Source: Mesorhizobium sp. J428
GTDB lineage: Bacteria; Pseudomonadota; Alphaproteobacteria; Rhizobiales; Rhizobiaceae
Length of the DNA stretch: 64,000 nucleotides
Assembly (NCBI RefSeq): GCF_024699925.1
Contig: NZ_JAJOMX010000001.1
Span: forward strand, 3,386,001-3,450,000
Reading direction: 5' to 3'
Shown: positions 1-64,000 of the stretch, piece after piece
Numbering within the stretch: the first letter of the stretch is position 1
How the letters are laid out: each line of letters starts with the position of its first letter
Program-made: the position numbers and the translations under genes
The notes under the pieces: model-generated
Database searches by the model: none
The model's input: only the letters and a program-made list of their open reading frames with translations
What the model was told of the DNA's origin: nothing

Positions 1-27
1 CAAGGCGCGCCATCGCACGCTGACCTG

Positions 28-844
28 ATGGACGCGCTGCCTTCCGAAGGTGCGGTCCGCCTCGCGGCGTTTCTCGCGATCTTCGGCGGAATGGCCGTCT
101 TCGAACTCATCTCGCCGCGGCTCGAACGTCCCGAGATGGTCGGCGCGCTGAAGACGAGACGCTGGTTTACGAACCTGTCGATGGTCGTGCTGTCGTCCAT
201 TCTTCTGCGGCTGGTGTTTCCGGCGGCCTCTGTCGGTGCCGCGGTCTGGGCTGAGGCGAACGGCTGGGGCATCTTGCGCGCGATCGGCTTCGATCCGCTC
301 ATCGCCGGTATCCTGGCTTTCATCATCCTCGACTTCGCCGTCTGGCTCGAACATCTGGCGAGCCATAAGATCCCGTTGCTGTGGCGGATCCACCGCATGC
401 ACCACGCCGACAATGGCTTCGACGTCACGACCGGGCTGCGCTTCCATCCGCTGGAGATCCTGCTCTCCATGGTCTGGAAGGCCGCGGTCGTCGTCCTGCT
501 TGGGCCTCCGGTCGTCGCGGTGCTGGTGTTCGAGATTGTGCTCAACGGGACGGCGATGTTCAACCATTCCAATGTCCGCCTGCCGCTGCCGTTCGACCGC
601 GTGCTCAGGCGGGTCCTGGTGACGCCGGACATGCACCGGGTTCACCACTCGACCATCCGACGGGAAATGGATTCGAACTACGGCTTCAACCTTCCCTTCT
701 GGGACAGGCTGTTCGGGTACCTACAACGATCAACCGGCCAAGGGGCACGACGCGATGGACATCGGGCTCGCCGAATGGCGGGACAACGAATCCGCGTCCC
801 TCGTATGGTCGATGCGGCTGCCTTTCCGGCGCGGCGATCAGTAG
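28..844 (+). CDS. Sterol desaturase/fatty acid hydroxylase family membrane protein (frameshifted)
   Basis: Integral-membrane di-iron hydroxylase/desaturase of the sterol desaturase family, about 271 aa once one frameshift is bridged. Hydrophobic segments lie near residues 10-30, 50-75 and 90-110. The histidine clusters of the family are visible: EHLASH (108-113), HRMHH (122-126), a lone His at 180 and HRVHH (203-207), which would bind the two irons. After LFG (residue 230) the frame is lost at the GGG at 715-717. Removing one G restores a C-terminus beginning TYNDQPAKGHDAMD and ending at the TAG at 842-844. The 3' end overlaps the convergent binding-protein gene by 7 bp. The substrate cannot be told from sequence. 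The family call is firm. The shift is probably a base-calling error because the downstream frame keeps good coding character. Confidence 0.8.
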
Positions 845-1713
845 AAGCTGACCGGGAAGTAGCGGAGGTAAAGCTCGGCAAAGGAGCCGTTGGCCTGCAG
901 TTCGCGCAGCGCGAAGTTGAAGGCATCGGCAAGTGCCGCCTCCGACGGCCTGACCGCGATTGCGAGACCGAGGCCGAGCTGTTCCGGCGCGAGATAGGGG
1001 CCGCCGACGAACCGGCAGCACGCCTGCGAGTCCGAACCGACGAGCCAGAACGACAGCCGCATCCCGTCGCCGAAGGCGCCGTCGATCTTGCCGGCGCGCA
1101 GGTCCTCGTAGAGCCATTCGGGACGGCTGTAGGTGACCGGCTTCACGTCGCCGAAATAGCTGCGCAGGATCTTCTCATGCGCCGAGCCGGCCATGACCCC
1201 GATACGCTTGCCGGACAGGGCCACATGGAGAGGCTCGGCGACCGCATTCGCCTTCTGCATGACGAAGCGGGCGGGAAACTGGAGGTATGGCCGGGTGAAG
1301 ACGTAGCTCTCCCGCGTGGCAGGCGTGATGGCGAGCCCGGCCAGGATCGCCTCGCCGTCGCCCTTCGCGAGCGCGTCTTCGAGTTCCGGCCACGGCAGGG
1401 CCTGGATCTGGCATTTGTCGCTGATGCCGAGTTCCGCGCAGATGCGCCGCGCCAGATCGACATGGAAACCGGCGAGCCGGCCTTCGGAATCGATGTAATT
1501 GAAGGGCGGGAAGTCGACGGTGGTCAAGAAGCGCAGCCGCTGGAGCCCTTCGAGCTGCGGCTTGGGCAATCGCTCCTTCGGGTCCCAGAAGTTGGGGATC
1601 TGCGGCTCCGCGGACAGGGCGGCTCCGCACAGCGTGGCCAGCACGGCCAGGATCGCCAGCAGTCGTGTCAAGAAGCTCTCCGGCTGTCTCCGCCGGATCG
1701 GGCCGGCGCACAT
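838..1713 (-). CDS. Periplasmic substrate-binding protein, family 3 (amino-acid/cyclohexadienyl type)
   Basis: 291-aa solute-binding protein of the SBP_bac_3 type. An N-terminal signal segment (around residues 15-35, LLAILAVLATLCGAALS) is followed by a type 3 binding fold. Typical pieces include the ligand-site text FPPFNYID near residue 70, GFHVDLARRICAEL, and the hinge region GDGEAILAGLAITPATRESYVFTRPY. No permease or ATPase gene is adjacent, so it is either an orphan importer subunit or a periplasmic sensor. It starts at the ATG complementary to 1711-1713 and ends convergent with the desaturase gene. The ligand is unknown; family 3 usually binds polar amino acids or related compounds. Confidence 0.75.
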   Translation of the reverse strand: MCAGPIRRRQPESFLTRLLAILAVLATLCGAALSAEPQIPNFWDPKERLPKPQLEGLQRLRFLTTVDFPPFNYIDSEGRLAGFHVDLARRICAELGISDKCQIQALPWPELEDALAKGDGEAILAGLAITPATRESYVFTRPYLQFPARFVMQKANAVAEPLHVALSGKRIGVMAGSAHEKILRSYFGDVKPVTYSRPEWLYEDLRAGKIDGAFGDGMRLSFWLVGSDSQACCRFVGGPYLAPEQLGLGLAIAVRPSEAALADAFNFALRELQANGSFAELYLRYFPVSFY

Positions 1714-1943
1714 GATCGATGCGGCATAGCATAGCGCGGGATTGCGGCAAACGCCGACACGGCGTCGACATCACACGGAAAAGTGGTGGCATTGACGGAC
1801 GGGTGCGTCTTTGCAAAAGTGCAACCCATTGGGGAATTCGGCTGCTTGGGGCAGCGGCCGATCAACATGCATGAGCAGTTTTGGATCGGGGCAGTGTGCG
1901 GCGCCGGATGCGTGCGCGCGTGCGCCATGCTGCGGGGGCGTGC

Positions 1944-3910
1944 ATGTCCGTTGCGGACGTGTCAGATGCAGGGGGAAGGACGGCGGCGGCTGCGTTCGGC
2001 GCACGCCTGCCTGCGCTCACGCCCCGGGCGCGCGCAGAACTCGACGAATGGTCGGCGCTGCTGCGGCGGCTGGGAGTCTCGCCGCAGCGTGCGGCCGATC
2101 TCGCCCTGACGGCCGAACGCTGTGGCACCAGCCTGCCGGACGAGCTGCTTGCCTCGGGCGCCGTGGACGAAAACGCGCTCTATTGTCAGATCGCGAAGAA
2201 GCTCGGCTTGGCCTTTCGGCCGCAGCTTGCGTCTCGTGAACTGCGGATCGACGCCGGCGACGCGCTCGGACTGTTGAAAGGCAACCAGTCCCGGCTGCTC
2301 CAGGTGATCGGCGCCGGCGGCTTCGTCACTTATGTCACGGCGCCGAGACCGGGTGATTGTCCTCGCATTCGGCGTCTGATCCAAGATGCGCCTGGGCTTG
2401 CCGAGCGCATCTGCATCGTGCCTCCGTCAGCCGTTCGCCGCGCACTGATCGAGATAGCCGCCCCGCGCCTCACGGCCGCCACCCGCGATGGGCTGTTCGC
2501 GGCGCAACCGCGCTTTTCCGCCAGGCTGGTGGCGAACGGCTGGCAGGGGACGCTGTTCGGCGGCCTCGTCGTCAGTCTCGCAACAGCGTTCATCTTCGCG
2601 CCAGTGTGGGCCCTGCTCGCCCTGCACCTGTGCGCGACCTTCTTCTTTTTCTGCTGCGTGTGGATACGGCTCGCCGCTGCGTTCGGAAAAATCTCCCGGC
2701 CGCGGGTGAGCGCGGTCGGCCTCGATCCTTCGACGCTGCCGGTCTATTCGATCGTCGTGGCACTGCGCGACGAGGCCGACGTGCTGCCGGATCTCCTGTC
2801 GGCACTCGGACGTATCTCCTGGCCGCGGGCGCGGCTCGAGGTGAAGTTCGTTTGCGAGGACGACGACCGCAGCACGATCGAGGCGCTGCGCGTGCACGGC
2901 CTGCGGCCTTGGGTGGAGATCATCGAGGTGCCGCGCGGCATGCCCGGCACCAAACCCAACGCGTTGACCTACGCACTTCCGCTCACACGCGGCGAGTTCA
3001 TCGCGGTCTACGATGCGGAAGATCGGCCACATCCGCTCCAGCTCTACGAGGCGTGGAGCCGCTTCCACACGGAGGAAGAAGATCTGGCTTGCCTGCAGGC
3101 GCCGCTCGAGATCGACAACGGCGCGGCCGGCATCCTTCCGCGCATGTTTGCATTCGAATACGCGGCCCTGTTCCACCGCTTCCTGCCTTATCTCGCGAGG
3201 AAGGGGCTGTTTCTTCCGCTCGGCGGCACGTCCAATCATTTCCGCCGCTCCGCGCTCGAAGAGGTGGGCGCGTGGGATCCCTACAACGTCACCGAGGATG
3301 CTGACCTTGGTGTCCGCCTCGCGCGCTACGGCTACCGGACGGGCGTGATCTTCTCTCCCACGGGCGAGGAGGCGCCGGAACGATCGATCGTGTGGCTGAA
3401 GCAGCGCACGCGCTGGCTGAAGGGCTGGGCGCAGACATGGCTTGTCCACATGCGCAACCCGGCGGAACTCGCATCCGATATCGGCCTACGCTCCTTCGCT
3501 GCGGTCCAGATCCTGCTGGCAGGCCTGCTTGTCTCGTCGCTGCTGCATCCCATGCTGCTGGTGACGGGGATTTTTCTTGCGGCGAGGGCGATCGCTGCCG
3601 GGGGGGCTGACCCCGCTGCAGTTCTTTTTCTTCGCCATGGATGCCTTCAATCTCGTCCTGGGGCGGCGCGTTCCTGCTGCTCGGCTGGCGCGCGAGCCGG
3701 CCGCCGGCGCGGCGGGGGTTCTGGAAGATCGTCCTGTTTACGCCGCTCTACTGGATGATGATGTCCGCCGCCGCCTGGCGCGCGCTGTTCCAGCTGTTCA
3801 CCCGCCCGCATCACTGGGAGAAGACGCCGCATGCGCGGCGCCGGCTTAGCCGCGCCGAGACAAAATCGGGCCGGGCTACAATCCGAGGAACGCCGGGCCG
3901 TCGCCAATGA
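1944..3910 (+). CDS. Membrane glycosyltransferase family 2 with type II secretion E-like N-domain (two frameshifts)
   Basis: Processive-type GT2 of about 654 aa after two frame corrections. Residues 1-200 resemble the MshEN/GspE N-terminal domain (rounds of ALYCQIAKKLGLAF-type text). Two membrane helices follow (GTLFGGLVVSLATAFIFAPV and a Phe-rich segment). Then comes a GT2 core with YSIVVALRDEADVLPDLL, an ED(DD)R motif, the YDAEDRPHP metal site, TEDADLGVRLARYGY and the QRTRWLKGW acceptor motif, then more helices. The frame breaks at a seven-G run (3600-3606) and a four-G run (3660-3663). Deleting one G in each gives a continuous AAGGLTPLQFFFF and NLVLGGAFLLLGW, ending at 3908-3910. The start at 1944 was chosen over 1881 because homology-like text begins at MSVADVSD. 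The polymer made is unknown. Confidence 0.75.
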
Positions 3911-4765
3911 TCTTCGAATCCTCGGCGCCGATGACGGCCATGTCGCGCCCGGCATAGGGGATCGAGCGGAGGAGGCGCCGTATCACCGCGACCCGAGCCC
4001 GGCGCTTGTCGTTCGCGGCCACGATCGTCCATGGGGCATGCGTGCTGTGGGTTCGCTTGAGCATCGTGTCGCGGGCTTTGGTATACTCGTCCCACAGCTT
4101 CATGCCGGCGATATCGATCGGCGAGAACTTCCAGTTCTTCAGCGGCGAATGCCGCCGGTCGTGGAAGCGCTTCAGCTGCATCTCCTGGCCGATGCTGAGC
4201 CAGAACTTGAAGAAGCGTATCCCCTCCTTGCAGATGCGCTCTTCGAAATAGGGCGTCTCGTCGAGGAACTTCTCGTGCTGCTCGGGCGTGCAGAAGCCCA
4301 TGACCGGCTCGACACCGCCGCGATGTACCAAGAGCGGTCGAAGGTCACGAATTCACCGGCCGTGGGAAAATGTGTCACATAGCGTTGATAATACCACTGC
4401 CCGCGCTCGGTCTCTGTCGGCTTGGTGAGCGCGACGTTGCGCGCGGTGCGCGGGTTCATGAATTGCCTGACAACGAATATCGTTCCGCCCTTGCCGGCAG
4501 CGTCGCGCCCCTCGAACACGATCATCACCCGCTCGCCCTTGTCTTGAAGCCAATGCTGCAGCTTCACGAGCTCTATCTGGAGCGTCTCGACCGTCTTGTC
4601 GTATTCCTTGCTTGCCAGCTTGTCGTCGTAGGGATAGCCGCCCGACTTCAGCGCATTCTTCTCGACCCAGTCCGGCAGCTTCGGATTGCCGACATCGAAG
4701 GTGCGCTCCTTGCCGCCGATCTTGAGTTTCACCTTCTCGGACGGCTGGTCCTCGGTCTTCGCCAT
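3876..4765 (-). CDS. ppk2: Polyphosphate kinase 2 (frameshifted)
   Basis: PPK2-family kinase that moves phosphate between polyphosphate and nucleoside diphosphates, about 296 aa when one shift is bridged. The P-loop GRDAAGKGG, the lid ([25 protein letters not shown]) and the Walker B-like FDRSWY are all present, and the C-terminus carries the family's [18 protein letters not shown] stretch. After FDRSWY the frame breaks near 4323-4326: one missing base (AAT read as AT on the coding strand) would give the expected [17 protein letters not shown]. The start is MAKTEDQ at 4765, preceded by an AAAGGTG ribosome site; the upstream TTG at 4792 is less likely. It is divergent from phoR and overlaps the end of the glycosyltransferase gene. 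Confidence 0.88.
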
Positions 4766-4844
4766 GCTGCGGGCACCTTTTTCTCGTTTCAACTCATGCT
4801 ATTGGGAGGGGGACGCGCGTAAAGCGCGTTGTCGCCGGACCGTG

Positions 4845-6155
4845 ATGGTCGAGGATGGACAGGGTGCCGGCCGCGAGGGCCGCGGGTTTGCCGAGGGGCA
4901 GATGGAAGGTTCCGGCCTGGGTGAAAACGTGACGCACCGTCTCCTGTCGGCGCGCTGGATCCTCATCGCCTCCATCGCCGGCATCTTTCTCGTCGCGTCG
5001 CAGGGAGGCGCGGGCTACGGGCTTGCGGCCGCCGTCTGCGCCATTGTCATCGCGGTGACCGCGTTCGCGCCCCGCCGCAGTCTGCGCGAGCGCCGGGCGG
5101 ATCGAGATGCCGAGGCCAATCGGCCGGCGCTGGCCTCGATGACCGCCGAGGCGCTGGCCGCCGCCGTCAGCGACCCGATGGTCATTTTCGACCGCAGCGG
5201 CTCGGTCGTCCATGTCAACAGCGCCTGCGCGGTGGCCTTCGCGGGCCTGTCGCCGGGCACGTCGCTGTCGCTGCGCTTCCGCGCGCCGGAAATGCAGGAG
5301 ATGATTGCCAGGGCGCTGGCGCAGGGACGGCCGCTGTCGATCGACTATTCCGAGAAGGTGCCGGTGGAGCGCTTCTTCCGGGTGACCGTGTCACCCGTGG
5401 GCGACGGCGGCGACCGCTTCGTGATGATCTTCAAGGACCAGAGCGAAATCCGCCGCATCGACCGCATGCGGGCCGACTTCATCGCCAATGCGAGTCACGA
5501 ACTGCGCACGCCGCTGGCCTCGATCTCGGGATTCATCGAGACGCTGCGCGGGCCGGCAAAGAATGATCCTGCGGCGCGCGAGCAGTTCCTCCAGATCATG
5601 CAGGCGCAGACCGCGCGCATGGCGCGGCTGATCGACGACCTGCTCTCTCTGTCGCGGCTGGAGATGAAGCCCTTTCTCAGCCCTTCGGACCGGGTCGACC
5701 TCAAGCCGCTGATCGAGGGCGTCATCGACGCGCTCAATCCGCTGGCGGAGGAGTCCGGGGTGCGGATCGACGCGGTCCTCGGCGGCGATCCGCTGACCGT
5801 GGCGGGCAATCGCGACGAGCTGATCCAGGTGTTCGAGAACCTACTCGAGAACGCCTGCAAATATGGCCGCAGCGGCGGGCTGGTGGAGGTGACGGTCAAC
5901 CGCGCCGGGCAGCAGAACGGCATCGACATCTCCGTGCGCGACCACGGTCCCGGCATTCCGGAAGAGCACATTCCGCGCCTGACGGAGCGCTTCTACCGCG
6001 TCGACGTCGAGACGAGCCGCGGCCAGAAGGGAACCGGCCTCGGCCTCGCGATCGTCAAGCACATCCTCACCCGCCACCGGGCGCGCCTCACCATCGGGTC
6101 GCGGCCGGGCGAGGGGGCAACTTTCACGGTTCATTTCCCGCCCGCCGGCATCTGA
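4845..6155 (+). CDS. phoR: Phosphate regulon sensor histidine kinase PhoR
   Basis: Membrane sensor kinase of about 436 aa. Two helices at residues 33-50 and 56-76 anchor it. A PAS-like segment (110-200, SDPMVIFDRSGSVVHVN) precedes the HisKA domain with the phosphoacceptor in NASHELRTPL (His about 218). The HATPase_c boxes follow: N box ENLLENACKYG, G1 DHGPGIPEEH, G2 GTGLGLAIVKH. This architecture plus phoU 84 bp downstream identifies PhoR, which phosphorylates PhoB on phosphate limitation. ATG 4845 is taken as start; ATG 4902, behind GAGGGG, is an alternative giving a 19-residue shorter protein. The usual pstSCAB genes do not lie between phoR and phoU here, and no phoB follows. Confidence 0.85.
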   Translation: MVEDGQGAGREGRGFAEGQMEGSGLGENVTHRLLSARWILIASIAGIFLVASQGGAGYGLAAAVCAIVIAVTAFAPRRSLRERRADRDAEANRPALASMTAEALAAAVSDPMVIFDRSGSVVHVNSACAVAFAGLSPGTSLSLRFRAPEMQEMIARALAQGRPLSIDYSEKVPVERFFRVTVSPVGDGGDRFVMIFKDQSEIRRIDRMRADFIANASHELRTPLASISGFIETLRGPAKNDPAAREQFLQIMQAQTARMARLIDDLLSLSRLEMKPFLSPSDRVDLKPLIEGVIDALNPLAEESGVRIDAVLGGDPLTVAGNRDELIQVFENLLENACKYGRSGGLVEVTVNRAGQQNGIDISVRDHGPGIPEEHIPRLTERFYRVDVETSRGQKGTGLGLAIVKHILTRHRARLTIGSRPGEGATFTVHFPPAGI

Positions 6156-6239
6156 ATGAAACACATGACGGCTTCTTTTTTCCGTCATCGCCATGCTTTA
6201 GCGTGTCGATTCAACCTGTCGGAGGTTTGAAGACGCTCA

Positions 6240-6962
6240 ATGCAAACGCAGCACATCGTTCGGGCCTATGATTCCGACCTGAAATATCTGGCAAGCCGGA
6301 TCGCCGCGATGGGCGGCCACGCCGAGCGGATGGTCGAGCAGGCCGTGCAGGCGCTCGTTACCTCCGACCTCGGTCTTGCGAAGAAGGTGGTCGAGGACGA
6401 CGCGGTGCTGGACGAGGGCCAGCGCGAGGTGGACGAGAAGGCGATCGTCGTCATCGCGAAGCGTCAGCCGATGGCCGACGACCTGCGCGAGATCATCGGG
6501 GCGATCCGCATCTCGGGCGACCTCGAACGCGTCGGCGACCTCGGCAAGAATATCGCCAAACGGGTCGTCGCCGTGACCGAGACGCAGCAGCCGCTCAGCC
6601 TGTTCCGAGGCCTGGAAGCGCTCGCAGAGCTCGCGCTGACCCAGCTCAAGGAGGTGCTCGACACTTACGCGTCGCGCTCGATGGATCGTATCCGGTTCGT
6701 CCGCGACCGTGACGACCAGATCGACGCGATGTACACCTCGCTGTTCCGCGAACTCCTCACCTACATGATGGAGGACCCGCGCAACATCACCGCCTGCACT
6801 CATCTCCTGTTCTGCGCCAAGAACATCGAGCGCATCGGCGATCACGCCACCAACATCGCCGAAACCGTCTACTACGTCGTCACCGGCCAGCAGATGCCGC
6901 CCGAGCGCCCGAAGGAGGACAAGAGCCACAAGGTGATGCTCGAGGACCTGGTGGACGATTGA
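6240..6962 (+). CDS. phoU: Phosphate transport system regulatory protein PhoU
   Basis: 240-aa cytoplasmic all-helical protein with the two PhoU repeats. Metal-binding acidic motifs appear in each half (DDLREIIGAIRISGDLERVGDLGKNIA in the first, NIERIGDHATNIAE in the second). PhoU connects the Pst importer to PhoR and damps Pho signalling when phosphate is plentiful; loss in other bacteria raises polyphosphate. A GGAGG ribosome site lies about 13 nt before the ATG at 6240. It follows phoR directly and is closed by a strong hairpin at 6981-7010. Pst transporter genes are absent from the window. Confidence 0.93.
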   Translation: MQTQHIVRAYDSDLKYLASRIAAMGGHAERMVEQAVQALVTSDLGLAKKVVEDDAVLDEGQREVDEKAIVVIAKRQPMADDLREIIGAIRISGDLERVGDLGKNIAKRVVAVTETQQPLSLFRGLEALAELALTQLKEVLDTYASRSMDRIRFVRDRDDQIDAMYTSLFRELLTYMMEDPRNITACTHLLFCAKNIERIGDHATNIAETVYYVVTGQQMPPERPKEDKSHKVMLEDLVDD

Positions 6963-6980
6963 GCAGCGCAGATCCAACGT

Positions 6981-7010
6981 AAGAAAGGCGGCTCATGGCC
7001 GCCTTTTCTT
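6981..7010 (+). terminator. Rho-independent terminator after phoU
   Basis: The sequence AAGAAAGGCGGC-TCATG-GCCGCCTTTTCTT forms a near-perfect stem with a T-rich 3' side, 18 bp after the phoU stop. Because the stem carries A-runs on one side and T-runs on the other, it can also end the convergent gcrA transcript. Confidence 0.85.
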
Positions 7011-7033
7011 CATTTGGGTTGGCCCAAGGCCGC

Positions 7034-7567
7034 CTATCGGTTGCGGCGGCGCTCGGCGGCGGGCTGGAAAGCCAGCTTCGCGTGATATTTGCAGTAAGGG
7101 CCCGTCTCGGCGGACTCGTTGCCGCAGAAAGAGAAGTCCTCGCTCAAGGGATCGCCGTTGGGCCACTTGCAGGTGCGCTCGGTCAGTTCCACCAGGCGCA
7201 GCCGGCGCGAGATCGGCACGACGACGTTGTTCTGCACCGGGCGGATATAGGTCTGGGCGACCGCCTCGGTGTCGAACTGCACCTGCAGCGCCGTGGCTCC
7301 GATCGAAGCGGGCATGGAACGGGTCTGGCTCGACATGCGGCCTGCAGACTTGGACACACTGCCGGCGCTCACGGCAGCCTTTGGCGCCTTCTTTTGCCGT
7401 GCCGGCGCGGCGGTCGCCCGCCCACGGCTCGACAGCTTGAGCCGATGGACCTTGCCGATCACCGCATTGCGGCTGACGCCACCGAGGCTCGCCGCGATCT
7501 GGCTGGCGCTCAGGCCCTCGCTCCAAAGCTTCTTGAGAAGTTCGACGCGCTCGTCATTCCAGTTCAT
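7034..7567 (-). CDS. gcrA: Cell-cycle transcriptional regulator GcrA
   Basis: 177-aa GcrA, the alphaproteobacterial regulator that binds sigma70 RNA polymerase and acts preferentially at CcrM-methylated GANTC promoters. The N-terminal helix-turn-helix is exact for the family (MNWNDERVELLKKLWSEG, then SASQIAASLGGVSRNAVIGKVHRL). A basic Ala/Lys-rich linker follows, then a C-terminal cysteine region (RTCKWPNGDP, FCGNES, YCKYHAKLAF) that contacts sigma70 in the family. The length matches rhizobial GcrA. It is monocistronic and shares a 380-bp intergenic space with argD, where four GANTC sites lie. Confidence 0.96.
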   Translation of the reverse strand: MNWNDERVELLKKLWSEGLSASQIAASLGGVSRNAVIGKVHRLKLSSRGRATAAPARQKKAPKAAVSAGSVSKSAGRMSSQTRSMPASIGATALQVQFDTEAVAQTYIRPVQNNVVVPISRRLRLVELTERTCKWPNGDPLSEDFSFCGNESAETGPYCKYHAKLAFQPAAERRRNR

Positions 7568-7600
7568 CTATCACGATCCTCGCGAAGTCATGCGGAGCAG

Positions 7601-7742
7601 GAATCCGAAAGCAACCCGGTAAACCGGGCAATACCACATCTATTCGGATTGATTGGTCCGCCGCACGAAATCTGGTATTTTGTTGTCCTTAAACTACCGA
7701 TCGCTGGACTCCGTGACAAGAGTCCCGGATGCAACACGAATC
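7601..7742. promoter_or_regulatory. Cluster of GANTC (CcrM) methylation sites between gcrA and argD
   Basis: Four GANTC sites occur at 7601-7605 (GAATC), 7707-7711 (GACTC), 7720-7724 (GAGTC) and 7738-7742 (GAATC). Three sit within 36 bp. GANTC is strongly under-represented outside regulated promoters in CcrM-bearing alphaproteobacteria, so a triplet next to gcrA suggests methylation-sensitive transcription of gcrA, of the leader RNA, or both. Confidence 0.55.
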
Positions 7743-7757
7743 GGATTTTTCGGTTTT

Positions 7758-7832
7758 CCCCAACTTGGGGCAGGGTGCCTGTCGATAGACCGGCAAAGCA
7801 TCGGACGGCACGCGCCCACCTGCTATCCCTGC
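7758..7832 (+). ncRNA. Candidate structured leader or small RNA upstream of argD
   Basis: Two nested structures can be drawn. A small hairpin CCCCA-ACT-TGGGG spans 7758-7770. A long arm closes with GCAGGG (7770-7775) against CCCTGC (7827-7832) and has internal pairing of TGCC/GGCA and CGAT/ATCG. The element is followed by a perfect intrinsic terminator at 7873-7895, so a short terminated RNA or an attenuated argD leader is plausible. I do not recognise it as a named RNA family. Confidence 0.35.
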
Positions 7833-7833
7833 A

Positions 7834-7862
7834 TTGACATCGCGGGCGAAAAAACCAATATT
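7834..7862 (+). promoter_or_regulatory. argD: Sigma70-like promoter upstream of argD
   Basis: An exact TTGACA (7834-7839) is followed after 17 bp by AATATT (7857-7862), a 4/6 match to the -10 consensus. Transcripts would begin near 7869, just at the foot of the terminator hairpin, so they would carry that hairpin at their 5' end rather than be stopped by it. This would let argD be expressed independently of RNA arriving from upstream. Confidence 0.5.
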
Positions 7863-7872
7863 CCGCCAGCAG

Positions 7873-7895
7873 GCCGCCCCTCGGGCGGCTTTTTT
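7873..7895 (+). terminator. Intrinsic terminator in the argD leader
   Basis: GCCGCCC-CTC-GGGCGGC followed by six T residues is a textbook rho-independent terminator on the plus strand. It lies 55 bp before argD with no protein gene upstream on that strand, so it ends a small RNA or acts as an attenuator. Confidence 0.8.
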
Positions 7896-7949
7896 GATTT
7901 GGGGTTTGAATTCGGCGAAAACAAGGTCCGCGCAGGAAGCCGGGCCACA

Positions 7950-9161
7950 ATGCCGCGGATGGTGATGATGAACAGTGGAGCCCTCTTCGAGACCTTTGCA
8001 CGTGCGCCTTTGGCCTTCGAGCGAGGCGAGGGTTGCTGGCTCACCACCACGGGCGGCGAGCGATATCTCGATTTTGCCGGCGGCATCGCGGTCAACTCGC
8101 TCGGGCATTGCCATCCGCATCTGGTCGCGGCGCTGACCGAGCAGGCCGGGAAGCTGTGGCACGTCTCGAACCTCTACAATGTTCCGGGCCAGGAGCGGCT
8201 TGCGGAACGTTTGGTCGCAAACAGCTTCGCCGACCGCGTCTTCTTCACCAATTCCGGCGCCGAAGCGTTGGAATGCGCGATCAAGACCGCGCGGCGCTAC
8301 CACTATACGAACGGGCATCCCGAACGTTTCCGCATTATCACCTTCGAAGGTGCCTTCCACGGCCGCACGCTGGCGACGATCGCCGCCGGCGGCCAGAAGA
8401 AATATATGGAGGGCTTCGGTCCCAAGGTCGAAGGCTTCGACCAGGTGCCGTTCTTCGATCTGGAGGCGGTGAAGGCTGCGATTACACCGGAGACGGCGGC
8501 GATCCTGATCGAGCCGCTGCAGGGCGAGGGCGGCATCCGCGAACTGCCGCAGGGCGGCCTCGCTGCGCTGCGTAAGCTGTGCGACGAACACGGCCTGCTG
8601 CTCGTCCTCGACGAGGTGCAGACCGGCGTCGGCCGCACCGGCAAGCTGTTCGCCTATCAGTGGACGGATGTCGAGCCTGACATTGTGGCGATCGCCAAGG
8701 GGATCGGCGGCGGCTTCCCGATGGGCGCATGCCTGGCGACGGACGCAGCCGCCTCCGGCATGACGGCCGGCACGCACGGCACGACCTTCGGCGGCAATCC
8801 GCTGGCCATGGCCGTCGGCAATGCCGTGCTGGATGTTGTCCTGTCCGACGGCTTCCTCGACGAGGTGAGCCGCAAGGGCCTGCTGCTGAAGCAGGGCCTG
8901 GCAGCTGTCGCCGACGATTTCCCGCAGGTGGTGGAAGGCATTCGCGGCGTCGGCCTCATGGCCGGCCTCAAATGCCGGATGCCGAACACCGACGTGAACA
9001 AGGCGCTGCGTGGGCAGCACCTTCTCGCGGCGCCCGCCGGAGACAATGTCGTTCGTCTCCTGCCGCCTCTGATTGCCGACGACGACGAGATCCGCATCGC
9101 GGTCGACCGCATCCGCGCGGCCGCGGCCAACCTCGCCGCAGCGATCGACAACGCCGCCTGA
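7950..9161 (+). CDS. argD: Acetylornithine aminotransferase (arginine biosynthesis)
   Basis: 403-aa class III PLP aminotransferase converting N-acetylglutamate semialdehyde to N-acetylornithine with glutamate as amino donor. Family landmarks are [18 protein letters not shown], the cofactor-loop text [36 protein letters not shown] and the PLP lysine in [13 protein letters not shown] (K about 250). The start is within the ATG cluster at 7950-7970; 7950 is used, but in-frame ATGs at 7959, 7965 and 7968 are possible. It is the first gene of argD-argF, 14 bp apart. GANTC sites and a terminator leader precede it. Confidence 0.93.
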
Positions 9162-9175
9162 GGCGGGAGAGTTTC

Positions 9176-10099
9176 ATGAGTATACAGCCCAGACATTTCA
9201 CCGACCTCTCGCTGGTGAGCGCCGAGGATCTGCGCCGCATCCTCGACGACGCCAAAGTGCGCAAGGCCGCGCAGAAGGCCGGCACCGCCGAGCAGCCGTT
9301 CGCCGGCAAGGTGCTGGCGATGATCTTCGACAAACCGTCGACCCGCACCCGCGTGTCCTTCGACGTCGCCATGCGCCAGCTCGGCGGCTCGACCATCATG
9401 CTCACGGGCGCCGAGATGCAGCTCGGCCGTTCGGAATCGATCGGCGATACGGCGCGCGTGCTGTCGCGTTACGTCGACGCCATCATGATCCGCACCACCG
9501 CGCATGAGCGCATGACCGAGCTGGCGGAGAATGCGACGGTGCCCGTCATCAACGGACTGACCGACGACACCCATCCGTGCCAGATCATGGCCGACGTGAT
9601 GACCTTCGAGGAGCATCGCGGCGCCGTGAAGGATCGCGTCATTGCGTGGTCGGGCGACGGCAACAACGTGCTCCATTCGCTGATCGAGGGCTCGGCGCGC
9701 TTCGGCTACAAGCTGAACATGGCGGTGCCCGAGGGCAGCGAGCCCGAACAGCGCTATGTTGACTGGGCGCGCAAGAACGGTGGCCGGCTGACAGTAGGTC
9801 ATTCGCCGGAGGAGGCGGTCGCCGGCGCGGACGCTGTCGTCACCGATTGCTGGGTCTCGATGAACCAGGAGCACCGCGCCCGCGGCCACAACGTGTTCCT
9901 GCCGTTCCAGGTGAATGCCGACCTCATGGCGAAGGCGAAATCCGACGCCCTGTTCATGCACTGCCTGCCGGCGCATCGCGGCGAGGAGGTCACCGACGAG
10001 GTGATCGACGGGCCGAACTCGGTGGTCTTCGACGAGGCGGAGAACCGCCTGCATGCGCAGAAGGCCGTGCTCGCATGGTGCCTTTCCGGAGCAGTCTGA
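9176..10099 (+). CDS. argF: Ornithine carbamoyltransferase
   Basis: 307-aa anabolic OTCase joining carbamoyl phosphate and ornithine to citrulline. The carbamoyl-phosphate loop [16 protein letters not shown], the ornithine-side [13 protein letters not shown] and the family text [15 protein letters not shown] are all present. The protein begins [11 protein letters not shown] at ATG 9176, 15 nt after the argD stop and behind a GGGAGA ribosome site, consistent with one transcript. hslO starts 5 bp after it. Confidence 0.95.
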
Positions 10100-10103
10100 C
10101 GTG

Positions 10104-11087
10104 ATGGAACCGAAACTTGGCGAGTTCGGCTTCGCCGGCGACGACCATGTCGTGCCGTTCGAGGTCGCTCCGCTCGACGTGCGCGGCCGCATCGTGCAGC
10201 TCGGGCCGGCGCTCGACCACATCTTGGCCCGGCACGACTATCCCGAACCGGTGGCGCGGCTGCTGGCCGAGGCGATGGTGCTGACAGTGCTGCTCGGCAC
10301 GGCGCTGAAGTTCGAGGGCAAGTTCATCCTCCAGACCCGCTCCGACGGTCCGGTCGACATGCTGGTGGTCGATTTTGCCACGCCGTCTGCGATGCGCGCC
10401 TATGCTCGCTTCGACGCGGACCGTTTGGCCGAGTTCGTCGCCGCGGGCACGACCGCGCCGCAGGACCTGCTCGGCAAGGGCGTGCTCGCCATGACCGTCG
10501 ACCAGGGCGAATACATGCAGCGATACCAAGGCATCGTCGAACTCGCCGGCCAGTCGCTGGACGAGGTGGCGCGCACCTATTTCCGCCAGTCGGAACAGAT
10601 CCCGACCGATGTGCGCCTCGCGGTTGCGCGCCATGTCGTGCGCAGCGAATACGGACCCGACGAGCGCTGGCGCGCCGGTGGCCTGATCATCCAGTTCCTG
10701 CCCGAGGCCCCGGAGCGGTTGCGCCTGCCGGATCTGCCGGGCGGCGACGGCGATCCGGGCCAGGATTTCTCCGAGATTGCGGATGGAGCATGGCACGAGG
10801 CCGTGACGCTGCTGTCGACGGTCGAGGCGTCGGAACTGCTCGACCCGACAGTCGAGTCCGAGCGGCTGCTCTTCCGGCTCTTCCACGAGCATGGTGTGCG
10901 CGTGTTCGAAGGAGTTCCGGTGCTCGACCAGTGCTCCTGCTCGCGCGAGCGCATCCGCGGCATTCTGGAGGGCTTCACGGCCGAGGAGATCGCCGATTCC
11001 ATCGAGGACGGCGAGATCAGGGTCTCCTGCGAGTTCTGCTCGAAGAAATACGAGTTCGACCCAGCCGAGTTCGTCACGTCTAATTGA
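10104..11087 (+). CDS. hslO: Hsp33 family redox-regulated chaperone
   Basis: 327-aa Hsp33 holdase. The C-terminal zinc switch is complete: QCSC near residue 275 and CEFC near residue 309, whose four cysteines release zinc and form disulfides on oxidation. The N-terminal core matches the family ([15 protein letters not shown] text and [22 protein letters not shown]). ATG 10104 is used; GTG 10101 is in another frame. Co-transcription with argDF is likely from the 4-bp gap. Its stop overlaps the convergent apaG stop by 8 bp. Confidence 0.94.
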
Positions 11088-11472
11088 CGGTGCGGATCAC
11101 GCCCGGAAGGTCCAGCGAAAAGGCTGGGATCGTTACGTCGAACAGCGCGCCTTCCTCATTGCGCATCGTGTAGTGGCCGGCCATGAAGCCGGTCGGCGTG
11201 GTGAGCGGGCAGCCCGACGTATACTGGTAGGTGTCGCCGGGATTGAGTTCGGGCTGGTCGCCGACGACGCCCGGGCCGCGCACTTCCTCGACCTTGCCGT
11301 TGCCATCGATGATTCGCCAGTAGCGCGTCAGCAACTGCACGAAGCCTTCGGAATTGTTCGCGATCGTCACCCGGTAGGCCCACACATAGCGGCTCTGCTC
11401 CGGATCGGAGCGGTCCGGCATGTAGATCGGCTCCACCTCGACTTCGATGTTGCGCGTGACGGCGCGGTACAT
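11080..11472 (-). CDS. apaG: ApaG protein (Co2+/Mg2+ efflux-associated)
   Basis: 130-aa single-domain ApaG with an immunoglobulin-like fold. Diagnostic stretches are [41 protein letters not shown] and [18 protein letters not shown]. The true start [15 protein letters not shown] is the ATG complementary to 11470-11472; open frame upstream of it has no family resemblance. The protein's biochemical role is unsettled, with links to diadenosine tetraphosphate and metal tolerance known in other bacteria. It is monocistronic and convergent with hslO. Confidence 0.94.
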
Positions 11473-11551
11473 GATGGTTTCCTGCAGTTGCCCTCGAAGT
11501 GTCGCCGAGCGCCTGCCGCCGGTCAACAGTCGATGAAGGTGAGGAGGTCCG

Positions 11552-12172
11552 ATGCTCGACGGTTGGGCGCGCAGACGCATCGACCCGGCGCTTGATGCGA
11601 TTGCCGGCGCGCTGCATGCGGCCGGCATATCGGCGAACGCGGTCACTCTCTCCGCCTTCGCGATCGGGGCCGGCGCTGCAACCGCTATCGCCCTCGGCCA
11701 TCTCTGGGCCGGCCTCGTGCTCATCTTTCTCAGCCGCCTGTGCGACGGCCTTGACGGGGCGGTCGCGAAGCGGGCCGGGCGGACCGACCTCGGCGGCTAT
11801 CTCGACATCGTGCTCGACTTCTCCTTCTACGGCATGATCCCGCTCGCCTTCGTGATCCTCGATCCGGCGAACAACGGCGTTCCCGGCGCAGTCCTGCTCG
11901 CCGCCTTCTACGCCAATGGCGCGAGCTTCCTTGCCTTTGCCGCGATGGCCGAGCGGCGCGGCATGAGCAGCGACGCACGAGGGCCGAAATCGCTGTTCTT
12001 CACCACGGGTTTGGCAGAAGCAACGGAGACGCTCGGCATCTTCGTCGCCTTCTGCGTGTTCCCGGTTGCGTTCCCCGTCCTGGCCTATTGTTTCGCAGCG
12101 ATGACGGCGCACACGACGCTCTCACGCCTCATACTCGCATATCGACTGTTTGGAGAGACCAATGGATCGTAG
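11552..12172 (+). CDS. CDP-alcohol phosphatidyltransferase family protein
   Basis: 206-aa integral membrane enzyme of the CDP-alcohol phosphatidyltransferase superfamily. The catalytic motif is visible as [12 protein letters not shown] followed by GGYLDIVLD, supplying the Asp residues that bind two metals and the CDP moiety. Five or six hydrophobic segments flank it. It may make a phospholipid headgroup, but the acceptor alcohol cannot be told. Its 3' end overlaps the RidA gene start by 11 bp, so the two are probably translated from one mRNA. Confidence 0.85.
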
Positions 12173-12548
12173 GTCCGTCAGCTCAGGTTCCTATCTCGAA
12201 CCGATCCTCGGCTTCACCCGTGCGGTGAGGATCGGGCAGCACATCGCCGTCGCCGGCACGGCGCCGATCCTCGTCGAGGGCGGCACGGCGGCGAAAGGCG
12301 ACGTCTACGGCCAGACGATCCGCTGCCTCGAAATCATCGAGAAGGCAATCGTGGATGCAGGCGGAACGCGTGGCGACGTGATCCGCACCCGCATCATGCT
12401 CACCGACATGACCCAGTGGCGCGAAGCGGCGCGGGCGCACGGCGAGTATTTCGCCGAGATCCGGCCCGCCACCACCGTGGTCCAGGTCGTCGGCTTCGTC
12501 GACCCGGACTGGCTGGTCGAGCTCGAAGCCGACGCGATCGTCTCCTAG
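12162..12548 (+). CDS. RidA/YjgF family enamine/imine deaminase
   Basis: 128-aa protein of the RidA superfamily, probably trimeric. Family text includes AVRIGQHIAVAGTAP, GDVYGQTIRCLEIIEKAIVDAGG, VIRTRIMLTDM and the C-terminal VVGFVDPDWLVELEADAIV. The catalytic Arg of RidA corresponds to R in VIRTRI. ATG 12162 is chosen because GGAGAG lies 5-10 nt upstream. RidA enzymes hydrolyse reactive imines formed by PLP enzymes; the convergent neighbour metZ is a PLP enzyme, though a functional tie is only inference. Confidence 0.88.
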   Translation: MDRRSVSSGSYLEPILGFTRAVRIGQHIAVAGTAPILVEGGTAAKGDVYGQTIRCLEIIEKAIVDAGGTRGDVIRTRIMLTDMTQWREAARAHGEYFAEIRPATTVVQVVGFVDPDWLVELEADAIVS

Positions 12549-13729
12549 ACTGCCGCCTTCAGCGCGCGGTCGAGATCCTCGATGAGGTCGTCCGTGTCCT
12601 CCAGGCCGACCGAGAGGCGCAGAGTGCCCGGCCCGATGCCGAGCTCCGCGCGCGCCTCGTCGGTGAGGTTCTTGTGCGTCGTCGTCGCCGGGTGGGTGAT
12701 CAGGCTCTTGGCGTCGCCGAGATTGTTGGAGATCTTGACGATCTCCAACGCATTGGAGAGGGCGAACGCCGCGCTCTTGCCGCCCTTCACGTCGAAGCAG
12801 ATCAGCGTCGAGCCGCCCTTCATCTGCCGGGCGATGATGTCGGCCTGCGGATGGTCCTTGCGCCCGGGATAGACCACGCGCGAGATGCCGGAATGATCTG
12901 CCAGCCAGTCAGAGATCTTACCGGCGCTTTCCGTCTGCTGCCTGACACGCAGCGGCAGCGTTTCCAGGCCCTTCAGGAGGGTCCAGGCGTTGAACGGCGA
13001 CAGTGACGGGCCGGTGTGGCGGAAATAGTCGTGCAGGTTCTTGTCGATCCATTCCTTGTCCGAAAGGATCACGCCACCGAGGCAGCGGCCCTGGCCGTCG
13101 ATATGCTTGGTCGCGGAATAGACGACCACATGCGCGCCAAGCTCCAGCGGCTTCTGCTGCAACGGCGTGGCGAAGACGTTGTCGACCACCACGCGGGCGC
13201 CGATCGAGTTGGCGAGCCTGGCCACAGCCGCGATGTCGACCACCTCCAGCGTCGGATTGGTCGGGCTTTCGAGGAAGAACAGCTTGGTATTCGGCCGTAC
13301 CGCCTTCTCCCATTCCTCCTGCTTCGTGCCGTCGACCAGTGTGGCGTCGATGCCATATTTCGGCATCAGAGTCTCGATGACCCAGCGACAGGAACCGAAC
13401 AGGGCACGTGCCGCCACGACATGGTCACCGGCCTTGACCGAGCAGAGCAATGCCGCCGAGACGGCCGCCATTCCCGAAGCGGTCGCGCGCGCGTCCTCGG
13501 CGCCTTCCAGCGCACACATGCGCTTTTCGAACATGTCGACGGTCGGGTTGGCGTAACGCGAATAGATGAAACCCGGCTCGTCGCCCTTGAAACGGGCTTC
13601 GGCGCTCTCGGCCGTCTCGTAGACATAGCCCTGCGTGAGATAGATCGCCTCGGAGGTCTCGCCGTGATGCGAGCGCGATGTGCCCCCATGCACGAGAGCC
13701 GTCTGCGGCCGCCAGTTCCTGTTCGCCAT
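12545..13729 (-). CDS. metZ: O-succinylhomoserine sulfhydrylase
   Basis: 394-aa Cys/Met-metabolism PLP enzyme that makes homocysteine from O-succinylhomoserine and sulfide. The PLP lysine lies in YSATKHIDGQGR (K about 208). Other marks are YSRYANPTVDMFEKR, LFFLESPTNPTLEVVDI and the C-terminal LRLSVGLEDTDDLIEDL. The start is MANRNWRPQT at 13729. A SAM-II riboswitch, an intrinsic terminator and a sigma70 promoter precede it, so expression falls when S-adenosylmethionine is abundant. It is convergent with ridA, overlapping by 4 bp. Confidence 0.95.
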   Translation of the reverse strand: MANRNWRPQTALVHGGTSRSHHGETSEAIYLTQGYVYETAESAEARFKGDEPGFIYSRYANPTVDMFEKRMCALEGAEDARATASGMAAVSAALLCSVKAGDHVVAARALFGSCRWVIETLMPKYGIDATLVDGTKQEEWEKAVRPNTKLFFLESPTNPTLEVVDIAAVARLANSIGARVVVDNVFATPLQQKPLELGAHVVVYSATKHIDGQGRCLGGVILSDKEWIDKNLHDYFRHTGPSLSPFNAWTLLKGLETLPLRVRQQTESAGKISDWLADHSGISRVVYPGRKDHPQADIIARQMKGGSTLICFDVKGGKSAAFALSNALEIVKISNNLGDAKSLITHPATTTHKNLTDEARAELGIGPGTLRLSVGLEDTDDLIEDLDRALKAAV

Positions 13730-13748
13730 GTCCCAAAACCCCAACAAC

Positions 13749-13778
13749 AAAAAACCGGCCGCGAGAAGTCGCAACCGG
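13749..13778 (-). terminator. metZ: Intrinsic terminator in the metZ leader (riboswitch expression platform)
   Basis: On the minus strand CCGGTTGCGA-CTTC-TCGCGGCCGG pairs along ten positions, two of them G-U, and is followed by six T residues. It sits 22 nt after the SAM-II aptamer and 20 nt before the metZ ATG, placed for transcriptional attenuation. Confidence 0.8.
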
Positions 13779-13800
13779 TCCACAGAGCCTTGCGGCCACA

Positions 13801-13858
13801 CGGTCCTTTAGCGACTTGTTTTACGTGGCTGCAAGCCGACCGGCCAAATCACCACGGG
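13801..13858 (-). promoter_or_regulatory. metZ: SAM-II riboswitch (metA/metZ motif)
   Basis: The minus-strand text GTGGTGATTTGGCCGGTCGG, then CTTGCAGCCACGTAAAA, then AAGTCGCTAAAGGACCG follows the alphaproteobacterial SAM-II consensus. P1 pairs CGTGG (13852-13856) with CCACG (13824-13828). The pseudoknot pairs CGGTC (13838-13842) with GACCG (13801-13805). The conserved GCTAAA precedes the pseudoknot strand. It senses S-adenosylmethionine and represses metZ. Confidence 0.92.
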
Positions 13859-13866
13859 ATAACCGC

Positions 13867-13895
13867 CTCATAGACCTGTGGCCGACTTGCGTCAA
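13867..13895 (-). promoter_or_regulatory. metZ: Sigma70-type promoter of metZ
   Basis: On the minus strand TTGACG (13890-13895) and TATGAG (13867-13872) are separated by exactly 17 bp. Initiation would fall near 13860, a few bases before the riboswitch aptamer starts, as expected for a 5'-end riboswitch. Confidence 0.65.
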
Positions 13896-13992
13896 TCCGG
13901 CTGATCCGTAGAGATTCGCGGCGAGCCTGGGCGTGCGGTCCCGGCTGCCGTCGCAGATCCTGTGGGCGGAGAGAGTTCGAGAGAGTGAGTCC

Positions 13993-15078
13993 TTGCGTCA
14001 GACCGGCATCCTTCCCGACCGCGACATCGCCGCCCTGTTTTCCTCCGGCGCGCTGACGAGCGGCCGCCCGCTCGACGCCGACCAGATCCAGCCTGCCAGC
14101 CTCGATCTCAGGCTCGGAGAGACGGCCTGGCGCGTACGCGCGAGCTTCATGCCGGGGCGCCACGCGACGGTGGAGGACAAGCTGGCGCGGCTGAAGCTGC
14201 ACGAGATCGACCTGCGCGAGAGCGCGGTGCTGGAGACGGGATGCGTCTACATCGTGCCGCTGCTGGAGAAGCTCGCGCTCCCGACTGACGTCTCCGCCTC
14301 GGCCAATCCGAAGAGCTCCACCGGCCGCCTCGACATCTTCACGCGCGTCATGGCCGACCATGCGCAGGAGTTCGACAAGATCCCGGCTGGCTATACCGGT
14401 CAGCTCTATATGGAAGTGAGCCCGCGCACCTTTCCGATCGTCGCCCGCACCGGCTCGCGCCTGTCGCAGATCCGTTTCCGCAAGGGGCATTCCCTTCTGT
14501 CGGAGGCCGAACTCGCGGCCCTGCATATCGAGCAGACGCTCGTCGCTTCGGAGGAGCCAAACATATCCGGCGGGGGCATAGCGCTCTCGATCGATCTCGA
14601 AGGCGACGCGAACGGGCTGATCGGCTATCGCGGCAAGCGGCACTCCTCGCTTGTCGACGTCGACAAGCGTGCCGCCCACGACATCCTCGACTTCTGGGAG
14701 CCGCTCCACAACCGCGGCAGCCGCGACCTGATCCTCGATCCGGACGAGTTCTACATCCTCGTCAGCCGCGAGGCGGTCCACGTGCCGCCCGATGTCGCCG
14801 CCGAGATGACGCCCTTCGATCCGCTCGTGGGCGAATTCCGGGTCCATTATGCCGGCTTCTTCGACCCCGGCTTCGGCCATTCCGCGGCCGGCGGCGCCGG
14901 CAGCCGCGCGGTGCTGGAGGTGCGCAGCCACGAGGTGCCGTTCATCCTGGAACACGGCCAGGTGGTCGGCCGCCTCGTCTATGAGCACATGCTGTCACGC
15001 CCCAAGGCGCTCTACGGCACCGACCTGAAGTCGAACTACCAGGCGCAGGGCCTGAAGCTGTCGAAGCACTTCAGGTAG
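13993..15078 (+). CDS. dcd: 2'-deoxycytidine 5'-triphosphate deaminase (two-domain Dcd)
   Basis: About 361 aa, roughly twice the length of classical Dcd, as in the fused two-domain form common in alphaproteobacteria. The first half holds IQPASLDLRLG, the family motif ANPKSSTGRLDIFTRVM and the trimer-core text YTGQLYMEVSPRTFPI. The second half repeats the fold (SLVDVDKRAAHDILDFWEPL, VGEFRVHYAGFFDPGFG). It deaminates dCTP to dUTP for thymidylate supply. No ATG fits: the start is taken as TTG 13993, giving MRQTGILPDRDI behind GAGAGAGTGAG; GTG 13933 would add 20 residues. It is convergent with the channel gene, 8 bp overlap. Confidence 0.85.
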   Translation: MRQTGILPDRDIAALFSSGALTSGRPLDADQIQPASLDLRLGETAWRVRASFMPGRHATVEDKLARLKLHEIDLRESAVLETGCVYIVPLLEKLALPTDVSASANPKSSTGRLDIFTRVMADHAQEFDKIPAGYTGQLYMEVSPRTFPIVARTGSRLSQIRFRKGHSLLSEAELAALHIEQTLVASEEPNISGGGIALSIDLEGDANGLIGYRGKRHSSLVDVDKRAAHDILDFWEPLHNRGSRDLILDPDEFYILVSREAVHVPPDVAAEMTPFDPLVGEFRVHYAGFFDPGFGHSAAGGAGSRAVLEVRSHEVPFILEHGQVVGRLVYEHMLSRPKALYGTDLKSNYQAQGLKLSKHFR

Positions 15079-15862
15079 CGCTGCCCGTCTTCCTGAGCTC
15101 ACGCACCTCCTCGCGCAGCGCCCTGATCTCGCGCAGGATCTCGTCTTGATCCTCCTGTAGCGCCTCCCGCTCCGCGCTCGCCTCAGCCTCGTGCTCTTCC
15201 TCCATCGCGGAGACGATGACGCCGATGAACAGGTTGAGCACGGTGAAGGAGGTCGCGACGATGAACGGGATGAAGAACAGCCAGGCGGTCGGATAGACTT
15301 CCATCACCGGCCGCACCACGCCATCCGACCAACCCTCCAGCGTCATCACCTGGAACAGCGTGTAGAGCGAGGCGCCGATGTCGCCGAACCGGTCGGGGAA
15401 GGACTGGCCGTAGAGCTTCGTCGCCATCACCGCGAAGACATAGAAGACGAGCGCGAGCAGCAGGATGATCGATCCCATGCCGGGCAGCGCCGTGATGAAG
15501 CCGGTGACGACACGCCTGAGGGACGGGACGATCGAGATCAGCCTCAGCACGCGCAGGATGCGCAGCGCGCGCAGCACCGATAGCCCGCCGGTGGCCGGAA
15601 TAAGCGCCACGCCGACGACCAGAAGGTCGAAGATGCGCCACGGATCCTTGAAGAAGTCGAGCCGGTAGACCGCGAACCGCGCCAGCAGTTCGAGCACGAA
15701 GACGGCGAGGATCAGGCTGTCGGCGATGGCCAGCGCCCCGCCGAACGCTGCCACTGCCGAGGGCGAGGTCTCCAGGCCGAGCGTGATCGCGTTGATGAAG
15801 ATCAGGGCGGTGATGAGCGTTTCGAAGCGGCGCGATTCGATGAGCGTCTTGAGGGCGGTCAC
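15071..15862 (-). CDS. Single-domain voltage-gated cation channel (BacNav/BacCav type)
   Basis: 263-aa six-helix channel subunit that should assemble as a tetramer. S4 (residues 95-117) carries Arg every third position, RALRILRVLRLISIVPSLRR. The pore loop reads FQVMTLEGWSDGVV, with the filter TLEGWSD at 174-180. S6 follows (IPFIVATSFTVLNLFIGVIVSAM), then a Glu/Arg-rich coiled coil (residues 220-258) typical of the C-terminal bundle in bacterial sodium channels. The filter differs from NaChBac/NavAb (LESWS) by Gly at the fourth place and Asp at the seventh, features associated with calcium selectivity. It is monocistronic. Confidence 0.88.
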   Translation of the reverse strand: MTALKTLIESRRFETLITALIFINAITLGLETSPSAVAAFGGALAIADSLILAVFVLELLARFAVYRLDFFKDPWRIFDLLVVGVALIPATGGLSVLRALRILRVLRLISIVPSLRRVVTGFITALPGMGSIILLLALVFYVFAVMATKLYGQSFPDRFGDIGASLYTLFQVMTLEGWSDGVVRPVMEVYPTAWLFFIPFIVATSFTVLNLFIGVIVSAMEEEHEAEASAEREALQEDQDEILREIRALREEVRELRKTGSAT

Positions 15863-15962
15863 GGCGGCTCCGGCGAATGTTGGAAACTCGCAGACAGATG
15901 ATGCGTGCGCCGCAAGCCGTCAAGCGCGATCCCTAAACAGCGGCGGTAGAAACGGTGGAGAG

Positions 15963-17138
15963 TTACTGCGGCAGGGTCTCCAGCAGGAAACGGACCTGGC
16001 TGCCGCCCATCACCTCGCCGATGTCGGCGGGCGACATGCCGCCCTTCAGCAGCGCCTCGGTAATCTTCGCCATGCCCGTCGCGTCGAACGGCGTCGTCAC
16101 CGCGCCGTCGAAATCGGACCCGAGCCCGATATTCTCTGCGCCCACCAGATTGGCCGCATAAAGCTGCGCCCTGGCGATGTCGTCCGCGCTCGTGCCGCAG
16201 ACGGCGACGTCCCAGAAACCGATACCGATCAGGCCGCCCTTGTCGGCGATCGCCCGTACCTGGTCGTCGGTGAGGTTACGGCCGTTGTCGCAGGTGCCGC
16301 GCACGCCGGTGTGCGAGACCACGATCGGCTTGGTCGCCATGGCCAGAACGTCGTCGATCTGTGCCATCGAGCCATGCGCAACGTCGACGATCATGCCTCT
16401 CGCCTCCATGCGGCGGATCATCTCGCGCCCGGCCTCCGTCAGCCCCGTTCGCGCGACGCCGTGTGCCGATCCTGCCATCTCATTGTCGAAGAAATGCGTT
16501 GGCGCCATCATGCGGTAACCGGCGTCGAACAGCACGTCGACATTGGCCGGATCGCCTTCCAGCACCTGGGCTCCTTCCAGCGCGAGCACGCCGGCCACGA
16601 TGCCGGGCTCGACCTTGCGGCGCGCCAGAAACCGCTCCAGGTCACCGCGGCTGTAGATCATCGTCAGCTTCCCGTCCGATTTCGCCGCGAATTCCTTCAG
16701 CCGCTCCGCCTGGTAGAGCGCGCGTTCCTTCAGGCTGGTCCACGTCCTGATCGGCCAACGCTGCGCGACGGCGAGAAGCGTGATGTTGTCGCTGTCGGGC
16801 GCGTTGTGATCGATGTTCAGGCCGCGCGGTGTCTTCGATACCACCGAAAAGGCCTGCACCGCGACATTGCCTTCGATCAACCGCGGCACATCCACCTGCG
16901 CCCGAATGCCTCTTTCGAGCAGGTCGCGGCCCCACAGCAGCGAATCGGCATGGAGATCCGCGACCGTGAGCGTCTTGTGGAGTTCTGCCGCGCGCTCCGA
17001 GACGGAATAGGGTGGCGGTTCGATCACGCCATTCATGGCACGCTCCACCTCGGCGGGCGCGACGAAGAAGAAGATGCCGAGGCCGACGACGATCAGGACA
17101 ACCAGGACCCCAAGGGCCCATTTCAGGAATCGCGGCAT
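15963..17138 (-). CDS. Membrane-anchored dipeptidase, M19 (renal dipeptidase) family
   Basis: 391 aa. A single N-terminal helix (MPRFLKWALGVLVVLIVVGLGIFFF) anchors a periplasmic metallopeptidase. The zinc ligands are recognisable: the DLHAD motif near residue 60 (H and D), the bridging Glu in AGVLALEGAQ, and later His residues in IVDVAHGS and PIVVSHTGVRG. A family end text, GLGSDFDGAV, is present. M19 enzymes split dipeptides, including D-amino-acid forms. The start at 17138 was taken over a longer open frame because that extension is the antisense of the tRNA-Gly gene. Confidence 0.9.
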   Translation of the reverse strand: MPRFLKWALGVLVVLIVVGLGIFFFVAPAEVERAMNGVIEPPPYSVSERAAELHKTLTVADLHADSLLWGRDLLERGIRAQVDVPRLIEGNVAVQAFSVVSKTPRGLNIDHNAPDSDNITLLAVAQRWPIRTWTSLKERALYQAERLKEFAAKSDGKLTMIYSRGDLERFLARRKVEPGIVAGVLALEGAQVLEGDPANVDVLFDAGYRMMAPTHFFDNEMAGSAHGVARTGLTEAGREMIRRMEARGMIVDVAHGSMAQIDDVLAMATKPIVVSHTGVRGTCDNGRNLTDDQVRAIADKGGLIGIGFWDVAVCGTSADDIARAQLYAANLVGAENIGLGSDFDGAVTTPFDATGMAKITEALLKGGMSPADIGEVMGGSQVRFLLETLPQ

Positions 17139-17227
17139 TGTCTCCCCCTCATGCAGACCATCCGACAGGTGCGCGCAAGCATGAGATGCGTCAAGCACCG
17201 AGATCCGGCGCCAGCGGAACAAGCGCC

Positions 17228-17257
17228 TTGACAGCGCACCGTCGGATCGCGGATGAC
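17228..17257 (+). promoter_or_regulatory. Candidate promoter of tRNA-Gly
   Basis: TTGACA (17228-17233) is exact. A weak -10 (GATGAC, 17252-17257, 3/6) follows after 18 bp. Initiation would be a few bases before the tRNA at 17268. Confidence 0.45.
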
Positions 17258-17267
17258 TGTCGCCGCC

Positions 17268-17341
17268 GCGGGTGTAGCTCAATGGTAGAGCAGCAGCTTC
17301 CCAAGCTGAATACGAGGGTTCGATTCCCTTCACCCGCTCCA
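17268..17341 (+). tRNA. tRNA-Gly (anticodon CCC)
   Basis: A full cloverleaf of 74 nt with encoded CCA. The acceptor stem GCGGGTG pairs with CACCCGC, the D-arm carries GCTCAATGGTAGAGC, the anticodon loop is TTCCCAA (anticodon CCC) and the T-arm GGGTTCGATTCCC. It reads glycine GGG codons. A TTGACA promoter element lies just upstream. Confidence 0.97.
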
Positions 17342-17703
17342 GCGCTTCTCCGGCCGAGCCACCAGCCTTCAATCCGATGGCGGTTAAACCTTCCCTAGGG
17401 GACCCTCTTTACTTGATTCAGTAGAAAAAACGAATCCGAATTGCACCGAAGAGTATGTAGGGCAAACATGCAATCTATGGCGACGTAGAAATCGGCACAG
17501 AGTATATTAAGCATCAAGAAAATATCTCGGCAATTGAATTACAATAAGACATATGTGTGACGAATTTCACACAATATGACATATACTATGTAATATAATC
17601 CGTATGACTGAGATAAAATCCAATATATTGCAAGATTTTCCTTGCCATCCGGTGTTGCAACTGTATTTTCCGTCCGGTCAAAAATTGAATCCTGGAGGAT
17701 AGG
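17342..17703. other. AT-rich intergenic region upstream of the protease gene
   Basis: About 360 bp with no gene. From roughly 17395 the composition drops sharply compared with the surrounding high-GC genes, with runs such as CTATGTAATATAATCC. It contains a CRP-type palindrome and a perfect TATAAT. I see no attachment-site repeat of the tRNA 3' end further downstream to 19094. Confidence 0.7.
17554..17599 (+). promoter_or_regulatory. CRP-type operator and class II promoter for the protease gene
   Basis: TGTGTGA-CGAATT-TCACACA (17554-17573) is a perfect palindrome containing the CRP consensus TGTGA-N6-TCACA, centred at 17563.5. A perfect -10 TATAAT stands at 17594-17599, so initiation would be near 17605 and the palindrome centre near -41.5. 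The -35 place (ACAATA, 17571-17576) is poor. This is the geometry of a class II, activator-dependent CRP promoter. Confidence 0.65.
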
Positions 17704-18916
17704 ATGACGAGGTTGTCGCATGCGGCCAAAATCGCCTCGCTGGCGGTTGGAGCCACGCTGCTGCTGGCTGGGACGGGCAGCGCGCAGATCGGAAACGGAG
17801 CACAGACGGTTGAAGCCTTTCCGTCCGGCCAATCGTCCGCTTCGGGTCCCGTCGGTCCGGGACTGAGCCGCCTGCCTACCACGACGCCGCGAGTGATGCC
17901 TTACCAGGCTACAGGCGGATCACTTCCGGCTGCTCAGGCTGCCGGCGCGATTGGGGAAAGCGGCGTGGGAAATAACGCGTACGGGCTGAACAGCGGCTAC
18001 AAATGGCCCTATACCATTGCCCGAGTGGCGGTCATGGGCGCCCCGTTTAATACCGGGAACGGCGCGCTGGTTCCTGTTGCAAGCCGTCCGTATCGTTTTT
18101 CCGGCAAGCTTTGGATGCGCTTCGGCTCAAGCTGGTATGTCTGCACTGCTTCACTTGTGAAAAAGGGCGTTCTCATCACGGCGGCGCATTGCGTACATAA
18201 TTATGGCCAAGCTGCCGCTGGTAATGCAAGCGAGGTGCGTTGGTATCCGGCAAACTACTCGTCTACGGGTGGCCCATGGGGGGCACTACCCGGCTCAGTC
18301 TTGGCGTATCCCCTTACCGTATTTTTACGGCACCGATACTTGCCAATCTGGTGCTATCGGTGTGGTCTGCAACAACGATATCGCCACAGTTCGGTTGGCA
18401 CCACGCAACGGCGCCTATGCTGGAACTACTCTTGGCGGCTGGTATGGGTATGGTTGGAACGGCTACAGCTTCCTGGCGACACCCATCTTCGGCAACGCGA
18501 CGGTCGCGGCGATCACTCAGATTGGCTATCCCTCGGCGATCGACAACGGCTATCTAATGCTGCGCGGCGATACGTTTGGTAAATACATTGCGACCACTGG
18601 TGCGAACGGTAAGCAATTGATGAACATTCAGATTGGCTCCGCCATGACCGGCGGTTCCTCTGGCGGTCCTTGGCTCGTCAATTTCGGCACATCTCCGGTT
18701 GTTACTGGCAGCGCCTCGCTTGGGAACTCAGCCGTCCGCAACACCGTCGTTGGTGTGACGAGCTGGGGCTATACCGAAGTGGGCGTCAACGTCCAGGGGG
18801 CATCTTGGTTCGGCCAGAATGCTGAGTTTCCCCTCGCCGCTTATGGCAGCTACGGCGCGGGCAATATCGGCAAGATCATGTACGATACTTGCACCCAGTC
18901 GCCCGCCAATTGCTAA
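17704..18916 (+). CDS. Secreted trypsin-like serine protease (frameshifted at a G6 tract)
   Basis: About 403 aa when one base is removed from the six-G run at 18278-18283. A signal peptide (residues 1-28, ends GTGSAQ) is followed by a Pro/Ala/Gly-rich segment and a chymotrypsin-fold domain. The catalytic triad is His in LITAAHCVH (H about 162), Asp in CNNDIATVRLAP and Ser in MTGGSSGGPW. Cys pairs near TAAHC and the C-terminal DTCTQSPANC may form disulfides. RBS GGAGGA lies 5 nt before ATG 17704. As read, the frame ends early after LRHRYL; the +1 frame restores HYPAQSWRIPLPYFYGTDTC. Lower GC and an AT-rich promoter suggest transfer. Substrate unknown. Confidence 0.8.
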
Positions 18917-18924
18917 TCAGGTGA

Positions 18925-18952
18925 GCAAGGGCCTCCGGATGGAGGCCCTTGC
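18925..18952 (+). terminator. Terminator-like hairpin after the protease
   Basis: GCAAGGGCCTCC-GGAT-GGAGGCCCTTGC is a perfect 12-bp stem 9 bp after the protease stop. No T-run follows, so it may act as a transcript-stabilising or weak terminating hairpin. Confidence 0.6.
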
Positions 18953-19093
18953 CAATACATTGCCAGCCGCCGCGCCTAAAATATCTTCTTCTCCATCTGC
19001 TCAAATAAGTCTGGCGCGTCCGTTTTGCATCGTCCGCCGGCTTGATCTGGCCGCTTTCGGTGCGTATGCGCGCGCCATGATGGAGGTTTTTCC

Positions 19094-19363
19094 ATGCCCG
19101 ACGGCGTGAACCGCATTCTTGGCGACAGTCCGCTGCGCCTGCTCCTGAAGTTGGCGGTCGCCTCCTTCATCGTCGGCATGATCATGGCCTCGCTCGGCCT
19201 GTCGCCATGGGACATCCTCATCGGCGCCCGAGATTTCCTGGTCCGGCTCTGGAACATGGGCTTCTCGGCCATCGACCAGTTCCTGGGCTACATCCTGCTG
19301 GGTGCAGCCGTCGTGGTGCCGATCTGGCTGGTCCTGCGGCTGATCAACTACCGCCGCGGATGA
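19094..19363 (+). CDS. Small two-helix membrane protein (DUF6460-like)
   Basis: 89 aa with two membrane helices (about residues 15-38 and 62-85) joined by SPWDILIGARDFLVRLWNMGF. The composition and motif order match a small conserved rhizobial membrane protein that I associate with DUF6460, from memory. The function is unknown. ATG 19094 is preceded by GGAGG (19081-19085). It lies between the protease islet and the convergent pyrD gene. Confidence 0.75.
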   Translation: MPDGVNRILGDSPLRLLLKLAVASFIVGMIMASLGLSPWDILIGARDFLVRLWNMGFSAIDQFLGYILLGAAVVVPIWLVLRLINYRRG

Positions 19364-19403
19364 TCACGGCTCCAAGGACGAAAGGGCTTACCCGCCGGGC
19401 GAC

Positions 19404-20480
19404 TTAATCCAGTCTAGCCTCCGCCCAACGTTCTGTTGCGCTGTCGCGGATGTCGCGGATGGAGGCCAGGCCCTCCCTGGCGGCGAAACGGGACATGCCG
19501 GAGACGATATCGCCCGGCAGGCCGGGGCCGGCGTAGATCATCCCCGTATAGAGCTGCACGAGATCGGCCCCGGCGCGGATTTTCTCGATCGCCGTCTCGG
19601 TCGACTCAATTCCGCCGACACCCACCACCGGAAAATCGGGGCCCAGTCGCCGGCGCATCCGCGCGAGCATGGCGGTCGAGCGGAGAAAGAGGGGGCGACC
19701 TGACAGCCCGCCCGCTTGCCGCGCCGTCTCCGTGTCTTCGAGGCCGCTGCGGGAAAGGGTCGTGTTCGAGACGATCAGTCCATCCAGCTTCTGCGCGAGC
19801 AGCTCGCCGGCGATGTTGTCGAGATCGGCATCGATGAGATCCGGCGCGATCTTCAGGAAGATCGGCGTCGCAGCTTCCGTCTCTGCTCGCGCCGCGATCA
19901 CCCTGCCCAGCAGTTCGGCGAGCGCCTCGCGGCTCTGCAGCGCCCGCAGCCCTGGCGTGTTCGGCGACGAGATGTTGACGGTCAGGTAGGACGCACGTCT
20001 GGCGAAGGCGCGCACGCCCGCCTCGTAGTCGGCGATCCGGTCGGTCGAATCCTTGTTGGCGCCGATGTTGACGCCGACGATGCCGCCGCCCTGACGCTTT
20101 GCCAGCCTCTGCGCCAGCGCCTCATGGCCCTGATTGTTGAAACCGAGACGGTTGATCACGCCACGGTCGCTCATGAGGCGGAAGATGCGCGGCTTGGGAT
20201 TGCCGGACTGGGGCAGGGGGGTGACCGTTCCGACCTCTGCGAAGCCAAAACCCAGCCGCAGCAGCGCATCCGGAATCTCACCGTTCTTGTCGTAGCCCGC
20301 CGCCATGCCGAGCGGATTGGGAAAGCGCAGACCTGCGACCTCGACGACGAGGCGCGGATCGGGCTTCGCGGGGCAGGCGAGCGGCACACCAGACCTGAGC
20401 GCTGCGATCGAGAGGCCATGCGCCGTTTCCGGGTCGAACGCGAAGAGGAGCGGCAGCCCGAATTTGAAAGGAGAGATCAT
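19404..20480 (-). CDS. pyrD: Dihydroorotate dehydrogenase (quinone), class 2
   Basis: 358-aa membrane-associated flavoenzyme oxidising dihydroorotate to orotate with quinone as acceptor. The N-terminal helix (LPLLFAFDPETAHGLSIAAL) marks class 2. FMN and substrate text include NPLGMAAGYDKNGE, VGTVTPLPQSGNPKPR, INRLGFNNQGHEAL, the catalytic-Ser region in LTVNISSPNTPGLR, KIAPDL and VGVGGIES. Its ATG overlaps the stop of the upstream DUF952 gene (TGATG), so the two are translationally coupled. Confidence 0.95.
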   Translation of the reverse strand: MISPFKFGLPLLFAFDPETAHGLSIAALRSGVPLACPAKPDPRLVVEVAGLRFPNPLGMAAGYDKNGEIPDALLRLGFGFAEVGTVTPLPQSGNPKPRIFRLMSDRGVINRLGFNNQGHEALAQRLAKRQGGGIVGVNIGANKDSTDRIADYEAGVRAFARRASYLTVNISSPNTPGLRALQSREALAELLGRVIAARAETEAATPIFLKIAPDLIDADLDNIAGELLAQKLDGLIVSNTTLSRSGLEDTETARQAGGLSGRPLFLRSTAMLARMRRRLGPDFPVVGVGGIESTETAIEKIRAGADLVQLYTGMIYAGPGLPGDIVSGMSRFAAREGLASIRDIRDSATERWAEARLD

Positions 20481-20827
20481 CAGGCGCCGAGGTCCGGAAA
20501 CATATGGTTGCCGTCGGGGCCGAGCGGCATCTCCCTGACCCAGAGCACGGCGGAAACGGGCAGAGGTGCATAGAGGTGGGGGAAGAGCGCGCCGCCGCGC
20601 GACACCTCGTAGCGCATCGCAGCGCCGAATGCGCCGTCGTCGACCGCGATCAGCAGAAGGTCTCCCTGGCCGGCGAAGTGTTTCGCCGCGGTCTCCCGCA
20701 CCTGATCGGCAGTGGAGAAATGAATGAAGCCGTCCGCGAGGTCGATCGGTGCGCCATCGAACACGCCGGCTTCCACCGCCTTGTCCCACAGCGCGCGCGG
20801 CGCGATCTTGTAGATAATCCGTGACAT
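20480..20827 (-). CDS. DUF952 domain-containing protein
   Basis: 115-aa small protein of the DUF952 family. Recognisable text is IIYKIAPRALWDKAVEAGVFDGAPIDLADGFIHFSTADQV, then DLLLIAVDDGAFGAAMRYEVSRGGALFPHLYAPLPVSAV. It has an ADP-ribosyltransferase-like fold in the family, but no function is established. The start MSRIIYKIAP at 20827 was chosen by resemblance. It is placed directly upstream of pyrD and coupled to it. Confidence 0.9.
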   Translation of the reverse strand: MSRIIYKIAPRALWDKAVEAGVFDGAPIDLADGFIHFSTADQVRETAAKHFAGQGDLLLIAVDDGAFGAAMRYEVSRGGALFPHLYAPLPVSAVLWVREMPLGPDGNHMFPDLGA

Positions 20828-20947
20828 GGCTGCGCTATAGACGACAAGCCGGCGCGCCGGAAGCCGGGCAGACCCGGCCGCGGACATGTCCACCGCATTT
20901 CCGGCGTAAAGATCCGGGAAGATCGCGAGACGAGGCAGGAGGTCCCC

Positions 20948-21379
20948 ATGCTCATCGCTAGACTGGCAGCTTTCGCTCTCGCCGCGACCGTTCCGGCCGC
21001 CGTCGCGCAGGAGGCGGAGACCCGCTACACGCTCGAAAAGACGCCGGACGGCTATGTCCGCATGGATACCCGCACGGGCGAGATGTCGGTCTGCACGGAG
21101 CGCACGGGGCAGCTCGTCTGCCGCCTCGCCGCCGACGAACGTTCCGTCTGGCAGGATGAGATCGACCGGCTGGCACGCCGTCTCGACGAGGTGGAAAAGC
21201 GTCTCGGCGCGCTCGAAGGACCGCGTGCACCGCAGACGGCGCTGCCGAGCGAGGAGCAGTTCGAGCAGAGCCTGACCTTCATGGAGCGCTTCTTCCGACG
21301 CTTCATCGACATCGTGAAGGATCTGGAAGCCGAGACCGATACTGCAAAGCCCGAAGCTCCGTCGCCGCAGAAGACCTGA
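20948..21379 (+). CDS. Exported hypothetical protein with a coiled-coil segment
   Basis: 143 aa. A signal peptide (MLIARLAAFALAATVPAAVAQ) is followed by a short beta segment (YTLEKTPDGYVRMDTRTGEMSVC) and a second cysteine in LVCRLAADER, possibly a disulfide. A heptad-like helix (EIDRLARRLDEVEKRLGALE) and an amphipathic C-terminus complete it. The VRMDTRTGEMSVC-x8-LVCR pattern is widespread in rhizobial exported proteins. Function unknown. Its stop abuts that of the next, convergent gene. Confidence 0.75.
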   Translation: MLIARLAAFALAATVPAAVAQEAETRYTLEKTPDGYVRMDTRTGEMSVCTERTGQLVCRLAADERSVWQDEIDRLARRLDEVEKRLGALEGPRAPQTALPSEEQFEQSLTFMERFFRRFIDIVKDLEAETDTAKPEAPSPQKT

Positions 21380-21775
21380 TCAACCGACGGTCGGCGGCGA
21401 ATACGGCGTGAGGCCGCCAAGTTGAAGCAGCGCGGAAGCCCCAAACAGCCCGACTGCTACCCACAGCGTCACCTGGGCATAGTGGCCGTAGACTTCGCGC
21501 ATAATCGTCGTGAAGACGAACCGGGCGTCGGTCTCTGCCGGTCGGTTGACTTCGTCCAGATAGAGCCAGACTTCGCTGTGCCGCGGGTTGCGCGAGGCGG
21601 CCGTCATCGCCCTCCAGAGAAGGATCAGGGACATGATGAGCGCCAGCACGGCGCCCGATCTGAACGAAGAAACCGGCGCGAAGGAGAAGCCGACCATTAC
21701 GCAGCCGATCGCGAGCCAGCCGAACATCACCGCGCGTCCGACGCATTCGACGGCCACCTGCCTGATCTGGTTCAT
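21380..21775 (-). CDS. Hypothetical inner-membrane protein
   Basis: 131 aa with membrane helices at about residues 15-33, 38-56 and 97-118, and a soluble loop between helices 2 and 3 (NPRHSEVWLYLDEVNRPAETDARFVF region). I do not recognise a functional family. It begins MNQIRQVAVECVGRAV at the ATG complementary to 21773-21775. Confidence 0.65.
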   Translation of the reverse strand: MNQIRQVAVECVGRAVMFGWLAIGCVMVGFSFAPVSSFRSGAVLALIMSLILLWRAMTAASRNPRHSEVWLYLDEVNRPAETDARFVFTTIMREVYGHYAQVTLWVAVGLFGASALLQLGGLTPYSPPTVG

Positions 21776-21898
21776 CTCGCTCTCCGGCAGAGCACTATGG
21801 GACGATCATTGCTGCGGCGGGGCCGCATCGCAAATCACTTTGCGGAGAAGCCGCCCGGCGGCGTTTCGTTCCCGCGAATGTCCGGAATTTCGCGCGGA

Positions 21899-22759
21899 TC
21901 AGGTATGCGTGCCGCCGCGGCTCGCCGCTGCCGGAAGGTAGCGCTGGATCAGCTCCTGCACATGGGCGTTGCGGCCGTTTGCGCTCTCGCCGCCCATCAC
22001 CGTCACGATCAGGCGCTTTCCGTCGCGGTTCACCGAGGTGACAATGTTGAAACCCGAGGCGCGAATGTAGCCGGTCTTGATGCCGTCGATGCCGCCGGTT
22101 TCGAGCAGCTTGTTGTGGCCGCGCACCATCTTGCCGGCATAGGCAAATTCGCGCGTCGAGAAGTAGGCGTAGTGGTGCGGGAAACGCTGTCGCAGCGCCA
22201 TCCCGAGCAGGGCCATGTCCCGCGCGCAGGTCTGCTGCCCGGCGTCGGGAAGACCGGAGGCGTTGCGGAACGTGGTCTTCGTCATCCCGAGCGCGCGCGC
22301 CCTGGCGGTCATGTTCGCCGCAAACTGCGCCTCCGATCCGCCGAGATACTCGCCGACGGCGGCCGCCACGTCATTGGCCGAGCGCACGACGAGTGCGCGG
22401 ATGGCGCTGTCGACGTCGATCGATCCGCCCGGCTTGATCCCCATCTTGGTCGGTGGCTGCGAGGCGGCGTGGGCCGAGATCGGGATCTGCGTCGACTTGC
22501 TGATGCGGCCGGAATCCAGCGCTTCGAACAGCATGTAGAGGGTCATCATCTTGGTGAGAGAGGCCGGATAGCGCATCTGGTCGGCCGAGGCGGAGTAGAG
22601 CGTGCGGCCGGTGTTCGCGTCGACGACGATCGCCGCATACTTCTCCGACTGGATCGGCTGGACCTCCAGCACTCTGGTCGGCGAACTCGTGGAACAGGCC
22701 GCAAGCAAGAAGGCCATCGTCCCTGCCAGGACAAGCCGCAAGATCGGTCTCATGTTCAT
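21899..22759 (-). CDS. D-alanyl-D-alanine carboxypeptidase, S11 family lipoprotein
   Basis: 286-aa low-molecular-mass penicillin-binding protein that trims the terminal D-Ala of peptidoglycan stem peptides. The lipobox is LLAACS (Cys about 22). The active-site motifs are SLTK (catalytic Ser), SAN (in VVRSANDVAAAVGEYLGGS) and KTGY (in GGIDGIKTGYIRASGF). The short C-terminus lacks the PBP5 amphipathic anchor, so the lipid is the likely membrane tether. Confidence 0.92.
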   Translation of the reverse strand: MNMRPILRLVLAGTMAFLLAACSTSSPTRVLEVQPIQSEKYAAIVVDANTGRTLYSASADQMRYPASLTKMMTLYMLFEALDSGRISKSTQIPISAHAASQPPTKMGIKPGGSIDVDSAIRALVVRSANDVAAAVGEYLGGSEAQFAANMTARARALGMTKTTFRNASGLPDAGQQTCARDMALLGMALRQRFPHHYAYFSTREFAYAGKMVRGHNKLLETGGIDGIKTGYIRASGFNIVTSVNRDGKRLIVTVMGGESANGRNAHVQELIQRYLPAAASRGGTHT

Positions 22760-22913
22760 TCCGGTCGCCTAGAACCCTCACGTCCCGCCGGAATGGCGGG
22801 GATTTGCCCCTCGGCGCCACGTGTCGCGCTGCCGCGGCGCGGCGTCAACTCCCGCGGGAATTGCCGCGCACATGCCTGTGAGTTCTCCAGAAGGTGTTGC
22901 GTCGATGCCGCGC

Positions 22914-23963
22914 TCAGGCACCGATCCGCCCAGTAAAGCCCATCCAGCCGCCCGAATCCTGCGAGTCGGCGTCCCAGATCGCATTGCGCTTCGACAGCGC
23001 CTTCTCCCAAGCGATCGAGGTCTCCGCGATCGTGTCGATGCTGTCGTAGCGTGGCACCCAGTTGAGCGTCGATTTCAGCAGCGTCGGATCGGCGATCACG
23101 CAGGGCATGTCGCCTTCGCGCCGCGGCCCCAGATGCACCTCGATGCTGCGCCCGCTCGCGCGCTGCACCGCCTCGATCAGGTCGAGCACGGAATATCCGT
23201 GGCCGTAGCCGCAGTTCGCGACCAGGTTGCCGCCGCCCGCGCGCAGGTGAAGCAGTGCCAGGCGATGTGCGGCGACGAGGTCGCTCACATGGATGAAGTC
23301 GCGAATGCAGGTGCCGTCATGCGTCGGATAGTCGGTGCCGAACACCTCGATGCGACTGCGCTTGCCCAACGCGGCCTCGACCGCGACCTTGACCAGATGC
23401 GTCGCGCCCTTGGTCGACTGGCCGGTGCGGCCGCGCGGATCGGAGCCGGCGACGTTGAAATAGCGCAGCGCGGCGTAGTGGAATTCGTGCGCGCGGGCGA
23501 CATCCCGCAGCATCAGCTCCGTCATCATCTTCGAGACGCCGTAGGGCGTTTCCGGCGCCAGCCTGTAGCTCTCAGGCACCGGATCGGAATGCGTCATGCC
23601 GTAGACGGCGGCGGTGGAGGAGAAGATGAAGTTCTTTACCCCGCCGCGCACCGCCGACTCGATCAGGGTGCGCGACTTGGAGGTGTTGTTCTCGTAATAG
23701 GCGAGCGGATCGGCGAGCGATTCCGGCACCACGGCCGAGCCGGCGAAATGAATGATCGAATCGATGTCGTTGCGGCGCAGGATCGTCTTCATCAGCTCTT
23801 GGTCGGCGATGTCGCCGATGACGAGGCGCGCTTCCGAGGGCACGGCCCAGCTGAAGCCGGTCGACAGGCGGTCGAGCACCACCACGTCCTCGCCGTGGTC
23901 GAGCAGTTCCCACACCATGTGGCTGCCGATATAGCCGGCGCCTCCCGTCACAAGTACAGCCAT
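22914..23963 (-). CDS. galE: UDP-glucose 4-epimerase
   Basis: 349-aa SDR-type epimerase interconverting UDP-glucose and UDP-galactose (called exoB when serving exopolysaccharide). The Rossmann start is AVLVTGGAGYIGSHMVWEL. The catalytic Ser lies in FIFSSTAAVYG, and the Tyr-x3-Lys pair is in ETPYGVSKMMTE. Substrate-side text is YFNVAGSDPRGRTGQ and TCIRDFIHVSDL. The start is MAVLVTGG at 23963 rather than the longer open frame at 23987. Confidence 0.94.
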   Translation of the reverse strand: MAVLVTGGAGYIGSHMVWELLDHGEDVVVLDRLSTGFSWAVPSEARLVIGDIADQELMKTILRRNDIDSIIHFAGSAVVPESLADPLAYYENNTSKSRTLIESAVRGGVKNFIFSSTAAVYGMTHSDPVPESYRLAPETPYGVSKMMTELMLRDVARAHEFHYAALRYFNVAGSDPRGRTGQSTKGATHLVKVAVEAALGKRSRIEVFGTDYPTHDGTCIRDFIHVSDLVAAHRLALLHLRAGGGNLVANCGYGHGYSVLDLIEAVQRASGRSIEVHLGPRREGDMPCVIADPTLLKSTLNWVPRYDSIDTIAETSIAWEKALSKRNAIWDADSQDSGGWMGFTGRIGA

Positions 23964-24088
23964 ACGAAGCACCCTTTGGCCGACCAAGGCCGGCTAGACG
24001 CGCCGGCCACCCGGATTTCCGGTGCCGCAAGGTTAGCGCGAAAGGCTTAAGGAAGCGTAGGCTGAAAACAGAAGGTTACCGGCGTGTC

Positions 24089-24102
24089 TTGATCCAGGAC
24101 AA
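24089..24102. promoter_or_regulatory. hemA: Candidate FNR/FixK half-conserved box upstream of hemA
   Basis: TTGAT-CCAG-GACAA has a perfect left half and a 3/5 right half compared with TTGAT-N4-ATCAA. It lies about 140 bp before the hemA ATG. hemA is under FixK/FnrL control in several rhizobia, which is why it is listed. Confidence 0.35.
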
Positions 24103-24239
24103 AGCGGCATCGGCCAGAAACGTTCATTTGGGAATAGCTGCTGCGTCGGCAGCGTTTGCCGTGGCAATTTGACCGCAAGCGGCGAATGGATTCCCCCGGC
24201 GTCCGGGACTATGTTCCGGCGCGAATGCAGGACTAGGGC

Positions 24240-25517
24240 ATGAACTATCAGCGTTTTTTCCAGGAAGCGATCGATCAGCTCCACGCCGAGCGCCGCTACA
24301 GGGTCTTCGCCGATCTCGAGCGGATCGTGGGCTCCTTTCCGCGCGCGATCTGGCGGTCGGGTGGCGAGACCAAGGAAATCACCGTCTGGTGCTCGAACGA
24401 CTATCTCGGCATGGGCCAGCATCCGGACGTGATCGCGGCCATGCAGAATGCGGCCGGGTGCATGGGCTCCGGCGCCGGCGGAACGCGCAACATCTCCGGC
24501 ACCAATCATCCGCTGGTCGAGCTTGAGGCTGAACTCGCCGACCTGCACGGCAAGGAAGCTGGCCTCGTCTTCACCTCCGGTTTCGTCTCCAACGAGGCGT
24601 CGATCTCGACCATCGGCCGCCTGCTGCCGAACTGCCTCATCCTTTCGGACGAACTGAACCATTCTTCGATGATCGAAGGCGTGCGCCGCTCAGGTGCCGA
24701 GAAGAAGGTCTTCCGCCACAACGACGTGCGCCATCTGGAATCGCTGCTCCAGGCGGCGGGGCGCGAGCGCGCCAAGCTGATCGTGTTCGAATCCGTCTAC
24801 TCGATGGACGGCGACATCGCGCCGATCGCCGAGATCGCCGACCTCGCCAAGCGCTACAACGCCATGACCTACATCGATGAGGTCCATGCGGTGGGCATGT
24901 ATGGCGGTCGCGGCGGCGGCATCACCGAGCGCGAGGGGCTCGCCGACCGCATCGACGTGATCGAGGGCACCCTGGCCAAGGCGTTCGGAACGCTGGGCGG
25001 CTACATCACCGGCACCAAGGAAGTGATCGACGCGGTTCGCTCCTATGCGCCGGGCTTCATCTTCACCACGGCATTGCCGCCGTCCATCGCCGCGGCCGCA
25101 ACCGCCTCGATCCGCCACCTCAAGGTATCGGGTGCCGAGCGGGAGGCGCAGCAGCGCCAGGCCACGCATACGAAGGACGTTCTGTCGGGAGCCGGCCTGC
25201 CGGTCATGCCCTCGCAGACGCATATCGTGCCGGTGCTCGTCGGCGATCCGGAGCTGTGCAAGATGGCCAGCGACCGACTGCTCGCAGTGCACGGCATCTA
25301 TATCCAGCCGATCAACTATCCCACCGTGCCGCGCGGCACGGAGCGCCTGCGCATCACCCCGACGCCGTTCCACACTGACGGCCTGATCGACGGCTTGAAG
25401 GATGCGCTGGTCGAAACCTGGACTGCGCTCGGCATCCCGTTCAGCGACATGCGCAAGCCGGGCATCGAAAAGAGCGACCGGATCATCCCGCTGGTCGTGC
25501 CGTCCGCCGGCGGCTGA
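24240..25517 (+). CDS. hemA: 5-aminolevulinate synthase
   Basis: 425-aa PLP enzyme condensing glycine with succinyl-CoA to 5-aminolevulinate, the Shemin-pathway first step of heme synthesis, typical of alphaproteobacteria. Marks: [13 protein letters not shown], the Gly-rich [53 protein letters not shown] and the PLP lysine in [14 protein letters not shown] (K247). A candidate FNR/FixK box lies upstream. Its stop directly abuts that of the convergent aminotransferase gene. Confidence 0.97.
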
Positions 25518-26690
25518 TCAGCGGTTCCTGATCCACGTCGCCAGCCGGTTGGCGGATTCTTCCACCTGATCCAGCCGGCGGTGGAAGCAGATACGGAAGA
25601 AACCGGCGCCGTCCTCCTCGAACGCCGTGCCGGGCGCCAGCCCGACATTCGCCTGGTCGACGATGTCGAATGCGGCCTGGCGCACGTCCGTCACCCCATC
25701 GATCGAGAAGTAGAGGTAGAACGCGCCCGCGGGCACGCTGAAGCGGGCGCGACCGGTCTCGCCGAGGATACGGCAGACGATGTCGCGCGCCTGATGCGCC
25801 CGCTCGACCTGCGAGGCGATGAAGGCGTCGCCCTGATCGAGGGCTGCGACTGCGCCGCGCTGCATGAACTGCGCGACGCCGGAGGTTGAATACTGGATCA
25901 GGTTCTCGAACACGGCCTGAAGGTCGGGATGGACCTTGACCCAGCCGACGCGCCAGCCGGTCATGGCCCAGTTCTTGGAGAAGCTGTTGACGAAGAGGAT
26001 GCGGTCGTCCGGCTCCATCACGTCCATGAAGGAGGGCGCGCGCCGGCCGCCATAATAGAACAGCGAATAGATCTCGTCGGCGACGATCCAGATGCCCTTT
26101 TCGCGCGCCAGCGAAAGCAGCGCCTTCAGCGTCTCTATGTCGGCGGTCCAGCCGGTCGGGTTCGACGGCGTGTTGACGAACAGCGCGCGCGTGCGCGGCG
26201 TGATCGCCGCCGCCACCTTGTCGATGTCGCAGGTCCAGCCATTGTCGGACCAGTCGAGATGGACCGGAACCGGCCTGGCACCGGCGACGCCCGCCGCGGC
26301 GGCGAGGTTCGGCCATGCCGGCGACAGATAGACGATCTCGTCGCCCGCGCCGGCGATGGCGTCGATAGCGAGCTGGATCGACTGCATGCCGGAGCCGGTG
26401 ACGATGAATTCCTCCGCGGCGAAGTCGCGGCCGAAATGACGCCTGTGGTAGCGCGCCAGTGCCTCGCGCAGTTCGGGAATGCCACGCTGCCAAGTGTAGA
26501 ACGTCTCGCCGGCGGCGAGCGCCTCCATCGCGGCGCGGGTGATGAAGTCTGGCGTCGGCAGGTCGCCCTCGCCGGCCCAGAGCGGGATCAACCCCTCTTT
26601 GCCGCGGCCGTGGTTCATGACGGCGACGATGCCGCTTTCAGGCGCGAGGCGCGCTTCGGGGCGGAGATAGGATGTGATGGAGGCAGGCAA
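25518..26690 (-). CDS. PLP-dependent class I/II aminotransferase
   Basis: 390-aa aminotransferase with the fold type I signature: SPAWPNLAAAAG, FVNTPSNPTGW (Asn), ADEIYSLFYY (Asp/Tyr), the PLP lysine in VNSFSKNWAMTGWRVGW and a substrate Arg in FFRICFHRR. It resembles aspartate/aromatic or general pyruvate-linked aminotransferases, and the exact substrate cannot be told. No operon partner of clear function adjoins it: mscL lies 114 bp upstream on the same strand behind its own terminator. Confidence 0.85.
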   Translation of the reverse strand: MPASITSYLRPEARLAPESGIVAVMNHGRGKEGLIPLWAGEGDLPTPDFITRAAMEALAAGETFYTWQRGIPELREALARYHRRHFGRDFAAEEFIVTGSGMQSIQLAIDAIAGAGDEIVYLSPAWPNLAAAAGVAGARPVPVHLDWSDNGWTCDIDKVAAAITPRTRALFVNTPSNPTGWTADIETLKALLSLAREKGIWIVADEIYSLFYYGGRRAPSFMDVMEPDDRILFVNSFSKNWAMTGWRVGWVKVHPDLQAVFENLIQYSTSGVAQFMQRGAVAALDQGDAFIASQVERAHQARDIVCRILGETGRARFSVPAGAFYLYFSIDGVTDVRQAAFDIVDQANVGLAPGTAFEEDGAGFFRICFHRRLDQVEESANRLATWIRNR

Positions 26691-26754
26691 GGAAGGCTAT
26701 CCGGTTAGGCGAGGCCACTGCCTTAGCGGTTTTGCGGTCCCGACAAAACAGAAA

Positions 26755-26779
26755 TCCCCGGCCACGAGGCGACCGGGGA
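26755..26779 (-). terminator. Probable terminator after mscL
   Basis: Read on the minus strand, TCCCCGG and CCGGGGA (7 bp) flank an 11-nt loop and are followed by the T-rich ATTTCTGTTTTGT. It sits 25 bp past the mscL stop and would separate it from the aminotransferase gene. Confidence 0.6.
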
Positions 26780-26804
26780 GCGTACTGTGGACGTCTCCTG
26801 ACGA

Positions 26805-27227
26805 TCAGGCCTTCTTGGCGAGAAGGTCGCGGATCTCCGTGAGGAGCTGCACGTCTGCGGGGGGAGCGGCTACTTCGACCGGCTTCTCCTTCTCGAGGCG
26901 CTTGCGCAGGTTGTTCAACAGCTTGACCATGATGAAGATGATCCAGGCCAGAATCAGGAAGTTGATCACGACGGTGAGGAAGCTGCCATAGGCGAACACC
27001 GCGCCCTGCTTGCGGGCCTCTTCCAGAGACGTCGCGGTCACCGAGGACGACAGCGGCAGGAAATAGTTGGAGAAGTCGAAGCCGCCGAAGATCGCGCCTA
27101 CGATCGGCATGATGATATCGCCCACCAGCGACGAAACGATCAGGCCGAACGCGCCGCCGATGATGACGCCCACGGCAAGGTCCATGACGTTGCCCTTCGA
27201 GATGAACTCCTGGAATTCCTTCAGCAT
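26805..27227 (-). CDS. mscL: Large-conductance mechanosensitive channel
   Basis: 140-aa MscL, a pentameric safety valve opened by membrane tension in hypo-osmotic shock. The N-terminal helix ([20 protein letters not shown]) leads into TM1 with the gate stretch [19 protein letters not shown]2 is [20 protein letters not shown]. The cytoplasmic helix (RKRLEKEK to LLTEIRDLL) closes the protein. GGAGGGACC precedes the ATG. Confidence 0.96.
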
Positions 27228-27438
27228 CTGGTCCCTCCAAAATGCGAGTTGAACAGGTCGCCTGCAATCCATCGGCGGCCCGATCGCGCGACCATAGCGG
27301 ATTCCGTTCCGGCAGACAGTGCAAAATTCGCCGCCTCGGCCGTCACCAAAGAGACCTTCCCGCGACTTACGTCGCCCTTGATCGCCCGGCGCAAGATGCG
27401 CCATGGTTCGGCCACGCCGGACAAGGAGGAACTCGGGC

Positions 27439-30400
27439 GTGCAAGGCTGGGTCATCGTCATCATCGCGATCGCCTACGTCACGCTGCTGTTCGGCGTGGC
27501 GAGCCTCGGCGACCGCCGCGCCGCCCGGCTCGGCTCGGGGCATTCGCGCCCGTATATCTATGCGGCGAGCCTGGCGATCTACTGCACGTCCTGGACCTTC
27601 TTCGGCTCGGTCGGTCTCGCCTCCGAGCGCGGGCTCGAATATCTGGCGATCTATATCGGTCCGGCCCTGGTCTTCCTGTTCGGCTTCCCGCTGCTGCGCC
27701 GGGTGATCCGTCTCGCCAAGACCGAGAAGATCACCTCCGTCGCCGACTTCCTCGCCGCCCGCTACGGCAAGAGCTTCGCCGTCGCCTCGATCGCCACCAT
27801 CATCGCCACCGTCGGCGCCATCCCCTACATCGCCCTCCAGCTCAAGGCGATCTCGGGTTCGGTCAGCCTGATGGTCGAGCACTACAACGGCGCGGCTCCG
27901 GCCCTCGATTTCTTCATCGGCGACGTGTCGCTCGCCGTCGCCTTCCTGCTCGCCGTCTTCGCCGTGCTGTTCGGCACGCGCCACGCCGACGCGACCGAGC
28001 ATCAGGACGGGCTCGTGCTCGCGGTAGCGGTGGAATCGATCGTCAAGCTGGCCGCCTTCCTGGTGATCGGCCTTGCGATCACCTTCTTCTTCCTCGGCGG
28101 TCTGGACGGTTTCATCGCGGCCACGTCGGCGAATGCGGAAGTGGCCCAGGCCGCGAACTACCAGACGTCGCCCTCCACCTGGATCGTGATGACCGTGCTG
28201 AGCGGCTTTGCGATCCTGCTCCTGCCGCGCCAGTTCTACGTCACCATCGTCGAGAGCCGCAGCGAGGGCGAGCTGCGCACGGCGACCTGGCTCTTCCCGC
28301 TCTACCTGGTGGTGATCAACCTGTTCGTCCTGCCGATCGCGTTTGCCGGCCTTACTCTCGTGGGCAATCAGACCTCGGCGGACCTCTATGTTCTGTCCGT
28401 GCCGCTGCTTGCCGGCCACGACCTGCTCGCGCTCGCCGCCTTCATCGGCGGCCTGTCGGCGGCGACCGCGATGGTGATCGTGGAGAGCGTCGCGCTCGCC
28501 ATCATGATCTCCAACGACCTGGTGATCCCGATCTTCGCCCGCGGCATGCTGCGCCCGACCGAGCGCCGGCGCGAAGACCTGTCGACGGTGATCCTCAACA
28601 TCCGCCGCGCCGCGATCTTCATCGTCCTGTTCGTGGCGTTCCTCTACTATCGCGAGGCGACGACCAACACGCGGTTGGCCTCGATTGGCCTGATGTCCTT
28701 CGCCGCCATCGCCCAGTTCGCGCCGGCTTTCGTGGGAGGTCTCGTCTGGCGCGGCGCCAATGCCCGCGGCGCTATCCTCGGCATGACGGCGGGCTTCGCC
28801 GTCTGGGCCTACACGCTGCTGATCCCGTCGCTGCTTCCGCCCGACACCGACTTCGTCGCGCACGGCCTGTTCGGCATCGCCGCGCTGCGGCCGCAGGCGC
28901 TCATCGGAACCGTCGCCGAGCCGCTGAACCATGGCGTTCTGTGGAGCCTCGCCATCAACACGCTCTTCTTCGTGCTAGGGTCGCTGTCGCGCGCCTCGAA
29001 GCCGCTGGAGCGCATCCAGGCCGCGCTCTTCGTGCCGCGCGACCAGAACCCGATGCCGAGTCTGCGCCGCTTCCGCACTGCGGTCACCGCCAACGACCTG
29101 CGCGAGACGATCTCACGCTATCTCGGCGTCGAGCGGACGGAGCGCTCGTTCGAGACCTTCGAGAAACAGTCGGGCGCGCGCATCGTCGGATCGGAGCCGG
29201 CGAACACGGCACTCATCCGCTATTCCGAGCAGTTGCTCACCAGCGCGGTCGGCTCGTCGTCGGCTCGGCTGATCCTGTCGCTGCTGTTCCAGCGCAACGA
29301 CAAGTCCTCGCGCGATGCCTTCCGCCTGCTGGACGACGCGTCGGAAGCGCTGCAGCAGAACCGCGACCTCTTGCAGATCGCGCTCGACCAGATGGCGCAG
29401 GGCATCACCGTGTTCGACCGCGATTTCCGGCTGACCTGCTGGAACCGCCAGTATCGCGTCCTGTTCGACCTGCCGGAGGAACTGGGGCAGGTGGGCGTCT
29501 CGCTCACCCATATCCTCGACCTCCTCGTGCAGCGCGGCGATCTGGTGCCGGGGGCGGAGACGACCATCCTCGACCGCCTGTCGACCTATGACCAGCCCTG
29601 GCAGCTGGAGCTCAGGACAAGTGGCCGGATCGTGGAGCTGCGTTCGAACCCGATGCCCGACGGTGGCATGGTGGCGACCTATGCGGACATTACCGCGCGG
29701 GTGCATGCCGACAAGGCGCTGAAGGTCGCCAACGAGTCGCTCGAACAGCGCGTCGCCAGCCGCACGGCGGAGCTGACCCGCGTCAACCGCGAACTGGCCG
29801 AGGCGCAGATGCTGGCCGAGGAGGCCAATCTCGGCAAGACCCGCTTCCTCGCGGCCGTCGGCCACGACATCCTCCAGCCGCTCAACGCGGCGAGGCTCTA
29901 CTGCGCCTCGCTGATCGAGCGCACGCGCAAGGGCTCGGAGCGGGAGGCGGCCGCCAACATCGATTCCGCCCTCGATTCCGTCGAGGCGATCCTGGGTGCC
30001 GTGCTCGACATTTCGAGGCTCGATGCGGGCGCGATGAAGCCGCAGGCGACCGTCTTCAGACTCGACGGCCTGCTGCGGCAGATCGGAACGGATTTCCAGC
30101 CTCTCGCGCGGGAAAAGAACCTCAGCCTGCGCATCGTGCCGTCCAGCATCGCGGTAATGACCGACCGCAACCTGTTCCGGCGCCTGCTGCAGAACCTAGT
30201 CTCCAACGCGATCAAATACACCCGCTCCGGCAGCGTGCTGGTCGGCGCGCGCCGCCGCGGCTCGCTGGTCGAGATCCAGGTGGTCGACACCGGCATCGGC
30301 ATTCCGTCGGACAAGCTGAACAGCGTATTCCAGGAGTTCCTTCGGCTGGATGAAGGCGCGAAGGAGGCACAGGGCCTTGGCCTCGGCCTGTCGATCGTCG

Positions 30401-30933
30401 ACCGCATTGCTCGCGTGTTGCGCCTGGAGTTGAGGCTTGGCTCGACCGAGAAGGGCACGATGTTCTCTGTGCTGCTGCCGATTTCGGCCGCGCAGGAACT
30501 CCCGCTTCCGGAACGTGGCCGGGTCGAGCGTCAGGGTGCCTTTTCCGTCGACGGCATGACCGTCTACTGCATCGACAATGACGAGCGGATCCTGGAAGGG
30601 ATGCGCCAGCTTCTTGAGGGCTGGGGATGCCGCGCGGTGCCGATCTCGGGCAGTGCCGCGCTCGACGCCATGGATGCGAAGGAATTGCCGCGGCCTGACA
30701 TCGTGTTCGCCGACTACCATCTCGACGACGAGACGGGCTTCGACCTGATTGCTGCCTTGCGACTACGCTTCGGCGAGGACGTGCCGGCGGTGCTCGTGAC
30801 GGCCGACCGGTCGGCGGATGTGCGCCAGAAGGCCGCGAACCTCGATATTCCGATCCTCAACAAGCCCGTGAAGCCGGCCGGCCTGCGCTCGATGCTCGCC
30901 CGCTATCAGCGCACGGCCGCGGCGGCGGAATAG
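27439..30933 (+). CDS. CrbS-like hybrid sensor kinase (SSS-STAC-PAS-HK-REC)
   Basis: 1164-aa polytopic sensor. Residues 1-510 form a sodium:solute symporter-like domain of about 13 helices. A STAC linker follows ([21 protein letters not shown], then [11 protein letters not shown]), then PAS ([20 protein letters not shown]), a coiled coil, HisKA with the acceptor His in [14 protein letters not shown] (about 809), HATPase ([28 protein letters not shown]) and a receiver with Asp in [12 protein letters not shown] (about 1092). This order is that of CrbS/NahK-like kinases, which with CrbR govern acetate use through acs. The start is GTG 27439, 8 nt after AAGGAGGA. The response regulator is the convergent gene 1 bp away. 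Confidence 0.88.
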
Positions 30934-30934
30934 G

Positions 30935-31591
30935 TCAGGCGGTCGGCAGCGGCTCCGAGCCGATCTTGGAGAGCTGGATCACGGCCTGCGTGCGGCTGTC
31001 GACGCCGAGCTTCTGCAGCACGGCCGAGACGTGCGCCTTGATCGTCGCCTCGGACACGCCAAGCTCATAGGCGATCTGTTTGTTGAGCAGGCCCTCTGCG
31101 AGCATCGACAAGACGCGCGACTGCTGCGGCGTCAGCGACTGCAGCCGCTGGATCAGGTCGGAAATCTCGGGATCCGCCTCGACGCCGAGGTCGATGTCCT
31201 CCGGCGACCAGATGCCGCCGGCGAGCACGGTCGAGATCGCGGTGCGGATATGTTCCATGCTGGACGACTTGGAGATGAAGCCGGACGCGCCGAGGCTGAG
31301 CGCGCGGCGGATCGTCTCCGGGTCGTCATGCGCCGACACGATGACGACCGGCACGCCGGCCTGAATGCCGCGCAGCGCGACGAGGCCGGACAGGCCGCTG
31401 ACGCCGGGCATGGCAAGGTCGAGCAGGATGAGGTCGAGATCGTCGTTGGCCGCCACGATTGCGCGCGCGGTCTCGAAGTCGCCCGCTTCAAGGATTTCCG
31501 GATCGCCGCCGATCCCGGCCAACGCCTGTTTCAGCGCGCCGCGAAACAGCGGATGATCGTCGGCGATCATGAACCTGACGCCTGTTGCCAC
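30935..31591 (-). CDS. NarL/FixJ-family response regulator (CrbR-like)
   Basis: 218-aa two-domain response regulator. The receiver has the acidic pocket (IADDHPLF), phosphoacceptor Asp in LILLDLAMPG, Thr/Ser switch in VIVSAHDD and Lys in FISKSSSMEHI. The C-terminal LuxR helix-turn-helix reads LTPQQSRVLSMLAEGLLNKQIAYELGVSEATIKAHVSAVLQKLGV. It faces the CrbS-like kinase tail to tail, strongly implying a cognate pair. The start is GTG 31591, behind GGGAGGAAC; a longer open frame begins at 31663. Confidence 0.88.
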   Translation of the reverse strand: MATGVRFMIADDHPLFRGALKQALAGIGGDPEILEAGDFETARAIVAANDDLDLILLDLAMPGVSGLSGLVALRGIQAGVPVVIVSAHDDPETIRRALSLGASGFISKSSSMEHIRTAISTVLAGGIWSPEDIDLGVEADPEISDLIQRLQSLTPQQSRVLSMLAEGLLNKQIAYELGVSEATIKAHVSAVLQKLGVDSRTQAVIQLSKIGSEPLPTA

Positions 31592-31714
31592 CCGTTCCTC
31601 CCGAATATCCGACGGTCTGTTGCCAACGGTATGAGTCAGGACTTTAGGGACTCGGCAAAGCATTTCAAGCGCCGCATCGCCGCGAGAGCCGGAGTTTTCC
31701 GGCGATTTCGATGT

Positions 31715-33304
31715 CTAGCCCCGATGTTCTTCGGCTATCCGCGACAATTCCTGCCAATGGCGGTACATCGCCTTCAGGATCGCATCGTCACGGTCAAAGG
31801 CGGAGCGGACGGTCGGATTGGGCATCCGCCGCCGTTCAGGCTGCCTCATGGCCCGGCAGGCAGTGGCAAGATCGGGATGGATGCCGGCCGCCGCTGCTCC
31901 GGCCATCGCCGTGCCGAGGAGCACGGCGTCTTCCGCCTCCGTCTCCACCACGTCCACGCCGGTCGCGTCCGCATAGAGCTCCATCAGAAGCGGATTGCGC
32001 GTGTGCCCGCCGGTGACGTGCAGGGATTCGATGCTGTAGCCGTACGCGTTCATGTGCTCGAGGATTTGTCGCACGCCGAGCGCGATCGCCACCGCCGTGC
32101 GCCAGTAGAGCCGGCACAGCCCGTCGAAGGAAGCGTCGAGCGTCAGGCCGCTGATCGCGCCGGTGGCATGCGGATCCGCGAAGGGCGATCGATTGCCGTG
32201 GAAGTCCGGCAGGACGTGCAGGTCTGCCGCCAGATGCGGCTCGCTCGTGCGCAGTTCGGCAATCCTGCCGATGATCCGCGCGTGCACCTGCGCATCGGGC
32301 TCGCCGCCCTTGCCGTGCAGCCGGATGATGTGGTCGAGCAGCGCGCCTGTCGCGGACTGGCCGCCCTCCGATTGCCAGAGCCCGGGCAGGGCGGTGCCGA
32401 AATAGGGCCCCCAGATGCCCGGCACCATGCGCGCATCGCCGGCAAACGCCATCACGCAACTCGACGTGCCGGCGATCAGCGCCAGGTGCCGGTCGGCAGC
32501 CTCGGAGGCATGCGCGCCGATCACGCCGAGCGAGCCGGCGAACGCGTCGATCATTCCGGGACCGACGAGGCAGGATGGCGACAGGCCGAGTTCATCGGCT
32601 GCCGCCGGCGTCACCTTGCCGATGGCTGTGCCGACTGCGCTGGCCTCGTCCGGCAGGCCACCGCGGGCGAGCATGTCGCCCAGGCCGACCCTGTCGAAGA
32701 AATCGCGCCGCCAACCACCGTCATGTGCCAGGTAGGTCCATTTCGTCGTCAGCGTGCATTGCGAGCGCGCCGTCGTTCCCGTCGCCTTCCAGGTGAGGAA
32801 GTCGGCGAGGTCGAAGAAATGACCGGCCGCCGCCCAGGTCGCCGACGCGTTCCGCTTCAGCCACATCAGCTTCGGCGTCTGCATTTCCGGCGACATCACC
32901 CCGCCGATATGGTTGAGCACCGGATGGCCGGTGGCGGTGCATTCGTCGGCCTCGGCGAGCGCACGGTGGTCGAGCCAGACGATCGTGTCCCACCCGCTCT
33001 CGCCGCCGGCCGACACGGAGAGCTGGCGCCCGTCCGCCCCGCGCACCACCAGCGAGCATGTCGCGTCGAAGGCGAGCGCGCAGATGTCGTCCGGCCCGGC
33101 CGCCGCTTTCGTCCTCGCAGACTGCACCGCGCGGCACACGGCACGCCAGATGTCCTCGGAATCATGCTCCGCCTGGTTTGCCGACGGACGGTTCATCGCG
33201 ATCGGCTGCTCGCCCCGGCCAAGCTGCCGGCCGGCCGCGTCGAAGATGCCGGCGCGGGCGCTGCCGGTTCCGACATCGACGGCGCAGATCAGGCCGCGCG
33301 CCAC
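31715..33304 (-). CDS. FGGY-family carbohydrate kinase (D-ribulokinase type)
   Basis: 529-aa sugar kinase with the actin-like fold. The N-terminal phosphate loop is CAVDVGTGSARAGIFDAAG. Downstream text includes ALAFDATCSLVV, TIVWLDHRA, LIAGTSSCVMAF, WGPYFGTALPGLWQSEGGQSATGAL and the adenosine-site LHVTGGHTRNPLLMELYADATG. The GPYFG-x3-PGLW pattern fits the pentulose-kinase group of human FGGY (D-ribulokinase) better than xylulokinase or glycerol kinase. It is the last gene of the polyol operon, 2 bp after the HAD gene, so it probably phosphorylates a ketose from polyol oxidation. Confidence 0.85.
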   Translation of the reverse strand: MARGLICAVDVGTGSARAGIFDAAGRQLGRGEQPIAMNRPSANQAEHDSEDIWRAVCRAVQSARTKAAAGPDDICALAFDATCSLVVRGADGRQLSVSAGGESGWDTIVWLDHRALAEADECTATGHPVLNHIGGVMSPEMQTPKLMWLKRNASATWAAAGHFFDLADFLTWKATGTTARSQCTLTTKWTYLAHDGGWRRDFFDRVGLGDMLARGGLPDEASAVGTAIGKVTPAAADELGLSPSCLVGPGMIDAFAGSLGVIGAHASEAADRHLALIAGTSSCVMAFAGDARMVPGIWGPYFGTALPGLWQSEGGQSATGALLDHIIRLHGKGGEPDAQVHARIIGRIAELRTSEPHLAADLHVLPDFHGNRSPFADPHATGAISGLTLDASFDGLCRLYWRTAVAIALGVRQILEHMNAYGYSIESLHVTGGHTRNPLLMELYADATGVDVVETEAEDAVLLGTAMAGAAAAGIHPDLATACRAMRQPERRRMPNPTVRSAFDRDDAILKAMYRHWQELSRIAEEHRG

Positions 33305-33306
33305 GG

Positions 33307-33987
33307 TCAGGTCGCCGGCGTGCCCGGAAGGATCAGGTCGGGAAGAAGGCGCATGTCGTCGAAGATCGCGTCCGGTGCGAGCGCCTCGACTGCTGCGCGG
33401 AGCCCGCTCGGCGCGGCATGTGTTCCTCCCGTAAAGGCGAGCACCCGCATCCCGGCGCTCTTGGCCGCCTGGATGCCGGCCGGACTGTCCTCGACTACGA
33501 CGCAGTCCCGCGGCTGCGCGCCCATCTCGCGCGCCGCATGCAGGAAGAGGTCGGGCGCCGGCTTGCCGTGCTTCACCATGGTGGAACTGTATATGTGCGG
33601 CTCAAGGCTTTCCAGTAGGCCCGTCAGCGACAATGAGAGTCGTATCCGTTCCGGCTTGGAGGAGGAGGCCACGCAGCGCGGCCCGGAAATGCGCGCCAGC
33701 GCGTCGGCGATGAACGGAATCGGCTTCAGGTCGCGGCGGAAGCGGTCGTTCAGCCGTCCGCGCAGCACATCCAGATGCGCGTCGGTGACTTGCAGCCCGA
33801 AATCCTCATGCATGATCGACACGATCGTCGCCATCGAGCGGCCGAGGAAGCGCGTATAGGCAAGGTCCGCGGCCAGCGGTGCGCCGAGCTCGACGAAATA
33901 GTTCGTCAGCACGTCGATCGAGAGCGGCTCGCTGTCGACCAGCACGCCGTCACAATCGAAGATGACAAGACCGGGGCGAACACTCAT
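33307..33987 (-). CDS. HAD-IA family sugar-phosphate phosphatase
   Basis: 226-aa haloacid-dehalogenase hydrolase. Motif I is VIFDCDGVLVDSE, motif II lies in CVASSSKPERI, motif III is HGKPAPDLFLHA and motif IV is VVEDSPAGIQAA. The GVLVDSE start and cap position resemble beta-phosphoglucomutase and 2-deoxyhexose-phosphate phosphatases. Within the polyol operon it could clear a sugar phosphate or repair a side product. Substrate unknown. Confidence 0.85.
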   Translation of the reverse strand: MSVRPGLVIFDCDGVLVDSEPLSIDVLTNYFVELGAPLAADLAYTRFLGRSMATIVSIMHEDFGLQVTDAHLDVLRGRLNDRFRRDLKPIPFIADALARISGPRCVASSSKPERIRLSLSLTGLLESLEPHIYSSTMVKHGKPAPDLFLHAAREMGAQPRDCVVVEDSPAGIQAAKSAGMRVLAFTGGTHAAPSGLRAAVEALAPDAIFDDMRLLPDLILPGTPAT

Positions 33988-34056
33988 GCAACCATCCGTC
34001 GCGACCGGGGCTGCCGCCTCCTTGACCCGGCCCGTTTCATTGCGGCACCGCCTTCT

Positions 34057-35529
34057 CTACGATCCGAGATAGCGGCGCAAGGTCGCCTCCGTGCCGTCGG
34101 TCCACAGATGGCGCAGCCATTCGGCGAAGCTTGCTCGAAAGGCGGGCGCTTCGCCGACGGCGCCGTAGACATCGTCCATCGACAGCCAGGCCGACGGCTC
34201 CGACCTCGCGGCGTGCGAGACCACCTGCAACCGGTCCCAGCCGGGATCGTTCGGCGCAATCTCGCGGCCGGAATCGCTGACGCCGTAGCAGTAGCGGCAC
34301 CAGAGTGCCGATTCGAGCGCGAGGCCCGACACGCCTTCGCCGCGCGCCAGCCGGTCCGCGATGCTCGGCACGATGAATTTCGGCTGGCGGTTCGACCCGT
34401 CGAGGCAGAGCCGCCGCACCGTGTCGCCGATCTTCGGATTGGCGAAGCGCTCCTCGATCAAGGCGTAGTAGTCGGTAAGACTGGTGTTTGGAACCGGCGG
34501 CAGCACGGGAATGATCTCCTCGTGCTCCACCTTGCGCAGGAAGCCCAGCACCAGCGGATGCGCCATTGCCTCATGCACGAACTCGATGTCCATCAGCCCG
34601 GCAGGGTAGGCGATCACCGCGTGGCCGCCGTTGAGGATGCGGATCTTCATGTGCTCGTAGGGCGTCACGTCCAGCACGAACTGGACGCCGACCTTCTCCA
34701 GCGCCGGGCGGCCGGCGGGGAAATTGTCCTCCAGCACCCATTGCCGGAAGGTCTCGCAGAACACCGGCCATTCGTCCTCTATGCCGAACTGATCGGCGGC
34801 GATGTGGCGCTCCCGCTCGCCGGTCGCGGGCGTGATCCGGTCCACCATCCCGTTAGGGAAGGCGATCTCGTTGCGGATCCAGCCGGCGAGCGTAGGGTCG
34901 GAGAGCTTCGCCAGCCCCACCACCGCGTTGCGCGTCACCACCCCGTTGTGGGGAATGTTGTCGCAGGACATGACGGTGAAGGGCTGGACGCCCCTTGCCC
35001 TACGGCGCTTCAGCCCGGCCACGATCAGGCCGAACACGGTCTTCGGCGAGCCCGGGCGCGCACCATCGGCGACGATCGCGGGATGGGCGGCGTTGAATGC
35101 CCCGGTCGCCGGGTCGATGAAATAGCCGCCCTCGGTGATGGTCAGCGAGACGATGCGGATCGCCGGATCCGCGAGCTTTTCAATGATCGCTGTGGCATCG
35201 CCGGGTTTCAGGTAGTCGACCATCGCGCCCGTCACCCGCGCCGACATCCGTGTCGCGTCCTGCTCGACGACGGTGGTCAGCCAGTCCTGCCGCTCGAATT
35301 TTTCCCGCGCGGCAGCGTCCGCGTCGAGCACGCCCGCGCCGACGATCGCCCAGTCGTGACCGGAGCCGAGATTGAACAGGTCGTCCAGATAGACCGCCTG
35401 GTGTGCACGGTGGAAGTTGCCGACGCCGAAATGCAGTATGCCGCCGGAGAGACGCGCGCGGTCATAGCGTGGCACGGCGACGTCCTTGGGCAACCTGTCG
35501 AGGTTCTGGGCTGTGAGCCTGGTCGGCAT
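34057..35529 (-). CDS. mtlK: Mannitol 2-dehydrogenase (long-chain polyol dehydrogenase)
   Basis: 490-aa NAD-dependent long-chain polyol dehydrogenase oxidising D-mannitol to fructose and often D-arabitol to xylulose. The cofactor text is ILHFGVGNFHRAHQAVYLDDLF. SCDNIPHNG and the catalytic Lys region TPYEHMKIRILNGGHAVIAYPAGL are family signatures. It lies 11 bp after smoS in the smoEFGKS-mtlK order known from Sinorhizobium and Rhodobacter. Confidence 0.93.
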   Translation of the reverse strand: MPTRLTAQNLDRLPKDVAVPRYDRARLSGGILHFGVGNFHRAHQAVYLDDLFNLGSGHDWAIVGAGVLDADAAAREKFERQDWLTTVVEQDATRMSARVTGAMVDYLKPGDATAIIEKLADPAIRIVSLTITEGGYFIDPATGAFNAAHPAIVADGARPGSPKTVFGLIVAGLKRRRARGVQPFTVMSCDNIPHNGVVTRNAVVGLAKLSDPTLAGWIRNEIAFPNGMVDRITPATGERERHIAADQFGIEDEWPVFCETFRQWVLEDNFPAGRPALEKVGVQFVLDVTPYEHMKIRILNGGHAVIAYPAGLMDIEFVHEAMAHPLVLGFLRKVEHEEIIPVLPPVPNTSLTDYYALIEERFANPKIGDTVRRLCLDGSNRQPKFIVPSIADRLARGEGVSGLALESALWCRYCYGVSDSGREIAPNDPGWDRLQVVSHAARSEPSAWLSMDDVYGAVGEAPAFRASFAEWLRHLWTDGTEATLRRYLGS

Positions 35530-35540
35530 TGTCGTGATCC

Positions 35541-36310
35541 TCAGCTCATCCAGTTGCCGCCGTCGACGTTGTAGGTCTGGGCGACAATGTAGTCGGCTTC
35601 CGCTGAAGCCAGGAAAACGGCCATGCCGGTGAGATCGGCGGCGGTGCCCATGCGCCCATAGGGCACGGCCTCGCCGACCAGCTTCTTCTTCTCGCCCGGC
35701 TTGCGGCCCTCATATTTCGCGAACAGCGAATCGACGTGGTCCCAGTGCTCGCCGTCGACCACACCCGGCGCGATGGCGTTGACGTTGATGCCGTGCCGAA
35801 TGAGGTCCAGCGCCGCCGACTGCGTCAGCGAGATCATCGCCGCCTTGGTAGCGCAATAGACGCCGACGAGCGCCTCGCCGCGCCGTCCGGCCTGGCTCGC
35901 CATGTTGATGATCCTGCCGCCGCGCCCCCGCGCGATCATCGATTTCGCTACGGCCTGCAGCATGAACAGCGCGCCCGCGACATTGACCGAGAACAGCCGG
36001 TCGTAGCTTTCGCGCGTGATGTCGACGATCGGCGCGAGGTCGAACAGCGCCGCGTTGTTTATGAGGATATCTACGCCGCCCGCGCGCGCCTCGACCGCCT
36101 TGACCGCCGCGTCGATCGAGTCCTGCCGCGTCACGTCGAGCGACACTGCATAGGCCTTCGGTCCGATCTCGGCGGCGGTTGCCGTCGCCGCATCGACATT
36201 GATGTCGCCGATCGCCACCGTCGCGCCCTCACGCACATAGGCCTCGGCGAAGGCGCGGCCGATGCCGCGCGCCGCTCCCGTGATCAGCGCGGACTTGCCT
36301 TCCAGACGCA

Positions 36311-36311
<1 letters not shown>
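35541..36311 (-). CDS. smoS: Sorbitol dehydrogenase, SDR family
   Basis: 256-aa short-chain dehydrogenase oxidising D-glucitol to fructose (also galactitol in relatives). TGAARGIGRAFAEAY is the NAD site and NNAALFDLAPI follows. The catalytic Ser is in INMASQAGRRGEAL and Tyr-x3-Lys in VYCATKAAM. The ending YIVAQTYNVDGGNWMS matches SmoS/PolS. Its start overlaps the stop of smoK by one base (TGATG), so the two are coupled. Confidence 0.93.
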
Positions 36312-37309
<998 letters not shown>

Positions 37310-37339
37310 TTCAGTCCCTCCCGGAATGTTGCGTGGGCG

Positions 37340-38166
37340 CTACTTCACGGCGCCGAATGTCAGGCCGCGCACGAGCTGCTTCTGGCTGAACCAGCCCATG
37401 ATCAGGATCGGCGCGATGGCGAGCGTTGAGGCGGCCGACAGCTTCGCCCAGAACAGTCCCTGCGGGCTGGAGAACGAGCTGATGAAGGCAGTGAGCGGCG
37501 CGGCCTCCGTCGTCGTCAGCCGGATCGTCCAGAACGCCTCGTTCCAGGCGAGGATGATGTTGAGCAGCATCGTCGAGGCGATGCCGGGCACTGCCATCGG
37601 CGTCAGCACGTGGACGATCTCGTTCCACAGTGAGGCGCCGTCCATCCGCGCCGCTTCCAGGATCTCGCCCGGAATCTCGCGGAAATAGGTGTAGAGCATC
37701 CACACCACGATCGGCAGGTTGATCATGGTCAGCATCACGGCAAGCCCGATGCGGGAATCGAGCAGGCCGAGGTCGCGGAAGATGATGTACATTGGGAACA
37801 GCACGGCCACCGCCGGCATCATCTTGGTCGACAGCATCCACATCAGCACGTCCTTGGTGCGCTTGGTTGGCGAGAACGCCATCGCCCAGGCGGCCGGGAT
37901 CGCGATCAGCAGCGCCAGAAGCGTCGAGCCGACCGACAGGATCACCGAATTCATGAACGGCTTGAAGTAGTTGTATGCTGGCCCTGAACCTCCGCATAGC
38001 TCTCGGTCGTGAAGGATGGGATGAGCTGGAAGCCGGCAATAGCCTCGGTCTCGGACTTGAACGAGGTGATGACGGTGTAGAGGATCGGGAAGAAGATGAT
38101 CAGCGCCACAATCCAGGCGGCGACCGTCGCTACGACCTTGTGCTGCGTGGTAACCCTGCGTGCCAT
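37340..38166 (-). CDS. smoG: Polyol ABC transporter permease, MalG type (frameshifted)
   Basis: About 275 aa after one correction. The first 60 residues (MARRVTTQHKVVATVAAW and ESYAEVQGQ) and the remainder (YNYFKPFMNSVILSVGS to LVRGLTFGAVK) lie in different frames that meet near 37975. A single lost base (CATTAC read as CATAC on the coding strand) explains it and gives GQHYNYFKPF. The EAA loop motif is EAARMDGASLWNEIVHVLTPMAVPG. Six membrane helices are seen. As deposited it would be truncated at about 71 residues, which would abolish the importer if real. Confidence 0.88.
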
Positions 38167-38178
38167 CGTCGTTCTCTC

Positions 38179-39051
38179 TCACTTGTCCAGGTTCTTGCCG
38201 ACCGCGCGCATGGCGAAGAAGGCGACGATGTTGGCGAGGATCACGGCGATGATGCCGCCGGCGGACGCCTGGCCGATTTTGAATTCCAGCGACGCCTTCT
38301 GGTAGACGAGGAAGGGCAGGTTGGTGGACGCATAGCCCGGCCCGCCGTTCGTCGTGACCAGGATCTCGGCATAGACCGCGAGCAGGAAGATCGTCTGGAT
38401 CAGGATTACCACCGTGATCGCCCGCGACATGTGTGGCAACGTCAGGTACCAGAACCGCGACAGCGCGCCGGCCCCATCCATCTCCGCCGCCTCCTTCTGC
38501 TCGCCGTCGAGCGACTGCAGCGAGGTCAAAAGGATCAGCGTCGCGAAGGGCAGCCACTGCCAGGCGACGATCATGATGATCGAGAACAGCGGATACTGTG
38601 CAAACCAGTCGACCGGCTGCAGGCCGAGGAAGCGGGCGAGGTCGGCCGAGACGCCATAGCCCGGGTGCAGGATCATGTTCTTCCACACCAGCGCCGCCAC
38701 CGGCGGCATGACGAAGAATGGCGAAATCACGAGGATGCGGACGAAGCCCTGGCCGAAGATCGGCTGGTCGAGCAAGAGCGCGAGCAGGATGCCGCCGACG
38801 ACAGTGATCAGCAGCACCGCGGCGACGATGATCAGCGTGTTGAGGATCGCGAAGAAGAAGGCCGGGTTGGAGTAGAACAGGGCGTAGTTGGCGAAGCCGA
38901 CGAAGCCGTCGCGCATCGGATTGAGCGGGTTGTACTGCTGGAACGACAGCCACAGCGTGATCGCCAGCGGCACGATCATCCAGATGAACAAAAGCACCAC
39001 CGACGGCGCCATCATCAGTCGGGCAAGCGTGCGGGTCTGTCGCGTGGCCAT
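38179..39051 (-). CDS. smoF: Polyol ABC transporter permease, MalF type
   Basis: 290-aa permease with six membrane helices. It begins with a short cytoplasmic RQTRTLARL segment, and the EAA loop reads EAAEMDGAGALSRFWYLTLPHMSRA. It pairs with SmoG to form the membrane channel. It is preceded by the intergenic palindromic element at 39097-39260, which separates it from the binding-protein gene. Confidence 0.92.
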   Translation of the reverse strand: MATRQTRTLARLMMAPSVVLLFIWMIVPLAITLWLSFQQYNPLNPMRDGFVGFANYALFYSNPAFFFAILNTLIIVAAVLLITVVGGILLALLLDQPIFGQGFVRILVISPFFVMPPVAALVWKNMILHPGYGVSADLARFLGLQPVDWFAQYPLFSIIMIVAWQWLPFATLILLTSLQSLDGEQKEAAEMDGAGALSRFWYLTLPHMSRAITVVILIQTIFLLAVYAEILVTTNGGPGYASTNLPFLVYQKASLEFKIGQASAGGIIAVILANIVAFFAMRAVGKNLDK

Positions 39052-39096
39052 GATGTTCCTCCAGTCGTCCGGATTCTCGAAGTCTGTCCCGAATCC

Positions 39097-39260
39097 CCCT
39101 CACCCGGCCTCCGCTTCGCTCGGCCACCCTCTCCCCCCGAGGGGAGAGGAGTTGATCCGACGTTCGCAGCCAATCCCCATTCCAGATGGCGGACAGGCTG
39201 ACCAACCTCCTCTCCCCACGGGGGAGAGGGTGGCCGAGCGAAGCGGAGGCCGGGTGAGGG
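39097..39260. repeat. Paired-palindrome intergenic element, type A
   Basis: Left arm 39097-39151 (CCCTCACCCGGCCTCCGCTT and onward) is the near-perfect reverse complement of the right arm 39207-39260. Each arm also folds on itself (CTCTCCCC/GGGGAGAG). The whole makes a long cruciform within the gap between smoE and smoF, so smoE may be separated from the permease message or protected by it. It is a member of a mosaic palindromic class rather than an insertion sequence; no ORF or target duplication was seen. Confidence 0.75.
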
Positions 39261-39349
39261 CCGGAACGCTACGTCCTCAGATGGTCTGCTGGCTCGGAAA
39301 AGGTGGCCGCCCGGACGGGGTCCGGACGGCCGAGGCACCGGGAGGTTGC

Positions 39350-40661
39350 CTATTGGATGTAGCCGCCTTCCTTCATCGCGGCGGTGGCGGCGTCCTGCGC
39401 CTGCTTCAGCGCATCGTCGACCGACATCTGGCCGGCAAGTGCCGCCGAGAAGAGCTGGCCGACGGTGGTGCCGAGACCTTGGAACTCGGGGATCGCGACG
39501 AACTGCACGCCGACATAGGGAACCGGCTTCACCGTCGGCTTAGTCGGGTCGGCCGCATTGATCGAGTCAAGCGTCATCTTCGCGAAGGGGGCGGCCTTCT
39601 GGTATTCCGGGTTCGCATAGAGCGAGGTGCGGGTGCCCGGAGGCACGTTGGCCCAACCTTCCTTGGAGGCGACGAGGTCGAGATAGGACTTGCCGGTCGC
39701 CCAGGCGATGAACTTCTGCGCGGCCTCCGCCTTCTGCGTGCCGGCGGGGTACTGCGAGGTTCCACGCCCACAGCCAGTTGCCGCGCTTGCCGAGGCCGTT
39801 GTCGGGGGCGAGCGCATAGCCGACCTTGTCGGCGACGGTGGAGTCCTTCGGGTTGGACACGAAGGAGGCGGCGACCGTGGCGTCGATCCACATGCCGCAC
39901 TTTCCCTGCTGGAACAGCGCCAGGTTCTCGTTGAACCCGTTGGAGGACGCGCCCTGCGGGCCGGCATCGGTCATCAGCTTCACATAGGTGTCGAGCGTGT
40001 TCTTCCATTCGGGCTGGTCGAACTGCGGCTTCCACTCCTCGTCGAACCAGCGTGCGCCGAAGGAATTAGACATGGCGGTCAGGAAGGCCATGTTCTCGCC
40101 CCAGCCGGCCTTGCCGCGCAGGCAGATGCCGTTGATGCCGGCGGCGCGATCGGTCATCTTGCGGGCGGCCTCGCCGATGAACTCCCAGGTGGGCGCGTCG
40201 GGCATCTTGAGTCCGGCTTTCTCCATCAGGTCGGTGCGATACATCACCATCGAGCTTTCGCCGTAGAACGGCGCGGCGTAGAGCTTGCCGTCGGCCGAGA
40301 TACCGCCGCGGATGGCGGGCAGAAGGTCGTCGACGTCGTAGTCGGCGCCGAGATTGTCGAGCGGCAGGAGCCAGTTCTGCTTCGCCCAGATCGGAACCTC
40401 GTAGGTGCCGATGGTCATCACGTCGTACTGGCCGCCCTTGGTGGCGATGTCGGTCGTGACGCGCTCGCGCAGCACGTTCTCCTCGAGCGTCACCCAGTTG
40501 AGCTGGATGTCCGGATTCTTCGAGGTGAAGTCGTCCGTCAGCTTCTGCATGCGGATCATGTCGCCATTGTTGACCGTGGCGATGGTGAGCGTCTCCGCCT
40601 GGGCCGACCAGGCAAGGGCAAGCGTGGAACACGCGCCCAGGATGAGCGTCCTGAATGTCAT
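39350..40661 (-). CDS. smoE: Polyol ABC transporter substrate-binding protein (frameshifted)
   Basis: About 436 aa after one correction. A signal peptide (MTFRTLILGACSTLALAWSAQA) precedes a family 1 (MalE-like) binding fold: DDFTSKNPDIQLNWVTLEEN, PFYGESSMVMYRTDLMEKAG and GKCGMWIDATVAASF. The frame is lost after NLAVP: an extra C (a CCCC run, plus-strand G4 at 39746-39749) must be dropped to continue as AGTQKAEAAQKFIAWATGKSY to EGGYIQ. An imperfect palindrome lies 25-57 bp upstream of the start and may be the operator. Confidence 0.9.
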
Positions 40662-40685
40662 CGATTTCCTCCCAAACAGCCTTAT

Positions 40686-40718
40686 TGAGCAAATGCCTTG
40701 GCTTTGGGCAATTACTCA
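40686..40718. promoter_or_regulatory. smoE: Imperfect palindrome upstream of smoE (candidate operator)
   Basis: TGAGCAAATGCC (40686-40697) and GGCAATTACTCA (40707-40718) are inverted repeats matching at 10 of 12 positions across a 9-nt spacer. It lies 25 bp upstream of the smoE ATG, placed to block or recruit polymerase. A SorC/DeoR-type regulator gene lies about 1.4 kb away. Confidence 0.5.
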
Positions 40719-40776
40719 CACTCTCTGATTTAGGTCAAGACGGATTCGTTGCTGCGGCGCAGCACGCGGGCGCGCG

Positions 40777-41673
40777 TCAGGGAGTGGAGCGGGCGAGCTC
40801 GCCAAGCAGCCATTCGCGAAAGGCGCGAATCTTCGGCACGTTGCGACGGGCCGACTGATGGACCAGCCAGTAGGAATGGTTGTCATGGCCGAGGATGTCG
40901 AAAGGCTGGATCAGGCTTCCGGCCGCAAGTTCCTGGGTGAACATCGCCGGAGTGAGAATGCCGACCCCGAGACCCGCGACGACGGCACGGCCTTCATAGC
41001 TCTGCGAGCCGAACTGGCTTCGCGGACGCGTCGCAAGCGCGGAGGCCGCGTCTACCCCGGCGAGGCCAAACCAGGTCGCCCACCAAGGGTCGCCCGCATC
41101 GACGATGGGAAGCCTGAGCAGGTCGGCGGGTTCGTGCACGCCGCCGATGCTGGCGGCAAGCGCGGGGCTGAGCATCGGGGTGAAGGTTTCACGAAACAGG
41201 AAATGCGAATCCAGTCCGGCCCACTGTCCGATCGAACTCGAGCGTATGGCGACGTCGATGTTGTCGCGCGCCAGGTCGGCAAGAAGGTCCGATGTCTCGA
41301 TCCGTACCGCGATCCTCGGATTGTCCATCTGGAAGGCGCCGAGATGCAGCGCCAGCCAGTTCGCGGCGAAGGTGGGGATCGTGCTGATCGAGAGCGTGCC
41401 CTGGCCGGTCCGCGCGGTCTCGTAGGCCTCCGCGATCTTCCTGAAGGCGTCCGTCGACGCGATCGCCAAGGCCTGCCCCGTCTCGGTCAGCAGCACCTGC
41501 CTCGGCCTGCGTACGAACAGCGCGGAGCCGACCCGCTCTTCCAGGACCTTGATCTGGTAGCTCACGGCCGCCTGGGTCATGGCGAGTTCTTCGGCTGCGC
41601 GGGTAAAGCTCAGATGCCGGGCCGCCGCCTCGAAGGCGCGAAGTGCTGACAGAGGGGGAAGACGGCTCGACAT
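40777..41673 (-). CDS. LysR-family transcriptional regulator (GcvA-like)
   Basis: 298 aa. The winged HTH at the N-terminus reads MSSRLPPLSALRAFEAAARHLSFTRAAEELAMTQAAVSYQIKVLEERVGSALFVR. The effector domain follows (STIPTFAANWLALHLGAF). The PPLSALRAFEAAARH start is that of the GcvA group. Start 41673 was chosen there; the longer open frame upstream has no family match. It is divergent from the DUF1127 gene with 100 bp between, which likely holds both promoters. Confidence 0.88.
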   Translation of the reverse strand: MSSRLPPLSALRAFEAAARHLSFTRAAEELAMTQAAVSYQIKVLEERVGSALFVRRPRQVLLTETGQALAIASTDAFRKIAEAYETARTGQGTLSISTIPTFAANWLALHLGAFQMDNPRIAVRIETSDLLADLARDNIDVAIRSSSIGQWAGLDSHFLFRETFTPMLSPALAASIGGVHEPADLLRLPIVDAGDPWWATWFGLAGVDAASALATRPRSQFGSQSYEGRAVVAGLGVGILTPAMFTQELAAGSLIQPFDILGHDNHSYWLVHQSARRNVPKIRAFREWLLGELARSTP

Positions 41674-41773
41674 GCATAAGGCCTGTTGATCTATAGCGCG
41701 CCACGTTCGATTGGTCGGCAAGGCGCTGATGGCCCATATCGACGACATCGGATTCTGCCGGAAGGAGGTTTCC

Positions 41774-42028
41774 ATGTCGATCGCAATCATTCGTTCGATC
41801 CTTGCCAACATGCGCCGCGCAACACGGGTTCTGATCCGAGAACACGCCAGAAAGCGCAGGAATGCCATGGCTGTGCAGCATCTCGCGGCACTGCCGGCCT
41901 ATTTGCGGCAGGACGTCGGTCTCCGGGAAGATGTCGACATCGTCGACTTGGTCGAACACGGCATCAGGCAGCGCGCGGCCGACGAGGGCACGCGCCGCGC
42001 CCTCGCCATCCTGCCGCATGCGATATAA
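41774..42028 (+). CDS. DUF1127 domain small protein
   Basis: 84-aa basic protein with a C-terminal DUF1127 motif (HLAALPAYLRQDVGL-R-DVD). GAAGGAGG stands at 41761-41768, 6 bp before ATG 41774. DUF1127 proteins in other alphaproteobacteria are linked to RNA turnover and phosphate or carbon control, though the role here is not visible. It is divergent from the LysR gene and convergent with the SorC gene, 6 bp apart. Confidence 0.82.
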   Translation: MSIAIIRSILANMRRATRVLIREHARKRRNAMAVQHLAALPAYLRQDVGLREDVDIVDLVEHGIRQRAADEGTRRALAILPHAI

Positions 42029-42034
42029 GCTTGG

Positions 42035-42982
42035 CTATGGCAGCTGCAGGAGAGCCTCAGCCGTTGCCTCGTCGGTGATCAGCCCATTGACGAGCCGGCC
42101 GCGAATGGCGGCGGAAATGGCAGGGAGTTTGGCCTTGCCCATCGCCGCCGCGATGACGAGCGAGCGGGAGCGGTCCGGGATCGGGGCGGACGCGACTCGG
42201 TCGTTGGTCATGCCGTCGATGAAGGCGCCGTCCTGGTCGAACGCCCAGCCGACGATCTCGCCGACCGCGCCGGCCTTGCGCAGGGCCAGCAGCTCGGCTT
42301 CCGACACGAAACCGTCGAGAACGAGCGGGGCCGTGGGGCCGAGTTCGCCGATGCCGACGAAGGTGACGTCCGCGCGGGCGGCGAGTTCGAGGGTAGGGCG
42401 GATCATCGCCTGTGCATGCAGCATGTCGCGCTCGGCCTTCGACGAGGCGATGACCGGCAGCGGCATGGGGAAAGACCGCGACTTCACCGTGTCGGCCATC
42501 GTAAAGACAACGTTGTAGTAGGCTGCGGACCCGTCCGGGCCGATATTGCCCGTCAGCGACACCACCTTGTGCTGCGGCCCGTCGATCGAAGGAAGCTGTT
42601 CGACCGCAGCCTTCAGCGTGCGCCCCGTGCCCATGGCGAGCACGATCGGCTCGTTCCTGCCGAGCCAGCGCTCGATTTCGGCCGCGACCGCCTGGGCGAC
42701 GCCGAGCGTGTTGGACGCGGAGCCGGGATCGCTCGGCACCACCTCGCAATAGGACAGGCCGAATCGCTCGGTCAGGTCCTTGGCCAGTGAGAGGCACTGC
42801 GCGATCGGATGGTCGATGCGCACCTTGACCAACCCTTCCGCCACGGCAAGCGACACGAGCCGCTGCGCCGACTGGCGCGAGACGCCGAGCTTGGCGGCGA
42901 TCTGGTCCTGCGTATTGCCGGCGACGTAGTAGAGCCAGCCGGCGCGGGCCGCGTCGTCGAGCTTGGGATTGATCGTCGCCAT
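42035..42982 (-). CDS. SorC-family sugar-responsive transcriptional regulator
   Basis: 315-aa regulator with an N-terminal HTH (GWLYYVAGNTQDQIAAKLGVSRQSAQRLVSLAVAEGLVKVRI) and a SorC-type sugar-phosphate-binding domain with the glycine-rich LAMGTGRTLKAAVEQLP and VSLTGNIGPDGSAAYYNVVF. It probably senses a polyol-derived sugar or sugar phosphate and controls the smo operon, as SmoC does in related bacteria. The start is MATINPKLDD (42982). It is divergent from the ABC importer at 43173. Confidence 0.88.
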   Translation of the reverse strand: MATINPKLDDAARAGWLYYVAGNTQDQIAAKLGVSRQSAQRLVSLAVAEGLVKVRIDHPIAQCLSLAKDLTERFGLSYCEVVPSDPGSASNTLGVAQAVAAEIERWLGRNEPIVLAMGTGRTLKAAVEQLPSIDGPQHKVVSLTGNIGPDGSAAYYNVVFTMADTVKSRSFPMPLPVIASSKAERDMLHAQAMIRPTLELAARADVTFVGIGELGPTAPLVLDGFVSEAELLALRKAGAVGEIVGWAFDQDGAFIDGMTNDRVASAPIPDRSRSLVIAAAMGKAKLPAISAAIRGRLVNGLITDEATAEALLQLP

Positions 42983-43172
42983 GAGCCGGCTTTCCGGGAA
43001 AACAAGGTCGCGCCTTGATAAGACCTTTCCGCCGCGGCGGGCAACTGCTGCCGTTTCGTCCACCGCTTGCCGTTTCTTTGGGCTTGCGGGCGTATGGCTT
43101 CAAAAATAAGCTTGAATGGACAAACCGCCACGCCGGCAAGAGACGGCGGGGGCATATTGACAGGGGCACCTC

Positions 43173-44195
43173 ATGAACATCTTCCGCACTGCGATTCTGG
43201 CAGCGGCATCGACACTCGCGCTCTCGGTGGCATCCGCCGAGGCCAAGACGTTGACGATCTCGTGGTGGGGCTTCAACGGCGAGAAGCTCGACCAGTTCAT
43301 CGTCAAGCCGTTCCAGGAGAAGTGCGGCTGCGAGCTGGTGTTCGAGACCGGCAACAATGCCGACCGCCTCAACAAGATCAAGCAGCGCGGCGGTGCGGGC
43401 GTCGACGTCGCCTATTTCACCGATTCCTATTCGCAGATCGGCATCGAGGAAGGCCTGTTCCAGAAGGTCGACCCTGCGAAGATCCCCAACCTGGCCGGCC
43501 TCTACGACCTTGCCAAGGATCCGCAGGGCGGCTACGGCCCGGCCTACACGATCGGCCGCGTCGGCATCATGTACGACGAGGCGAAGGTGAAGCCGATCAC
43601 CTCCTGGGCGGACCTGTGGCGCGAGGACCTCAAGGCCTCGCTGTCGCTGCCGGGCATCACCACGACCGCCGGCCCGATGGTCGTGCTCCTCGCCGGCGAC
43701 AAGGCCGGCACCGATGCCTTCACCAATGCCGATCCGGCCTTCGCCGAGATCGAGAAGATCAAGCCGAACGTGGTCAAGAACTACAACACGGGCTCCGAGC
43801 TGGTGAACCTGTTCTCGACCGGCGAGGTCACCGCCTCGCTGGCGCAGGACTTCGTGCTCGGCCAGCTCAAGAAGGCGGTCCCGACCATCAAGTGGGCCGA
43901 CCTGCCGGACGCGATCGCGACGCTGAACACGGTCAACATTCCGAAGGGCGCGGCCGAGCCGGAGCTGGCGCACGAGTTCATCAACTTCATCCTAGACCCG
44001 AAGTTGCAACAGACGCTGGCCGAGAACGGCGTCGATGCGCCGGTCGCGACCGCAGTGACGCTGACGCCGGAACAGGCGGTGCAGTGGACCTACGGCGCCG
44101 ACATGATCAAGAACCTGAAGCGGATCGACTATTCCAAGCTCAATGCCGCCAAGGGCGGCTGGATCGAGCGCTGGAACGAGATTTTCGGTGGGTGA
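43173..44195 (+). CDS. ABC transporter substrate-binding protein, PotD/Fbp-like
   Basis: 340 aa. A signal peptide (MNIFRTAILAAASTLALSVASAEA) leads to a binding fold starting KTLTISWWGFNGEKLDQFIVKPFQEKCGCELVFETGNNADRLNKI, with two near-adjacent Cys (CGC). The AYTIGRVGIMYDEAKV and ITSWADLWRED text is characteristic of the polyamine/iron/thiamine-like cluster of extracellular binding proteins. It is the first gene of an importer whose downstream genes are nucleoside- and peptide-active, which may hint at the ligand. Confidence 0.88.
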   Translation: MNIFRTAILAAASTLALSVASAEAKTLTISWWGFNGEKLDQFIVKPFQEKCGCELVFETGNNADRLNKIKQRGGAGVDVAYFTDSYSQIGIEEGLFQKVDPAKIPNLAGLYDLAKDPQGGYGPAYTIGRVGIMYDEAKVKPITSWADLWREDLKASLSLPGITTTAGPMVVLLAGDKAGTDAFTNADPAFAEIEKIKPNVVKNYNTGSELVNLFSTGEVTASLAQDFVLGQLKKAVPTIKWADLPDAIATLNTVNIPKGAAEPELAHEFINFILDPKLQQTLAENGVDAPVATAVTLTPEQAVQWTYGADMIKNLKRIDYSKLNAAKGGWIERWNEIFGG

Positions 44196-44217
44196 GCGAC
44201 CGGTTCGCGAAGCGAAT

Positions 44218-44240
44218 TCATCGTGCCGGTGGCACGATGA
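44218..44240 (+). other. Intercistronic hairpin between binding protein and permease
   Basis: TCATCGTGCC-GGT-GGCACGATGA is a perfect 10-bp stem 22 bp after the binding-protein stop. No T-run follows. Such hairpins in ABC operons commonly stabilise the upstream binding-protein mRNA and raise its dosage over the permeases. Confidence 0.55.
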
Positions 44241-44358
44241 AAGGTCGCGAACGCCGGGGAGCTACCGCAGGCAGCCGGCCCACGGCCGGGCGGCCGGTTT
44301 GCGTCCGACGTTATAGTCCCGTGATTGGCCTCCCACTCCTCCCGCCGGCGGCAATGCC

Positions 44359-45186
44359 ATGCTGAAACGCTACATCGGCTGGTGGCTCGCGCTGCCGGCG
44401 ACGCTGCTCGTCGCGCTGTTCCTCATCCTGCCCGTCGCCGGCACCATCGGCTCGACCTTCGGAGAGGGGGCCGGCCCCTTTGCGCCTTACATCAACTTCT
44501 TCTCCAGCGGCTTCCGACGTCGCGTGCTCTGGCGGACGCTGGAAATCTCGCTCGCAACGACGGCCATCTCGCTGCTGCTCGGCTTCCTGACGGCCTATGT
44601 CGTCTCGCGCGTGCCGCGCAACTTGAAGAGCGTGCTGATCATCGCCGCCGTGTTCCCGCTGCTCACCGGCGTTGTGGTCCGTTCCTTCGCCTGGCTGATC
44701 ATCCTCGGCAAGAACGGCATCCTCAACACGACGCTGATGGGGCTCGGCATTACGTCCGAGCCTTTCGCCATGCTCTACACGCAAGGTTCGGTCATCGTGG
44801 CGATGGTCTATCTGTTCACGCCGCTGATGATCCTGACGCTCGTCGGCGTGCTGGAGAACATCCCGGACGACCTGATCCAGGCGTCGTCGTCGCTGGGTGC
44901 GAGCCCGGGCGCCACGTTCCGGCAGGTCGTCTTCCCGCTCGCCGTGCCCGGCCTGATCGTCGGCGCGGTGCTGGTCTTCACCGGATCGTTCACCTCCTAC
45001 GCGACGCCGCAGCTTCTCGGCGGGGAGAAGCAGATGGTGATGGGCACGCTGATGTACCAGCAGGCAATGGTGAACTTCGACTGGATCAGCGCCTCGACGA
45101 TCGCGACGATCATGGTCGTGATCACCATCGCGATCGTGCTCCTGATGACCCGCGTCGCGAAGCGCCTCAACCCGATGGCGACATGA
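44359..45186 (+). CDS. ABC transporter permease, PotB/CysT type
   Basis: 275 aa with six membrane helices and the EAA loop QASSSLGASPGATFRQVVFPLAVPG. Its stop overlaps the start of the second permease (ATGA), indicating coupled translation. Together with the second permease it forms the heterodimeric channel of the importer at 43173-47041. Confidence 0.9.
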   Translation: MLKRYIGWWLALPATLLVALFLILPVAGTIGSTFGEGAGPFAPYINFFSSGFRRRVLWRTLEISLATTAISLLLGFLTAYVVSRVPRNLKSVLIIAAVFPLLTGVVVRSFAWLIILGKNGILNTTLMGLGITSEPFAMLYTQGSVIVAMVYLFTPLMILTLVGVLENIPDDLIQASSSLGASPGATFRQVVFPLAVPGLIVGAVLVFTGSFTSYATPQLLGGEKQMVMGTLMYQQAMVNFDWISASTIATIMVVITIAIVLLMTRVAKRLNPMAT

Positions 45187-45974
45187 TGGCGACCAAGATT
45201 CCCCTTCCGCTGATCCTTTTGACGATCGCCGTCTACATCTTCCTGGTCGGCCCGCTGATCATCGTCCTCGGCGCGGCCGTGTCGGACACATCCTATCTCA
45301 CCTTCCCGCCGCAGGGACTGACGCTGCGCTGGTTCGAGCGCATCTTCGAGATCGGCGCTTTCCGGCGCACCATTGTCACCAGCATGCAACTCGCCGTCCT
45401 CGCGACTGCGCTCGCGCTGATCCTCGGCATCCCCGCTGCCTACGCGCTCAATCGCTACCGCATACAGCTGCCGGCCTGGCTGTCGACCGTCTTCGTGCTG
45501 CCGATCCTCGTACCGGAGATCGTGCTGGGCTTCTCGCTGCTGAAATCGGTGGCGGTCGGCGCATCGCTGCCGATCTTCCCGACGCTCCTCATCGGCCACA
45601 CGCTACTGGTGCTGCCCTATGCTGTGCGGGTGATCTCGGCGAGCCTTGCCTCGTTCGACTTCTCGATCGAGGAAGCGGCGATCTCGCTCGGCAGCCCGCC
45701 GGCCAAGACCTTCTTCACCATCGTGCTGCCCAACGTCCGCTCGGGCGTGATCGCGGCCTTCATCCTCGCCTTCATTACCTCGATCAACGACGTGTCGACC
45801 TCGCTGTTCCTGACCGGCCCCGGCATATCCACCCTGCCGATCCAGATCCTCGCCCATGTCGAGCAGTTCTTCGATCCCGTGATCGCCTCCGTCTCTGTGC
45901 TGCTGATGCTTCTCACCGTGCTCGTCATGGCGATCGTGGAGCGGACGCTCGGCCTGACCTTCCTGACGAAGTGA
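45183..45974 (+). CDS. ABC transporter permease, PotC/CysW type
   Basis: 263 aa with six membrane helices; the EAA loop reads EEAAISLGSPPAKTFFTIVLPNVRSG. It begins at ATG 45183, overlapping the upstream stop; ATG 45186 is an alternative. The ATPase gene follows 4 bp after its stop. Confidence 0.9.
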   Translation: MMATKIPLPLILLTIAVYIFLVGPLIIVLGAAVSDTSYLTFPPQGLTLRWFERIFEIGAFRRTIVTSMQLAVLATALALILGIPAAYALNRYRIQLPAWLSTVFVLPILVPEIVLGFSLLKSVAVGASLPIFPTLLIGHTLLVLPYAVRVISASLASFDFSIEEAAISLGSPPAKTFFTIVLPNVRSGVIAAFILAFITSINDVSTSLFLTGPGISTLPIQILAHVEQFFDPVIASVSVLLMLLTVLVMAIVERTLGLTFLTK

Positions 45975-45978
45975 CCTC

Positions 45979-47041
<1,063 letters not shown>

Positions 47042-47060
47042 GGTGGACTTGGCCGGAAAC

Positions 47061-47217
47061 ACCCCTCTCTGGCCTGCCGGCCATCTCCCCCTCAAGGGAG
47101 GAGATTGGCAGCTCCGGCGATCCCGCTCTTTCTGCGAGGCTGGCGATTGGCGAAAGCCTTCGCGACAGCCGATCTCCCCCTTGAGGGGGAGATGGCCGGC
47201 AGGCCAGAGGGGGGGTC
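47061..47217. repeat. Paired-palindrome intergenic element, type B
   Basis: Left arm 47061-47108 (CCTCTCTGGCCTGCCGGCCA, then TCTCCCCCTCAAGGG) and right arm 47171-47216 (GATCTCCCCCTTGAGGGGGA, then GATGGCCGGCAGGCCAGAGG) are inverted copies. The CTCCCCCTTGAGGGGGAG core is itself self-complementary. It fills the gap between the ATPase and amidohydrolase genes. No coding potential is seen. Confidence 0.75.
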
Positions 47218-47248
47218 TCAAACCCGCGGCTGACGCCGGTCGGTTGCC

Positions 47249-48571
47249 ATGACCCTCCTGCTCACCAACGCCCTCCTCCTCCCCTGCACCGCCGACATGC
47301 CGGTGGTCGAGAACGGCTGGGTGCAGGTCGACGGCGAGACGATCACGGCGACGGGCGCGGGCGTCCCGCCCCACATTCCCGGTGCTGAAACGGTCGATTT
47401 CGGCGGCGACGTGCTGATGCCGGGCATGGTCAATCCGCACTGCCACATGGCGATGACCTTCTTCCGGGGCCTCGGCGAAGATGTCGACGACCGGCTGTTC
47501 CGCTACATGCTGCCGCTGGAGCGCAAGTTCGTCACGCCGCAGGCGGTGCGCGCGGGCAGCGCGCATGCCGCGCTCGAGATGATCATGGGCGGCGTCACCA
47601 CCGTCGCCGACATGTATTACTACGAGACCGAGGTCGCCGCCGTGGTGGACGAGGCCGGCATGCGCGGTGTGCTCGGCCAGACGCTGGCCGACTTCGATCC
47701 GCCCGACCACAAGAGCTTCGACGAAGGCTTTGCGCTGGTCGACAAACTGGTCGAAGCGTATGGCGACCATCCGCGCGTCACGCCCTCGATCGCGCCGCAC
47801 GCGCCCTATTCGACGGGGATCGAGGTGATGCGGCGCGTCGCACGCTTCGCCGAGGACCATCCCGGCGTGCCGGTGCAGATGCATGTCGCGGAGACCGACC
47901 AGGAGGTCGAGTGGGCGCGGACGAATTTTGGCTGCACGCCGGTCGAGACGGTGGAGAAGGCGGGGCTGCTGCGCAAGGGCCTGATCTGCGCCCATTGCAT
48001 GCAGGTTTCGGAGAGCGACATCGACAAGATGGCGCATGCCGGCGTGTGCGTCGCGCACAATGCGCGCTCCAACGGCAAGGCCGGGCGCGGCATCGCACCG
48101 GTCGAGACGATGCGCCGGGCGGGCATTCCGGTCGGGATTGCCACCGACGGCGCGATGAGCGGCAACACGCTCGACCTGTTCGCGCAGTTCGGACCGGTGT
48201 CGATGTTCCAGAAGATCCTCGGCCACAGCCGCAAGCCGATGCAGGCGGTGGAGGTGATCCGCATGGCCACCGCGGAAGGCGCGAAGGTGCTGGGGCTCGA
48301 TGCGACCATCGGCTCGCTGGAGGCCGGCAAGCAGGCCGACCTGATCCGCATCGACCTCTCGGCGCCGCGCTGCCAGCCGATCTACGACATCTATTCGACC
48401 CTGGTCTTCACAGCGATGGCGGGCGATGTGCGCGACACGATGGTGGCCGGAAAATGGCTGATGCGCGAGCGCGAGGTGGTGACTCTGGAGCGCAAGAAGG
48501 TGATGCGCGACGCGCTGCAGGTCGCCTCGACCTTCAAGGCAGAGATGGCACGGATCGACGCGGGGGCGTGA
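47249..48571 (+). CDS. Amidohydrolase, ATZ/TRZ (SsnA/MtaD-like) deaminase family
   Basis: 440-aa metal-dependent deaminase. The metal site is NPHCHMAMTFFRG near residue 65; later ligands lie in VQMHVAETDQEV, LICAHCMQV and IATDGAMSGNTLDLF. Composite-domain beta strands cap both ends. Closest groups are 5-methylthioadenosine/S-adenosylhomocysteine deaminase and SsnA; guanine deaminase is less likely. Proximity to a nucleoside hydrolase suggests deamination of a purine nucleoside or base analogue. Confidence 0.82.
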   Translation: MTLLLTNALLLPCTADMPVVENGWVQVDGETITATGAGVPPHIPGAETVDFGGDVLMPGMVNPHCHMAMTFFRGLGEDVDDRLFRYMLPLERKFVTPQAVRAGSAHAALEMIMGGVTTVADMYYYETEVAAVVDEAGMRGVLGQTLADFDPPDHKSFDEGFALVDKLVEAYGDHPRVTPSIAPHAPYSTGIEVMRRVARFAEDHPGVPVQMHVAETDQEVEWARTNFGCTPVETVEKAGLLRKGLICAHCMQVSESDIDKMAHAGVCVAHNARSNGKAGRGIAPVETMRRAGIPVGIATDGAMSGNTLDLFAQFGPVSMFQKILGHSRKPMQAVEVIRMATAEGAKVLGLDATIGSLEAGKQADLIRIDLSAPRCQPIYDIYSTLVFTAMAGDVRDTMVAGKWLMREREVVTLERKKVMRDALQVASTFKAEMARIDAGA

Positions 48572-48661
48572 GCGTACGCGACCTCGCCCGGGCACGCATG
48601 CATTGCGCCCGGTTCGGCCGATTCTCGCAGGGGATGGACTGCGCGCGACGTTTGGCGCGGT

Positions 48662-49126
48662 CTACGATGTGTCGATTGCCTGCTCCCTCCCAGGGGGGAA
48701 GGCATTGCTGAGGATGTCGCGACCCTCGCGGCTCGTTTGCCGCGCGCGACCGGACGGTCCATTGCCGTGGTCTTCATCGCCGAATGCGGCCTCGTCCAGG
48801 ACCGTCAGGCGACGGATCCGCGCTGCCATGTTCAGGATGATCATCGCAAAGGCACGCAGCGACACGGCGAGGGCAAGCGCGTCGGCGGGATCGGTGCCGT
48901 AGCGGACCATCGGCACGGCCGGCGACCACAGCCTTCCGGGCTCGTTGCATATCCGACCGACGATATAGTCCCTGACCTCCGCATCGGCCACCCACAGATA
49001 GGCCAGTGCGGCCGAGCGAACCGAATAAGACCGGCCGGCCGCCTGTTCGGCGAGATTGGCAAGGGAAAGCAACAGCATGACGATGCGGTCCAGCACGTCC
49101 GTCCCTGTCTTTTCCTTCCAACCCAT
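48662..49126 (-). CDS. Hypothetical protein
   Basis: 154 aa, rich in Ala/Leu/Arg, with predicted amphipathic helices (DRIVMLLLSLANLAEQAAG and AVSLRAFAMIILNMAARIRRL). A start MGWKEKTGTDVLD with AGGAG upstream fits. I recognise no family. It is convergent with the amidohydrolase, 90 bp apart, and its upstream side is the type C repeat region. Coding character looks good on the minus strand (high GC3) but support is only compositional. Confidence 0.55.
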   Translation of the reverse strand: MGWKEKTGTDVLDRIVMLLLSLANLAEQAAGRSYSVRSAALAYLWVADAEVRDYIVGRICNEPGRLWSPAVPMVRYGTDPADALALAVSLRAFAMIILNMAARIRRLTVLDEAAFGDEDHGNGPSGRARQTSREGRDILSNAFPPGREQAIDTS

Positions 49127-49294
49127 CGCCTGCTCCTTTCGACCGGCCATAGTGTGGGGCATCGCGGGAAAGGGTGGATGGAAAAAAGTTCAGCGTGGAG
49201 GAATTGCGAACGAGAACAAGGGATTGCGGGAGAGGGGCGCGGAAATCGATGCACAGTACCTGAAGTTGTGTCTTCGTCTCGCCGGGCTACGAAC

Positions 49295-49507
49295 ACCCCC
49301 TCCACCACGCTTCGCGTGGCCCTCCCAAGCATACGCCCCCTCCACCGCCTTCGGCGGTCCCCCTCCCCCGTAAACGGGGGAGGATCAGGGCGCGGCCGTG
49401 CGGCACCCGATACTCCCCTGCGAAGCGGGGGAGGGGGACCACGCGAAGCGTGGTGGAGGGGGCGTATGCCGCGCGAGGACCACGACAGTGTGGTGGAGGG
49501 GGCGTGT
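49295..49507. repeat. Paired-palindrome intergenic element, type C
   Basis: Within the 470-bp gap before the M20 gene, CCCCCTCCACCACGCTTCGC and GTGGTGGAGGGGGCGTATG recur in opposite orientation, around an inner CCCTCCCCCGTAAACGGGGGAGG hairpin and a CTCCCCTGCGAAGCGGGGGAG hairpin. Short CCCCCTCCACC units occur four times, two in each orientation. The remaining bases of the gap (49127-49294, 49508-49595) show no gene. Confidence 0.75.
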
Positions 49508-49595
49508 CAGCAGGGTCGTAAGGGGCTAGAACTCCCGGGACCGTGGCGATTCCATCCATAGCCGGATGGGATGCCGCGGGCCTACGGAGCATTGC

Positions 49596-50987
49596 ATGAC
49601 AGAACAGATCGCCCAGCTTCCCGTCGTCCTCGCTCACGCAGAGGCAGGGATCGATGCCTCGCTTCGGCGCCTGTTCGAGCTGATCCGCATCCCGTCGGTC
49701 TCGACCGATCCGGCCTACAAGGCCGATTGCCTGCGCTGCGCCGAGTGGCTGGCGGCCGATCTCGCGGGGATGGGCTTCGAGGCTTCGGTGCGCCAGACCA
49801 CCGGCCATCCGATGGTGGTCGGGCACGATCATTCCGGCGACGGGCCGCATGTGCTGTTCTACGGCCACTACGACGTGCAGCCGGTCGATCCGCTGAACCT
49901 GTGGAATTCAGATCCGTTCGAGCCGGTGCTGGTGCCGCAGCCGAACGGCGACGCGCACATCGTCGGGCGCGGCGCATCCGACGACAAGGGCGCTCTGTTC
50001 ACCTTCCTCGAAGCCTGCCGCGCCTGGAAGGACGTGACGGGCAGCCTGCCGATCCGTGTTTCGGTGCTGCTGGAGGGCGAAGAGGAATCGGGCAGTCCCA
50101 GCCTGCCGGGCTTTCTCGAAAAGGCGGCCGAGGAGTTGAAGGCCGACGTCATGCTCGTCTGCGACACCGACATGTGGGACACCGAGACGCCGGCGATCAC
50201 CACCATGCTGCGCGGCATCGTCAAGGAAGAGTTCTGGGTGCGCTGCGCCGACCGGGACCTGCATTCCGGCATCTACGGCAATGCGGCGCGCAATCCGCTG
50301 CAGGTGATGTCGGAGATCATCGCCAGCCTGCGCCGGCCGGACGGCAGCGTGGCCCTCGAAGGTTTTTATGACGGGGTGAAGGAGCTGCCGGTGGAGCTCG
50401 CCGAGCGCTGGAGGAGCCAGCCCTTCGATGCCGAAAAATTCCTCGGCGACATCGGCCTTTCCATCCCGGCGGGCGAGAAGGGCCGTTCGGTGCTGGAGCA
50501 GGTCTGGTCGCGACCTTCCTTCGAGGTCAGCGGCATTTCGGGCGGCTATGCGGGCGAGGGGTTCAAGGCGGTGATCCCGGCGGAGGCCAATGCAAAAATC
50601 TCGTTCCGGCTGGTCGAGGGGCAGGACCCCGACAAGATCGCCGCCGCCTTCCGCGCCCATGTCAGCGCAATGGTCCCGGCCGACTGCTCCGTCGAGTTCC
50701 GCAACCACGGCACCAGCTCGGCGACCGTCATGCCGGTCGACAGCCCGCTGCTGACGAAGACGCTCGGCGCGCTGGAGGACGAGTGGGGGCGCTCGGCGAT
50801 CGCCGGGACGGGCGGCTCCATCCCCATCGCGACCGTGTTCAAGGACAGGCTTGGCATGGACTCGCTGTTCGTCGGCTTCGCCCGCTTCGACAACCGCATC
50901 CACAGCCCGAACGAGAAATACGACCTGTCGAGCTTCAGGAAGGGCATCCGCTCCTGGATTCGCGTGCTGGCGGCGTTCGCAGAATGA
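49596..50987 (+). CDS. M20 family metallopeptidase (dipeptidase type)
   Basis: 463-aa di-zinc peptidase. The ligands are VLFYGHYDVQPVDP (His/Asp), GRGASDDKGALFTFLEAC (bridging Asp), LLEGEEESGSPSL (catalytic Glu pair) and MLVCDTDMW. A large dimerisation insert occurs (RDLHSGIYGNAARNPLQVM). Length and motifs fit the carnosinase/DapE-like cytosolic dipeptidases. Its stop overlaps the nucleoside hydrolase ATG (ATGA). That coupling to a nucleoside hydrolase suggests a substrate with both amide and glycosidic bonds. Confidence 0.88.
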   Translation: MTEQIAQLPVVLAHAEAGIDASLRRLFELIRIPSVSTDPAYKADCLRCAEWLAADLAGMGFEASVRQTTGHPMVVGHDHSGDGPHVLFYGHYDVQPVDPLNLWNSDPFEPVLVPQPNGDAHIVGRGASDDKGALFTFLEACRAWKDVTGSLPIRVSVLLEGEEESGSPSLPGFLEKAAEELKADVMLVCDTDMWDTETPAITTMLRGIVKEEFWVRCADRDLHSGIYGNAARNPLQVMSEIIASLRRPDGSVALEGFYDGVKELPVELAERWRSQPFDAEKFLGDIGLSIPAGEKGRSVLEQVWSRPSFEVSGISGGYAGEGFKAVIPAEANAKISFRLVEGQDPDKIAAAFRAHVSAMVPADCSVEFRNHGTSSATVMPVDSPLLTKTLGALEDEWGRSAIAGTGGSIPIATVFKDRLGMDSLFVGFARFDNRIHSPNEKYDLSSFRKGIRSWIRVLAAFAE

Positions 50988-51919
50988 CGCGCAAGGTCGT
51001 CATCGACACCGACCCGGGCATAGACGACGCGGTCGCGATCCTGTTCGCACTCGCCTCGCCGACCTTCGAGGTCGTCGGCATCACCACCGTTGCAGGCAAT
51101 ATCAGCATAGGGACCGTGACCCGCAATGCGGGCCGGATCCTGGCCCTGGTCGGGCGGTCCGATATTCCCGTTGTCGAGGGGGCATCGGAGCCGCTGTCGC
51201 GCAAGGGGTTCGACGTTGCAGAAATCCACGGCGACGACGGGCTGGGTGGCGTCGCGTTTCCCGAACCGGCCGCCGCGCCGCTCGAGGGGGCGTCGGAGTG
51301 GCTTGCCGAGGCCCTGCTCGGCAGCCCTGCCGGCAGCATCGACATCCTTGCGCTCGGGCCACTGACCAACATTGCCCGGCTGGTAGAGGACGATCCCGCA
51401 GCCGCCAGACGCATCGGCCGGATCGTCGCCATGGGCGGCGCGGTGGATGAACGGGGCAATATCGGCCCGCGTTCGGAATACAATCTAGCGGCAGACCCCG
51501 AGGCGGCGGACATCGTGCTGCGCGCGGGCCTGCCGCTGGTGCTGATTCCGCTCGACGTGACCCGCAAGGTGCGCGCGGGGCGCGATTACCTTGCGCGGCT
51601 GAGGGCGTCCGACAGCACCCCGGCGCTCGTCTCGGCCGATCTCATCGAGGCCTATTTCCAGTCGGGCAGCGAGAGCCGGCCGCTGCACGATCCCTGCGTG
51701 ATGCTCTATGCGGAACGGCCGGGCCTGTTCGGGGTGGAGAAGATCGCGCTGTCGCTCGACCTCGGCGACGGGCCGGACGCCGGCGCGCTGCTGCGGGATG
51801 TGGACGGTGGCGTGGCGGTCGAGGTCGCGATGCGGGTCGATGCGGCCGGGGCGCTGGAGCTGCTGGCGAGCGGTCTCGCGGGGTGGACTAGGCGGAGGGG
51901 CGTCACGGCAGGTCTGTGA
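50984..51919 (+). CDS. Nucleoside hydrolase (IUNH family)
   Basis: 311-aa calcium-dependent N-ribohydrolase that splits nucleosides into base and ribose. The Asp-rich signature VVIDTDPGIDDAVAILFAL begins the protein. AMGGAVDERGNIGPRSEYNLAADPEAA provides the family's Asn/Asp ligand loop and LHDPCVMLY the late Asp. Coupled to the M20 gene. Base preference cannot be told. Confidence 0.93.
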   Translation: MTRKVVIDTDPGIDDAVAILFALASPTFEVVGITTVAGNISIGTVTRNAGRILALVGRSDIPVVEGASEPLSRKGFDVAEIHGDDGLGGVAFPEPAAAPLEGASEWLAEALLGSPAGSIDILALGPLTNIARLVEDDPAAARRIGRIVAMGGAVDERGNIGPRSEYNLAADPEAADIVLRAGLPLVLIPLDVTRKVRAGRDYLARLRASDSTPALVSADLIEAYFQSGSESRPLHDPCVMLYAERPGLFGVEKIALSLDLGDGPDAGALLRDVDGGVAVEVAMRVDAAGALELLASGLAGWTRRRGVTAGL

Positions 51920-51965
51920 CGCGTCGTCGTCCGGCCCTCGGCTATGGCCTCGGGCGTTCGCACCT

Positions 51966-51990
51966 TTGAAAGGTCCACTGGACCTTTCAA
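51966..51990 (+). terminator. Perfect hairpin after the nucleoside hydrolase
   Basis: TTGAAAGGTCC-ACT-GGACCTTTCAA is a perfect 11-bp stem, 47 bp after the stop. The T-run is absent downstream but the stem foot is A/T-rich, so it may work in either direction between the convergent genes. Confidence 0.5.
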
Positions 51991-52014
51991 TTCGCCTGCG
52001 GCGAAACGGGTGCT

Positions 52015-52159
52015 CACCCCCTCACCGTCTCGGGCTTCGCCCGATCCACCTCTCCCCCATTTCATGGGGGCGAGGAGTGACGCCAATCGCCGACGCTGCA
52101 CCTCCTCGCCCCCACGCAGTGGGGGAGAGGTGGCACGCGAAGCGTGACGGTGAGGGGGC
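52015..52159. repeat. Paired-palindrome intergenic element, type D (copy 1)
   Basis: Left arm CCCCCTCACCGTCTCGGGCT, then CCACCTCTCCCCCATTTCATGGGGG; right arm CTCCTCGCCCCCACGCAGTGGGGGAGAGG, then CACGCGAAGCGTGACGGTGAGGGGG. Nearly the same unit occurs at 58565-58707, so this is a dispersed repeat family. It fills the gap between convergent genes. Confidence 0.85.
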
Positions 52160-52180
52160 TTCGTAAAGGGCCGACCGACG

Positions 52181-53353
52181 TCAGCCGCCGAGTTCCTGTT
52201 CGACCAGCCTCGTCCAGAACGCCACGCCGGGCAGGATCGCGTCGTCGTTGAAGTCGTAGCGCGTGTTGTGGTGCAGGGCGCCGTCTTCCGCCGGGCCGTT
52301 GCCGAGCCAGACATAGGCGCCGGGCACGCGGCTGGAGAAGATGGCGAAATCGTCGCCGGCAGTGGACGGCGGGAACGCGGTCATCACGCTCGCCGCGCCG
52401 AGGGCGGCCTGCGCGGCCTCCGTCGCCCGGCGCGTCGCGTCGGACTCGTTGATCACCGGCGGCATCTGCCGGATGAAGCGGTAGTCGGCCTCGATGCCGT
52501 TGGCGCTGGCGATGCCCGCCGCGACCCGGCCGATCTCGGCCTCCACCCGGTCGCGGGTCGCATGCGAATAGGTGCGCGCCGTGCCGCCGATGCGAATCTC
52601 GTCCGGGATGACGTTCAGCGCCTTGAAGTCGCCGGCGGCGAGCGCGCAGGCGCTGACCACGGCGGTGTCGATCGGGTCGGTCCCGCGCGAGACGATCGTC
52701 TGCAGCGAGGAGAGGAACTGGCCGGCGGCCACGATCGGGTCACGGCCAAGATGCGGTTTGCCGCCATGGGTGCCGACGCCGCGGAAGGTGACGTGCCAGT
52801 GGTCGGACGAGGCGAGCTGCGGCCCTTCGACCACCGCCATCTGCCCGACCGGGATGCCCGGCATGTTGTGCAGGCCGTAGAAGCGGTCGATGCGGAAGCG
52901 GTCGAACAGGCCGTCCTCGACCATCGCCTTCGCGCCGCCGCGGCCTTCCTCGGCCGGCTGAAAGACGAAATGCACCGTGCCGGCGAGGTCCTTGCGCTTC
53001 GCCAGCGCCCGGGCGGCGCCGAGCAGCATGACGGTGTGCCCGTCATGGCCGCAGCCATGCATCTTGCCGGGGACTGTCGAGCGCCAGGGTCGATCTGCCG
53101 CCTCAGGCATGGCGAGCGCGTCCATGTCGGCGCGGAGCGCGATCGCCGGGCCATCGGTCTCGCCGCGAAGCGTGGCGACGATGCCGGTCTTGCCGAGGCC
53201 GGCTTCGATCTCCAGCCCGCAGCCGGTCAGGAATTCGCGCACGATGGCGCTTGTCCGCTCTTCCTCGAAGCCGAGTTCGGGGTGGGCGTGCAGGTCGCGC
53301 CGTAGCGCCACTAGGGCTGCGAGGTCGTCGGGGGCGAGGATCGTATCATTCAT
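52181..53353 (-). CDS. M20 family amidohydrolase (aminoacylase/hippurate hydrolase type)
   Basis: 390 aa. Family marks: RRDLHAHPELGFEE, IALRADMDALAMPE, MHGCGHDGHTVMLLGAA (metal His/Cys), FVFQPAEEGRGGAKAM (catalytic Glu pair), FYGLHNMPGIPVGQMAV and the later His in FRGVGTHGGKPHLGRDP. These enzymes cleave N-acyl amino acids (IAA-amino acids, hippurate, N-acetyl amino acids). The start is MNDTILAP at 53353. It shares a 73-bp divergent gap with the phosphoribosyltransferase gene. Confidence 0.9.
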   Translation of the reverse strand: MNDTILAPDDLAALVALRRDLHAHPELGFEEERTSAIVREFLTGCGLEIEAGLGKTGIVATLRGETDGPAIALRADMDALAMPEAADRPWRSTVPGKMHGCGHDGHTVMLLGAARALAKRKDLAGTVHFVFQPAEEGRGGAKAMVEDGLFDRFRIDRFYGLHNMPGIPVGQMAVVEGPQLASSDHWHVTFRGVGTHGGKPHLGRDPIVAAGQFLSSLQTIVSRGTDPIDTAVVSACALAAGDFKALNVIPDEIRIGGTARTYSHATRDRVEAEIGRVAAGIASANGIEADYRFIRQMPPVINESDATRRATEAAQAALGAASVMTAFPPSTAGDDFAIFSSRVPGAYVWLGNGPAEDGALHHNTRYDFNDDAILPGVAFWTRLVEQELGG

Positions 53354-53426
53354 GGCTGGACTCATCCTTCGCCGGGCGGGAGAAAGCAACCGTCTGGATT
53401 CGGAGTCCCCCCAGGTGGCGCGGTCG

Positions 53427-54116
53427 ATGTCTTACGAACCTCACGATTTCTGGCAGGAGATCCGCCCAGCGGGCGGTTTCTCGCACGAGGCGCGCGGCGG
53501 GCTTTCGCATCTGTTTGCGGCGAGCCTGCCGGACGGGCGCGAGATCGCGCTGCCGATCCGCGTGCTGCCCTCGGGCGACCGTGCCGTCGCCTCGCTGATC
53601 ATCAACCAGGCGAGCTTCGCCGTGGAGGATGCGCTGGCCGAGGCGATGGCCGGCGAGGCGCGGGCCTTCGCGCCGGAGGTCGTGGTGGGCGTGCCGACGC
53701 TCGGCCTGCCGCTCGCCGCCAATGTCGCGCGCCGCCTCGGCCATCCCCGCATGGTGGCGCTCGGGACGTCGCGAAAATTCTGGTACGACGATGGCCTGTC
53801 GGAACCGCTGCGCTCGATCACCAGTCCGGGCGAAGGCAAGCGGATCTATCTCGACCCGCGCATGCTGCCGCTGCTGAGCGGGCGGGCGTTCGTGCTCGTC
53901 GACGACGTGGTGAGCACCGGCACTTCGATCCTCGCGGTGCTGCGCATGCTGGGGAAGGCGGGGCTGCGCCCGCAGGCCATCGTCGTCGCGATGCGGCAGG
54001 GAAACGCCTGGCAAGAGGCGCTCGCGGCGTCGCCCTTCGCAGACGTTCCCGTGCGCTCGGCAATCGCCACTCCGCTCCTGTCGCCTGGTATCGACGGAAT
54101 GTGGCACCCGTTGTGA
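53427..54116 (+). CDS. Type I phosphoribosyltransferase
   Basis: 229-aa PRTase. The PRPP loop is FVLVDDVVSTGTSILAVLRML, and EVVVGVPTLGLPLAANVARRLG with an earlier hood region precedes it. The closest relations are adenine/orotate-type transferases, but it is not a standard Apt or PyrE by length and start. It would return a free base to a nucleotide using PRPP, which is consistent with salvage next to a nucleoside hydrolase. The start is MSYEPHDF (53427). A hairpin follows at 54126-54159. Confidence 0.85.
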   Translation: MSYEPHDFWQEIRPAGGFSHEARGGLSHLFAASLPDGREIALPIRVLPSGDRAVASLIINQASFAVEDALAEAMAGEARAFAPEVVVGVPTLGLPLAANVARRLGHPRMVALGTSRKFWYDDGLSEPLRSITSPGEGKRIYLDPRMLPLLSGRAFVLVDDVVSTGTSILAVLRMLGKAGLRPQAIVVAMRQGNAWQEALAASPFADVPVRSAIATPLLSPGIDGMWHPL

Positions 54117-54125
54117 TCGGATCGC

Positions 54126-54159
54126 GGCTTGTGTTGCCGCGCGGCCTGCGGCACAAGCC
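54126..54159 (+). terminator. Terminator-like hairpin after the phosphoribosyltransferase
   Basis: GGCTTGTG and CACAAGCC (8 bp) enclose a further GC stem across 54134-54151. No T-run is seen, so it is at best a weak stop. Confidence 0.35.
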
Positions 54160-54189
54160 GGGCCTGTCCATCCTTTCGGGACCAGAGCC

Positions 54190-54939
54190 ATGACCATCCA
54201 GCCCGACCAGCGCCTCCTGCGGCTTTCCGGCGCCCTCAATGTCCGCGACCTCGGCGGCTATGCGACGGCCGGCGGCGGCTCGACCCAGTGGGGCAGGGTG
54301 CTGCGCGCGGCGAGCCTGCACAGGCTGGAGGCCGCCGAGCTGGAGGCCCTCGCCGGGCGCGGCCTCGCGACCGTGATCGACCTGCGCCGCGCCGGCGAAC
54401 TGCACGAGGCGCCGAACCCGTTCTCGCGCCACGGCGGCGTCGCCTATCACCATGTCTCGCTGTTCGACCGGCTGGCGCCGCTGGAGCTGGTCGGCTCAAG
54501 CGACAACATCCTGCTCGACCTCTACAAGATCGCCTTGCGCGAGCGCGGGCCCGAATTCGCACAGGTGCTCAACCTGATCGCCGACGCGCCCGACGGCGCC
54601 GTGCTCTTCCACTGCACCGCCGGCAAGGACCGGACGGGGCTGATCGCGGCGATCCTGCTGCTGGTCGCCGGCGTCGACCGCGACCAGATCCTGGAAGACT
54701 ATGCGATGACCGGGCCGCTGATCGCGCCGATGCTGGAGGAACTGGTCGAGCATGCGCGGGCGAAGGGGCTGAACGTCGACGGCTTCCGGCAACTGCTGGC
54801 CTGCGAGCCAGCGACGATGGAAGGCGCGCTCGTCGAACTCGACACGGCGCATGGCGGCGTCGAAGCCTATCTCGCCGCGATCGGCCTTCCGGACAGGACG
54901 GTCGAACGGCTGCATGACCGGCTGACGCTGCCGGCCTGA
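54190..54939 (+). CDS. Tyrosine-protein phosphatase-like (Y_phosphatase3 family)
   Basis: 249 aa. The phosphate-binding loop is FHCTAGKDRTGLIAAILL, a Cys-x5-Arg active site of the HCTAGKDRTG type. The N-terminus (LSGALNVRDLGGYATAGG) and FDLRR-type turn (VIDLRRAGELHEAPNPF) identify this Tyr-phosphatase subfamily, whose bacterial members act on phosphoproteins or phosphoinositides. It is convergent with the hybrid kinase gene, 8 bp between stops. Confidence 0.9.
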   Translation: MTIQPDQRLLRLSGALNVRDLGGYATAGGGSTQWGRVLRAASLHRLEAAELEALAGRGLATVIDLRRAGELHEAPNPFSRHGGVAYHHVSLFDRLAPLELVGSSDNILLDLYKIALRERGPEFAQVLNLIADAPDGAVLFHCTAGKDRTGLIAAILLLVAGVDRDQILEDYAMTGPLIAPMLEELVEHARAKGLNVDGFRQLLACEPATMEGALVELDTAHGGVEAYLAAIGLPDRTVERLHDRLTLPA

Positions 54940-54946
54940 CGACAAG

Positions 54947-56557
54947 TCAGCCGTTTCGCATCCGCTTCAGCGCCTGTTCCGCCAGCAGGGCGGACAGGTG
55001 ACGGAGTAGGTCGTCGGGCACGAAAGGCTTTTCCATGACGGGGCGCCCGCTCGTCGCGAGGAAGCGGCCCGCGTTCGGGCCGAGCGAATCCCCGGTCATG
55101 AACAGCATGCTCTCTGCCAGCGCCGGACGATTGTCCCGCAGCCATTCGAAGAGCGCGCTGCCGTCCATCTCCGGCATACGCAGGTCCGAGACGACGATGT
55201 CGAACCCGTCGCCCGCGGCTTCGATCCTGGCGCGCGCCTCGCTGCCGTTCGACGCGGTCTCGCAGTCGATGCCCGCCCGCTCGAGGATTTCGGCGACCAG
55301 TTCCGCGATCTCGGCTTCGTCGTCGACGATGATCGCTCTCAGCCGCGGCGGCATCGGGGCGGCGGCGGGGCGCGCTTCGTCCGGTGTCGCGCCGGTCGAT
55401 GCCGAGGCGTCGACGGGCAGGCGAAGTTCGAAATGCGCGCCCGCAGCGCTTTCCAGCAGGGTGAGCGACCCGCCCTGCGCCAGCGCCAGGTTGCGCGAGA
55501 TCGGCAGACCGATCCCGGTGCCGGCCCCTTCCGGCTTGGTGGTGAAGAAGGCGTCGAAGATGCGTTCGCGGTTCTCGGCGCGGATGCCGGGGCCGTTGTC
55601 GGCGACGACGACGGAGAGCATGTCGCCGTCCCGCCTGGCGGTGACCAGCACCCGGCGCTCGCCGCCCATCTGTTCGAGCGCCTGCGTCGCGTTGACCAGC
55701 AGGTTGACGATCACGTTCTGGACCTGGTCCGGATCGGCAAAGACCGGCGGCAGGCCGCTTTCGATGTCGCGATCCAGGACGACGCCGTTGGACCGGATAC
55801 CGTAGAGAACCAGCTCGATCGAGCCTTCGACGAGTGGCGCGATCTCGATCGCCCGTTTTTCCGGCTTCCGCTGCCGCGCGATGGCGAGAAACGTGCGGAT
55901 GATCCGGGCGCATCGCTGCGCAGCGGTCTCGATCCGCGCGGCCCGATCGGCTGAGGAGGGCCGCGGCCCGCCGGCCTGCAGCTCCTCGCGAAGGATGCCG
56001 GACTGGCCGACCACGATCGACAGCGGATTGTTCAGCTCGTGCGCGATGCCGGCCAGAAGCGAGCCGATCGCCGACAGCTTCTCGCTCTGGTGCAGCGCGT
56101 CGCGCTGTCGCTCGATCTCGGCCGCCGCCGCTCTTGATGCGGAAAGGTCGCGCAGATTCGCCGTAAACAGACGGCCGCTGGCGAGGTTGACCTCGGTGAT
56201 CGCCAGTTCCACCGGAATGATGCTGCCGTCCTTGCGTCTGGCGTCCATTTCGACGCGGCGACCGAGCACATGCGGGGTGTTCGTGGCGCGATAGCGCGCC
56301 ATGCCGTTGTCATGCGCGGCCTTGAGGTGATCCGGGACGATGAGGTGCGATATTTCGCGACCGACCGCTTCCGCCTTCGAATAGCCGAACGTCGCCTCGG
56401 CGGCAGGATTGATCGAGACGACCACGCCCTTCTCGTCCACCACGACGACGGAATCGAGCGCGGATTCGATCACCGCCGCGTAGACCCGCGCGTGCTCCTC
56501 ATGCGTGTTGAGTTGCCGGGTCGTGGTGTCTGCGGCGTCGCCGGCGGGGATGGTCAT
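54947..56557 (-). CDS. PAS-containing hybrid histidine kinase with C-terminal receiver
   Basis: 536-aa soluble sensor. A PAS domain (ALDSVVVVDEKGVVVSINPAAEATFGY) with a PAC tail (SGRLFTANLRDLSASR) comes first. The HisKA His is in AGIAHELNNPLSIVVG. HATPase follows: NLLVNATQALEQMG, DNGPGIR, GTGIGLPISRN. The receiver has IVDDEAEIAEL and phosphoacceptor Asp in IVVSDLRMPEMDG. The AHELNNPL box and order resemble NtrB/FixL-class kinases. No separate regulator gene adjoins it. The start is MTIPAGDAAD at 56557. Confidence 0.88.
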   Translation of the reverse strand: MTIPAGDAADTTTRQLNTHEEHARVYAAVIESALDSVVVVDEKGVVVSINPAAEATFGYSKAEAVGREISHLIVPDHLKAAHDNGMARYRATNTPHVLGRRVEMDARRKDGSIIPVELAITEVNLASGRLFTANLRDLSASRAAAAEIERQRDALHQSEKLSAIGSLLAGIAHELNNPLSIVVGQSGILREELQAGGPRPSSADRAARIETAAQRCARIIRTFLAIARQRKPEKRAIEIAPLVEGSIELVLYGIRSNGVVLDRDIESGLPPVFADPDQVQNVIVNLLVNATQALEQMGGERRVLVTARRDGDMLSVVVADNGPGIRAENRERIFDAFFTTKPEGAGTGIGLPISRNLALAQGGSLTLLESAAGAHFELRLPVDASASTGATPDEARPAAAPMPPRLRAIIVDDEAEIAELVAEILERAGIDCETASNGSEARARIEAAGDGFDIVVSDLRMPEMDGSALFEWLRDNRPALAESMLFMTGDSLGPNAGRFLATSGRPVMEKPFVPDDLLRHLSALLAEQALKRMRNG

Positions 56558-56687
56558 GCGGAAGGGCGCTTCGGAACCTGGTTCGTGCACGCACCCCACG
56601 CCGGTTCGACATTCATCGGCCGGCGCGGGTCGCTCCGATCATCTTTCCGACGCGGGTTGCCCTTATGTCAACTGTCCGACAACCGCC

Positions 56688-57083
56688 TCAGATGATCGCC
56701 GCGAAGCTGGGCTGGTTCGGGCAGAACTCGGCGGCGTGTCCCCGGGCGGTGCCGTTGTCCAGTTCGCGCCGGCAGCGGCCCTTGTCGCCGCATTTCGAGC
56801 AGGAGACCGCGACATCGCGGAAGAAGGCGGGCGCCTCGCGCTCGAGCCTTGCGGCGTCTATGCCGTAGGCCTGCATCATCCGGAGCATCAGGCGGTCGGC
56901 GCCGACGCCCTTGCCGACGATGTCGCGGAAGTCGGCGACGTCCATTCCGGCGTCGCGCGCAAGCTCGGCAACGACCGACGGATCGCATTCGTCAAGCTCG
57001 GCGAGTGCCGCGCGGGCGGAGCGGAAGTCCTGCCACTTCTCCGCCACCCTGTGGAACACCTCGCGTGCGCTGGAAGCGGTCAT
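56688..57083 (-). CDS. Cysteine-containing DUF6455-like protein
   Basis: 131 aa. The first half holds the ELARDAGMDVADFRDIVGKG stretch. The C-terminus has CSKCGDKGRCRRELDNGTARGHAAEFCPNQ, with four Cys that may bind a metal or FeS cluster. The DUF6455 call rests on this pattern from memory. ATG 57083 has an ideal GGAGGAAACG ribosome site. A perfect FNR box is centred 70 bp upstream, in a class II position relative to a TAGCGT -10 (57118-57123), so expression is probably induced by low oxygen. Confidence 0.75.
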   Translation of the reverse strand: MTASSAREVFHRVAEKWQDFRSARAALAELDECDPSVVAELARDAGMDVADFRDIVGKGVGADRLMLRMMQAYGIDAARLEREAPAFFRDVAVSCSKCGDKGRCRRELDNGTARGHAAEFCPNQPSFAAII

Positions 57084-57143
57084 CGTTTCCTCCTTCGATC
57101 CCAGTCGATTTGAGGCGACGCTAGCAGCAGCCCGGCCGCGCCG

Positions 57144-57161
57144 GGTTGATCTCGATCAACC
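57144..57161. promoter_or_regulatory. FNR/FixK box in the divergent DUF6455/SAF-oxidoreductase promoter
   Basis: GGTTGAT-CTCG-ATCAACC: a perfect inverted repeat containing the full TTGAT-N4-ATCAA consensus (57146-57159), centred at 57152.5. On the minus side the centre is at about -41.5 from a predicted start near 57111. On the plus side a TTGACA (57169-57174) with TCTACC (57191-57196) would start near 57203. Confidence 0.75.
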
Positions 57162-57220
57162 GCCGGCGTTGACATTGCACCACCGGCAATTCTACCAGCG
57201 GCGCCAGAAGTGAACGGAAC

Positions 57221-58534
57221 ATGCCGATGACGAATGTCGCACTCACGGGCCTCGCGCGCGAGCTCGCCAGCCGCGCCGACGAGGGCAGGCCGGTGCGCAT
57301 CGGTGTCATCGGCTCCGGCGAGATGGGCACCGACCTCGTCACGCAATGCATGCTGATGAAGGGCGTCGAGCTCTCGGCCATGGCTACGCGCCGGCCGCAT
57401 ACGGCAAAGCACGCGATCGAACTCGCTTATGGCGAGACGTCGAAGTTCGCCGAGGCCGAGGGTCAGGGCCGCGTCACCGCCGCGATCGAACAGGGCCGCA
57501 TCGCCGTCACCTCGATCGAGACGATGGTGACCAATCCGCTGATCGACGTGGTGGTGGACGCGACCGGCAAGCCGGGTGTCGCCGCCGACTTCAACCTCCT
57601 TGCCATGGAGCATGGCAAGCACCTGGTGATGATGAACGTCGAGGCGGATGTCACCATCGGCGTCTACCTCAAGAAGCAGGCCGAGCGGCTGGGCGTGGTC
57701 TACACGGTCGGCGCGGGCGACGAGCCGTCGTCCTGCATGGAGCTGATCGAGTTTGCGTCGGCGCTCGGCTACACGATCGTGTCGGCCGGCAAGGGCAAGA
57801 ACAATCCGCTGAACCACGATGCGGTGCCCGACGATTACCGCGAGGAGGCGGAACGGCGCAACATGAACCCGCGCATGCTGGTCGAGTTCGTCGACGGCTC
57901 CAAGACGATGGTGGAAATGTGCGCCATCGCCAACGCCACCGGGCTGGTGCCGGACGTTCCGGGCATGCACGGGCCGAAGGCCGGGCGCGACGAACTGGCG
58001 AAGATCCTCATCCCGCGCGAGGACGGCGGGGTTCTGTCGCGGAAGGGCGTGGTCGACTACACGATCGGCAAGGGTGTGGCGCCCGGCGTGTTCGTGGTGG
58101 TGGAGGCGACGCATCCGCGCATCATCGAGCGCATGGACGACCTGCATGTCGGCACCGGGCCGTATTATTCGTTCCACCGGCCCTACCACCTCACCTCGCT
58201 CGAAGTGCCGCTGACCTGCGCGCGCACGGTCCTGTTCGGCAAGCCGGACATGGTGCCGCTCGACAGGCCGGTCGCTGAGGTCTGCGCTGTGGCCAAGCGC
58301 GACCTGAAGCCGGGTGAACGGCTCGATTCGATCGGCGAGACGATGTACCGGTCGTGGACGATGACGGTTCCGGACGCGCGGGCGGCGCTGGCGATACCGT
58401 GCGGCCTGCTGGAGGGCGGCAAGGTCACGGCGCCGGTGCGCAAGGGCGAGTTGCTGACCACTGCCAATGCGGAGCCGGACCGCACGACGAAGCTCTACGC
58501 GATGCGGCAGAAGCAGGAAGCGATGATCGGGTAG
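57221..58534 (+). CDS. NAD(P)-binding homoserine dehydrogenase-like protein with SAF domain
   Basis: 437 aa. A Rossmann start (RIGVIGSGEMGTDLVTQCMLMKG) precedes a catalytic region with the DVVVDATGKPGVAADF, MMNVEADVTIG, YTVGAGDEPSSCMELIEFA and GKGKNNPLNHDA stretches. A C-terminal SAF-like beta-clip follows (LKPGERLDSIG and later GGKVTAPVRKGELLT). The family is a homoserine-dehydrogenase-like group used in several carbohydrate-acid or polyol pathways; the substrate is unknown. The FNR-box promoter lies immediately upstream. ATG 57227 is an alternative start. Confidence 0.8.
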   Translation: MPMTNVALTGLARELASRADEGRPVRIGVIGSGEMGTDLVTQCMLMKGVELSAMATRRPHTAKHAIELAYGETSKFAEAEGQGRVTAAIEQGRIAVTSIETMVTNPLIDVVVDATGKPGVAADFNLLAMEHGKHLVMMNVEADVTIGVYLKKQAERLGVVYTVGAGDEPSSCMELIEFASALGYTIVSAGKGKNNPLNHDAVPDDYREEAERRNMNPRMLVEFVDGSKTMVEMCAIANATGLVPDVPGMHGPKAGRDELAKILIPREDGGVLSRKGVVDYTIGKGVAPGVFVVVEATHPRIIERMDDLHVGTGPYYSFHRPYHLTSLEVPLTCARTVLFGKPDMVPLDRPVAEVCAVAKRDLKPGERLDSIGETMYRSWTMTVPDARAALAIPCGLLEGGKVTAPVRKGELLTTANAEPDRTTKLYAMRQKQEAMIG

Positions 58535-58564
58535 GGCTGCGCGGGGCTGCCGGCGCTTTACGAG

Positions 58565-58707
58565 TCCCCCTCACCGTCTCGGGCTCCGCCCGATCCACCT
58601 CTCCCCCATCTCATGGGGGAGAGGAGTAGCAGTTGAGATGTGGGTTCCCCTCCTCGCCCCCACGCAGTGGGGGGTGAGGTGGCACGCGAAGCGTGACGGT
58701 GGGGGTT
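58565..58707. repeat. Paired-palindrome intergenic element, type D (copy 2)
   Basis: Same unit as at 52015-52159, differing at a few bases: CCCCCTCACCGTCTCGGGCT, then CTCCCCCATCTCATGGGGGA on the left; CCTCGCCCCCACGCAGTGGG, then GGTGAGGTGGCACGCGAAGC on the right. The rest of the 370-bp gap (58708-58905) holds the likely promoter of the imelysin operon, though I cannot fix the exact boxes. Confidence 0.85.
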
Positions 58708-58905
58708 AGCCGGCGCGGATCGAGCAGCGCCTCGTGGCACGATGAGCAGGCGCGCGATCGGCTGTTATGTGATCGGTTGAAATCAAGGCAACATGCCCTT
58801 ATGCCTGAAACATGACTTTTCTTCTCTAGTTAAATGGTGCAGTATCCGGGCGGTCGAAGCACCGGCGCGGGAAGCCGGCTTTGTCGTGTCCGAGGAACAG
58901 ATCTC

Positions 58906-60165
58906 ATGAAAATCAGCACCTTGCCTGCCGCGCTCTGCGCTCTCGTGGGTTTTTCGGCATCCGCGCTCGCCGTTGAGCCTGCGGCCATCGTCAAGACCTA
59001 TTCCGACATCGCGCTCGCCGGCTATGAGGACAGCCTGACGACGGCGAAAGCGCTCGATGCCGCCGTGGACGCCCTGATCGCCAAGCCGACGCCCGAGACG
59101 CTGGACGCGGCGCGGAAAGCGTGGCTCGCCGCGCGCGTGCCCTACCAGCAGACCGAGGCGTTTCGCTTCGGCAACGCGATCGTCGACGAGTGGGAAGGCC
59201 GCGTGAACGCTTGGCCGCTGGACGAGGGGCTGATCGACTATGTCGACGCCGGCTACGGCACCGAGTCGGATTCGAACCCGTTCTATGCGGCGAACGTGAT
59301 CGCCAACACCAAGATCAGCGCCGGCGGCGACGAGGTCGACGCCGCGACGATTACGCCGGAGGTGATCCAGTCACTGCAGGAGATCGGCGGCTCGGAGGCG
59401 AACGTGGCCTCGGGCTACCATGCGATCGAATTCCTGCTCTGGGGACAGGATCTCAACGGCACCGGACCTGGTGCGGGCAACCGCCCGGCGACCGATTTCG
59501 ACACCGCCAACTGCACCGGCGGCCATTGTGACCGCCGCGCGGAATATCTGAAGGCCGCGTCCGACCTGCTGGTCGCCGATCTCGAGGAGATGGTGGCCAA
59601 CTGGAAGGAAGACGGCGAGGCGCGCACGACGGTCGAGGGCGACCCTACGGCCGGCCTGTCGGCTATCCTCACCGGCCTAGGCTCGCTCTCCTATGGTGAA
59701 CTCGCCGGCGAGCGTATGAAGCTCGGCCTCTTGCTGCACGATCCGGAGGAAGAGCATGACTGCTTCTCCGACAACACGCACAACTCGCACTACAACGACA
59801 TCGTCGGCATCAACAATGTCTATCACGGCCGCTACAAGCGCGTGGACGGTTCGGTCGTGGAAGGTCCTAGCCTCGCAGCACTGGTGCGCGAGAAGGATGC
59901 AGCGGTCGCGGACGAAATGGGTGCAAAGCTCGCGGACACGCTGAAGGCGGCCGAGGCGATGAAGGCGCGTGCCGAGACCAAGGAGGCCTACGACCAGATG
60001 ATCGGCGAGGGCAATGCCGAGGGCAATGCGGCCGTGCAGGCCGTGATCGATGGCCTGGTGGCCCAGACCCGCTCGCTGGAGCGCGTCATTGCGTCGCTCT
60101 CGGTGGGTGACGTGACCATCGAGGGCTCGGACAGCCTCGACAATCCGAACGCCGTGTTCCAATAG
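58906..60165 (+). CDS. Imelysin family (IrpA/ICMP-like) iron-regulated protein
   Basis: 419-aa exported protein of the imelysin (peptidase M75) superfamily. A signal peptide (MKISTLPAALCALVGFSASALA) precedes two helical domains. The GxHxxE motif is intact, GYHAIEFLLWG (170-180). Insert text CTGGHCDRRAEYL and HDPEEEHDCFSDNTHNSHYNDIVG fits iron-transport-linked members. In other bacteria these proteins are induced by iron limitation. It heads a four-gene operon. The start at 58906 has GAGGAAC 7-13 bp upstream. Confidence 0.9.
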   Translation: MKISTLPAALCALVGFSASALAVEPAAIVKTYSDIALAGYEDSLTTAKALDAAVDALIAKPTPETLDAARKAWLAARVPYQQTEAFRFGNAIVDEWEGRVNAWPLDEGLIDYVDAGYGTESDSNPFYAANVIANTKISAGGDEVDAATITPEVIQSLQEIGGSEANVASGYHAIEFLLWGQDLNGTGPGAGNRPATDFDTANCTGGHCDRRAEYLKAASDLLVADLEEMVANWKEDGEARTTVEGDPTAGLSAILTGLGSLSYGELAGERMKLGLLLHDPEEEHDCFSDNTHNSHYNDIVGINNVYHGRYKRVDGSVVEGPSLAALVREKDAAVADEMGAKLADTLKAAEAMKARAETKEAYDQMIGEGNAEGNAAVQAVIDGLVAQTRSLERVIASLSVGDVTIEGSDSLDNPNAVFQ

Positions 60166-60206
60166 GAGCTGCCCGCCGGCCCCGTTGCGGGCCGGCCGGT
60201 CACGTC

Positions 60207-61700
60207 ATGAAGATCCGTTTGACATCGTTCCTGCTTCTCGCGGCGACCGCGGTCGTCGCGGGCGGGTTGCGCGACGATCTTTCGCCGACGGACCGGGAGC
60301 GGGTGCACGACATCACGCTCCCGGCCACGGATTTTTCCAAGCCGGAGAAGTTCGAGAAGATGCAAGGGGGTGCTGCGACGACGCCGAAGGTCGGTGACGC
60401 CAATGCCCTGTCGCAGCCCTCGGCCAACCTGTCCTTCGCCGACAAGGAGCGTTTCTCGCTCGGCAACGGCATCTTCCGCAAGGACTGGGTGACGGCGCCC
60501 TCCTCGACGCAGGCGTCCGACGGGCTCGGTCCCCTGTTCAATTCGCGCAACTGCCAAGCCTGCCATATCAAGGACGGGCGGGGCCATGCGCCGCTGTCGC
60601 CCGGCGCCGACGCGGTGTCCTATCTCGTGCGGCTTTCCGTGCCGCCGGATGAGGAACAGGCCAGGCTGATCGCCGCCGGCGCTCTCGCAGCCGCCCCGGA
60701 CCCGGTCTACGGCCTCCAGCTGCAGGACAATTCCGCGGCGGGCCTTGCGCCGGAGGGTCGCGTGCACATCGATTACGAGGATGTGCCGGTGGCGCTTTCG
60801 GAGGGCGAGACGGTCACCCTGCGCAAGCCGACGCTCACGATCGACAAACCGGGCTTTGGCCCGCTCGCCTCCGGCCTGATGATGTCCGGCCGCATCGCGC
60901 CCGCCATGTCCGGCATGGGGCTGCTCGAGGCGATCCACGACGCCGACATCATGGCCCATGCCGATCCGGACGACAAAGACGGCGACGGCATCTCGGGCCG
61001 CCCGAACCTGATCGCCGACGGCAAGAGCGGGCTCCTGATCGGCCGTTTCGGCTGGAAGGCGGCGCAGCCGAGCGTCGAACAGCAGACCGCGCACGCCTTT
61101 GCCGGCGACATGGGCCTGTCGACGCCGATCCTGCCCGACAATGCCGGCGACTGCACCGAGGCCCAGCCGGACTGCCGCGCCATGCCGAACGGGGCGCAGG
61201 AGCGCTACGGCGACACGGAAGTGCCGCAGGACGTGCTCGACCTCGTCGTCTTCTATTCGCAGAACCTCGCGCCGCCGGTGCGGCGCGGCTTCGACAAGCC
61301 GGACGTGCTTGCCGGCAAGGCGGCGTTCTACCAGGCCGGCTGCCCCGTCTGCCACGTGCCGAAATATGTCACCAGCCGCAATGCGACGCACGAGGCGCAG
61401 CGCTTCCAGCTCATCTGGCCATATACGGATCTGCTGTTGCACGACATGGGGCCAGGGCTGGCGGACGGTCGCTCGGAAGGTCTGGCGGACGGCAGCGAAT
61501 GGCGCACGCCGCCGCTCTGGGGCATTGGCATCTCGCACAAGGTGAGCGCGGAGGCGGGCTTCCTGCATGACGGCCGCGCCCGCACGCTGCAGGAGGCGAT
61601 CCTGTGGCATGGCGGCGAGGCGCAGAAGGCGCGCGACAACTACGTGGCGCTGCCGAAGGCCGAGCGCGACGCGCTGGTGAAATTCCTGGAGTCGCTGTGA
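60207..61700 (+). CDS. Di-heme oxidoreductase (DHOR family) c-type cytochrome
   Basis: 497-aa periplasmic cytochrome with signal peptide (MKIRLTSFLLLAATAVVAGG). Two heme c sites: NCQACH (115-120) and CPVCH (379-383). The acidic loop ADPDDKDGDGISGRPNLI resembles a calcium-binding turn seen in the family. Between two imelysin-type genes it is a likely electron-transfer partner in iron oxidation-state handling, but that is inference. Its stop overlaps the next start (TGATG). Confidence 0.88.
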   Translation: MKIRLTSFLLLAATAVVAGGLRDDLSPTDRERVHDITLPATDFSKPEKFEKMQGGAATTPKVGDANALSQPSANLSFADKERFSLGNGIFRKDWVTAPSSTQASDGLGPLFNSRNCQACHIKDGRGHAPLSPGADAVSYLVRLSVPPDEEQARLIAAGALAAAPDPVYGLQLQDNSAAGLAPEGRVHIDYEDVPVALSEGETVTLRKPTLTIDKPGFGPLASGLMMSGRIAPAMSGMGLLEAIHDADIMAHADPDDKDGDGISGRPNLIADGKSGLLIGRFGWKAAQPSVEQQTAHAFAGDMGLSTPILPDNAGDCTEAQPDCRAMPNGAQERYGDTEVPQDVLDLVVFYSQNLAPPVRRGFDKPDVLAGKAAFYQAGCPVCHVPKYVTSRNATHEAQRFQLIWPYTDLLLHDMGPGLADGRSEGLADGSEWRTPPLWGIGISHKVSAEAGFLHDGRARTLQEAILWHGGEAQKARDNYVALPKAERDALVKFLESL

Positions 61701-62749
61701 TGCGGAACCTGCTGGGTGCGCTTGCGCTGCTCGCCTCTATCGTCCCGGCTTCGGCGCAGGGCGTGGGCGGGCAGGTACTCGACGGCTTCGTCGCGCCGTC
61801 GCTTGCGGATTTCACCCGCTCGACGGCTGGCCTCGCGTCGTCCGTCAAGGCGCTGTGCGAGACGCCCTCCGACGCGACGCTGACAGCCTCGCACATGGCC
61901 TTCGCGGCAGCACTTGAGGACTGGGGCCATGTCTCTATCCTGCGCTTCGGCCCGCTCGCGGCCGACGGACGCTTCGAAAAACTCTTCTTCTGGCCGGATG
62001 CGCGCAGCATCGGACTGAAGCAGGTGCAGGGGCTGCTGGCGTCCGGCGATCCGGGAGAGATCGCGTCCGGGATGAGCGGGAAGAGCGCGGCGCTGCAGGG
62101 CTTTCCCGCGCTGGAATTCGCGCTGTACGGCACCGGGTCGGAGAAGCTCGCGGCGGGCGATCCGTGGCGCTGCTCGGTCGCCGCCGCGATTTCGTCGAAC
62201 ATTGCCTCGATCGCGGCGTCGGTCGCCGGGGAATGGGCCGACGGAATGCCGTTCGCCGCCTCGTTCTCTGCGCCCGCCGAGGGCAAGGAACCTTATCGGA
62301 GCGAGGCGGAAATGCAGGGCGAGATCGTCAAGGCGCTCGCCACCGCGCTGCAGTTCGTCCGCTCCGCCGAACTGTCGCCGCCGCTGGGCGAGGCGCCGGC
62401 CAAGGCCAACGGCCGCCGCGCGCCGATGTGGCGCAGCGACCTGACCGCGCCGCTGATCGCCGCGCAGGTGGACGGCGTGCGCAGGCTGCTGGCGACCGCC
62501 GGCTATGAGCAGTCGCTGCCGGAAGACAGCCGCTACGTGGCTGCCTCGATCCGCTTCGAACTCGACAATGCGATCCGCACGCTGGGCCTGGTCAAGGGGC
62601 CGGCCGAACAGGCGTTCGGCACAGAGCCCGACCGCGGCCGTTTCACCTACGCCGAACTCGCACTCCACCACGCTGGCGAGCTGATTGGCAGCGATCTTGC
62701 CGCCGCGCTCGGCCTGACCATGGGGTTCAACGCGCTCGATGGAGATTGA
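61700..62749 (+). CDS. Second imelysin-like protein lacking the GxHxxE histidine
   Basis: 349 aa, signal peptide MRNLLGALALLASIVPASAQ. The imelysin fold is recognisable but the position of the metal-motif His reads Pro: GFPALEF (134-140) instead of GxHxxE. Coupled to the di-heme gene by TGATG and overlapping the DUF1513 gene by 11 bp. A non-catalytic or altered-metal role is likely. Confidence 0.85.
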   Translation: MRNLLGALALLASIVPASAQGVGGQVLDGFVAPSLADFTRSTAGLASSVKALCETPSDATLTASHMAFAAALEDWGHVSILRFGPLAADGRFEKLFFWPDARSIGLKQVQGLLASGDPGEIASGMSGKSAALQGFPALEFALYGTGSEKLAAGDPWRCSVAAAISSNIASIAASVAGEWADGMPFAASFSAPAEGKEPYRSEAEMQGEIVKALATALQFVRSAELSPPLGEAPAKANGRRAPMWRSDLTAPLIAAQVDGVRRLLATAGYEQSLPEDSRYVAASIRFELDNAIRTLGLVKGPAEQAFGTEPDRGRFTYAELALHHAGELIGSDLAAALGLTMGFNALDGD

Positions 62750-63828
62750 CCGCCGCACCTTCCTGACGCTTGTCGGCGCCGCCGCCATCGCGCCGTCGGG
62801 GGCGATGGCCGCCGACGAGCAGCTCTATCTCGCGGCGCGGGCGCGGGGAGGCCAGCACGAGGTGGCCGTGCTCGACGCACGCGGCGTCGACCGGCTCGTG
62901 CTGCCGATCGAGGACCGCGGCCACTCCTTTGCCATCGACCACGTCCGCCGCACGGCCGTCGCCTTTGCGCGTGCGCCGGGCCGCTATGCGGTCGCCTTCG
63001 ACATCGACGGCAAGGCCGTGCCGCAGCCGCTGGTCGCGGCCGAGGGCCGGCATTTCTTCGGCCACGGCATCTTCTCGCCGGACGGACGGCTGATGTTCGC
63101 CTCGGAGAACGACTATGAAGCCGGCAAGGGCGTGACCGGCATCTACGATGTCGGCAAGGGGTTTGCGCGGCTCGGCGAGTTCGACTGCGGCGGCATCGGC
63201 CCACACGACGTGGTGCTGATGCCGGACGGCAGGACCGCCTGTGTCGCCAATGGCGGCATCCTCACCCATCCCGACTACGACAAGCTGAAGCTCAACATCG
63301 ACACGATGGCGCCGAGCCTCGCCTATCTCGACATGGCGAGCGGCGACATCGTCGAGCAAGGTGGCGCTGCCGAAGGAGCTGCACAAGCTGTCGATCCGCC
63401 ACCTGATCGTCGATGCCCATGGCGCGGTCTGGTTCGGCTGCCAGTACGAGGGTGACAAGGGCGATCGTCCGCCGCTGGTCGGCCGCCACCGCCGCGGCCG
63501 CGAGGCGGAACTGTTCGCCGGGCCACCGGACCTGCTGCGCCGCATGGACAACTATATCGGCTCCGTTTCGGTCGATGCCTCGGGCGAGGTGGTGGCGACA
63601 TCCTCGCCGCTCGGCGGCCTTGTCGCCTTCTGGGATGCCGCGACCGGCCGCTATCTCGGCGAGCAGAGCATGGCCGACGTCTGCGGCGTGGCGCCCTTCA
63701 AGCCCGGCCACGTGCTGGCGACCACAGGACGGGGGGCCGTCGACGACATGTCGCCCGCGGCGCGCGCAGCGATCCTGGAGGAGTCCGCGGCGAATCCGGC
63801 CTGGGACAACCACCTGCGGCGGGTGTGA
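62739..63828 (+). CDS. DUF1513 exported protein (frameshifted)
   Basis: About 362 aa after one correction. A twin-arginine-like signal (IDRRTFLTLVGAAAIAPSG) leads to a beta-propeller-like domain with SPDGRLMFASENDY and LMPDGRTACVANGGI. The frame breaks at the AA of GAGCAAGG (63358-63359). Dropping one A gives IVEQVALPKELHKLSIRHLIVD and continues to LRRV at 63828. The gene is the last of the imelysin operon. Tat export suggests it folds or gains a cofactor before translocation. Confidence 0.85.
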
Positions 63829-63832
63829 GCCT

Positions 63833-64000
63833 TCACCCCAGCTCCACGCCGCGCCTGCGAGCCGCTTCCACTGCTTCCGTCAGCAGCGTCTTCAGCCGGT
63901 CCTCGCCCATCAGCACCGACAGCGCGGCGGCGGTCGTGCCGTTCGGGCTCGTCACCTGTTCGCGCAGGCGGGTGGGCGTTTCGTTGCTTTCCTTCGCAAG
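63833..64000 (-). CDS. proC: Pyrroline-5-carboxylate reductase, C-terminal part
   Basis: Partial at the window edge; 55 residues of C-terminus before TGA 63833-63835. The text LREQVTSPNGTTAAALSVLM is the substrate-binding signature of P5C reductases, which make proline. The N-terminal NADPH domain lies beyond the window. Confidence 0.85.
   Translation of the reverse strand, partial: LAKESNETPTRLREQVTSPNGTTAAALSVLMGEDRLKTLLTEAVEAARRRGVELG

Follow-up and report, generated by a model that had tools for sequence, protein, structure and literature searches.

Does the one-domain voltage-gated channel encoded at this locus, whose pore filter reads TLEGWSD where the sodium channel NavMs reads TLESWSM, conduct Ca2+ in preference to Na+, and how did the gene come by such a filter? 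The window, that is, the whole stretch of 64,000 nucleotides that was analysed, carries the channel gene on its reverse strand, and the gene sits on a large chromosomal contig.

Architecture of the channel

The following features of the channel gene were located by translation of the open reading frame and by alignment.

15071..15862, reverse strand: channel gene; ORF of 263 aa with a GTG start, stop included, no internal stop
15539..15583, reverse strand: S4 voltage-sensor stretch, residues 94-108, aligned to the S4 of NavMs; R98, R101, R104 and R107 at a spacing of three
15389..15391, reverse strand: Arg158; Trp stands at the same place in 84/84 TLESWSM relatives compared
15350..15352, reverse strand: Gln171 (Gln172 of NavAb), kept by alignment; member of the Gln172-Glu177-Arg185 network that backs the filter
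15323..15343, reverse strand: selectivity filter TLEGWSD, residues 174-180, with Gly4 at 177 and Asp7 at 180 (translation)
15311..15313, reverse strand: Arg184 (Arg185 of NavAb), kept in the same network and invariant in the alignments
15197..15283, reverse strand: S6 and gate region, residues 194-222, aligned throughout with the S6 of NavMs
15089..15151, reverse strand: C-terminal helix, about residues 238-258, with heptad spacing

The 263-aa product matches the Pfam Ion_trans profile (2e-45) and is 53% identical to NavMs in the alignment; read from its sequence, it is a one-domain, six-helix voltage-gated cation channel with S4 arginines, a pore loop and a C-terminal helix. The filter aligned with that of NavMs without a gap, with Gly at the place of Ser4 and Asp at that of Met7, as the first-pass annotation had placed them in the fourth and seventh positions. 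The S4 arginine ladder and the S6 listed there were likewise recovered by alignment with NavMs, and R98, R101, R104 and R107 were invariant across 18 aligned sequences. Residues 194-262 were predicted to be helical, and I242, I246, L249, V253 and L256 follow an a/d heptad spacing by eye, so that the coiled coil claimed for the C-terminus is probable.

The S4 arginines, the Gln172-Glu177-Arg185 network, S6 and the C-terminal helix are common to the window channel and to NavAb and NavMs, from which it differs by Ser4 to Gly, Met7 to Asp, and Trp to Arg in front of the P1 helix. By residue count, the place of Arg158 is presumably that of NavAb Trp159. The predicted fold matches NavMs and NavAb; the structure model is a monomer with a pTM of 0.54, such fold matches are silent on selectivity, and no filter geometry was taken from it. 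By sequence, predicted fold and a tree built without CavMr and NavPp, the channel groups with the canonical sodium channels NavAb and NavMs. It lacks the Ser4 of the canonical TLESW filter, and would thus be a member of the canonical group by descent and, by its filter, not a TLESW sodium channel. The role of the Gln172-Glu177-Arg185 network in NavAb is described in PMC12919392.

Distribution of the filter

Among the 120 nearest proteins, chosen by whole-protein similarity, 107 read TLEGWSD, seven TLESWSM and three TLEGWAD, with one each of TLESWSE, TLERWAD and TLDGWSS; TLEGW[SA]D was accordingly found in 110/120, and Asp7 in 111/120. A one-off or a sequencing error was rejected, given the same filter in 107 of these proteins. 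A paralogue accompanying an ordinary sodium channel in the same genome was also rejected, as a profile search of the window genome returned one Ion_trans match only. Mesorhizobium is among the nearest named kin of the window channel, which agrees with the earlier description of a chromosomal gene in a rhizobial relative. Beyond that description, the filter was found to be the rule across a whole clade, and filters of a similar kind turn up again in other parts of the group.

All seven genomes of the genus sample gave a match, six with TLEGWSD and one with TLESWSM (G006, a partial hit). Channel matches, some of them to distant channels, were obtained in 117/297 genomes of the family sample and 164/297 of the order sample. 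At least 80 loci of named genomes were found among the matches listed, comprising 5 with TLEGWSD (labelled Mesorhizobium), 72 with TLESWSM and 3 with other filters, while 193 of 224 loci, in which some places are repeated, read TLESWSM and 17 TLEGWSD. Small-genome members of the order (family f4, 0.9-1.6 Mb, including G387) carry short, divergent channels of ~230 aa, and the filter of the G387 channel (L223) reads TLSSW-E. Channel matches with one in-frame stop were seen in four related genomes (G071, G184, G166 and G120), which possibly reflect loss of the channel or just a shorter C-terminus.

Origin of the filter

For the trees, 248 loci were reduced to 222 distinct sequences of at least 200 aa and then to 120 representatives, to which 16 of the 120 P-numbered proteins and NavMs were added to give 137 rows; a FastTree tree and a quick tree were built from these, and a chosen subset of 60 rows was analysed more carefully. 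When the filter columns were left out, the 60-row tree recovered a clade of 22 rows (support 99/97) set within channels that mostly read TLESWSM; in this clade 20/22 rows read TLEGW[SA]D and the other two TLESWSE (P0096) and TLERWAD (P0108). One neighbouring group of eight rows holds TLESWSM channels together with one TLDGWSS and two TMDSWST. One TLEGWSD protein (P0072) fell outside the clade in the faster 137-row tree, but not in the careful 60-row tree, and NavMs lay within the same large, weakly resolved group of the 137-row tree.

CavMr and NavPp belong to the AnclNav group, a branch separate from the NavAb-like channels (PMC7041947). Their sequences were absent from the trees, in which the presumed stand-in for that group was L222 (filter TFEDWTD). 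Membership of the AnclNav group, as the simplest reading of Gly4, is disfavoured by the position of the channel in the 60-row tree, which lacks CavMr itself. By the tree, the CavMr-like filter would be a resemblance reached separately from CavMr, and the window channel appears to be a member of the canonical sodium-channel family with a calcium-like filter.

At the codon level, 77/77 of the TLESWSM loci compared encode Ser4 by AGC, which differs from GGC in a single base; the passage from the ATG of Met7 to GAC or GAT takes three base changes. Among 13 TLEGWSD loci the codons vary at six of the seven filter positions, all but Trp. NG86 dN/dS values ranged from 0.03 to 0.36 over 45 pairs among 10 clade genes, and the channel genes of the clade are under purifying selection; the window gene itself is intact, in line with the earlier view of a probably working channel. 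When 123 TLEGW[SA]D sequences were compared with 84 TLESWSM sequences (repeats included, groups chosen by filter, so that columns 177 and 180 were fixed by construction and 158 and 221 were free), no residue was common to both groups at columns 158 and 221. Trp158 was present in 84/84 of the TLESWSM sequences and never in TLEGW[SA]D; residue 221 is Glu in 123/123 TLEGW[SA]D sequences, the window channel included, versus Gln in 84/84 TLESWSM relatives.

The genomic setting bears on the same question, since the gene that overlaps the end of the channel gene is found near channels of both kinds.

13933..15078, forward strand: dCTP deaminase gene dcd (NCBIfam equivalog), convergent with the channel gene and overlapping its end

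The dcd gene was found nearby in 13/17 TLEGWSD versus 54/117 TLESWSM locus rows, counted on rows of at least 3 kb with a fetched flank of 1.5 or 5 kb; the counts include some genomic places twice (for example L001/L002, L004/L009 and L005/L010), and short flanks hide some neighbours. In several TLESWSM loci, among them those of Nitratireductor (L068, L072), Hoeflea (L075) and Chelativorans (L079), dcd directly adjoins the channel gene and is again convergent with it, and metC lies on its far side; in others it lies some kilobases away, and it is absent from four Mesorhizobium loci (L066, L067, L069 and L071). Because dcd lies near loci of both filters, the filter was probably changed from TLESWSM to TLEGWSD in place, within an orthologous gene.

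Recurrent association of Gly4, loss of Met7 and an acid

In the 137-row set, Gly4 occurred without Met7 in 48/48 rows, and Ser4 occurred with Met7 in 80/87. An acidic residue at position 7 or 8 was present in 47/48 Gly4 rows versus 0/80 Ser4/Met7 rows, and the Trp before the P1 helix was kept in 79/80 Ser4/Met7 rows versus 5/48 Gly4 rows. Eight of the Gly4 rows lack one residue after the filter, which puts the alignment out of step at positions 7 and 8, and these positions were taken from the ungapped sequence. Outside the clade of the window channel, the columns tied most closely to Gly4 were position 8, position 7 and the Trp in front of P1.

Pagel tests on the FastTree tree (134 rows, leaving out L222, L223 and L228) gave a likelihood ratio of 62.3 (p 9e-13) for Gly4 with loss of Met7, the values for the three pairs being 62.3, 44.1 and 56.3. 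Sign tests on independent pairs over supported branches gave a median p of 0.5 for the 60 rows and 0.25 and 0.125 for the 137 rows, without significance because too few informative pairs fall on well-supported branches. The minimum numbers of changes on the 137-row tree were 14 for Gly4 and 10 for Met7, partly on unsupported branches; since the deep branches are unsure, Gly4 may in some deep lineages be old rather than gained.

Two wider searches were made. A DNA pattern that fixes Gly4 and leaves position 7 free, from which L225-L248 were obtained, gave Gly4 in 13/385 genomes of the class sample, 3/398 of the phylum sample and 10/297 of the order sample, with the window genome counted each time; Met7 was present in none of the 23 other loci. 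Two Gly4 queries brought in 236 more proteins (the queries' own sequences included). Of these, 73 have Gly4: 69 carry an acid at position 7 or 8, three lack both the acid and Met7, and one has Met7. The last, P0183, reads TLEGWSM, the filter of the Li+-selective laboratory mutant LivAb, keeps the Trp and lacks the acid; it was the sole case of Gly4 with Met7 seen, and because of it the pairing is not absolute. The CavMr filter, TLEGWVD, occurs unchanged in two proteins returned by a query of the NavAb type (P0208 and P0239).

Tentatively, one recurrent code, here meaning Gly4, loss of Met7, an acid at position 7 or 8 and, usually, loss of the P1 Trp, may have converted sodium channels of the NavAb type in place into native calcium channels on several occasions, with the Mesorhizobium clade as the clearest case. 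If this is true, bacteria would have many native calcium channels besides those of the CavMr group, and nature would supply pairs of orthologues from before and after the change.

Comparison with measured filters

The first-pass annotation had tied Gly4 and Asp7 to Ca2+ selectivity by way of CavMr. In CavMr, Gly4 is needed, the PCa/PNa of 218 falling to 11.9 in G4S, whereas Asp7 is dispensable (D7M, 144), so that this part of the argument fails; full selectivity also needs Val6, as V6T, which reads TLEGWTD, reaches 40.1 (PMC7041947). Compared by filter, the CavMr and window channels (TLEGWVD and TLEGWSD) share Gly4 and Asp7 and are one residue apart, CavMr having Val6 where the window channel has Ser6 and an AnclNav frame where the latter has a canonical one. 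Placed in NavAb, the CavMr filter gave no detectable current (PMC7041947). The NavPp filter contains three acids, and the channel favours Na+ (PCa/PNa 0.308); its D4G mutant, again TLEGWTD, gains Ca2+ selectivity (41.4); the TLEGWTD frames exclude K+ and Cs+ weakly, with PK/PNa of 0.69 and 0.81 (PMC7041947). CavMr-V6T and NavPp-D4G carry the nearest measured filter found, with Thr6 in place of Ser6, but they are laboratory mutants in an AnclNav frame.

The earlier argument for Gly4 from CavAb does not hold, because CavAb reads TLDDWSD, with Asp at positions 3, 4 and 7 and no Gly4. The engineered CavAb and CaChBac (TLDDW(S/A)D) resemble the window channel in having Asp7 in a canonical frame, and differ from it by Asp at 3 and 4 and by the lack of Gly4. 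Nor is Gly4 sufficient for Ca2+: NavAb S178G (LivAb, TLEGWSM), which has Gly4 in the same frame but keeps Met7 where the window channel has Asp, prefers Li+ (PLi/PNa 2.18) and excludes Ca2+ (PCa/PNa <0.05) (PMC12919392). By the rule of PMC10120453, Gly in this position would mark a one-domain channel as calcium-selective, a rule that this result shows to fail in NavAb. PCa/PNa is 0.36 in NavAb M181A and 0.47 in S178G+M181A, both having a PLi/PNa near 1, and the same authors proposed Met181 as the residue that separates monovalent from divalent cations (PMC12919392). NsvBa of Bacillus alkalophilus (TLDSWGS) is likewise a natural filter change inside a sodium-channel lineage, one reported to have given a non-selective channel (PMC7041947); it differs in its Bacillus group and in lacking both Gly4 and an acid at position 7.

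In the NavAb frame, the window filter corresponds to S178G + M181D, for which no published measurement was found in the literature searched, largely outside subscription journals. The same search returned neither the string TLEGWSD nor a recording of the window channel, and, judged by titles and abstract beginnings, none of the papers dealt with Gly4 in channels of the NavAb kind. The shorter string TLEGW also occurs in a paper on EukCat (PMC8002053) and in one on a T-type channel model (PMC7916697).

Ion selectivity

As a voltage-gated cation channel of the canonical group, the window channel would be a homotetramer, and its filter would have gone from TLESWSM to TLEGWSD. S4 would move on depolarisation and the gate at S6 would open, in the manner of NavAb; Gly4 would open the mouth of the filter, loss of Met7 would take away the side chain that bars divalent ions from NavAb, and a ring of Asp7 would set four extra negative charges above the Glu3 ring. 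Such a pore would conduct Ca2+, probably in preference to Na+, and its likely role would be Ca2+ entry upon depolarisation, perhaps in low-sodium settings. A link of the clade to low-sodium habitats is weak: ectoine synthase, a marker of salt habitats, was found in 0/9 clade genomes versus 19/71 others, and because the nine are close kin, kinship confounds the comparison.

By analogy with the measured filters, calcium selectivity of a TLEGWSD channel is plausible, and the joint change (Gly4, loss of Met7 and an acid at position 7) would be a better argument for it than Gly4 or Asp7 singly, because S178G+M181A reaches a PCa/PNa of 0.47. That the pore prefers Ca2+ is, in our judgement, the probable outcome, by a modest degree, and the earlier calcium-channel reading makes a good prediction. 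Several results weigh against it. The NavAb mutant S178G stays below 0.05 and S178G+M181A still below 1; the values near 40 were obtained in AnclNav frames, where K+ and Cs+ are only weakly excluded; the full CavMr filter is silent in NavAb, and its Val6 is replaced by Ser in the window channel. In addition, NavPp prefers Na+ with three filter acids, the clade holds one TLESWSE and one TLERWAD, and P0183 keeps Met7 with Gly4.

These results leave room for other outcomes. Loss of Met7 might just lift the barrier to divalent ions, so that Na+, Ca2+ and perhaps K+ pass alike, as in NsvBa. Such a poorly selective pore is unlikely. In its favour, M181A and S178G+M181A give values of 0.36 and 0.47 and a PLi/PNa near 1, the TLEGWTD frames hardly exclude K+ and Cs+ (PK/PNa 0.69 and 0.81), and NsvBa is a precedent for a natural filter change of this outcome. 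Alanine is uncharged, whereas Asp7 is present in 111/120 nearest proteins, and poor selectivity would not demand the acid at 7 or 8 that accompanies Gly4 in 47/48 tree rows and 69/73 further proteins. We regard it as rather improbable that the channel is still selective for Na+ (or Li+) and that the altered filter serves to adjust conductance, block or gating instead of ion choice. Exclusion of Ca2+ by S178G, which prefers Li+, is in line with that idea, as are the ratio of 0.308 in NavPp despite three acids and the canonical sodium-channel type of the remainder of the protein, 53% identical to NavMs; removal of Met181 alone, in contrast, makes NavAb permeable to Ca2+, the window channel has no Met7, and D4G brings NavPp to 41.4.

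Drift of the filter residues during decay of the gene was rejected as very improbable. The in-frame stops in G071, G184, G166 and G120 could be cited for it, some of them being perhaps ordinary C-terminal ends, whereas the window ORF is intact, dN/dS is 0.03-0.36 over 45 pairs, and the filter is the same in 107/120 nearest proteins while six of its seven codons vary among 13 TLEGWSD loci.

Related channels at what is apparently one locus, with few pore differences, make up a natural experiment on the interconversion of Na+ and Ca2+ selectivity, and the experiment falls in a frame with existing crystal structures. The natural pairing of Gly4 with loss of Met7 also fits the recent proposal that Met181 of NavAb sorts monovalent from divalent ions.

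Neighbouring genes

Upstream of the channel gene, the nearest neighbour lies on the same strand.

15963..17231, reverse strand: membrane dipeptidase (M19) gene (Pfam PF01244), directly upstream of the channel gene across a gap of 100 bp; start uncertain

Co-transcription of this gene with the channel gene is possible, and neither it nor dcd suggests a calcium function. No Kv-type gene lies directly upstream of the window channel, and an Ion_trans_2 search of the window genome gave no match. Directly upstream of the TLEGWSD channel in G003, G005 and L065, on the same strand, a Kv-type K+ channel gene was seen, with the filter TVGYGD and an arginine-rich S4 (in L009 at 1471-2151, L010 and L065, the last possibly from the same genome as G005).

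Farther along the window, at 17704-18916 on the forward strand, two overlapping ORFs in different frames encode trypsin-like pieces (TAAHC and GGSSGGPW), the second without a Pfam match; they are possibly a frameshifted or split serine protease gene.
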